Shown: piece by piece, positions 1 through 34,263 of the stretch
Layout: every line of letters begins with the position of its first letter
Numbering within the stretch: position 1 is the first letter of the stretch
Origin: an uncultured Phycisphaerae bacterium
Lineage (GTDB): Bacteria; Planctomycetota; Phycisphaerae; UBA1845; PWPN01
Assembly: GCA_938005315.1 (NCBI GenBank)
Contig: CALLOB010000042.1
Coordinates: forward strand, 1-34,263
Direction of reading: 5' to 3'
DNA length: 34,263 nucleotides
Position numbers and translations under genes: made by a program
The notes under the pieces: model-generated
Database searches by the model: none
What the model was told of the DNA's origin: nothing
The model's input: only the letters and a program-made list of their open reading frames with translations

Positions 1-29
1 TTGACGGAATCGCCATGTGCAGTTACTGT
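1..29 (+). promoter_or_regulatory. Candidate sigma-70-type promoter for the small basic protein
   Basis: TTGACG lies at 1-6 and TACTGT at 24-29, separated by 17 nt. This matches five of six -35 bases and the TAnnnT pattern of the -10 box. It lies about 65 nt upstream of the small gene at 94. A 6-bp hairpin (ATCCCG 41-46 with CGGGAT 58-63) falls in the leader. The window starts exactly at the -35 box, so upstream context is missing. Confidence 0.4.
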
Positions 30-93
30 CTGATCCGGAAATCCCGTTCGCGTCACACGGGATCGTCTACTCTCATTCAAGGGAGGTTTCGCC

Positions 94-171
94 ATGGCTA
101 AGAAGAAAGCCAAAAAGGCTGCCAAGACCGTCAAGAAGGCAGCGAAGAAGGCCAAGCGTCGCAAGAAGTAA
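94..171 (+). CDS. Very small Lys/Ala-rich basic protein (histone H1 tail-like)
   Basis: The frame encodes 25 residues: 13 lysines, 2 arginines and 7 alanines, beginning MAKKKAKKAAKTVKK, with no acidic residue. The start is supported by GGGAGG at 81-86, seven bases before ATG. A promoter-like sequence precedes it and a strong hairpin follows. The composition resembles the C-terminal tails of bacterial histone H1-like proteins, which bind and compact DNA; a role in nucleic-acid binding is inferred from charge alone. It is too short for a fold and could be a free-standing tail, a ribosome-associated peptide or an RNA-binding peptide. Own promoter, good ribosome site and terminator make it more convincing than a chance frame. 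Confidence 0.6.
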   Translation: MAKKKAKKAAKTVKKAAKKAKRRKK

Positions 172-254
172 GCGGCACGGCCTCGGCTCCGCGCGGGTGC
201 GGCCGCGGGCTCAGGCCCCGGACGGTACCGGCCGGAGCGGCATCAGTTCCGCAG

Positions 255-281
255 GACGGGCGGCCCTTCGGGTCGCCCGTC
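255..281 (+). terminator. Hairpin terminator after the small basic protein
   Basis: An 11-bp stem with one G-T pair (255-265 with 271-281) closes a CTTCG loop and is followed by TTCGTTTCC. It lies 83 nt after the stop codon of the small basic gene. The T tract is interrupted, so efficiency is uncertain. Nothing else recognisable lies between 172 and 462. Confidence 0.5.
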
Positions 282-462
282 TTCGTTTCCGATCATTTCG
301 TTGCCGATACGGCTGCCCGCCCTCCGACGATTCCTATTGACGACCGGCCGGTTAGAATGCCGCGGTCGGCCTGTCGACTGTCGTCGCCGGGGACGCGGGG
401 GCCGGAGGCATCGCCTCGCCGTTCTGCTCCGCCGGCCGGTCGCATCGCCTGATGGAGCCTTC

Positions 463-624
463 ATGGCCGCACCTCGTCTGACCACCGTTGGCGTGCTGGC
501 ATTGGTCATGTGGCTGCTGAGCGCGGCCGGCCTGACGGCCTGGTTTGCCTGTTCGCAGGCTCTGGGCAGTTTCGGCGAACGGTTGACGCGGTTGGGCTCC
601 AGACTGCTCAGTGCGGGCGGCTGA
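463..624 (+). CDS. Small single-pass membrane protein, unknown
   Basis: The frame gives 53 residues with one clear hydrophobic helix (about residues 9-33, TVGVLALVMWLLSAAGLTAW) and a short amphipathic, basic tail (FGERLTRLGSRLL). ATG 463 is preceded by GGAG at 454-457. It reads in the same direction as the glycosyltransferase that starts 96 nt downstream, so the two may be co-transcribed. I do not recognise the family. The in-frame sequence upstream of 463 is proline/arginine-rich and looks non-coding, so the short start is preferred. It could be a chance frame; the membrane segment and ribosome site are the only support. Confidence 0.4.
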   Translation: MAAPRLTTVGVLALVMWLLSAAGLTAWFACSQALGSFGERLTRLGSRLLSAGG

Positions 625-720
625 CCGGCGGCCCCCGGGATCGGCGTGGTCGCGGGGGGGCCGCCTGGCCGGTGGCGACAGTACCGGCAAACAAATGACT
701 GCGGGCCGACCCGGGGACCG

Positions 721-2649
721 ATGGTGGTCGTCGATCTTGTCAGCCTGATGCTGCTGGTCTGCTCCGCCGGAGCCGGTTCCGGCCTGCTGAGCCGCTGGCT
801 GGCGGAGGCGGCGCGGTTCGGCCGTCTGGAGCGGAACCTGGCTTGGGGCACGCTCTGGATCGGCTGGTTGGTCGCGGCGGTTCTGCTGACCGCGACCGCC
901 ACCCTGCTCACGGGCCTGCCGCTGGTGCGGCCGGAGGCAGCGGCCGTTGTGTCCCTGGTCGGCTGGCTGGCCGTCTGGATCCGCAGGCCCCACGGCGACA
1001 AGCATACGGAACGGTTCGGCGTCCCTGACGCCCGTCCAGGTCGCGTCCGGCGGAGGCTCCCGAGGGCATTTCGTTTCGTGGTGGTCGGCCCGGTCCTGTT
1101 GCTTCACATCTTCCTGGCCTGTGAGGCTCTGACGCGCCCGCCGGCGGGCTTCGACGGCCTGCACTATCACCTTCCGCTCGTGGTCCGCTGGACCCAGGGC
1201 GGGCAGCTGTCGATGGTCGAAGGCGTCTGGCAGTTCAGCCTGCCCGGTAACGGGGAAGTCTGGATGCTGCTCTTCGCCTGGCTGGGTGTCGAGCGGCTCA
1301 TTGAACTGAGCATGCTGCCGGTCGGACTGCTGGCCGGCCTGCTGGTTGTCGGCATCGCCCGCGAGCTGTCGGCCTCCGGACCGGCGGCCCTGCTGGCGGC
1401 GGTGTTCGCCCTGGCCGGTCCGATGACGGCCATGCAGTGCTACAGCTCTTACGTGGACTGCTTCGGAGCGACGTTCATCCTCGCCGGCGTGTACTGGACG
1501 CTTCGCGTGCATCGCGGGCCGCCCGGGTTCCCACACATGGCCGCCTGCGCGCCGCTGGCCGGCGTGGCCCTGGGGCTGGCGATCGGTACCAAGCCGAGCT
1601 TCGTGCTCTGGGCCGGGCTGGTGGCGGTCGCGACGGCTTTCGCCGTCGTCAGGAAGGCGATGCGCGAATCGTCCGGTGGTGGCCGGAGTGCCCGCCGGCG
1701 GATCGCCTCTGCGGGGCTGGCCTTCGCCTTGGCGGCCGGGGCCTGCTGTTTCTACTGGCCGCTGCGGGCCGCGGTCTGCACCGGCTGGCCGCTGTATCCG
1801 ATTCAGCTGCGGCTGGCCGGACGAACGATCGGAACGGGCCTGCCGGCCGAACGGATCGTCTCGGACCTCGGCCGGCAGGGCTGGTGGTCGCTGTGCTATC
1901 CCTGGGTGGAGTGGAAGCGCGCCGGGCATCAGCCCGCGCGCGGCGACTACGCGGCCGACAACGGTCTTGGACCGGCCTTTGCGGCCTTTGCCGTTCCCGG
2001 GGCCGTGTATCTCCTGGTGCGACGCCGCCGGATACGTCGTCCGGGCGACCTGGCGACCGACCGCACGGTGCTGGTCCTGATGGCCGCCGGCGTGGTGCTT
2101 TTCGTGGAGGCCTGCTTTTCGTATGGGCGATACGCGATACCCTTGTGGATGCTCGCCTTCGCAGCCTGCGGACCGATGCTGGATCTGCTGGTCCGTCTGC
2201 GGCCACGATCCACCCTGGCTTTGGCCTGTCCGGTGGTGGTGCTGACGTGTGCGATGATGGCGCTGAGGCCGGCCGTCGATCTGGCGGGCCGGCTGCGCGA
2301 CGGGGATCTGGGCCGCAGCCGTTTCTACGGCCTTCCGCCGATCATCGAGCGGCTGGAGCCCGGGGCGGTGGTGCTCAACCTCGGTGAATCCACCGCGAAC
2401 TACCCGTTGCGTGGTGGCCGCTGGACCAACCGGGTGATCGAAACCCTGCTGGCGGACCATCTGGGGCTCAAGCCGCCGTTGACCGCTTGCCAGATCGCGG
2501 CCCACGGGATCGACTACGTTTACACCCGCGACCCGTCGGCGGCCCCGTTTGCCGACGATGTTGCCTGGCAGATCGCCTGGGACGATCGCCTCGATCCGGC
2601 CCGTCTCCCGACCACCCCGCCGACGGTGCTGTACCGGGTGTTGCGATGA
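721..2649 (+). CDS. Polytopic membrane glycosyltransferase (GT-C fold, PMT/ArnT-like)
   Basis: The 642-residue protein has many hydrophobic segments and a large first external loop carrying GFDGLHYHLPLVVRWTQGG, with Asp145 in the position of the catalytic acidic residue of GT-C enzymes such as protein mannosyltransferases and ArnT. Such enzymes move a sugar from a polyprenyl-phosphate donor to an acceptor on the outer face of the inner membrane. The C-terminal 120 residues form a soluble domain (LGESTANYPLRGGRW onward). ATG 721 follows CGGGGA; an in-frame GTG at 646 would add a polar, unlikely leader. The acceptor cannot be told from sequence and no other cell-surface polysaccharide genes adjoin, so lipid, glycan or protein acceptors are all possible. 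Confidence 0.8.
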   Translation: MVVVDLVSLMLLVCSAGAGSGLLSRWLAEAARFGRLERNLAWGTLWIGWLVAAVLLTATATLLTGLPLVRPEAAAVVSLVGWLAVWIRRPHGDKHTERFGVPDARPGRVRRRLPRAFRFVVVGPVLLLHIFLACEALTRPPAGFDGLHYHLPLVVRWTQGGQLSMVEGVWQFSLPGNGEVWMLLFAWLGVERLIELSMLPVGLLAGLLVVGIARELSASGPAALLAAVFALAGPMTAMQCYSSYVDCFGATFILAGVYWTLRVHRGPPGFPHMAACAPLAGVALGLAIGTKPSFVLWAGLVAVATAFAVVRKAMRESSGGGRSARRRIASAGLAFALAAGACCFYWPLRAAVCTGWPLYPIQLRLAGRTIGTGLPAERIVSDLGRQGWWSLCYPWVEWKRAGHQPARGDYAADNGLGPAFAAFAVPGAVYLLVRRRRIRRPGDLATDRTVLVLMAAGVVLFVEACFSYGRYAIPLWMLAFAACGPMLDLLVRLRPRSTLALACPVVVLTCAMMALRPAVDLAGRLRDGDLGRSRFYGLPPIIERLEPGAVVLNLGESTANYPLRGGRWTNRVIETLLADHLGLKPPLTACQIAAHGIDYVYTRDPSAAPFADDVAWQIAWDDRLDPARLPTTPPTVLYRVLR

Positions 2650-2785
2650 GCGGAACCCACTGCCCGAATACGGCCGAAGCGGCCATAGCCTGTTGCTGCG
2701 TTTTGCCACGGCATGCCTGTGCCGCTACTCTTGCACGGGCGGCGAGTCGCCGGCACCGTGCGGACGGCTCGCGGATCCGGCGGGT

Positions 2786-4108
2786 ATGATCATGCGCTTT
2801 GACAGATCGCTGACGGCCTTCATGATCGGCTGCGTCCTGACGACCACCCAGGCCGCTCAGCTGGGCTCCGGCCCGCCTTGCTTCGGGGGGACAGCGGTGG
2901 CAGCGGTTCTCCTCGTCGGCCGGATGGCCTCTGACGGCTCCTCGGCCGCGAGCTCGGCGTCTCCCGCCCTCCCGGCTTCCCTGCCGGCCGGCGACGACGG
3001 CCCCAACAACCACCTGATCGGCGGCCCGCTGGACGTCCACCATCTGATCATCGACGAGACCGCCCCGGTCTTCGCCCAGGGCCGGCAGGAGGGCACTCGA
3101 GTCACGGAGGATCCGGCCGGCGTGCTTCTGGATGCCGCGTCGCCGAATGCCGGCGACCCGGGGCCCGTTCGGATCGGGCTCCACACTTCGCGCATCATCC
3201 GATTGCCATTCCCCATCAACGAGTTTGTGCCGTCGTGCAACATTGACGTGCCTGCGGGCTGCGGCTACACCGTCGAAGTCCGCCTCGGCCGCGCCCCCGA
3301 GGGCATCTGGACGCCCTTCTATTACCTGGGCTCCTGGGGCGACAATCCGACGCCGGAGTCGCGCGTGACCGGCGACGTCCACGGCCTCGTCGACATCGAT
3401 TGTTTCCGCTCGCGGCAGTTGTTTGAACTGATCCAGTACCGCGTTCGCCTGGCCTCATCCGCGCCGGACGTCTCACCGGCCCTGCGGCGCTTTGCGCTGG
3501 CGGTCAGCAACACCACGCAGGACGCCGACCTGGCCGCGCGGTTCCGCCGCCCGGTCGATCCCGGCCCGCCGGCCGGCTGGACCCGGCGCCTGCCGGTGCC
3601 GTTTCGAAGCCAGAAGGTCGAGCCGCGCGAGCTGCGCGGACGGATCTGCAGCCCTACCAGCGTGGCCATGGTGCTGCAATACTACGGCGTCGATCGCCCG
3701 ACGCTCGAGGTCGCCCAGGTCATCTATGACCCCGAGTACCGGCTCTACGGCAACTGGGGGCGCGCGATCCAGGGAGCGTACACGCTCGGCGTGCCCGGCT
3801 ACCTGGAGCGATTCGGCGACTGGAATGCCGTGCAGCGGTACATCGCTCAGGGCCGCCCGATCATCGCCAGCATCAGGGCCGAGGAGGGCGAACTGATCGG
3901 CGCCCCATACCGCTCCACCGACGGGCACCTGATCGTGGTGGTCGGCTTTGACGAGGCCGGCAACGTTCACGTCAACGACCCCTCCGGCGATGACCCCGGG
4001 GAAGGCATCGTCACCTACCCCCGCGAGGGCATGGAAAAGGCCTGGTTCGGCCATGGAGGCTTGGGCTACGTTCTGCTGGGCACGGCCACCAACAAACTTC
4101 CGGGATGA
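2786..4108 (+). CDS. Secreted C39-like cysteine peptidase-fold protein
   Basis: The protein is 440 residues from ATG 2786 (an in-frame ATG two codons later is equally possible). The N-terminus MIMRFDRSLTAFMIGCVLTT resembles a signal peptide. A mixed beta region follows (about residues 60-265). The C-terminal domain is a C39-like (papain-fold) domain: GRICSPTSVAMVLQYYG with Cys288, DGHLIVVVGF with His381, and HVNDPSGDD with Asn397/Asp398 complete the expected catalytic triad. C39-type domains cleave leader peptides or cell-wall or protein substrates; here no ABC transporter is fused and no bacteriocin precursor is seen, so an extracytoplasmic peptidase of unknown substrate is most likely. It stands alone, 136 nt after the glycosyltransferase. 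Confidence 0.8.
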   Translation: MIMRFDRSLTAFMIGCVLTTTQAAQLGSGPPCFGGTAVAAVLLVGRMASDGSSAASSASPALPASLPAGDDGPNNHLIGGPLDVHHLIIDETAPVFAQGRQEGTRVTEDPAGVLLDAASPNAGDPGPVRIGLHTSRIIRLPFPINEFVPSCNIDVPAGCGYTVEVRLGRAPEGIWTPFYYLGSWGDNPTPESRVTGDVHGLVDIDCFRSRQLFELIQYRVRLASSAPDVSPALRRFALAVSNTTQDADLAARFRRPVDPGPPAGWTRRLPVPFRSQKVEPRELRGRICSPTSVAMVLQYYGVDRPTLEVAQVIYDPEYRLYGNWGRAIQGAYTLGVPGYLERFGDWNAVQRYIAQGRPIIASIRAEEGELIGAPYRSTDGHLIVVVGFDEAGNVHVNDPSGDDPGEGIVTYPREGMEKAWFGHGGLGYVLLGTATNKLPG

Positions 4109-4111
4109 TCT

Positions 4112-4204
4112 TTAAAAGCTCTCAAGGCCAACCATGACGACGTTTTCGCGATCAAGGGCTTGCATGCCGTCGTATTGTTGTTGGAATTCGACGTTTTTTG
4201 TGGG
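4112..4204 (-). other. In-frame open extension after the isomerase TAG stop
   Basis: Reading on past the TAG at 4205-4207 in the same frame gives 30 sense codons and then TAA (4112-4114). The text includes TKNVEFQQQYDGMQALDREN and ends VVMVGLESF. It looks like protein but has far more A/T in third positions than neighbouring genes. It may be the tail of another, lost gene or a chance open stretch; I do not recognise it. It also fills the space between the two convergent genes. Confidence 0.25.
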
Positions 4205-5056
4205 CTAAATGGCCGTCAGGATGCGATCAATCCGCCGGGACACATCGGCCAGGTAGGCCGTCCAGTCGGTGTCCTTGTCGGACAGGTCGCCGGGGCCTTC
4301 GTAGGTCAATGGCCCGTCGTAGCCGGCGCGTTTCAGGGCGGCCATGATCGCCGGCCAGTCGGCGCTGCCCTCGCCCAGCTTGCAGAAGCCGGTGATATTG
4401 CCCACGGGAGTCTTGAAGTCCTTGAGATGCACGCGGCGAATGCGGCGGCCGAGGATGTCGATCCAGTCCTGGGGGAAGCCGAACTTCAGGACGTTGCCGG
4501 TGTCGAAATACACCTGGACGAAGGGCGAGCCGACCCGGTCGATCAGGTCGCGCATCTCCAGCGGCGAGAGCAGAAAGCTGTTCCAGACGTTTTCGATGGC
4601 GATGACCACGCCGCGCTTCTCGGCCTCGGGGGCCAGGGCCCGCAGCGCCTCGAAGGCCAGGTCCATCGCTTCGGCGTAGCCGATGATACGACCGGTCGGG
4701 TCGGACCAGTGGGTCACCGCCCCCGGGACGACCAGCAGGGCGTCGGTGCCGATCCAGCGGGCGCGATCCAGCCCGGCGATGGTCAGATCGCGGGCCTTCT
4801 GGCGGACTTTCGGGTCCGGTGAGGTGTAATGGCTTTCCCAGAACAGCCCGCAGCCCAGCGAGGCGATCTGGAGGCCCGTGGCCCGGATGTCGTCGGCCAG
4901 CCGGCGGCAGGAGTACTCATCGGTCGTGACAGCCAGTTCGCCGGAGGCCTCCAGCGTAACTTCCAGGGCCCCGAAGCCGGCGGCGCGAACGGCCCTGGCG
5001 ATGTCTGTGAGGCGGCTGCCGGGTGGGAAAGCCCATGCGTTGATGCTCTTGATCAT
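4205..5056 (-). CDS. Sugar phosphate isomerase/epimerase (AP endonuclease 2-like TIM barrel)
   Basis: The product is 283 residues, the usual size for the xylose isomerase-like TIM-barrel family. Visible signatures are the N-terminal strand MIKSINAWAF, GFGALEVTLE, the metal-site strands VVIAIENVWN (Glu) and VYFDTGNVLKFG (Asp), RRVHLKDFK (His) and the final PLTYEGPGD (Glu). Members isomerise or epimerise sugars or sugar phosphates using a divalent metal; L-ribulose-5-phosphate 3-epimerase and hydroxypyruvate isomerase belong here, and the substrate cannot be fixed from sequence. ATG 5056 has only a weak ribosome site. It is monocistronic and convergent with the C39-like gene. Confidence 0.85.
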   Translation of the reverse strand: MIKSINAWAFPPGSRLTDIARAVRAAGFGALEVTLEASGELAVTTDEYSCRRLADDIRATGLQIASLGCGLFWESHYTSPDPKVRQKARDLTIAGLDRARWIGTDALLVVPGAVTHWSDPTGRIIGYAEAMDLAFEALRALAPEAEKRGVVIAIENVWNSFLLSPLEMRDLIDRVGSPFVQVYFDTGNVLKFGFPQDWIDILGRRIRRVHLKDFKTPVGNITGFCKLGEGSADWPAIMAALKRAGYDGPLTYEGPGDLSDKDTDWTAYLADVSRRIDRILTAI

Positions 5057-5192
5057 GATCGGTCGTCCGTTGAAGGTGAACCGGGTTTATCCCGCGACGC
5101 GACACGAAGACCGCCGCGTCCCGGCGCGGCCGGCAGGCGGATTGTAGCCGCGAGGACCGCCGGGTCAACCCGCCGACGGCAGGGAGGTGACC

Positions 5193-5522
5193 ATGAGATT
5201 CCGGCAGGGCACGTGGATAACGTTGGCACTGGCATTGACGGCGGCGGGATGCGGCGGTTCAGGCGGCGGCCGGCCGGTGCGTCTGGAGCGCGGCTTGGCC
5301 CAGCTGTTCATCGACGACCTGCTGATCGGCGAGGAACGCGGCCTGGTGCGCGTGCTGCACCAGCCGGTCAAGGACGCCGGTGGGCAGGTTCCACTGATGG
5401 AGGCCGCCGGGGGCACCACGCTGCTGGCCTACAGCTCGATCGTGCACGACCGGAAGCTCGGCCGGTAGGTGATGTACGTGCAGGAATTCCCCTCGCGGCG
5501 GATGTACCGCACGACCTCAGCC
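5193..5522 (+). pseudogene. Truncated lipoprotein gene with an internal stop
   Basis: ATG 5193 follows GGAGG and begins a lipoprotein signal (ITLALALTAAGC lipobox). The mature part, GLAQLFIDDLLIGEERGLVRVLHQPVK and LLAYSSIVHDRKLGR, resembles the N-terminus of the planctomycete glycosidase-like proteins (five-bladed propeller type) that start with FIDD and TLHQP. TAG at 5466-5468 interrupts what otherwise continues in frame as VMYVQEFPSRRMYRTTS. The TAG stands where a tyrosine would fit (GRYVMYV), and homology ends at about 5522. Only about 110 residues of a protein expected to be several hundred long remain. The family assignment is from memory of motifs and is tentative. A 6-bp hairpin at 5558-5572 follows. 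Confidence 0.55.
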
Positions 5523-5633
5523 AATCGTTGGCGCGGGTGTGTGGCCCCGCATGAAGGGCGGCTGAGAGCCGCGCGCCGCCGGCGGTCGTCGGGCGGGGTC
5601 TGATGCGCTATGCAGCGATTTCCGGGCGGGAAT

Positions 5634-5707
5634 TAGCGGCGACTGGACTCGAACCAGTGACCTTGGGGTTATGAATCCCACGCTCTCACCAACTGAGCTA
5701 CGCCGCC
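5634..5707 (-). tRNA. tRNA-Met (CAU), elongator type
   Basis: On the minus strand the 74-nt sequence folds as a cloverleaf: acceptor GGCGGCG with CGCCGCT, D arm GCTC/GAGC, anticodon loop TTCATAA, T arm ACTGG TTCGAGT CCAGT, discriminator A73 and no encoded CCA. Pair 1-72 is G-U and position 31-39 is an A-C mismatch. The initiator hallmark (1-72 mismatch plus three GC pairs beside the loop) is absent, so this is elongator Met. The alternative is the isoleucine tRNA whose CAU is modified to lysidine; the body resembles elongator Met more closely. Confidence 0.93.
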
Positions 5708-5724
5708 GTGTGGGCCGCAGGGCC

Positions 5725-5750
5725 GTCCCCGCGGAGCAGGCCGCGGGGAC
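5725..5750. repeat. Perfect 10-bp inverted repeat upstream of tRNA-Met
   Basis: GTCCCCGCGG (5725-5734) and CCGCGGGGAC (5741-5750) form a perfect stem with a 6-nt loop, just 17 nt upstream of the tRNA 5' end. It may lie between the tRNA promoter and the tRNA or act as a terminator for leftward reading; no T run is present on either side. The rest of 5751-5977 shows no gene I can support. Confidence 0.5.
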
Positions 5751-5994
5751 AGCACCTGGCCACCGCTCATGTTAGCCAAACGGGCACTTTCGGGCAATAC
5801 TGCTCCGGAAAGGCGCTCGGCGGAGGAATCTGCGGCGGCCGTGCCGCGCGGTCGCGGTCCGGGCGTCCGTGTCGGCGGCGAAGGGCGCGCCCAGGTCGCG
5901 CGGGCGGGTTCGCGGTCGGCCGCAAGCGTCGGCCGACGCCGGCGGACGGTTGTCGAGAACCTGATTTCGCGGACAACGGGAGGTGGATGCGGTC

Positions 5995-6783
5995 ATGCGT
6001 GCGGCCCTGGACCATCACGGCACCGGTCCGGCGCCGGTCATCCTCGCGCTTGTGCTCGCCCTGCCGGTCGGCTGCGTCGTCCTGGCCGGTTGCGACGATC
6101 GCCAGGCCGCCCAGTCTGACGGCGGAGCGTCCGCCGGGCTGCAGGCTTTTTCCGGGGATAGCGGCGACCATCCCGACAGCGGCTCGGCTGAGCCTCCCGG
6201 GGCGGGGCCCTTGTCGCTGCAGGCCGGTCGCTTCGCCGCAGGCCCGGCCCGGGCCGGCGCGGCGTCATCGCCGCCGGCGCCCGCCGACGGCTCGCCTCCG
6301 GGGGCGCCGGACCGTTCGGAGGCACCGCAGGCCGGCGGAGACGTGCCGGTGTTTCTGCCGCTGGCCGATGCCGCCGCCGGCGAGTGGGCCGAATATACAG
6401 CACTCAGCGGCCGGAGGCTGCGGTACGACATCATCCGCGCCGGGACCGAGACGGTCTCCACCCAGGTGACGATCGAAGCGGAAGGAAGCCTCCTGGGACT
6501 AGCGGCGGTGCGCGAGGACCGTCGCGACGCCGACCCGCTGGCCGGGCCCGGCGCGAAGCGGTCCTGCGTCCGGTTCGCCACCCCCGCGCGAATCGAGGCG
6601 GCCGGGCGGACGTGGGAAGCCATCCTGTACGAGGATCGCTGGACCGACGAGGAGGTCGGCTACGTGCGCCGCACCTGGGTCAGCCAGGAGGCGCCGGTTT
6701 TCGGGTTGCTGAGAATGGAACTGGACGGCGACGGGGAGCGTGAAGCCGAACTCGTTCTCGCAGCCTGCGGGACCGGCCGGTAG
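5995..6783 (+). CDS. Predicted lipoprotein, unknown function
   Basis: The product is 262 residues. A hydrophobic segment ILALVLALPVGCVVLAGC ends in a lipobox (VLAGC), so lipid attachment at the cysteine and export by Sec are likely. Residues about 25-110 are low-complexity Ala/Gly/Pro/Ser linker. The folded C-terminal part (about 115-262) begins FLPLADAAAGEWAEYTALSG and includes strand-rich text ending in ELVLAACGTG; it looks beta-rich. ATG 5995 is chosen because GGGAGG at 5978-5983 is 11 nt upstream; GTG 5983 overlaps that site. No neighbour suggests a role. I do not recognise the family. Confidence 0.7.
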   Translation: MRAALDHHGTGPAPVILALVLALPVGCVVLAGCDDRQAAQSDGGASAGLQAFSGDSGDHPDSGSAEPPGAGPLSLQAGRFAAGPARAGAASSPPAPADGSPPGAPDRSEAPQAGGDVPVFLPLADAAAGEWAEYTALSGRRLRYDIIRAGTETVSTQVTIEAEGSLLGLAAVREDRRDADPLAGPGAKRSCVRFATPARIEAAGRTWEAILYEDRWTDEEVGYVRRTWVSQEAPVFGLLRMELDGDGEREAELVLAACGTGR

Positions 6784-7142
6784 CCCCGACCGGCCTGTGG
6801 CCCCGATCGCGCCGGCGGAGGGCTCACGGAAGCCTCCGCTCGGTGGTCCCGGATGATCCGCAGCCGGCGTCGCCCGGATGCCGGGGCCCGGCCCGCCATT
6901 CCGAGCCCTTGACTCCAGGGTTCGAACCGCCCGGTCGGACGGGCAAGCCGCGGAGGTCGACGAGCCCCGTGGGGCAACACCGGGCGGTGCACCCGCCCGG
7001 CCAGGTGTCGCGGGGACGCCGGCGTTTTTTGCTGCACATCCCGGGGCGGAGGCTTATAATGAGCCCGGCGCGCAGCTCGGTCTGGCCGGGCGCGGACAAG
7101 CCAGGCCGGGGCATCGCGGCCACATGCAGCCTGCCTGAAGCA
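6784..7142. other. Intergenic region with hairpins before the chaperone operon
   Basis: This 370-nt stretch has no convincing gene. It holds an 8-bp hairpin (CCGGGCGG 6980-6987 with CCGCCCGG 6993-7000), a small CCCCGTGGGG palindrome at 6965-6974, a T run at 7025-7030 and a TATAAT box at 7055. The hairpins may end the lipoprotein transcript. Confidence 0.4.
7055..7060 (+). promoter_or_regulatory. Candidate -10 box of the GrpE-like/Hsp70 operon
   Basis: A perfect TATAAT stands out in very GC-rich sequence 95 nt before the start of the GrpE-like gene. The -35 is poor: TTGCTG at 7029-7034 would need a 20-nt spacer. No CIRCE or sigma-32-like element was seen, so no heat-shock control is evident. 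Confidence 0.4.
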
Positions 7143-7155
7143 CGGGAGATCTGTC

Positions 7156-7890
7156 ATGCCCCGAAAAGCCGCCGTCACAACCCGGCGAGAGTCGAAGAAA
7201 ACCCCGGTCCCGAAAGCCCGCACTGCCGCCCGGCTGAGGAATTCGGCGAAGCCGGGCCCGGCCAGGCCGGCACGCCGGACCGTCGAGCCGCGCGTTTCCC
7301 CGCCCCCGGAGCCCGTCCAACCCCGGCCCGCGGATCTCCTGGCCCGTGCCGAGCAGGACATCAACACCCTGCTGGACTCGCTGAACCGCCAGATGACCGC
7401 GGCGATGGCCACCTTCACGGAGCTGGCCGTCGCCCACCGCGGTCCCCACGAAGCCGTCGTGCGGACCAAGCCCATCGACCGGGCCACCGCCACATTCCAG
7501 CGGCTGGTCAGCGAGGTGGTCGACGAGCGTCTGACCGAGATGCTGCCTCCACTGATTCAGCTGCGCAACGAGATCGCCGACCGCGCCGAGCAATCCGCGG
7601 CCTGCACGCCTCCTGCCGGATCCGCCGGAGCGGACGACTGGGGCAGCCCCGAGCTGGAATGCCTGCAACGCTGGCAGGCGGCCCTGGACCAGGTTCTGGC
7701 CGCGGCGGAGGTGCAGGCTTACGATGCCCGCGTCGGCGAGAGCTTCGATCCGCTGATCCACCTGGCGGTCGGCGAATCCTGCCGCGCGGATCTGCCGACC
7801 GGCGTAGTGGCCGAGATGCTGGGGCCGGGCTTCAGGACGGCTCGCGGCAAGGTGGTCGTGCCTGCCCGCGTTCGGGTCAACCGGAGGTGA
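7156..7890 (+). CDS. GrpE-like nucleotide exchange factor
   Basis: The product has 244 residues. Residues 1-60 are a basic, proline-rich disordered region. Residues about 60-150 are helical (LLARAEQDINTLLDSLNRQM through LPPLIQLRNEIADRAEQ), in the place of GrpE's dimerising helices. The C-terminal 50 residues match the GrpE beta domain: SFDPLIHLAVGESCRADLPT then GVVAEMLGPGFRT and GKVVVPARVRVNR. GrpE opens the nucleotide cleft of Hsp70 and speeds ADP release. It sits 4 nt before an Hsp70 gene, which strongly supports a dedicated pair. GGGAG at 7143-7147 supports the start. Divergent enough that it is not the housekeeping grpE; no dnaJ is near. Confidence 0.75.
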   Translation: MPRKAAVTTRRESKKTPVPKARTAARLRNSAKPGPARPARRTVEPRVSPPPEPVQPRPADLLARAEQDINTLLDSLNRQMTAAMATFTELAVAHRGPHEAVVRTKPIDRATATFQRLVSEVVDERLTEMLPPLIQLRNEIADRAEQSAACTPPAGSAGADDWGSPELECLQRWQAALDQVLAAAEVQAYDARVGESFDPLIHLAVGESCRADLPTGVVAEMLGPGFRTARGKVVVPARVRVNRR

Positions 7891-7894
7891 GGCG

Positions 7895-9499
7895 ATGGCC
7901 AGGCTGGGCATCGACTTCGGCACCACCAACACCGTCGCGATGATGCACGACCGGGGCATCTTCTCCGTGGTCCACCACGCGGTGAAGACCGGCGCAGGCA
8001 CCATCGTGCAGGAGGTTTTCCCCTCGTCCATCCTGATCCACCGCTCCAGCGGTCGGCGATGGTATGGTCTGGAAGCCGAGCGGCGATTCGGCCAGCTGGG
8101 CCCCGACCCCGACCACGTGTTCGTGCCGTCGCTGAAGCGCCAGCTGCGCAACTACGCCGAAGGGCGGCGTGTGCAGGCGATCGTGCCTGGCGCGGACGGC
8201 CGGGAAGAGACCGCCGAGCTGCCCTACGACCTGGCCGACGAACTGACCGGCTTCCTCCGGGCCCTGGCCGAGTCGATCTGCCAGAATCAGCGGCTCCCGG
8301 CCGGCGAGCCGCTGGAGGCGGTGGTGACCTGGCCGGCCAACGCCAACGGCGCCCAGCGGCACATCACCCGCCGGTCCTTCCGAAAAGCCGGCTTCGTGGT
8401 CATCGACACGCTCAATGAGCCGACGGCCTCGGCGATCGAACTGGCCGACTGCCTGACCGCCGGCCGCGGCGGCAAGGCCCTCGGCGGCCCGCAGGCCGTC
8501 GCGGTGTTCGATCTCGGCGGCGGAACGTTCGACGCCTCCGTCGTGTGGATCGAGGACGACCACTTCGAAGTGCTGGCCGCATCCGGCATCGAGGATCTCG
8601 GCGGAGACGATTTCGACCGCGTGCTTCTGGAAATGTTTCTGTCGGCCATGGGCGGCGCGATCGAGGACCTCGGACCGCTGACCCGCTACGCCCTCCTGCG
8701 CCAGGCCCGGGCCCAGAAGGAGGCCATCGCCTCCGGCACGGTGCGTTCTCTGTTCCTCAATCCGAGGGACTTCGGCCTGGAGCGCCCGCCAGTCACGATC
8801 CGACCGGCGGCCTACGCGGACCGCATCCGCCCGCTGCTGCAGCCGGCGATCGCCACCCTCGGCCGGGTCATCGCCCAGGCTGCCGGACGCCAGCCCCGGG
8901 TCGCGCCGGGCCCGGGCCTGACCATCTATCTGGTGGGAGGCTCCGCCCGTCTGCCGCTGGTGGCCGAGATGGTCTCCGCCGCCTTCCCCGAATGCCGGGT
9001 GGTGCTGACCGACAAGCCCTTCACCTCGGTGGCCATGGGAGCGGCAATCTGCTCGACGGAGCGTGTCGGTTACCGCGACGTGTTCGCCCGCCACTTCGGT
9101 CTGATCCGGCTGCGGGACCACGGACGGGCGGAGATGTTCGACACCGTCTTCTCGGCCGGCACGCCGGTCCCGCGGCGCGGCGAGCCTCCGCTGGAGCGCG
9201 TGGCCTGGTACTATCCGCGGCATAACATCGGCCATCTGAAGTACCTGGAGTGCGTCGGCCTGGACGACAACGGCATGCCCGCCGACGGCGTGCGCAGCTG
9301 GTCGGACGTGCTGTTTCCATACGACCCGGCGCTGCCGTTGACCGCTCCGGCCAGCCGCGAGGAAATCGTCAGTACAGACCGGTTCGCGGATCAGCCGGTC
9401 TGCGAGATCTACCGCTGCGACGCCGACGGAGTCATCACCGTCGAGCTCCGGCGGCCGGCCACCGGCGAGGCCCGCACCTACGAGATCTACCGCGATTGA
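7895..9499 (+). CDS. Hsp70-family protein without helical lid
   Basis: The protein is 534 residues, about 100 fewer than DnaK. The ATPase domain is intact: phosphate-1 loop LGIDFGTTNT (6-13), phosphate-2 loop FDLGGGTFDASVV (Asp206), LNEPTASAIE, and adenosine loop YLVGGSARLP (347-350). After about residue 385 comes a short beta-type substrate domain (DVFARHFGLIRL, FDTVFSAGTPVPRRGEPP, ending DGVITVELRRPATGEARTYEI). The helical lid and C-terminal tail are missing. Lidless Hsp70s are known in bacteria and bind clients less tightly. ATG 7895 overlaps the preceding ribosome site GGAGGTGAGG, so it is translationally linked to the GrpE-like gene. Client unknown; not housekeeping dnaK. Confidence 0.85.
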   Translation: MARLGIDFGTTNTVAMMHDRGIFSVVHHAVKTGAGTIVQEVFPSSILIHRSSGRRWYGLEAERRFGQLGPDPDHVFVPSLKRQLRNYAEGRRVQAIVPGADGREETAELPYDLADELTGFLRALAESICQNQRLPAGEPLEAVVTWPANANGAQRHITRRSFRKAGFVVIDTLNEPTASAIELADCLTAGRGGKALGGPQAVAVFDLGGGTFDASVVWIEDDHFEVLAASGIEDLGGDDFDRVLLEMFLSAMGGAIEDLGPLTRYALLRQARAQKEAIASGTVRSLFLNPRDFGLERPPVTIRPAAYADRIRPLLQPAIATLGRVIAQAAGRQPRVAPGPGLTIYLVGGSARLPLVAEMVSAAFPECRVVLTDKPFTSVAMGAAICSTERVGYRDVFARHFGLIRLRDHGRAEMFDTVFSAGTPVPRRGEPPLERVAWYYPRHNIGHLKYLECVGLDDNGMPADGVRSWSDVLFPYDPALPLTAPASREEIVSTDRFADQPVCEIYRCDADGVITVELRRPATGEARTYEIYRD

Positions 9500-9502
9500 C
9501 CG

Positions 9503-9526
9503 GGGCAGCGTGGCGATCCGCTGCCC
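9503..9526. terminator. Hairpin between convergent Hsp70 and CBS genes
   Basis: GGGCAGCG (9503-9510) pairs with CGCTGCCC (9519-9526) around an 8-nt loop, 3 nt after the Hsp70 stop. It sits between two convergent genes and could serve both strands; there is no T run, so Rho-dependent or RNA-end stabilising action is possible. Confidence 0.45.
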
Positions 9527-9544
9527 GGGGATGGAAGGGCCGTT

Positions 9545-10072
9545 TCAGCCCCGGCCGGCCAGCAGCTCGGGGAAGTGGCGGGCGAGGTAACCCAGCACGT
9601 CGCGCACACTGATGATGCCCGTGGGGCGCTCGTCCTTTTCGATGGGGACGTGGCGAAAGCCGCCGACGGCCATGCGATTGAGAGCGAACGCGATGCTGTC
9701 CTCGCTTTTCAGAGCCTCCGGCATCGGGGTCATGAAGTGCCGCACCGGCGTGTCTTTCATGGCCGCGTAGCGGTCGCCGATCTTCATCAGCACATCGCGC
9801 TCGGTGAAGATGCCCACCAGCGCGTCGCACCAGGTCACCAGCGCACAGCCGATGCCGCGCTCGGCCAGCAGTTGCACCACGTCGCCCAAAGTGTCGTTGG
9901 GCGAGACGGTGATCGGCCGCGCCGGAGCAAGCAGGGACACCGGGTCGGTGCGGAGGTCCCGCTCCAGGCCGTCTTCGGGGCCGGCGGGCTCCTCGCCGGC
10001 CAAGGGCTGCCTGCAGCCCTCGCAGCAGTCGGCCCCGGCCAGGTTCTCGAAACCGCAGGAGGGACAACGCAT
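9545..10072 (-). CDS. Zinc-ribbon plus CBS-pair protein
   Basis: The product is 175 residues. Residues 1-22 carry CPSCGFENLAGADCCEGCRQ, a two-CxxC zinc-ribbon. Two CBS motifs follow (about 50-100 and 110-170), including VVQLLAERGIGCALV, GIFTERDVLMKI, FMTPMPEAL and GFRHVPIEKDERPTGIISVRD, ending LGYLARHFPELL. CBS pairs bind adenosyl ligands such as AMP, ATP or SAM and regulate partners. It is the last gene of the korAB unit, 38 nt after korB. The second in-frame ATG (10072) is chosen because GAGG lies 6-7 nt before it; the first ATG (10078) abuts the site. A regulatory role on the oxidoreductase is inferred from position. Confidence 0.8.
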   Translation of the reverse strand: MRCPSCGFENLAGADCCEGCRQPLAGEEPAGPEDGLERDLRTDPVSLLAPARPITVSPNDTLGDVVQLLAERGIGCALVTWCDALVGIFTERDVLMKIGDRYAAMKDTPVRHFMTPMPEALKSEDSIAFALNRMAVGGFRHVPIEKDERPTGIISVRDVLGYLARHFPELLAGRG

Positions 10073-10086
10073 GATCATCCTCGTCG

Positions 10087-10108
10087 GCCGCGCCGCTCGG
10101 GGCGCGGC
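10087..10108 (-). other. Hairpin between korB and the CBS gene
   Basis: GCCGCGCC (10087-10094) and GGCGCGGC (10101-10108) form an 8-bp stem with a 6-nt loop in the 38-nt space between korB and the downstream CBS gene. It may reduce expression of the last gene or protect korAB mRNA ends; no T run is present. Confidence 0.45.
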
Positions 10109-10110
10109 GG

Positions 10111-11172
10111 TCAGCCGTGAAACACCGGTTCCTCGCCGGCCCGGACTTCCCAGGTCTCCGGGCCGTACATCAGCTTCTGCAGGTCGCCCGGCCCCTTCTC
10201 GGCGGTGAGCCGGTCGATCTGCTCGTTGATCAGCCGGTCGTAGATCGGGGCCTGCACGTCGCGGAACACGCCGATCGGCTCGGGGTATTCCGGGTGCTGC
10301 AGCCGGCTCAGCAGGAACGCCAGGGCCGGCGCCGGGGCCCGCTCGTCGTGGATCAGCAGATCGTAGATGCTCACGCCGTTCTCGCCGAAGCGCACCACCT
10401 CCGGCCGATAGCCGCTGCCCAGCCGGATGCCCCGGTCCTGGTTGCGGCCGAAGATCAGGGCCTTGCCGTGCGACAGCTCGATGAGGTTGTCGTCGCGGAT
10501 CTCGCGGTCGGTGGCGTGCTGGAACGCCCCGTCGTTGAAGATGTTGCAGTTCTGGTAGATCTCCACGAACGCCACCCCCTCGTGCCGGGCCGCCCGCTCC
10601 AGCACGTACTGCAGGTGGTTGGGGATCATGTCCACGCTGCGGGCCACGAAAGTCGCCTCGCAGCCGAGGGCGAACGAGCACGGGCTGATCATCGCTCCCA
10701 CCGACCCGTACGGCGTGGAGACGGTCTTCTTGTTGATCTCCGAGGTCGGCGAGACCTGCCCCTTGGTCAGTCCGTAGATCCGGTTGTTGAACATCAGGAT
10801 CTTGATGTTGAGGTTCCGCCGGATGGCGTGCAGCAGATGGTTGCCGCCGATCGACAGCCCGTCGCCGTCGCCGGTGATCACCCAGATCTCCAGGTCTTGG
10901 CGCACCAGCCGCAGCCCCGAGGCGATCGCCGGCGCCCGGCCGTGAATCCCATGCACCCCGTAGGTCGCCAGGTAGTACGGCAGGCGGCTCGAGCAGCCGA
11001 TCCCGGAAATGAACACCGTCCGGTCCGGGTCGCGTCCCAGTGTGCTGAGCACCTTCTTGAGCTGGGCGAGGATCGAGTAGTCGCCGCACCCCGGGCACCA
11101 GCGCACCTCGGCGTCGCTGGCGTAATCCTTGGGCTGCAGGTTGACCACCGGCAGGGTCGCGGTAGCGCTCAT
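10111..11172 (-). CDS. korB: 2-oxoacid:ferredoxin oxidoreductase, beta subunit (2-oxoglutarate type)
   Basis: The 353-residue protein carries the thiamine diphosphate domain: WCPGCGDYSIL (Cys26, Cys29), GIGCSSRLPYY (Cys60), ITGDGDGLSIGGNH with the GDG...NN cofactor motif ending ILMFNN, and YGLTKGQVSPTS. Cysteines 26, 29, 60 and the later one in LGCEATFVAR would bind a 4Fe-4S cluster. With KorA it decarboxylates a 2-oxoacid to acyl-CoA and passes electrons to ferredoxin. It starts 3 nt after korA ends. Substrate (2-oxoglutarate versus pyruvate or branched) is inferred from overall Kor-type architecture and is not proven. Confidence 0.92.
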   Translation of the reverse strand: MSATATLPVVNLQPKDYASDAEVRWCPGCGDYSILAQLKKVLSTLGRDPDRTVFISGIGCSSRLPYYLATYGVHGIHGRAPAIASGLRLVRQDLEIWVITGDGDGLSIGGNHLLHAIRRNLNIKILMFNNRIYGLTKGQVSPTSEINKKTVSTPYGSVGAMISPCSFALGCEATFVARSVDMIPNHLQYVLERAARHEGVAFVEIYQNCNIFNDGAFQHATDREIRDDNLIELSHGKALIFGRNQDRGIRLGSGYRPEVVRFGENGVSIYDLLIHDERAPAPALAFLLSRLQHPEYPEPIGVFRDVQAPIYDRLINEQIDRLTAEKGPGDLQKLMYGPETWEVRAGEEPVFHG

Positions 11173-11175
11173 GGC

Positions 11176-13038
11176 TCACTCCACTCCCTTCAGTGCCCGG
11201 TCGATGCGTTCGACCAGCTCGGCCACGTTGAACGGCTTGCCCTTGACCTTCCCGAAGGGCCGAGCGTCGACCAGGTACCGGGCCCGCAGCAGCGTGCACA
11301 GCTGGCCGAGGTTCAGCTCCGGCACCAGCACGCGCCTGAAGCGCCGCAACACGTCCCCCAGGTTCGCCGGCATCGGGTGCAGATGTCGCAGGTGGGCGTG
11401 GGACACGCTTTCCCCCAGCTGGCGGACCTGCTCCACGGCCGTGCGCACCGACCCGTAGGTGCCGCCCCAGCTGACCACCAGCAGCTCGCCTTCCGGATCG
11501 CCCAGGACCTCCTGGTCCGGGATCATCTCCACGATCCCGGCGACCTTGCGGGCCCGCAGGTCCACCATCCTCTGGTGGTTCTCCGGATCGTAGGACACCT
11601 TGCCGGTCACGTCCTCCTTTTCCAGTCCCCCGATGCGGTGGGCCAGTCCCCTGGTTCCGGGAATCGCCCAGGGGCGGGCCAGCCGCTCGTTACGCATATA
11701 CGGCTGGAAACCCTCGGCCGGATAATCGTGTCGAACCTCGATGGCCGGCAGGTCCTCCAGCCGCGGCACGCGCCAGGGCTCCGAGCCGTTGGCCAGGTAG
11801 CCGTCTGAGAGCATGATCACCGGGGTCATGTACCGCACCGCGATCCGGAAGGCCTCGAAAGCCGTATCGAAGCAGTCGGAGGGCGATCGGGCGGCGAGCA
11901 CCGGTACCGGGCACTCGCCGTTGCGGCCCATCACCGCCTGGAACAGGTCCGCCTGCTCGGTCTTGGTCGGCAGGCCCGTGCTCGGGCCGCCGCGCTGCAC
12001 GTTGATCACCACCAGCGGCAGCTCCAGCATCACCGCCAGGCCCAGACCCTCGGTCTTCAGCGCCATGCCCGGCCCGCTGGTACCCGTGGCCGCGAACGCG
12101 CCGCCGTAGGCCGCTCCGATCGCGGCGCAGATCGCCGCGATCTCGTCCTCGGCCTGGAAAACCCGCACCCCGAAGTTCTTGTGCCTGGCCAGCTCGTGCA
12201 GGATGTCGCTGGCCGGCGTGATCGGGTAGCTGGCGTAGAACAGCTGCTTGCCGGCCTTCCAGGCGGCGGCCATCAGCCCCAGAGCGGTGGCGTCATTGCC
12301 TCGGACCTTGCGGTAGATGCCCGGTTCCTGGCGCGCGGGCCGGACCCGGTAGTGGACCTGGAAGACCTCGGTAGTGTTGCCGTAGTTGTAGCCCGCCCGC
12401 AGGGCCAGCTCGTTGGCCTTGCGCAGCTCCGGGCGCTGCCCGAACTTGGCGTCCATCCACTTCAGCGTCGGCTCCAGCGGACGATCGTACAGCCAGTAGG
12501 CCAGCCCCAGCGCGAAGAAGTTCTTGCAGCGCTCCGCGTCCTTGTGCTTCAGGCCGGTTTCCTTCACCGCCTCCAGCGTCAGCTTCGTCATCGGAACCGG
12601 ATGGACGTGAAAGCCGGCCAGGCCCCCGTCGTCCAGCGGGTTGGAGGCGTAGCCGGCGAGCTTGAGGTTCGGTGCGGTGAACGCGTCGGTGTTGATGATC
12701 AGGTGCCCGCCCTGCTCCAGGTCCGGCAGATTCACCTTCAGGGCCGCCGGGTTCATCGCCACCAGCGTCTGAATCGTGTCCCCCGGGGTGTGGATCTCGT
12801 CGCTGGCGAAGTTGATCTGGAAGCCCGACACGCCCGCCAGCGTGCCGGCCGGAGCCCGGATCTCGGCGGGAAAGTCCGGCAGCGTCGCCAGATCGTTGCC
12901 CAGCACCGCGGTGGCATTCGTGAACTGCGTGCCCACCAGCTGCATGCCGTCGCCGGAGTCCCCGGCGAAACGCACGATGGCGCGGCGAAGATCCTCGATG
13001 GGCTTGTGGATCACCTTCTGATCGGTCACCTGAGTCAT
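11176..13038 (-). CDS. korA: 2-oxoacid:ferredoxin oxidoreductase, fused gamma-alpha subunit
   Basis: The product is 620 residues and combines a gamma domain (about 15-195: [20 protein letters not shown] to [14 protein letters not shown]) with an alpha/pyrimidine-binding region (about 220-620: [78 protein letters not shown]). This fused layout is typical of two-subunit Kor enzymes. The alpha part contacts the thiamine cofactor and CoA. ATG 13038 is chosen over an upstream start (13068) because AGGAAAG precedes it and the following text (MTQVTDQKV) begins the conserved domain. It lies 43 nt after the upstream CBS gene. Confidence 0.92.
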
Positions 13039-13081
13039 CGCGGAGTCTTTCCTGTACTGCCGCCGCACCTTCCGGCGTCGC

Positions 13082-13549
13082 CTACGCCCCCTCCCGCGAG
13101 GCCTGGGCCTGCCTGGAATCCGGCGGCAGCGTGTAGACCGTCGCGGGGAAATGATCGGCCAAGTAACCGGCGATGTGCTTAACCGACACCACCCCCAGGA
13201 TCCGGCCGCGGTCGTCCCGGACCGGCAGGTGGCGGAGATGACCCTGAACCATCGTCCGGATCGCCCGGCCGATTGAATCCGAGGAACGTGCGGTGATCGG
13301 GTGGGCGGTCATGACCAGACTCACCGGCCGGTCGAAGTCGACCTCCGAGGCCAGCACCCGTTTGACCAGATCGCGTTCGGAGAAGATGCCCGCCAGTTCC
13401 GGCCCGTCAAAAACCAGGGCGCAGCCGGCCCGGGCTTCCCGCATCGCCTCGACGGTCCGGCGGATCGAATCGCCGGACGACACACGCGGTGCCGGTTGGA
13501 TCGGCAGTTGCGACAGCTGGTCCGTCCAGAGGTTCTCGCGGAGACCCAA
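13082..13549 (-). CDS. CBS-pair protein, TTG start, first gene of the korAB unit
   Basis: From TTG 13549 the protein has 155 residues: two CBS motifs ([67 protein letters not shown]) and an ending [23 protein letters not shown] is chosen because GGAGG stands 6 nt upstream and no in-frame ATG occurs near the domain start; the sequence upstream of it is not protein-like. It has no zinc ribbon, unlike the second CBS gene of the operon, but shares the GYLAxHFP ending with it. It probably senses an adenine nucleotide and acts on KorAB; that is inference. Confidence 0.8.
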
Positions 13550-13608
13550 GACAAGCCTCCAGGGGCCCCTGCCGGGCAAGGTCCACGCCCCGAAAAAATG
13601 TACACAAC

Positions 13609-13637
13609 AGTATAGGATGCGGCACGGATTCCGCCAT
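13609..13637 (-). promoter_or_regulatory. Candidate promoter of the CBS-korAB-CBS unit
   Basis: On the minus strand TATACT (13614-13609) lies 60 nt before the TTG start in a locally AT-rich patch (TGTTGTGTACATTTTTT follows). The -35 region at a 17-nt spacing reads ATGGCG, a poor match. It is the only good -10 in the gap after the phosphoesterase gene. Confidence 0.35.
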
Positions 13638-13665
13638 GCCGGCCGTTCGGAAATGCCGCCGGCGG

Positions 13666-14667
13666 TCAGGACGCGGCCAGGTAACCCCGGGCCCGGGCCA
13701 TGACCCGGCGAACCACCTCGTCCAGCGGGCCCCGGATCCGGACCCCGGCCGAATACGGATGTCCGCCGCCGCCGAAATGCTCCGCCAGCCCCAAAACCGA
13801 CGTGCCGCCCTCGCCCCGCAGGTTGATCCGGACAACCCCCGGCTCGGCCTCCGAGAACAGCACCGCCATGCGGATGCCCGAGAGGGAGCGGGGCACGGAA
13901 ACCTGGTCGTCGATGTCCGCCGGCGAACACCCCGCGGCGGCGATCTCCTCGTGCGACAGCACACAGTAGGCGATCAGGCCGTCCTCGGTGAGCCGCGTGT
14001 TGCGATAGACCGCCCGCAGCAGGTTGAAATCCTCGGCACGATGGGACCGTAACAGCCGCTGGCCGATCAGGGCGGGATCCGCCCCCGAGCGGATCAGCCG
14101 GGCGGCGGTCTCGAATGATTCCGCGCCGGCCCCCGGCAGCGAGAACGCGGCGGTGTCCGCGTACATGCCGGCGTACAGCAACGAGGCCGCGGGGCGGTCC
14201 AGCACCCAGCCGGCCGTTCGGATCAGGCGGTCGACGAGCTCGCTGGTGCTGCCGGCGCCGCTGTCGACCCAGTTGATGTGTCCGAATCCGGTGTTGGTGA
14301 CGTGATGATCGATGTTGACGATCGTACGACCGGCCACGGCTTCCCAGCCGCCCTCAATGCCCACCCGGTTGACTCCCGCCGTGTCCAGCACCACGACCAG
14401 GTCGCCGGCCGCGATCCGCTCCGCGTCCGCCAGCCGCACGCCGCCGGCCAGCTCCAGCAGGAAACGCACCTTGGGGTTCAGTTCGGTCGTCGGCAGGACC
14501 GCCGCCGCACGCCCCCCCGGCCCCGCGCGGGCCAGGGCCTGCATCGAACCGACGGCATCCACGTCGGGATTGACGTGCCCGACCAGCAGCGGAGACTGCG
14601 ATGCCTCGATCGCGTCGATGGCCGCCGTGACCAACGAACGCACGCTCTCGATCACCGGCTCGATCAT
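13666..14667 (-). CDS. DHH/DHHA1 phosphoesterase (NrnA-like nanoRNase/pAp phosphatase)
   Basis: The product is 333 residues, the size of NrnA. The DHH domain has [12 protein letters not shown] (His31, Asp35, Asp37), LDTAG and IDHHVTN (Asp120-His121-His122) as metal ligands. The DHHA1 domain at the C-terminus has [15 protein letters not shown], the GGGH substrate motif. NrnA degrades short oligoribonucleotides and removes the 3' phosphate from pAp, the by-product of sulfate activation. Its ATG overlaps the sat stop (ATGA), so the two are translated together. The context favours the pAp phosphatase role. Confidence 0.88.
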
Positions 14668-15923
14668 CTTCCCCGCATCGCCTCGATCAGGATGCGGGCC
14701 GTCGATTCGCGCATCACCCGGGGGTCCGGCAGCCGCCCGGCCGCCAGCGCCTCGCGCACGTCCCGCCCACTGATCGGGATCGGCTTGTAGCCCTTCGGCG
14801 CGCACTCGTCCACCAGCGCGACCCGTCCGAGCTCCTCGTAATAGGCCGCAAAGCCGACCTTCAACGGGCGGATCAGCAGCTCGCCCGGCAGATCGTCGAA
14901 AATGCGCTGCGCCGCCAGCGGATCCCAGATGTCCGTGCCGTCGTCGTAGGGGGCGTCGGCGTGTTTGCGCCCGATGATGATGTCGGTGAAGCCGAAGTTC
15001 TGGCGGTAGATGGCGTGCATCACCGCCTCTTTCGGCCCGGCGTAGAACATGCGGATGTCCAGGCCCAGCAGCAGGGCCACGTCGTTGATGTCGTAGCCGA
15101 CCTTCGCCCACAGGGCCTCGTCCTTGTCGCCCTGCCCCAGCTCGCGCTTCTCCAGCAGCGCCCGGTAGGTCCGCATCCGCGCGACCGCGTCCACGTCGTC
15201 GGATTTCGTCTCCCCGATCAGCGGATTCAGCACCACCGCGGTGCGGAAACCCTGACGGGTGAGAAGCTCCGCGCCGTATACCAGCGCGTACTCGTGGGCC
15301 CGGTGCAGCGGATTGCGCGTCTGGAAGGCCACCACGCGCTCCCAGCCCTTCTCGCGAAACAACCCGCGCGTCTGCTCCGGCGTCAAAACGAATCGACCGT
15401 ACTCGGGGTGCTTCGGTTGCGGCAGCACCTCCAGTTCGCCGCCGACCAGAAACTCGCCGGGGTCGTTCATCACCATCCGCCCGCCGGGGTGATCCGTGCG
15501 ACGCGTCTGGTAGACGCCCTCGATGTAGGCCGCCTTGTCCCAGGGGTAGATGTCCTCCACCCGCAGCACGGCGATCGTCTGGCCGGAGGCATTGACCAGC
15601 CGGGCCCGCCGACCCGGCTTCAGCCGACCGGCGGTCTCGGCCGTCGCCGGCAGCGCGATCGGGATCGACCAGGCATACCGCCGCCCGCCGACGGTGATGA
15701 CCATCTCACGCAGCACCTGGTCGTAGACCGCCTTGACCATCGGACCGGTCAGCGGGCTCAAGGCCCCGTCTCCGATGCGGTACACGCTGGACTGGTCCGC
15801 CTCGCTGACCGGAAAGGCCGGCAGCTCGGCGGCCTCGGCGATGAATTCGCGGCGCCGTTCCTCGGGGACGGTGCGGTTGACCGGCCTCTCCAGGCCGCCG
15901 TGCGGTGCGATCAGGTCAGGCAT
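14664..15923 (-). CDS. sat: Sulfate adenylyltransferase (ATP sulfurylase)
   Basis: The 419-residue protein has the homo-oligomeric ATP sulfurylase layout: N-terminal PUA-like region with [11 protein letters not shown], the catalytic motif [12 protein letters not shown] (from Gln201), [15 protein letters not shown], and GRKHADAP. It makes adenosine 5'-phosphosulfate and pyrophosphate from ATP and sulfate. There is no C-terminal APS-kinase domain. ATG 15923 fits the conserved start ([10 protein letters not shown]); GAGG lies 12 nt upstream. Assimilatory or dissimilatory use cannot be told here: no apr, cysD or cysN genes are near. It is the first gene of a two-gene unit with the DHH phosphoesterase. 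Confidence 0.93.
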
Positions 15924-15977
15924 GCTGCGAGCGTCCTCAACCGTGGCAGGGGCCTTCCACGCCCCGGGGAGTTCACG

Positions 15978-15997
15978 AAAACCCGCCCGATGGCGGG
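15978..15997 (-). terminator. Rho-independent terminator of infC
   Basis: On the minus strand CCCGCC and GGCGGG (15997-15992 and 15987-15982) close an ATCG loop and are followed directly by TTTT (15981-15978). It lies 100 nt after the infC stop and ends the thrS-infC unit. A TAGAAT box (16014-16009), upstream of the hairpin, could be the -10 of sat, but its -35 is weak. Confidence 0.6.
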
Positions 15998-16096
15998 AAT
16001 CAAAGCCGATTCTAGACGCGCTGGCCGGCCGCGGCGACCGAAGGTCCCCTCCGGATGCGGGACTTCTCGGCCCGGGTCCCCGCGACAATTGGCACG

Positions 16097-16597
16097 CTAC
16101 TTCTTCGCCGGGGCCACGATAGTGATCAGGCGTTTGCCCTCGTGCCGGGGCGGACGTTCGATCCTGGCCCTCTCACCCAGGAACTCCAGAATCTCGTTGA
16201 CGATCTGCAAGCCCAGATCCTGGTGAAACCTCTCCCGCCCGCGGTAGATCATGGTGAACTGGACCTTGTCCCCGCTCTCGAGGAACTCCACCGCGCGGTT
16301 GACCAGACGCTGGCGGTCGTGGTCGCCGATCTTGGGGTGAAGCCGGACTTCCTTGAGCTTCTGCTCGTGGTGCTTCTGCCGCTTCTTGCGTTGGGCATAC
16401 TTGAACTTGCCGTAGTCCATGATCCGGCAGACCGGGGGGCGCTCGGCAGGAGCGATCTCCACCAGGTCCATGCCCACCGCCCGGGCGCGGTTCAACGCCT
16501 CGTCGGTCGGCACGATCCCGATCTGCTGGTTGTTCTCGTCGATCAGGCGAACCGGGGATAGCCGGATCTGCTCGTTGCAACGAAGTGACTGTGCGAT
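16097..16597 (-). CDS. infC: Translation initiation factor IF-3, ATC start codon
   Basis: From ATC 16597 the protein has 166 residues, full length for IF-3: N-domain [20 protein letters not shown] (residues 6-25), linker, then C-domain [15 protein letters not shown] and [14 protein letters not shown] to the Lys-rich end. The start is fixed by AGGAGG 5 nt upstream and by stop codons TGA TAA just before it; the first ATG/GTG/TTG in frame is GTG 16513, which would remove the conserved N-domain. IF-3 binds the 30S subunit and rejects poor start codons, and the rare-start codon is the known autoregulation device of infC. It follows thrS with a 95-nt gap. No rpmI or rplT follows. Confidence 0.95.
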
Positions 16598-16602
16598 GGC
16601 TG

Positions 16603-16608
16603 CCTCCT
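16603..16608 (-). promoter_or_regulatory. Perfect AGGAGG ribosome binding site for infC ATC start
   Basis: AGGAGG (minus strand, 16608-16603) is followed by CAGCC and the ATC codon at 16597. A perfect site with 5-nt spacing is what a non-AUG start needs, so this site decides the start. Confidence 0.85.
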
Positions 16609-16636
16609 GATAGTCTTATCAACCTCCGCCGGACGT

Positions 16637-16658
16637 ATCGGACTGTACGCGGTCCGAT
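16637..16658 (-). other. Hairpin upstream of infC
   Basis: ATCGGAC and GTCCGAT (7 bp) enclose 8 nt in the 95-nt thrS-infC spacer, 28 nt upstream of the AGGAGG of infC. It could be a processing site or take part in infC control; no T run follows, so it is unlikely to terminate. Confidence 0.4.
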
Positions 16659-16692
16659 CGCTCTCCGTCCATGCGGCCTGACTACCCCGCGA

Positions 16693-18861
16693 TTATGCCT
16701 CAGCCGACGGCGCGCTTTCAACTACCCTTCGCCCGACTTCGTCCAGACAGCGGGCCGCGAAATCCTCCAGCCGGACCGTCCCCAAGCCCTTGCCCGACCG
16801 ATCGTTGACGTTGACCGTGCCCTCGGCGGCCTCCTTCTCTCCGACAACCAGGATGTAGGGCACCCGCTGCTGACGGGCGGCGTGCTTCTTGGGGCCGATC
16901 CTGTCGGGCGAAACGTCCACTTCAACACGCAAGCCTTTTTCTAAAAGGAGGTTGCACACTTTATGGGCGTAATCGGCGCTCTTCTCGCTCACCGAGGCCA
17001 CCACCACCTGTACGGGGGCCAGCCACAAGGGGAAAGCGCCGGCAAAATGTTCGATCAGGATGGCCACGAAGCGCTCCAGGCTGCCGAACGGCGCCCGGTG
17101 GATCATCACCGGACGGTGGGGCGCGTTGTCCGATCCGATGTAACTTAAGTCGAATCTTTCCGGCAGGTTATAGTCCACCTGAACGGTCCCCAGCTGCCAG
17201 TCCCGGCCGATGCAGTCCTTGACCACGAAATCGATCTTGGGCCCGTAGAAGGCCGCTTCGCCGAGCTCCTCGGTACAGGCCATGCCGCTGGAACGCACCG
17301 CCTGGCGGACCGCGTCCTCGGCCAGACGCCAGTTCTCCGGGCTGCCGACGTACTTGTCGCTGGCCGGATCCCGCAGGCCGATGCGGACCCGGTAATCTGT
17401 CAACTTCAGCAGATCCAGAACCTTGCGCGTCAGATTGACGCAACCGGTGATCTCCTCGAGCAACTGGTCGGGGCGGCAGAAAAGGTGGGCGTCGTCCTGG
17501 GTGAACCCGCGGACCCTGGTCATGCCCGACAGCTCGCCGCTCTGCTCCATGCGATAGACGGTGCCGAACTCCGCCAGCCGCAGCGGCAGGTCGCGGTAGC
17601 TGCGCGGCTCGGAGGCGTAAATGCGGATATGGTGCGGGCAGTTCATGGGCCGCAGGAGGTATCCGTCGTGTTCGACCAGCAGTTCGCGCACGGCCTGCTG
17701 GTTGGCCGAGGCCCGGCCGGCGGCGGGTTGCCACCGGGCCATCAGCCGCTCGTGCACCGCCGGATCGGTTTTGCGGATTTCCTCCAGCAGGCGATGCTCC
17801 TGCGGGCTGGGGCCGTCGGCGTCGCCCCGGGCCCGGACCGCTTCCCAGAGGTCGTTGAGCAGCCGGGCGATGTCGCCCTCGTACAGCGGCGGGAACTGGG
17901 CGTCCTTGTAGTAGGGGAAGTGGCCGCTGGTGCGGTAAAGGTCCAGCCGTCCGATCTGCGGCGTGTAGACCATGCTGTAGCCGGCGCCGATGAGCAGCTC
18001 GCGCATGAGCTTCTCGAGCTCGTGGCGCACCACCGCCCCTTTGGGCTTCCACAACACCAGTCCGCCGCCGACCAGCGGGTCGATGACGAAGAGCCCCAGC
18101 TGCCGCCCGAGCTCGCGATGGTCGCGCCGTCTGGCCTCTTCCAGCCGGCTCAGGTACGCCTTGAGCTCCTTGCGCGTCGGCCAGGCGGTGCCGTAGACGC
18201 GCTGCAGCTGCTTCTCGCGCTGGTCGCCGCGGTAGTAAGCCCCGCTGACCTGCATGAGCTTGAACGCTCCGACCCGGCCGGTGCTGGGCACATGCGGCCC
18301 GCGGCACAGATCCTCGAAATCCCGGCCCGGCCGGGTGCCGGTGACATAGAAGCTCAGCGGTCCCTCGGCCCGCTCGGCGTTATCGATCTTGTAGCGGTTG
18401 CCCTCGCGCCTGAGACGGGCCATGCCCTCCTCGCGGTTCATCTGGCAGCGGGTGAAGGGTCGATCCTCGCGGACGATCTCGGCCATGGCCGCCTCGATGG
18501 CCGGGAAATGCTCGGGCGTCAGCGGCTCGTCCAGGTCGATGTCGTAGTAGAAGCCGTTCTCGACCGGCGGGCCGTAGACCAGTTTGGTTTGGGGAAACAG
18601 CCGGCAGATGGCCTCGGCCATGACGTGGGCACAACTGTGTCGCATGACGTACAGGCTGTCGGCGTTGTCGGCCGATGGGGTGAGGATCTCCAACCGGCAG
18701 TCGCCCTCCAGAACGTGCGTCAGATCGACGATGCGGCCGTCGACCTTGCCGGCGATGGCCGCCTGGGCCAGGCGTGGTCCGATCCTTGCGGCCACGTCCG
18801 CCACCGTGGCACCGTGCGGCACTTCGATCTGCCTGCCGTCCGGCAGCGTCACCTGGGGCAT
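16693..18861 (-). CDS. thrS: Threonyl-tRNA synthetase with an insertion in the catalytic core
   Basis: The product is 722 residues (the E. coli enzyme has 642). Order: TGS domain (MPQVTLPDGRQIEV), editing N2 domain (MRHSCAHVMAEAICRLFP with Cys/His motifs), class II core with motif 2 (FGTVYRMEQSGELSGMTRVRGFTQDDAH), zinc ligands Cys408 (PMNCPHH), His in DDAHLF and His in VMIHRAPFGSLERF (motif 3), then the anticodon domain (PLWLAPVQVVV to KHAARQQRVPYILVVG). About 60 extra residues lie at roughly 328-398 just before PMNC. ATG 18861 fits the TGS start; GGGAG lies about 9 nt upstream. It charges tRNA-Thr and is transcribed with infC. Confidence 0.95.
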   Translation of the reverse strand: MPQVTLPDGRQIEVPHGATVADVAARIGPRLAQAAIAGKVDGRIVDLTHVLEGDCRLEILTPSADNADSLYVMRHSCAHVMAEAICRLFPQTKLVYGPPVENGFYYDIDLDEPLTPEHFPAIEAAMAEIVREDRPFTRCQMNREEGMARLRREGNRYKIDNAERAEGPLSFYVTGTRPGRDFEDLCRGPHVPSTGRVGAFKLMQVSGAYYRGDQREKQLQRVYGTAWPTRKELKAYLSRLEEARRRDHRELGRQLGLFVIDPLVGGGLVLWKPKGAVVRHELEKLMRELLIGAGYSMVYTPQIGRLDLYRTSGHFPYYKDAQFPPLYEGDIARLLNDLWEAVRARGDADGPSPQEHRLLEEIRKTDPAVHERLMARWQPAAGRASANQQAVRELLVEHDGYLLRPMNCPHHIRIYASEPRSYRDLPLRLAEFGTVYRMEQSGELSGMTRVRGFTQDDAHLFCRPDQLLEEITGCVNLTRKVLDLLKLTDYRVRIGLRDPASDKYVGSPENWRLAEDAVRQAVRSSGMACTEELGEAAFYGPKIDFVVKDCIGRDWQLGTVQVDYNLPERFDLSYIGSDNAPHRPVMIHRAPFGSLERFVAILIEHFAGAFPLWLAPVQVVVASVSEKSADYAHKVCNLLLEKGLRVEVDVSPDRIGPKKHAARQQRVPYILVVGEKEAAEGTVNVNDRSGKGLGTVRLEDFAARCLDEVGRRVVESAPSAEA

Positions 18862-18943
18862 GATGATCCACTCCCGCGGCCGGGGGCCGGCCGGCTGAAC
18901 ACCCCCGGGTCCCTGAAGCAAGAACGGCACGGAACCGCCGCCG

Positions 18944-19000
18944 GCGCACGAGACGGGTCTCGACAACAACGTCGAGCCGCCGCTTCACTCCGTCGTGCGC
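18944..19000 (-). promoter_or_regulatory. Alternative hairpins in the thrS leader (candidate attenuator)
   Basis: In RNA order: region 1 GCGCACGA (19000-18993, inside the leader reading frame), region 2 CTCGAC (18976-18971), region 3 GTCGAG (18964-18959), region 4 TCTCGTGCGC (18953-18944). Regions 2 and 3 form a 6-bp hairpin; CGAGA of region 3 can instead pair with TCTCG of region 4 (5 bp); region 1 can pair with TCGTGCGC of region 4 (8 bp, perfect) enclosing the 2-3 hairpin. The 3-4 pairing excludes both others. No T run follows, so control of translation or Rho access would be likelier than intrinsic termination. All pairings are direct; function is inferred. Confidence 0.45.
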
Positions 19001-19014
19001 GTCGTGGGTTTCAT
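18985..19014 (-). CDS. Threonine-rich leader peptide upstream of thrS
   Basis: The frame encodes MKPTTRTTE and a TGA stop: four of nine residues are threonine, all encoded by ACG. It lies between the thrS promoter and thrS, 123 nt before the start codon, in the same direction. The ribosome site is weak (GGACGGC before ATG, with AAGGGA further up). The codons sit in an 8-bp pairing element (see the hairpin entry), the layout of amino-acid leader peptides such as thrL. Chance cannot be excluded because the run comes from a CACGACG direct repeat. Confidence 0.45.
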   Translation of the reverse strand: MKPTTRTTE

Positions 19015-19117
19015 GCCGTCCGGTCGTCCCTTATGCACCTGACGGAAGCCTGCGGCTGCAATCTGCAGGGCCCCGTTTCCGGCCCCCGACCTCCGGCAGA
19101 CCTCCATATTGAATGCC

Positions 19118-19145
19118 ACTATATTCGGCGACGGCAGACCGTCAA
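19118..19145 (-). promoter_or_regulatory. Promoter of thrS-infC
   Basis: On the minus strand TTGACG (19145-19140) and TATAGT (19123-19118) are 16 nt apart, each matching five of six consensus bases. It predicts a leader of about 250 nt before thrS. This is the best sigma-70-type promoter in the window. Confidence 0.65.
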
Positions 19146-19153
19146 GGCGGTGT

Positions 19154-19173
19154 TGCAGGGGCCCTCCCCTGCA
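19154..19173. repeat. Perfect 8-bp inverted repeat next to the thrS promoter
   Basis: TGCAGGGG (19154-19161) and CCCCTGCA (19166-19173) form a hairpin with a CCCT loop, ending 8 nt upstream of the thrS -35 box. It may be an operator, an upstream activator site or the end of the transcript from the LacI fragment. A second 7-bp stem (GGACGCG 19274-19280, CGCGTCC 19287-19293) lies further upstream; 19174-19387 holds no gene I can support. Confidence 0.45.
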
Positions 19174-19387
19174 GGCCCCGTCTCTCGCAGGGCGCCGCTC
19201 CGTCGGGGCCGCGAAAACAGGCGTGAAGAAGGCCGTCAGCAGGCAAGCGACGCTTCTGTGCGCAGGCAGATGCGGACGCGACGGAGCGCGTCCCTCCCAG
19301 GACGCGGGACAGGACGCGACGGCGCGAGCCCCTCCTTACTCTTGCCGCCGCCGGGACGATTCCCCGCCACAGCTGGGGCAGATGTAT

Positions 19388-19526
19388 GGGTGTCCTTTAC
19401 TTTAGCCTTGGGTGTCCTTTACTTTAGCCTCCGGCCCGATGCTCGGCGATTCTAACCTCTGCGGTATATGGGTGTCCTTTTCTGCTTTTGTTTTCTGCTT
19501 TTGGTGGGTGTCCTTTTCTGCTTTTG
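19388..19526. repeat. AT-richer repeat cluster with four copies of GGGTGTCCTTT
   Basis: Two 20-nt copies of one type (19388-19407 and 19410-19429, GGGTGTCCTTTACTTTAGCC) and two 21-nt copies of a second type (19470-19490 and 19506-19526, same 11-nt core then TCTGCTTTTG) lie in direct orientation, with one extra partial TTTTCTGCTTTTG at 19491-19503. The composition contrasts with the GC-rich surroundings. The cluster runs into the end of the LacI-type frame. Spacing is too short and irregular for CRISPR. Dispersed copies elsewhere in the genome would be expected if it is a mobile repeat. Confidence 0.75.
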
Positions 19527-19721
19527 GAGGTTGCGGGCCCAGCTGTTGGGGACGTAGTTGAGCTCCCGGGCGGCGTCCAGCACCCGGCGGGCGGTGACGG
19601 GGGAGATGTGGCGCTTCTCGGCTTCGCCGCGGAGGACGATGCAGACCGTGGTGCGCGACAGGCCGAGCCGCTCGGCGATGTCGCGTGTGGTGGCACGTGG
19701 GGGTGAAGAATCGGTGCTCAT
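19452..19721 (-). pseudogene. LacI-family regulator reduced to its DNA-binding domain
   Basis: ATG 19721 (GGAGGGG upstream) gives 89 residues. Residues 1-64 are a textbook LacI-type headpiece: TTRDIAERLGLSRTTVCIVL helix-turn-helix, then ISPVTARRVLDAARELNYVP and NSWARNL. A full LacI protein is about 340 residues; here the frame passes into the repeat cluster and encodes only repeated QKQKRTP-like text before stopping. The sugar-binding domain is lost, so it cannot sense an inducer. It is the last gene after the fucosidase, which it may once have controlled. A free headpiece without dimerisation would bind DNA weakly. Confidence 0.7.
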
Positions 19722-19797
19722 TTCAGGTCACCCCTCCTGAGGGGGAGGGTGGCGATTCCGTTCGCCAAGCCGCGTCCGGTCGCCCTGGAGGGGGCGA

Positions 19798-21507
19798 TCA
19801 GCGCTCGAACAGCTGGAACTCCGATATCGTCGGGCCCTCGGACGCCTGGAGAATCCTGAGGCGCACGTGCCGGGCCTGGACGGGCTCAAAGCGGATCTCG
19901 GCGTGGTGTCCCAGTCCTTCGCCGGTATGCACCGTCTGCCAGTCGCCATCGCCACGGGTCTGCAGTCTGAAGCGCCTGACGCGCCCCGGAATGGCCTCGA
20001 TGATGACCGCCCGGCCGACGGTCTTCGGCTCGCCCAGGTCGATCACGAGTTCGGCCTCACTGGTGCCCGCGTCGGTCGCCCAGCGGGTGTTGATGTCGTC
20101 ATCGACCGCCATGTCGGGGCCGAAATCAGGCATGCCGGCGAAAACGTTGGAGGCCGAGGCGACGGCGCCCGTGGCCAGCGAAGGGGAGCCGAGCTTCACC
20201 GGGCGGATGCCGTCGGCCAGGGTATCCAGCTGCAGTTCCACGATGGTGTCGATTTCCTGGCGGTGTCCGCGGGGCACGACGACCGTCCAGGCTTCCGGAG
20301 TCTGTTTCACCTCGCACCAGCCGCCGGTCATCAGGCGGGCGGAGGCGACGGCGGCCGGCAGGGGCGGCAGTACCAGGTCGCCCTCGGCGGGCCATTCCAG
20401 CACGTGAAGCCAGACGGTGCGGTCGCGCCGGGTACTGACGACCGGCGCCGGGCCGGGCGCGGTCCAGCAGTACGGTCCGCCCCGGGTACCGTAGATCGAC
20501 CGGCCGTAGCGCTGCAGCCAGCAGCCCATCTCGCGGAGCCGTTCGGCCTGGCGGCCTTCGATCTCGCCCTCGGGCGTCGGGCCCACGTTGAACAGCAGGT
20601 TGCCGTCGCCCCCGGCCACGCGGACCAGCGTCTGGAGGCACTGGCGCAGGGACTTCATCTCGTCGTCGGGTTTCCAGGCCCACTGTCTGCAGATGGTCAT
20701 GCAGGATTCCCAGGGGCGGGTGTCGCGGAAACCGCCGATGGTCTGCTCAGGCGTGTCGTGGTCGGCCGGCAGGCCGGCGCGGTTGTTGATGATCACGCCG
20801 GGCTGAAGCCGGCGGATCATGGCCAGGAGGTTGACGCTGTCAAGCTCCTCGGCGGTGCAGTCCAGGCCGTCGAACCAGATGATGTCGATCTTGCCGTAGT
20901 TGGTGCACAGCTCGCGGAGCTGGCCGTGGAAGTACTCGAGGTAGCGCTGATGGCCGGCGCGGCGGAAGTCGGGATGGTGCCAGTCGGGGGGGGAATAGTA
21001 CAGCCCGAAACGCAGGCCGCCCCGGCGGCAGGCCGCCGCCAGCTCGCCGACGATGTCGCGGCGGAAGGGCGAATCGGGGCTGGTGATCTTGTAATCCGTG
21101 AGCTGTGTATCGAAGTTGACGAAGCCGTCGTGGTGCTTGCTGGTGAAGACCAGGTACTTCTGCCCGGCGTCGCGGGCGATCCGCACCCACTCGTCGGCGT
21201 CGAAGCGGACGGGGTTGAAGCGCTTGTAGAGGTTGTCATACTCCTCGACGGGAACCTCTCCGGTGCCCTTGAGGCCCGGCCGTTCGCCGCCGCGCGACCA
21301 GCCGATCTCGGTGCCTTTGAGGCTGACGGGCCCCCAGTGGATGAACAGGCCGAATCTGGCCTCGCGCCACCAGGCCATCCGGGCGGCGTACTGCTCTTCG
21401 GTCTCGCCCTCGGGTCGGCCGATGGGAGCCTGCTGGGCGGGCAGCGGGACGGCGGCGAGGCAGAAGGCGGCCAGGGCCGCAGGAAGCGAAACATGGCAGC
21501 GTCGCAT
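19798..21507 (-). CDS. Alpha-L-fucosidase (GH29) with C-terminal F5/8-type C domain
   Basis: The product is 569 residues. Signal peptide MRRCHVSLPAALAAFCLAAV ends near PAQQ, so export is likely. The GH29 barrel (about 30-345) shows WWREARFGLFIHWGPVS, YLVFTSKHHDGFVNFDT, GLRFGLYYSPPDWHHPD and DIIWFDGLDC with the nucleophile Asp213, then GDGNLLFNVGPTPEGEI. Residues about 435-569 form a beta-sandwich of the discoidin/CBM32 type (DDDINTRWATDAG, VIDLGEPKTVGRAVI, ARHVRLRI). It removes terminal alpha-L-fucose from glycans. ATG 21507 follows GGAGG by 7 nt. It lies 47 nt after the radical SAM gene and before the LacI remnant. Confidence 0.9.
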   Translation of the reverse strand: MRRCHVSLPAALAAFCLAAVPLPAQQAPIGRPEGETEEQYAARMAWWREARFGLFIHWGPVSLKGTEIGWSRGGERPGLKGTGEVPVEEYDNLYKRFNPVRFDADEWVRIARDAGQKYLVFTSKHHDGFVNFDTQLTDYKITSPDSPFRRDIVGELAAACRRGGLRFGLYYSPPDWHHPDFRRAGHQRYLEYFHGQLRELCTNYGKIDIIWFDGLDCTAEELDSVNLLAMIRRLQPGVIINNRAGLPADHDTPEQTIGGFRDTRPWESCMTICRQWAWKPDDEMKSLRQCLQTLVRVAGGDGNLLFNVGPTPEGEIEGRQAERLREMGCWLQRYGRSIYGTRGGPYCWTAPGPAPVVSTRRDRTVWLHVLEWPAEGDLVLPPLPAAVASARLMTGGWCEVKQTPEAWTVVVPRGHRQEIDTIVELQLDTLADGIRPVKLGSPSLATGAVASASNVFAGMPDFGPDMAVDDDINTRWATDAGTSEAELVIDLGEPKTVGRAVIIEAIPGRVRRFRLQTRGDGDWQTVHTGEGLGHHAEIRFEPVQARHVRLRILQASEGPTISEFQLFER

Positions 21508-21554
21508 GCGGGTTCCTCCATGGTCAGGCCCCGCGGCCGGGGACGGCGAAGGGG

Positions 21555-22997
21555 TCAGGCCCTGGCCCGAAGCCCGCGCAGGATATCCCACCAGGCCCCC
21601 CGGGCGCCGTGGCGAACGGCCTCAACCAGGGCCATATTGTCGCTGTAGTTGTGGTCCCGCGGTTCGTCCGCGTCGCCGGGCACGCCGCCGTCGGCCGGTC
21701 CGAAGAAGCGCTCGTCGCCGGCGATCAGGTCGCGGACCAGGGCGGCCGGGCGTTCCCCGAGCTGTTCGGAGATGTAGAACGTCGGCCGGAGGAGGTCCAC
21801 GGGGCCGTCGTAGCCGCGCCGGATGCCCGGCAGGTCTTCCAGCGGTCCCCGGGCGGCCAGAAGTCCGGCCAGCGGGGTATTCGGATAGACCCGGACGCCC
21901 AGCGGCGCCCCCACGCAGTCGGGGGCGATGCTCTTCACGAATGCGATGGTGTCGGCCAGCGTGTCGGGCGTCTCGCCCGGGCCGCCCAGCAGGAGGTCGA
22001 TCATCACCGCGATGCCGTTTTTCCGGCAGAGCGCCACGGCGGCGGCGAGATCCGCCCGTCGGTGGGCCTCGCGGTAGCTGGCGAGCATCAGGTCGCTGGC
22101 CGAGTCGCCGGTGAAGTCGATGCCGACGCAGCCGGCCCGGCGCATCGCCGCGGCGAGGTCGGCGTCGAAGGGTACCACGGACATGTAGGCGTACCAGCGC
22201 ACCCGCTCCCCCAGTCCGCGGCGGATCAGCGCCTCGCAGACCTCGCGGGCGTGCTCTCGGGGGATATTGAACTCCCCGTCGCACAGGTGCAGGACGTTGA
22301 TCCCCTGCCGCAGCAGGGATTCGACCTCGGCGGCGACCTCGGCCGGCTCGCGCTGCCGCACCGTGGGGCCCTTGGCCACCGGATCGGCGCAATAAATGCA
22401 GTGGCGGTGGCAGCCGCGTTTGGTCTCGACGCCGGCCTGTCCGCCCAGCCGGAAGTAGGACAAGTTGTCGATGGCGTCGCGGGCGGTCGGGACGTTGAGT
22501 TCCCGGGGCCAGGCCGGTTCGTTGGCCAGGGCCCGGGCGGCGTCGCGCCACAACAGCCCGGGAACGCGCTCGAGGTGCTTGCCTCCGCGGATCTCGCCGA
22601 CCAGGGCGATCAGGGCCTGCTCGCCGTCGCCGCGGATGCCGAAGTCGGCCCCGACGCGGTCCACGAGCCGGCGGCCGAAGATGGAAAACCCGACGCCGCC
22701 CAGCACGATCGGCGCGTTGGTCAGCGTGCGGATGAGGCTCACGGTCCCGGCCAGTTCCTCGACGAACGACCGGCCGCTGGGCCAGAAGCAGTCATCGACA
22801 TTGCGGAAGGTCAGGCCCACCAGTTCCGGATCCAGGCGGGCGAAGAAGCGGCGGGCGGCAGCTTCCGGATCGTCGGTCAGGCACAGGTCGAGAATCTCGA
22901 CCTCCAGACCGGCGGACCGCGCGGCTCCGGCCAGGTAGTCCAGGCCCAGGGGAGCAACGACCGGTCTCATTCGATTGGTGTTGACCAGGGCGATCAT
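21555..22997 (-). CDS. B12-binding-type radical SAM protein, unknown reaction
   Basis: The 480-residue protein has an N-terminal cobalamin-binding-like Rossmann region (about 1-145: MIALVNTNRMRPVVAPLGLDYLAG, VGLTFRNVDD, IVLGGVGFSIFG), then the radical SAM core with CHRHCIYC (Cys196, Cys200, Cys203) holding the 4Fe-4S cluster, and IDFTGDSAS and MIDLLLGGPGETPDTL strands. The C-terminal end reads DHNYSDNMALVEAVRHGARG. Members use SAM, and often cobalamin, for methylations or rearrangements; the DxHxxGxxL base-off B12 motif is not clear, so cobalamin use is not certain. It leads the fucosidase gene by 47 nt. Substrate unknown; no ribosome site is obvious. Confidence 0.8.
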   Translation of the reverse strand: MIALVNTNRMRPVVAPLGLDYLAGAARSAGLEVEILDLCLTDDPEAAARRFFARLDPELVGLTFRNVDDCFWPSGRSFVEELAGTVSLIRTLTNAPIVLGGVGFSIFGRRLVDRVGADFGIRGDGEQALIALVGEIRGGKHLERVPGLLWRDAARALANEPAWPRELNVPTARDAIDNLSYFRLGGQAGVETKRGCHRHCIYCADPVAKGPTVRQREPAEVAAEVESLLRQGINVLHLCDGEFNIPREHAREVCEALIRRGLGERVRWYAYMSVVPFDADLAAAMRRAGCVGIDFTGDSASDLMLASYREAHRRADLAAAVALCRKNGIAVMIDLLLGGPGETPDTLADTIAFVKSIAPDCVGAPLGVRVYPNTPLAGLLAARGPLEDLPGIRRGYDGPVDLLRPTFYISEQLGERPAALVRDLIAGDERFFGPADGGVPGDADEPRDHNYSDNMALVEAVRHGARGAWWDILRGLRARA

Positions 22998-23039
22998 GCG
23001 GTATCGGTATCGCCGGGATATAACACGCCGATTCTGCCG

Positions 23040-23070
23040 GGCCGGGGGCCCGGGCCGCCGGGGCCCGGCC
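23040..23070. repeat. GC-only inverted repeat upstream of the radical SAM gene
   Basis: GGCCGGG (23040-23046) and CCCGGCC (23064-23070) form a stem whose loop itself contains a GGCCCGGGCC palindrome. It stands about 45 nt upstream of the radical SAM start; a TTATAT element (minus strand, 23033-23028) lies between. It may be a terminator-like or operator element. Confidence 0.4.
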
Positions 23071-23209
23071 GACCGGCAGACGCATCATACCGCCTCGACG
23101 CACTTTCTCCAGTTTGCGGCCCGCCCGCACCGGCCGAAGGGGCATCCGCCCCAATCGGGGGATGAAAAGGCCATCGAACCCGCCATCCGATTCGTGGACG
23201 GATTCTACG

Positions 23210-23314
23210 CTTTATCAGGCTGGTCCCATCATCAAGACGCACCACGAGAACTTCGACGGCAGCGGCTCCCCGATGCGGACGCGCGGCCACCGCATCCACG
23301 TGTTGGCCCGATGA
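23210..23314 (+). pseudogene. Remnant of an HD-GYP domain gene
   Basis: In plus frame the text GPIIKTHHENFDGSGSPMRT RGHRIHVLAR is readable up to TGA 23312-23314. It matches the HD-GYP signature pattern HHE-x-x-DGSG-x-P-x-x-x-x-G-x-x-I-x-x-x-AR of cyclic-di-GMP phosphodiesterases, but GYP is GSP and nothing on either side continues the domain. About 35 residues of a normal 180-residue domain remain. The wider 23071-23337 region has no other supportable gene. The match is convincing by pattern but short. Confidence 0.5.
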
Positions 23315-23337
23315 GCCGCAGGCGACGGGGTATTCTC

Positions 23338-23760
23338 TCAGCCCAGCGAGCGAAGCACTCGCACAGCCTTGCGGGCGTCGCCGGCCCCGTCCAGCGCCAG
23401 GTGCATGATGAAACGTCGGCCGATCGCGGCGGCCGAAACGCCGCGGAGGTTGAGGTGTTCGACGGCCAGGGCCTGGGTGATCCGTGCGCCGATGCCCGGC
23501 CGGTCGGAACCTTCGACGCGCACGCAGTGCAATCCGCTGCTCTTCTGAAAGCCGGCCTGCCGGGCGGCCTTGAGCTGCGCGGTGCCGCGCACCGGCGTGA
23601 CGAAGACCACGCCGCCGGCCCGGCCCGGCTCGCGCCGGGCGATGACGAATTCCAGATTGCAGCCGGCATCCGCCAGAATCGCGAGCCTGGCGGCCAGGGC
23701 CCCGGGGCGATCCTCGATTTCGGCCGCCCAGACATCCATCCGGTTGACGGTGAGCTTCAT
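23338..23760 (-). CDS. Tandem ACT-domain protein
   Basis: The 140-residue protein consists of two ACT domains: residues about 4-68 (VWAAEIEDRPGALAARLAIL, NLEFVIARREPG, GGVVFVTPV) and about 78-140 (VRVEGSDRPGIGARITQALA, NLRGVSAAAIGRRFIMHLAL). ACT domains bind amino acids at their interfaces and regulate enzymes or transcription. ATG 23760 follows GGAG by 8 nt. A stand-alone tandem-ACT protein needs a partner; none is adjacent, since it is divergent from the heparinase-like gene and separated from the radical SAM gene by 340 nt. Ligand unknown. Confidence 0.85.
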   Translation of the reverse strand: MKLTVNRMDVWAAEIEDRPGALAARLAILADAGCNLEFVIARREPGRAGGVVFVTPVRGTAQLKAARQAGFQKSSGLHCVRVEGSDRPGIGARITQALAVEHLNLRGVSAAAIGRRFIMHLALDGAGDARKAVRVLRSLG

Positions 23761-23954
23761 GTATCGTTCTCCGCTGTGTCGAACCTCGACCGTTCCCCCA
23801 AGGGCCAGCATAAACGCAGTCGGTCCGGCTGGCGAGACCCTGCCGACGGGCCCAGCCGGGCTTGCGGCGCGGAGCGCCGACCCCCACAATGCCGTCCGGG
23901 GGGACGCCAGGCCACGGAACCTCGCCCCCCTCCAGGCCCCGCGGAGGTCCATCG

Positions 23955-25901
23955 ATGCCATCCGTTTCACGTACCGGACGCGTTCGACCGCCCCGTCCGC
24001 AGACCAGCCTGCTGATTCCGCTCTCGCTCGCCCTGGCGACGGCCCTGTCGGCCGGACAGGAGATCGCGACTTTGCCGGCCGAGCGGCTTGAGGCGGTGGC
24101 CAGCCTGTTGGACGAGACGCCGGCCGGGCTGGGCCGACCCGCGGCGGACCGAAAGGCGTGGGAGCCTCTGGCGGCTCACCGGGCGTTCCGCGAGGCCGTG
24201 GCCAGGGCCGAAAAACACCTGCAGGAGCCGCTGCCGGACCTGCCCGACGACCTGTACCTTGATTTCTCGCAAACCGGCAATCGCAGCCGCTGGCAGGAGC
24301 GCGCCGGCCAGCTCGACCGGCGTTTTCGGGATCTGGTGCTGGCCGAATGCGCGGAGTACGCCGGGCGTTTCCTGCCGGCGATCCGGGAGTGCATCCGGGC
24401 GTTTGCCGCGCAGAAGACCTGGGTGCTGCCCGCCCACGACCGGTCGCTGGCCAACTTCCACGGCCACAGCACAGACATTGATCTGCGGGCGGCCCTGCTG
24501 GGCTGGGAACTGGCCACGACCGACTGGCTGCTCGGGGACCGGCTGGGCGAGGAGGTTCGCGGGCTGATCCGGGACCAGGTCGGCCGGCGGGTCCTGGACC
24601 CCTTCACCGAGATGGAGCTCGGCCGCCGGCCGGCAGCCTACTGGATGCGGGCGACGAACAACTGGAACGCCGTGTGCCATGCGGGCGTGGTCGGGGCCGC
24701 CCTGGCTCTCGTGCCCCAGCGCGATCGGCGGGCTTTCTTCGTGGCCGCGGCTCAGGTCAACACGCAGCGGTTCCTGGAGGGCTTCACGCCGGACGGTTAC
24801 TGCAGCGAGGGCGTCGGCTACTGGAATTACGGCTTCGGGCACTACGTCATGCTGGCCGAAACGGTGTATCGGGCCACCGCCGGCCGGATGGACCTGCTGG
24901 CCGGAGAGAAGGTGCGGCCGCCGGCGCGTTACGGTGTCGAGATCCAGATCCTGGACGGCGTGTGCCCGGCGTTTTCCGACTGCCAGGTGGGCGCAGCCCC
25001 GAGCCGCCTGATTCTGCAGCTGCTGCAGCGCCGCATCGGGCTGGGCCGGCCGGAACTGGAAGCCTTCGACCCGGTGACCACCGCGACCTCGCCGGCCGCG
25101 GCGATGATCTACGCCTTTGCCTCCTCCGGGGCGGGCGTACCGGCGTCGGTGCCTGCAGGCACGGTCGGGCGGCCGTTGCGGAGCTGGTTCGAGCAGGCCG
25201 GCGTGCTGATCGGCCGGCCGGCCGAGGGGTCCGGCGGCCGCATGGGCGTGGCCCTGAAGGGCGGGCACAACGCCGAACTGCATAACCACAACGACGTGGG
25301 CTCGTTCGTCGTGGTCGTCGACGGCCGGCCGGTGCTGCTGGACCCCGGCGGGGAGGTCTACACCGCCCGGACCTTCGGCGAGCAGCGTTACGAAAGCCGT
25401 CTGCTGAACTCCTGGGGTCACCCGGTGCCGGTGGTCGACGGCCGGCTGCAGCGCGCCGGTGCCGAGGCCCGCGCCGAGGTGGTGCGCGCGGAATTCACCG
25501 ACACGCGCGACACGCTGGTGCTGGACCTGACTGCCGCCTACGACGCGCCGAAGCTGCGGAGCCTGCGGCGGACGTTCGTTTACACGCGGGAGGGCGCCGG
25601 CGGCCTGACGGTCATCGACGAGGCGGCCTTCGAGGCTCCCTCGAACTTCGAGACGGCCCTGGTCACGGCCGGCGTTTTCGAGCAGGCCGGCGAGGGAACG
25701 CTGGAGTTCCGCGACGGACCCGCGGGCCTGCGCGTGACCTTGGAGGCGGGGGGTCGACCGGTGCGTGTGCGGACCGAGCCCATCGAGGAGGAGGCCATGG
25801 GCGGAATCAGGCCCCTGCGGGTGGGTATCGCCCCGGTCGAGCCGGCCGGGGAGGTGCGGCTGGCGATGCACATCGCGCCCCTGGAGGCGGCCAGACGGTG
25901 A
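23955..25901 (+). CDS. Heparinase II/III-like polysaccharide lyase-family protein
   Basis: The product is 648 residues. Residues about 17-36 (TSLLIPLSLALATALSAG) look like a signal peptide, so it is probably exported. The N-terminal alpha-barrel part contains NNWNAVCHAG (Asn235-Asn236-Trp237) and DGYCSEGVGYWNYGFGHYV, the alginate/heparinase-lyase helical signature; the C-terminal beta-sandwich part starts with AELHNHNDVGSFVVVVDGR (His443, His445), the heparinase II/III motif. Such enzymes cleave uronic-acid polysaccharides by beta-elimination. The substrate (heparin-like, alginate or other) cannot be told. ATG 23955 follows GGAGG by 7 nt. It pairs with the UroD-family gene 38 nt downstream. 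Confidence 0.85.
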   Translation: MPSVSRTGRVRPPRPQTSLLIPLSLALATALSAGQEIATLPAERLEAVASLLDETPAGLGRPAADRKAWEPLAAHRAFREAVARAEKHLQEPLPDLPDDLYLDFSQTGNRSRWQERAGQLDRRFRDLVLAECAEYAGRFLPAIRECIRAFAAQKTWVLPAHDRSLANFHGHSTDIDLRAALLGWELATTDWLLGDRLGEEVRGLIRDQVGRRVLDPFTEMELGRRPAAYWMRATNNWNAVCHAGVVGAALALVPQRDRRAFFVAAAQVNTQRFLEGFTPDGYCSEGVGYWNYGFGHYVMLAETVYRATAGRMDLLAGEKVRPPARYGVEIQILDGVCPAFSDCQVGAAPSRLILQLLQRRIGLGRPELEAFDPVTTATSPAAAMIYAFASSGAGVPASVPAGTVGRPLRSWFEQAGVLIGRPAEGSGGRMGVALKGGHNAELHNHNDVGSFVVVVDGRPVLLDPGGEVYTARTFGEQRYESRLLNSWGHPVPVVDGRLQRAGAEARAEVVRAEFTDTRDTLVLDLTAAYDAPKLRSLRRTFVYTREGAGGLTVIDEAAFEAPSNFETALVTAGVFEQAGEGTLEFRDGPAGLRVTLEAGGRPVRVRTEPIEEEAMGGIRPLRVGIAPVEPAGEVRLAMHIAPLEAARR

Positions 25902-25939
25902 TGTCTCCGCGGCCGCCCGTCCGAGTGAGGACTGACGCC

Positions 25940-26923
25940 ATGAACCACGTCGAACGCTTCAGGGCGGTCATGAGCTTCCAGCCCGTGGACCGTCTGCCGC
26001 GCTGGGAGTGGGCCATGTGGTGGGATCTGACGCTGAAACGATGGTATCGGGAGGGGCTGCCGGCGAATCTCACCGACCCGTTCGACATCGCCGTGCACCT
26101 GGGCCTGGATCCGTACCGGCAGTTCTGGTTCAGCACCACGGATCCGACGATCGAGGCGGCTCAGCACCATGTGATGGGACATGTGTCGAGCGTTGACGAC
26201 TATCTGGCCCTGCGGCCGCGGCTCTACCCTTCGCACGAGTCGGCCATCGCGGACCTGGAGCCCTGGGCGGCGCGGCAAAGCCGCGGGGAAGCGGTGGTCT
26301 GGATCACGCTGGAGGGTTTTTTCTGGCTGCCGAGGACGCTCATGGGCCCCGAGCGGCACATGCTGGCCTTCTACGACCGGCCGGAGCTGCTCCATCTGAT
26401 CTGCGAGGACCTCGCCGCGTACAACCTCCGCCTGCTGCAGGCGGTATCTCGGGTCTGCGTGCCGACGTTCATGACTTTCGCGGAGGACATGTCCTACAAC
26501 CACGGCCCGATGATCGGCCGGTCGATGTTCGAGTCCTTCATCGCCCCTTACTACCGGCGGATCCTGCCGCTGGTGCGCGAACTGGGCATCATGGCGATCA
26601 TGGACACCGACGGGGACGTCACCGCGATGGTGCCGTGGCTGCTGGACCTGGGCCTGGACGGCGTTCTGCCGCTGGAGCGACAGGCGGGCGTGGACGGAAT
26701 GGCCCTGCGGCGGGGGTTTCCCGGGCTGCGGATGATCGGGCACTTCGACAAGATGGTGATGGAGCGGGGCGAGCCGGCCATGCGGGCGGAGTTCGAGCGT
26801 CTGCGTCCGCTGATGCGATCAGGCGGATTCGTTCCCAGCGTCGATCACCAGACGCCTCCGTCGGTCTCGCTGGGCGCGTACCGCACATACCTCAGGCTGC
26901 TGGCGGAATATACCGCCGCCTGA
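25940..26923 (+). CDS. Uroporphyrinogen decarboxylase (UroD)-superfamily protein, non-haem type
   Basis: The 327-residue protein has a UroD/MtaA-like TIM-barrel pattern: NHVERFRAVMSFQPVDRLPRWEW at the start, TFAEDMSYNHGPMIG, MAIMDTDGDVTAMVPWLLDLGLDGVLPLE and the end GGFVPSVDHQTPPSVSLGAY. The haem-type active-site start (PxWxMRQAGR) is absent, so it is not the haem enzyme. Relatives include corrinoid methyltransferases and many unassigned proteins that sit beside sugar-degrading genes in planctomycetes and related phyla (the last from memory). ATG 25940 is chosen with GAGG 9 nt before it; in-frame starts at 25898 and 25901 overlap the previous gene's end. Function unknown. Confidence 0.8.
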   Translation: MNHVERFRAVMSFQPVDRLPRWEWAMWWDLTLKRWYREGLPANLTDPFDIAVHLGLDPYRQFWFSTTDPTIEAAQHHVMGHVSSVDDYLALRPRLYPSHESAIADLEPWAARQSRGEAVVWITLEGFFWLPRTLMGPERHMLAFYDRPELLHLICEDLAAYNLRLLQAVSRVCVPTFMTFAEDMSYNHGPMIGRSMFESFIAPYYRRILPLVRELGIMAIMDTDGDVTAMVPWLLDLGLDGVLPLERQAGVDGMALRRGFPGLRMIGHFDKMVMERGEPAMRAEFERLRPLMRSGGFVPSVDHQTPPSVSLGAYRTYLRLLAEYTAA

Positions 26924-26932
26924 TGGCGTCCC

Positions 26933-26965
26933 GGTTCCTCGAGGAACCCCGTCCGTCGGGCGGAC
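26933..26965. terminator. Two hairpins between convergent genes
   Basis: GGTTCCTCGAGGAACC (26933-26948) is a 6-bp stem with a TCGA loop; GTCCG and CGGAC (26951-26955 and 26961-26965) form a second. They lie between the UroD-family gene and the convergent phosphoesterase and may end either transcript; no T run. Confidence 0.45.
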
Positions 26966-27002
26966 CGGCGGCGACTTGGGCCTGCGGCCGGACAACGGCG
27001 GC

Positions 27003-27872
27003 CTAGAGGTCCAGCAGCTCGTAGCGCTTGGCCAGGTAGGTGCAGGCGACGCTGGTGCAGACAATATGTCCCCGGACGGCGCGGCCCGGGGCGTGGGTGT
27101 GGCCGCAGAAAACGTGGCGGACTTTCGGGTGGCGCAGGAGGATCTCGCCCAGGGCGGCGCTGCCCAGAAAAGCGCTGGCGAAGGCCCAGCCGGGGCGTTC
27201 CTGCGGGGGCACCAGCTCGGCGAAGGGCACGTGGTGCAGGCCGACGACGATGGTGTCGCACTGCCCGGCGAGCTGGGCCAGGTGGCGGTCGAGCCGGTCG
27301 CACAACCGGCGGCAGAACGCCTCGTCGCTCATCGGCAGGCGGACATGGGCCCCGTCCATCCAGCGGGTGCCGATCTCCATGGCCTGGAGGGGCACGTCGG
27401 CGGTTTCGGCCAGCAGGTGTTCGAAGCCCGGCGTCCGGGCGGCGGCGCCGGGGGCGATCTTGTCGCGGTAGAAGCGCAGCGGAATCTCCAGTCGCCGGTC
27501 GCGGAAGCTGTAGTCGTACCAGCCGACGGAACCGGCCAGCCCGACGCCCCCGATCACCGCCGGTTCGACGTCCAGGGGATGGAAGCCTGCCCGGCGGACG
27601 GCGTCGGGCAGTTCGCGCTCGAGCCGGTCGAGGGCGTCGCCGTCGGGGCCGGTCCACAGCTCGTGGTTGCCGGCGACGAAGAAGCGTTGGCCGGAGAAGC
27701 CTTCGAAAAGCCGGAGGCACTCGCTTACAATGGCCGGATCATGGCCGCCGACGTCACCGAGGATCAACAGGGCATCGGCGCGGAGCCCGCAGACTTCCTC
27801 GGCCAGCCGCAGAGTCGGCAGGCGGCTGCGGGCGATGTTGTAGTGCAGATCCGCGGTAACCGCGATTCTCAC
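27003..27872 (-). CDS. Calcineurin-like metallophosphoesterase, GTG start
   Basis: From GTG 27872 (GGAGG 8 nt upstream) the protein has 289 residues. The metal-site motifs are in order: TADLHYN (Asp8, His10), ILGDVGGHD, AGNHELW, VGLHHVPFAEL, and CGHTHAPGR. Members hydrolyse phosphoesters in nucleotides, proteins or lipids with two metal ions; the substrate is not told by sequence. Extra segments between GNHE and the last His motifs are typical of the larger environmental members. It starts 75 nt from the divergent ABC transporter gene. Confidence 0.88.
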   Translation of the reverse strand: MRIAVTADLHYNIARSRLPTLRLAEEVCGLRADALLILGDVGGHDPAIVSECLRLFEGFSGQRFFVAGNHELWTGPDGDALDRLERELPDAVRRAGFHPLDVEPAVIGGVGLAGSVGWYDYSFRDRRLEIPLRFYRDKIAPGAAARTPGFEHLLAETADVPLQAMEIGTRWMDGAHVRLPMSDEAFCRRLCDRLDRHLAQLAGQCDTIVVGLHHVPFAELVPPQERPGWAFASAFLGSAALGEILLRHPKVRHVFCGHTHAPGRAVRGHIVCTSVACTYLAKRYELLDL

Positions 27873-27947
27873 GGGCGGGGCCTCCGGGCCCCAGTGTAGT
27901 GGTCCGGCGCGGCGGTCACAACGGGGCGCGGCCCCGGCGGGAAGCCC

Positions 27948-28685
27948 ATGGCGGTACTGGAACTGCACGACCTGCACAAGCGCTTCCGGCTGGGGCAGGA
28001 GATCATTCACGCCCTGGCGGGGGTCTCGCTGAGCGTCGAGGCCGGGCAGATGGTGGCGATCATGGGGGCCAGCGGCTCGGGCAAGAGCACGCTGCTGCAC
28101 CTGGCCGGCGGGCTGGATCTGCCCGATAGCGGCCGCGTGATCGTCGAGGGCCGCGAGATCAACCGGATGTCGGACCGCCGGCGGACGATCTTCCGGCGGC
28201 GGCGGATCGGCATCATCTTCCAGACCTTCAACCTCCTGCCGACGCTGACGGCCCGGGAGAACGTGGCCGTGCCGCTGCTGGTGGACGGGGTGCCGGCATC
28301 GCGGATCGCCGAGCGGGTGGACCGGATCCTGGATCTGGTGCACATCGCCCACCGCGCCGGCCACCGGCCGCAGGCCATGTCCGGCGGCGAGCAGCAGCGG
28401 GTGGCCATCGCCCGGGCGCTGCTGAACGACCCGGCGCTGATTCTGGCGGACGAGCCCACCGGCAACCTGGACTCGGTGAACGCGGCGGAGATCTGGCAGC
28501 TCCTCGGCCAGCTGGCCCGGAACCACGGCAAGACCGTCCTGCTGGTGACGCACGAGGCCGCGGCCGCGTCGTACGCGGACCGCATCCATGTGCTCAAGGA
28601 CGGGCGGGTGGTCGGCACGATCGACAAGGTGGAACCCGGCAATGCGTCACTGGTTGCAGCTCAGTACGCGCAACTGGCGGGCTAG
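27948..28685 (+). CDS. ABC transporter ATPase (LolD/MacB type)
   Basis: The 245-residue protein has Walker A GASGSGKST (40-48), Q-loop FQTFNLLP, signature SGGEQQRVAIARAL (from 145), Walker B LILADEP (164-170) and the H-loop LLVTHE. LolD/MacB-type ATPases power permeases that extrude lipoproteins, lipids or drugs rather than import substrates. The stop overlaps the permease start by 44 nt, so the two form one transporter. ATG 27948 is preceded by CGGGAAG. Confidence 0.93.
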   Translation: MAVLELHDLHKRFRLGQEIIHALAGVSLSVEAGQMVAIMGASGSGKSTLLHLAGGLDLPDSGRVIVEGREINRMSDRRRTIFRRRRIGIIFQTFNLLPTLTARENVAVPLLVDGVPASRIAERVDRILDLVHIAHRAGHRPQAMSGGEQQRVAIARALLNDPALILADEPTGNLDSVNAAEIWQLLGQLARNHGKTVLLVTHEAAAASYADRIHVLKDGRVVGTIDKVEPGNASLVAAQYAQLAG

Positions 28686-31563
28686 GCCCGGCCGCACCGC
28701 CGCTTCGCTGGGCGCGATCGCGCTGGGCGTGGGCGTGGTGGTCTGGGTGACCTGCGCCTATGAGTCGGTGCGGCTGGCGCTGGCCGACCAGGTCTGGTTC
28801 TGGATCGGGCGCAGCCACATCTCCGTCGAGAGCGTCTACGGGGCCCAGGGCACGGTCTACCAGGTCATCGCCGATCAGGTCCGCTCGGTGGACAACATCA
28901 AGGCGGTGACCGTCCGCCTCAAGCACGAGATGATCCTTCGGCCGGCCGGAGCCCCGGCGGAGCAGGCACTGGAGGTCGAGGCCGTCGGCATCGATCCGAA
29001 CAGCGAGTACGCCTTTCGCGACTACACCAGGGAGCAGCTGGAGGGTCGGGCGCTGGTTCCCGGGGACACTGACGCCGCGATCGTCGAGCGGCAGCTGGCC
29101 GCATCCTGCGGCCTGAGCATCGGCGATCGCTTCACGCTCCGTCCTTCGAGTCTCGTTTCCGCCGGTGCGGCGAGTGGTCCGCGAACCTACACCGTGGTCG
29201 GAATCATGGAGCATCGCCGCGTCGCCCGCCAGCAGCTGCCGGTGGTGGTGGTCATGCTCGACGGGCTCCAGGAGCTGGTCGGCTACGACGGCCGCGGCGG
29301 CGATCAGAAACGGGTGACGAAGATCGACATACTCCTGAACGACACCTCCGCGCGGGCGATGTATCTGGCTCAGACACGGATCATGCGGATCGTCGACGCC
29401 CACGCCCAGGGCTTCCTGGTGACCACGTCGGCGGCCCGGTTGCGGCAGGTGGAGGCCGCCGAGCGCCAGACCGGGTTCGTGCTCTGGCTGGTTTCCTGCG
29501 TGGCCCTGTTCACCGCCTTCTTCATCATCCTCTCGACGCTGAGCATGGGGATGGTCGAGCGGATCGGACAGCTGGGCATGTTGCGCTGCCTGGGGGTCAC
29601 GCGGTCGGCGATGGCCCTGCTGGTGCTGGCCGAGGCGGTGCCGCTGGGGCTGGCGGGCATCGGGCTGGGCATTCCGGTGGGCCTGGGGCTGGCCAAACTC
29701 AGCGTCCTGATGGCTCCGGAGTACATCGGACACTTCGCGGTCAGCCTGCCGGGCATCGGACTGGCCGTGGCCGGCGGGGCGGCCACCACGCTGGCCGGGG
29801 CGCTGTCGCCGATGGTCCAGGCGATGTGGGTCTCGCCGCTGGCGGCCTCGCGACCGCAGTCCCGCCCGGCGCCGGTGCTGCTGAGCTGGATCGGCGCGGC
29901 CTGCGGGGCGGCGATGATCTGGGGCCACGGCTGGATGGTGCACCACGTGTCGGTGCGGGAGTGGCTGGTGCGGCCGCAGGTGTCGCTGGCGGCGGTGACG
30001 CTGCTGTATTGCGGTTACGCCCTGGTCACGCCGCTGCTGGTGCAGCTGGTCGGACCGGTCGCGGTGCGGCTGGCGGCCGGCGTGCTGCGGGTCCGGCCTC
30101 CGCTGCTGAGCGACCAGGTCGGAAGGGCGACGTGGCGCTCGGCGGCGATCTGCTGCGGGCTGATGGTCGGGCTGTCGCTGATCGTCTCGCTGGTGGTGCA
30201 CAGCCGCTCGCTGGCCGCGGGCTGGGACTTTCCGCGGGACTTCTGCGAGGCCTTCGTCTATGTCTCGCCGCCGGCCTCGCGGGAGGTCGCGGACCGCGCC
30301 CGGCACATGCCGGGCATCGCCGCCAGCTGCCTGGTCAACGAAAGCATCCGCTGCACCGTCCAGGGGCGCGGCTTCATCCACTTCCCGATCTCGCGATTCG
30401 TGGTCGGGGACCCGGACGAGTTCTTCCGCATCGCCCGGCTGGAGTTCGTCGAGGGCGACAGGGAGCGGGCGGTCGAGCTTCTCAAGCAGGGCGGGCACAT
30501 CCTGGTGACGCCGGAGTTCATGCGTGCCCAGGGTTTCGTCTTCGGCGACCCCCAGAAGGACCTGGTGCCGATCCGGCCGGCGGGGCAGTTCCTCCGCATG
30601 TCGCACTTCCGCATCGCCGGGGTGGTCACCTCGCCAGCACTGGACATCGCGGCCAACTACTTCAACGCCGGCGGGATGCTGGTGTCGGCCTCGGTGTACG
30701 TCGTGCTGGGCACGTTCGAGGACGCCCGTCGGCACTTTCGCGTGCCGGATGAGGTGACGCTGTTCCTGGTGAACTTCGACCTGCCGGCGACCGAGCCGGA
30801 CCACCCGCCGGAGTTTGACGCTCCTCGACCGCCCGTCGGCGGCGATCGGAAAGCGTGGGCCGCCACGCTCGCGCGCTGGGCCCCGCTGATGCCCGAGCGC
30901 CGGGAGGAATTGCGGGCCGCCGGCGTGCTGGGCCCCGTCTCAGAGCCCCCGGCGGAGTCGCGGACGGTCCTGGAGTCCTTCCGGCAGGCGCTGGGCGGAA
31001 CCGTTTCGGCCGAGTGGGGCCGGATGTCGCCGGCCGAGCGGTGGCACGCCTATCGCGAGGAGCTGGTGATGCGTCTCCTGGCCGAGAGGGCCGGAGCCCG
31101 GTCCCAGCAGTACGCCTCGGTGCGCCGCCTCAAGCAGCAGATCGACCGCGACCTGCGGCGGGCGACGCTGCTGTTCACCTCCATCCCGGCGGTGTCGCTG
31201 GCGGTCGCCGCCCTGGGCGTGGGCAATCTCATGACCGCCAACGTCGCCAGCCGGGCCCGTCAGATCGCCACGCTGCGGGCCCTGGGGGCCACACAGTGGC
31301 AGATCGTGCGCCTGGTGGTCGGCGAGGCGGTGGTGCTGGGGACGCTGGGCACGCTGCTGGGGATCGGGCTCGGGCTGCACGCCGCCGCGAGCATGAACGC
31401 CATGACCCGCTCGATCTGGGGGTTGGCGCCGCAGTGGACGATCCCGTGGGACCTGGTCGGTCTGGGAACCGCGCTGACCGTCGGCGTCTGCGTGATCGCC
31501 GGCATCGCCCCGGCGCGGCGGGCGGCGCGCAGCAACATCATCGACGCCCTGCAGACCACCTGA
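28642..31563 (+). CDS. MacB/FtsX-type ABC permease
   Basis: The 973-residue protein begins MRHWLQLSTRNWRARPGR and a first membrane helix LGAIALGVGVVVWVTCA, followed by a large external domain (about 45-270). FtsX-like blocks follow: LVSCVALFTAFFIILSTLSMG to VGLGLAKLSVLM, a central helix group (AAVTLLYCGYALVTPLL), a second external domain (about 520-820) and a final FtsX block (ATLRALGATQWQIVRLVVGE to IIDALQTT). This double-FtsX plan belongs to LolC/E- and YbbP-like permeases. ATG 28642 overlaps the ATPase gene by 44 nt. Substrate unknown; a lipid or lipoprotein exporter is likely. Confidence 0.88.
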   Translation: MRHWLQLSTRNWRARPGRTAASLGAIALGVGVVVWVTCAYESVRLALADQVWFWIGRSHISVESVYGAQGTVYQVIADQVRSVDNIKAVTVRLKHEMILRPAGAPAEQALEVEAVGIDPNSEYAFRDYTREQLEGRALVPGDTDAAIVERQLAASCGLSIGDRFTLRPSSLVSAGAASGPRTYTVVGIMEHRRVARQQLPVVVVMLDGLQELVGYDGRGGDQKRVTKIDILLNDTSARAMYLAQTRIMRIVDAHAQGFLVTTSAARLRQVEAAERQTGFVLWLVSCVALFTAFFIILSTLSMGMVERIGQLGMLRCLGVTRSAMALLVLAEAVPLGLAGIGLGIPVGLGLAKLSVLMAPEYIGHFAVSLPGIGLAVAGGAATTLAGALSPMVQAMWVSPLAASRPQSRPAPVLLSWIGAACGAAMIWGHGWMVHHVSVREWLVRPQVSLAAVTLLYCGYALVTPLLVQLVGPVAVRLAAGVLRVRPPLLSDQVGRATWRSAAICCGLMVGLSLIVSLVVHSRSLAAGWDFPRDFCEAFVYVSPPASREVADRARHMPGIAASCLVNESIRCTVQGRGFIHFPISRFVVGDPDEFFRIARLEFVEGDRERAVELLKQGGHILVTPEFMRAQGFVFGDPQKDLVPIRPAGQFLRMSHFRIAGVVTSPALDIAANYFNAGGMLVSASVYVVLGTFEDARRHFRVPDEVTLFLVNFDLPATEPDHPPEFDAPRPPVGGDRKAWAATLARWAPLMPERREELRAAGVLGPVSEPPAESRTVLESFRQALGGTVSAEWGRMSPAERWHAYREELVMRLLAERAGARSQQYASVRRLKQQIDRDLRRATLLFTSIPAVSLAVAALGVGNLMTANVASRARQIATLRALGATQWQIVRLVVGEAVVLGTLGTLLGIGLGLHAAASMNAMTRSIWGLAPQWTIPWDLVGLGTALTVGVCVIAGIAPARRAARSNIIDALQTT

Positions 31564-31925
31564 CCGCCCCGGGCGCGAATCGTGTCACGGCCCGGTATGC
31601 GCCGCGCGCAAAAAAAGAGAGCATGATCGGACGGAAGAGAACTCCGGCCGCTGCTCTCTCGACCGTGTGTCCCGCCGGAATTCGTTGTCGCAGGCCTCAG
31701 GCGGGCCGGTCTGCGGCAGCGAAATCGGCAGGGGCGGCACGGTTGCCCGGTTCCCCTTGTGCAATCACGACGCCGCGGGCCCGCCTCGCCTGACGGTACA
31801 GGCCCGCGACGAAGTTCCTCATACGATATTATCGACGCGCCTGCCCGCCGATGCCAGCCAGAGCGGGTCGGCTCGAGGGGTGGCAAACACCCTAATTGTG
31901 TCCGGCATGCACCTGGTGGGGACGA
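31564..31925. other. Gene-free region between permease and glycosylase
   Basis: No supported protein gene lies here. It carries a long minus-strand terminator (31610-31659) and a 41-codon minus frame at 31697-31822 (starts MRNFVAGLYRQARRARGV) with GATAATATCG upstream. The terminator implies a transcript that ends here, from the glycosylase (stop 267 nt upstream) or from an unlisted small RNA. I could not match any known RNA family. Confidence 0.4.
31610..31659 (-). terminator. Long Rho-independent terminator, minus strand
   Basis: On the minus strand AGAGAGCA (31659-31652) pairs with TGCTCTCT (31623-31616) and is followed by a run of Ts (31615-31610). Inside, CGGCCGGA and TCCGTCCG pair at seven of eight positions around a 7-nt loop, making a long composite stem. 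Its plus-strand side has no T run, so it works for leftward transcription. Confidence 0.65.
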
Positions 31926-32900
31926 TCACCGTAAACGCCCCCGGGCTACGCGGCCGGAAGGAGCACGCCGACGACGCGTGATGCCGCCGGCGACGATGGA
32001 CGGGTCCCACAGGTGCGGGGCGCCGTGAACGTCCGCGTAATCGCGCCAGAGGTCATACCAGTAGGCGAGAAACTGATACGGTTCCCAGATCCTGTAGTAG
32101 TCGATGGCCTCAGCCGGTGTCCACCGCCGGCCGGGTTCCCGACCGCCAAGCATTCGGCGCATCTCGGAGTCCCAGGCCAGGCAACCGTAGCGCCCCAGCA
32201 GCATCGCGAGATGAGCGGCGCCGTAGGGACCGATACCGCGGATACGACGCAGGTCGCGCATGAGGTCCGCCGTCGGCGCCGCCGAGCGTTCGAAGGCCGT
32301 CAGATCGAGCCGGCCGTCGGCCACCGCGCGGGCCAGCGCGGCAATCCAAGCGGCGCGATAGCCCAGGCCGGCGGCCCGCAGGCGAGCCTCCGTTGCGACC
32401 GCCAGCCGGCCGGGCGTGGGAAAAGCCCGGCGACCGGTGCCTTCGGCCGGCACGCCCCAGCTGTTCACCAGGTTCCCGACCATGACCACCGTGCGGCTCC
32501 AGGCGGTGTTGCAGGTGCAGATGACCTTGACCACGTCCTCGAAGAAGCTCGCCCCGCGCAGCAGGCGGCCGAAACGCTGCCGGGCGGCCGGTCGGTGCGT
32601 GCGCGATGACCGACAGCGGGCGTGAAAGCCCGACAAGTCCTCGTCGAGACGAAGCATGCGGACGGCCGCGCGGCGAACGGCGCCGACCGCGGCACGGCCT
32701 GGTCGGCCGGTCAGGAGAATGCGTACCCGCCCGTCCGCGGCGGCCTGCAGGTCGGCGGCGACGGCGTGCTCGTCGTCCACCGCGACGGCAGTGCTCAACA
32801 CGCCACCGCCCGGGTCCCAGCTGTTGGGGGCCAGCATGAAGAAGCCGTGGGAGCAGACTGCGGAGCGAAAATCGAAATCCGGCCCGGCTCTCAGGAGCAT
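31926..32900 (-). CDS. HhH-GPD family DNA glycosylase
   Basis: The product is 324 residues. The N-terminal part FDFRSAVCSHGFFMLAPNSW and a beta-sheet region resemble the AlkA/OGG-type N-domain. The HhH-GPD core (about 125-290) has VVMVGNLVNSWG, the helix-hairpin-helix LRRIRGIGPYGAAHLAMLLG and LAWDSEMRRML with Asp244 at the catalytic position; no lysine is seen at the position that bifunctional enzymes use, so a monofunctional glycosylase is likely. Such enzymes remove damaged bases. No AraC or Ada domain is present. ATG 32900 has a weak ribosome site. The C-terminal RRRRAPSGRVARGRLR is a basic tail. Confidence 0.8.
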   Translation of the reverse strand: MLLRAGPDFDFRSAVCSHGFFMLAPNSWDPGGGVLSTAVAVDDEHAVAADLQAAADGRVRILLTGRPGRAAVGAVRRAAVRMLRLDEDLSGFHARCRSSRTHRPAARQRFGRLLRGASFFEDVVKVICTCNTAWSRTVVMVGNLVNSWGVPAEGTGRRAFPTPGRLAVATEARLRAAGLGYRAAWIAALARAVADGRLDLTAFERSAAPTADLMRDLRRIRGIGPYGAAHLAMLLGRYGCLAWDSEMRRMLGGREPGRRWTPAEAIDYYRIWEPYQFLAYWYDLWRDYADVHGAPHLWDPSIVAGGITRRRRAPSGRVARGRLR

Positions 32901-33046
32901 GTCGGCATTATCGGTCCTGCCGGGCCCGCGCCAACGATGCGGGCAGGCCGGATGTCCATGGCCGGCAAGCGGAAGATGGTGACTTAAGTTACAAGTTTAT
33001 GATTCGCGGCAAGGCCCGGCGGCATCAGTTTTACTCCTGGAGATCA

Positions 33047-33074
33047 TCAACCCCGCTGATGTTGTAGCCGATAC
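33047..33074 (+). promoter_or_regulatory. Sigma-28 (FliA)-like promoter of the chemoreceptor gene
   Basis: TCAA (33047-33050), a 16-nt spacer and GCCGATAC (33067-33074) resemble the FliA pattern TAAA-N15-GCCGATAA: seven of eight -10 bases match and the spacer is one longer. It lies 110 nt before a chemoreceptor, the kind of gene this sigma factor controls. Two hairpins in the leader (CCTCCG/CGGAGG at about 33089-33111 and GGAGCC/GGCTCC near 33117-33144) follow. An alternative TATGAT box is at 32998. Confidence 0.45.
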
Positions 33075-33184
33075 AGGGCGCGTTACCTCCGTACGGGGCA
33101 GGCGGAGGCGGATTTCGGAGCCTTCCCCATTCAACTCCGGGCTCCTTTCCGATTCGCCGTGCTGCTGCCCGAAGGGAGCCCATC

Positions 33185-34263
33185 ATGTTTTCCAAGTCCT
33201 GGACCATCGGCAAGAAGCTCGTCACCGCCTTCGTCGTGATCGCCGCGATCACCCTGGCGCTGGGCCTGTGCGGTTACTTCGGCGTGACCGGCCTGGGCCG
33301 TGCGGTGGACGAAATCGGCGTGGTTCGCCTGCCCAGCGTGCAGTCGCTGCTGGTCATGAGCGAGGCCCAGACGGCCATCGACAGCGCCGAAAACGCCCTG
33401 CTGTGCCGCAAGCTCGACGGCAAGGGGCGGCAGGAGAAGTACGACGCCATCGCGGCCGCCTGGAAACGGGTGGACGGCGCCTGGAAGGTCTATGAGCCCC
33501 TGCCGCAGACTCCGGAGGAGGCCGAGGCATGGAATCGGTTCGTGCCCGCCTGGAATACATGGAAGGCTGATCACCAGAAGTACATCGAGCTCTGCCGCGA
33601 GTACGAGAAAGCCGGCGGCGATGCGGCCACGGCCGACGCGCTTTACGACCGGATGGTCGAGATGGCACTGGTGACCAACGCCCGGACGTTCGGCGAGGCC
33701 GAATCGCTGCTCAACCGCATCGTGGAGATCAACACCAGGGTGGGCGCCGAGGCGGCGGCCGAAGCGCAAAGCCAGGCCGGCAGACTGAAGATCGTCTCGA
33801 TAGTCGGCCTGCTCGTCGGGGTAGCCTTGGCGTTGTCGCTGGGGCTGCTGATCAGCCGGTCGATCAACAGCGCCCTGCGGCGCATCGTGGCGGCCCTGAA
33901 CGACGGCGCCGCCCAGGTCAACGACGCGGCCGCTCAGGTCTCGTCGGCCTCGCAACAGCTGGCCGAGGGGGCCAGCGAGCAGGCCTCCAGCCTGGAGGAG
34001 ACCTCCAGCGCCCTGGAGCAGATGGCGGCCATGACCCGCACCAACGCCTCCAACGCCAAGGAGGCCAACGATCTGGCCGTCCAGGCCCGGCAGGCCGCCG
34101 ACGAGGGCGACAAGACCATGGGCCAGCTCAACGGGGCCATGGCCGGGATCAACGAGTCCTCCGAGAAGATCAGCAAGATCATCAAGGTCATCGAGGAGAT
34201 CGCCTTCCAGACCAACCTGCTGGCCCTGAACGCCGCGGTCGAGGCCGCCCGGGCCGGCGAGCA
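33185..34263 (+). CDS. Methyl-accepting chemotaxis protein (5' part, runs off the window)
   Basis: ATG 33185 follows AAGGGAG by 7 nt; the frame stays open to the window end (359 codons, 3' part missing). First membrane helix [22 protein letters not shown] (about 12-35), then a four-helix-bundle-type periplasmic domain (about 40-200), second helix [20 protein letters not shown] (203-222), short HAMP-like stretch, and the coiled signalling domain ([20 protein letters not shown] from about 255) down to the highly conserved tip [24 protein letters not shown]. It senses an unknown signal and controls CheA. The tip implies a chemotaxis system elsewhere in the genome. Confidence 0.95.

Follow-up and report, generated by a model that had tools for sequence, protein, structure and literature searches.

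Expression of thrS, the gene for threonyl-tRNA synthetase (ThrRS), is known to be controlled by T-boxes or by an operator to which the enzyme itself binds. In the DNA analysed here, a 34,263-nucleotide contig of a 3.8-Mb planctomycete assembly (the window), a short threonine-rich frame lies between a promoter and thrS, raising the question of whether this gene is instead governed by translation of a leader peptide. Searches of window and leader with Rfam models (cmscan, at gathering and at permissive thresholds) gave no match to the T-box RNA model or to Thr_leader, and no hairpin resembling the anticodon of tRNA-Thr, of the E. coli operator type, is conserved among relatives.

The leader frame and hairpin of the window

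The sequence bears out the promoter, the nine-codon frame, a perfect 8-bp pairing and the thrS start as first described, coordinates included (Table 1). The region holds two sites of the promoter's quality where 0.2 would be expected, and inspection by eye also showed CTTGAC..TATA-type sites ahead of the leader in relatives. From the promoter's position, transcription is predicted to start at ∼19111 on the minus strand, ahead of the frame and not downstream of 19014. The frame (ATG AAA CCC ACG ACG CGC ACG ACG GAG TGA, 19014 to 18985) occurs once in the window, lacks a strong ribosome site and encodes threonine at codons 4, 5, 7 and 8, by ACG in each case.

Table 1. Features of the thrS leader and the genes that follow it, in window coordinates
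Feature	Position	Strand	Basis
Sigma-70-type promoter, TTGACG-16-TATAGT	19118-19145	-	Consensus scan, 10/12 matches
5' arm, terminator-like hairpin	18993-19021	-	Folds; covariation in 27 relatives
Leader frame MKPTTRTTE	18985-19014	-	Sequence; kept in relatives
Nested hairpin CUCGAC-GUUGUU-GUCGAG in terminator loop	18959-18976	-	Fold
3' arm, terminator-like hairpin	18922-18951	-	Folds; alignment of relatives
U-rich tail UUCUUGCUUC	18915-18924	-	Folds; weak in window, UUUUUUU in several relatives
thrS Shine-Dalgarno-like GGGAG	18871-18875	-	Sequence
thrS, threonyl-tRNA synthetase	16693-18861	-	Translation; ATG at 18861
infC (IF3)	16097-16597	-	Translation of 3' part and sequence upstream

Folding of the leader showed that the 8-bp pairing, GCGCACGA (19000-18993) with UCGUGCGC (18951-18944), makes up only the inner segment of a longer stem. 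The base of this stem is formed by 19021-19012 with 18931-18922, contains the leader AUG and is followed by UUGCUUC, while the inner 5' arm (19001-18993) falls within the Thr-Arg-Thr codons; the 3' arm is thus made up of the 8-nt element (18951-18944) and a basal part (18931-18922). The second hairpin of the original prediction exists (18976-18959), but rather than a defined competitor of the 8-bp pairing it looks nested in the terminator loop. The U tract after the stem (UUCUUGCUU) is weaker than the U runs of relatives. Since the fold of the window's leader is not unusual compared with shuffled sequences (z -0.33), this single sequence proves little.

The infC gene lies downstream of thrS and presumably belongs to the same operon. 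Its start appears to be an AUC at 16597, after AGGAGG (16590-16610, minus strand), in a GCC-AUC-GC context also found in relatives of the family; infC start codons are known to be unusual, with which an AUC start agrees. ThrRS itself is 58-76% identical to its relatives within the order. A stretch of ∼70 residues from GHFPYY to MNCPHH (residues ∼327-398, window ∼17670-17880) is unaligned in several relatives, which suggests a lineage-specific insertion. Elsewhere in the window, short tandem direct repeats around TGGGTGTCCTTT (19387-19526), comprising one pair of identical 22-nt copies and another set that has diverged, lie where a truncated LacI-like frame (19452-19721) ends.

Conservation of the leader in the family, the order and the class

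We sampled 13 species of the window's family, of which 10 had a usable region upstream of thrS, the other three being masked, cut or truncated. The short element is present in 8 of these 10, with the frames MKPTTRTTE (window), MANGTESMTRTTL, MIGIALTTRTTA (TTG start), MRSTTRTTAS, MRSVTRTIA, MNRIGIESTTTTTA, MTPTIA and MTTLSPETRTVR, and in all eight a long hairpin has the frame within its 5' arm. One genus of the family (L002, L003) has no leader and a promoter close to thrS. In several members the 3' arm ends in GUGCCG and is followed by UUUUUUU, a run found after the hairpin in L004, L122 and L125. Frames with at least two threonines in six codons occur in 10/10 usable upstream regions (1.7 expected), with at least three in 6 of 10 (0.3 expected) and with at least four in 4 of 10 (0.0 expected). 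It is this conservation in the family that lifts the leader above chance, the single fold being unremarkable.

A covariance model built from eight leaders (R1) detected the element ahead of thrS in additional families of the order; weak R1 matches in G111, G057 and G025 do not adjoin thrS and were taken as chance. With a second model (R2), 32 matches at E<1e-4 were obtained across 397 genomes of the class, 30 of them directly upstream of thrS, the exceptions being one in G105 and a truncated 41-nt match in G232. The G105 match (L230, G105:C681:2007-2118; E 5.7e-6) carries a WTTRCTS-stop frame and lies near a mqnA-like gene, upstream of a pdxB-like gene, rather than beside thrS. In an alignment of 27 relatives, a single 13-bp helix has 86% of its cells paired and compensatory changes in 10/13 pairs, giving a covariation score of 0.54 compared with 0.26 in shuffled alignments and no more than 0.22 when partners were slid. 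The outer stem columns vary freely, with compensation. A U-rich tail is present in this alignment and in most relatives the U run stands directly at the stem base, so that a stem with a U-rich tail, the form of an intrinsic terminator, precedes the structural gene, the tract being weak in the window.

Altogether, 36 thrS leaders with short frames were collected, spread over five families of the order. At least two threonine codons are present in 31 of them (as in MTRTTL, MRSTTRTTAS and MTRTTC) and one in 5/36; both models include the threonine codons and the frames were picked by hand, so that these counts are partly circular. The tests on raw upstream regions are free of this circularity: across the order, at least three threonines in six codons were found in 13/79 members compared with 1.35 in shuffles. 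As in known attenuators, codons of the regulated amino acid are thereby over-represented in the short upstream frame. Family f8 has minimal frames (MTRTTC, MTRQTC, MTRSTC, MTCTRC, MTRTA, MTHTTA, MTHATC, MTRRTC), and most have threonine at codon 2, a second threonine at codon 4 or 5 and a stop near a fixed column; the second threonine shifts between codons 4 and 5, so the residue stays while its position moves. Columns 27 (A) and 28 (C) of the alignment, which belong to codon 2, are 93% and 100% conserved. The third bases of the threonine codons vary (ACG 50, ACA 28, ACC 4, ACT 2), ACG and ACA making up 78/84 (93%) against 48% in thrS coding regions, a comparison that is indicative only, the leaders being related. 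On these alignments and counts, the leader frame is under selection for threonine. At L025 and L028 the hairpin is kept with only a short frame containing one threonine. The loci of family f4 (L018, L023, L147, L169, L181 and others) have threonine codons near the end of the frame (VRGVET, also given as TRGVET; MSTRGATT; MLRTRGTRTL) and a hairpin that no clear U run follows, possibly reflecting a different output step.

Comparison of relatives thus shows the frame, its threonine codons, the stem, the U tail and their position before thrS. The conservation of frame and pairing had been set beforehand as a test, together with the constancy of the threonine codons; frame and pairing are kept across relatives, the codons do not change freely, and the alignment that the original prediction had proposed revealed conserved threonine codons and a covarying stem. 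Its central proposal of a threonine-responsive leader peptide on thrS is supported to that extent.

Forty further members of the class were sampled outside the window's order (L233-L272, upstream of thrS). Frames with at least four threonines in six codons precede thrS in 16/40 of these compared with 0.3 expected in shuffles, whereas no other amino acid exceeded 2/40 in the same test and the reverse strands gave none. These poly-Thr frames (MFTTTTTTRC, MARTTTTTTTTQTASCG, MTTTTTTTPANRPRG, MFSARPATTTTTTTASAR) come from many families, in many cases precede a terminator-like hairpin, and resemble classical attenuators. A control found class-wide would accordingly take a compact form in the window's order. 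By eye, no comparable poly-Thr frame was found at the thrS loci examined from other planctomycete classes and from Verrucomicrobiota.

A predicted attenuator and its alternatives

Our favoured explanation, to which we give a probability of roughly 0.83, is that thrS, and probably infC with it, is controlled by ribosome-mediated transcription attenuation that senses charged threonyl-tRNA. From the conserved parts we infer translation of the leader, termination and a response to threonine. RNA polymerase would start near 19111, and a ribosome would enter the short leader frame with the downstream arm still to be transcribed. When Thr-tRNA is scarce, the ribosome would stall at the first threonine codons and cover the base of the 5' arm, so that the terminator could not close and polymerase would read into thrS. 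When Thr-tRNA is plentiful, the ribosome would finish and leave, allowing the long stem to fold and transcription to stop at the U-rich tail. A separate antiterminator would not be needed.

The geometry of the 36 leaders was examined on the assumption of a ribosome footprint reaching 15 nt upstream of the P site. With the A site at the first threonine codon, 0-7 basal terminator pairs remain free in 35/36 leaders, compared with 12-21 when the ribosome stands at the stop codon, which fits a model in which an early stall masks the 5' arm directly and the end of translation frees the terminator. Static folds of the masked window leader lose the terminator at every threonine-codon stall. With the ribosome held at the stop codon, too, the optimal fold lacks the terminator, and 18951-18944 pairs instead with sequence preceding the frame; the final step would therefore rest on release of the ribosome.

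The same sensing by a leader peptide could act on translation or through Rho instead of intrinsic termination, as the original prediction supposed from the lack of a T run. The window's poor U tract (UUCUUGCUUC) and the f4 frames, whose threonines are kept in a hairpin lacking a clear U run, are in keeping with such an output. We nevertheless consider it unlikely: most relatives end the same hairpin in a U run right at the stem base, which points to an intrinsic terminator, and the window's hairpin ends ∼50 nt before thrS with no evident pairing to its ribosome site. The poor T run of the window looks like a local weakening rather than the design.

Autoregulation by ThrRS, in which the enzyme binds an anticodon-like loop of a tRNA-like operator and blocks expression as in E. 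coli, is very improbable, even though thrS is controlled in this way elsewhere and UGU happens to occur in the loop of the window's nested hairpin. Neither the sequence (CUCGAC/GUCGAG) nor the loop of that hairpin is conserved in relatives; what is conserved is an in-frame ORF of threonine codons, with its start and stop, and the terminator stem. That an ordinary terminator or hairpin should coincide with a chance threonine-rich frame fits the unremarkable single-sequence fold, but is scarcely credible given the conservation of both frame and hairpin ahead of thrS in five families, and poly-Thr leaders across the class that lie far above shuffles.

Relation to known systems and significance

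The attenuator proposed here resembles thrL of E. coli, where a threonine-rich leader peptide precedes a transcription terminator and starvation stalls the ribosome. However, thrL controls biosynthesis genes rather than thrS, and has a long poly-Thr/Ile peptide with a separate protector and antiterminator. The pheST operon of E. coli (leader pheM) is likewise a synthetase operon under leader peptide attenuation, but it senses phenylalanine, and the 5' arm of its terminator is not formed by the leader frame as it is here. In the pyrBI attenuator of E. coli the leader frame also runs into the terminator hairpin, which the ribosome physically blocks; pyrBI differs in sensing UTP by polymerase pausing and in its much longer leader. 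The translational operator of E. coli thrS, a tRNA-like mRNA bound by ThrRS, controls the same gene but has neither leader peptide nor terminator. Codon choice differs as well, thrL having eight ACC codons (PMC1183508) whereas the leaders here use ACG or ACA at 78 of 84 positions. In bacilli, histidine leader peptides have been predicted before hisZ and a hisS paralogue (PMC2965389), so that there, too, control by leader peptides is predicted close to a synthetase gene outside the Proteobacteria, with another amino acid, phylum and architecture.

A literature search of incomplete coverage found no report of a threonine leader peptide on thrS. The article of Lopatovskaya et al. 2010 (Mol Biol 44:128; cited in PMC4833913) reportedly treats attenuation of aminoacyl-tRNA operons and may bear on novelty. 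To our knowledge, amino-acid attenuators have hardly been described in Planctomycetota. We think it reasonably likely that these Planctomycetota possess an undescribed, class-wide control of thrS (and infC) by threonine leader peptides, with a minimal design in one order, where the frame often spans only 5-9 codons and doubles as the terminator's 5' arm, a separate antiterminator is absent and the control codons favour ACG and ACA. Such a leader would be a third, ribosome-based control of thrS beside T-boxes and the ThrRS operator. With infC after thrS, the supply of threonine could also affect initiation factor 3. The presence in one class of both poly-Thr leaders and minimal MTRTT-type frames bears on how small attenuators can be and how they evolve.
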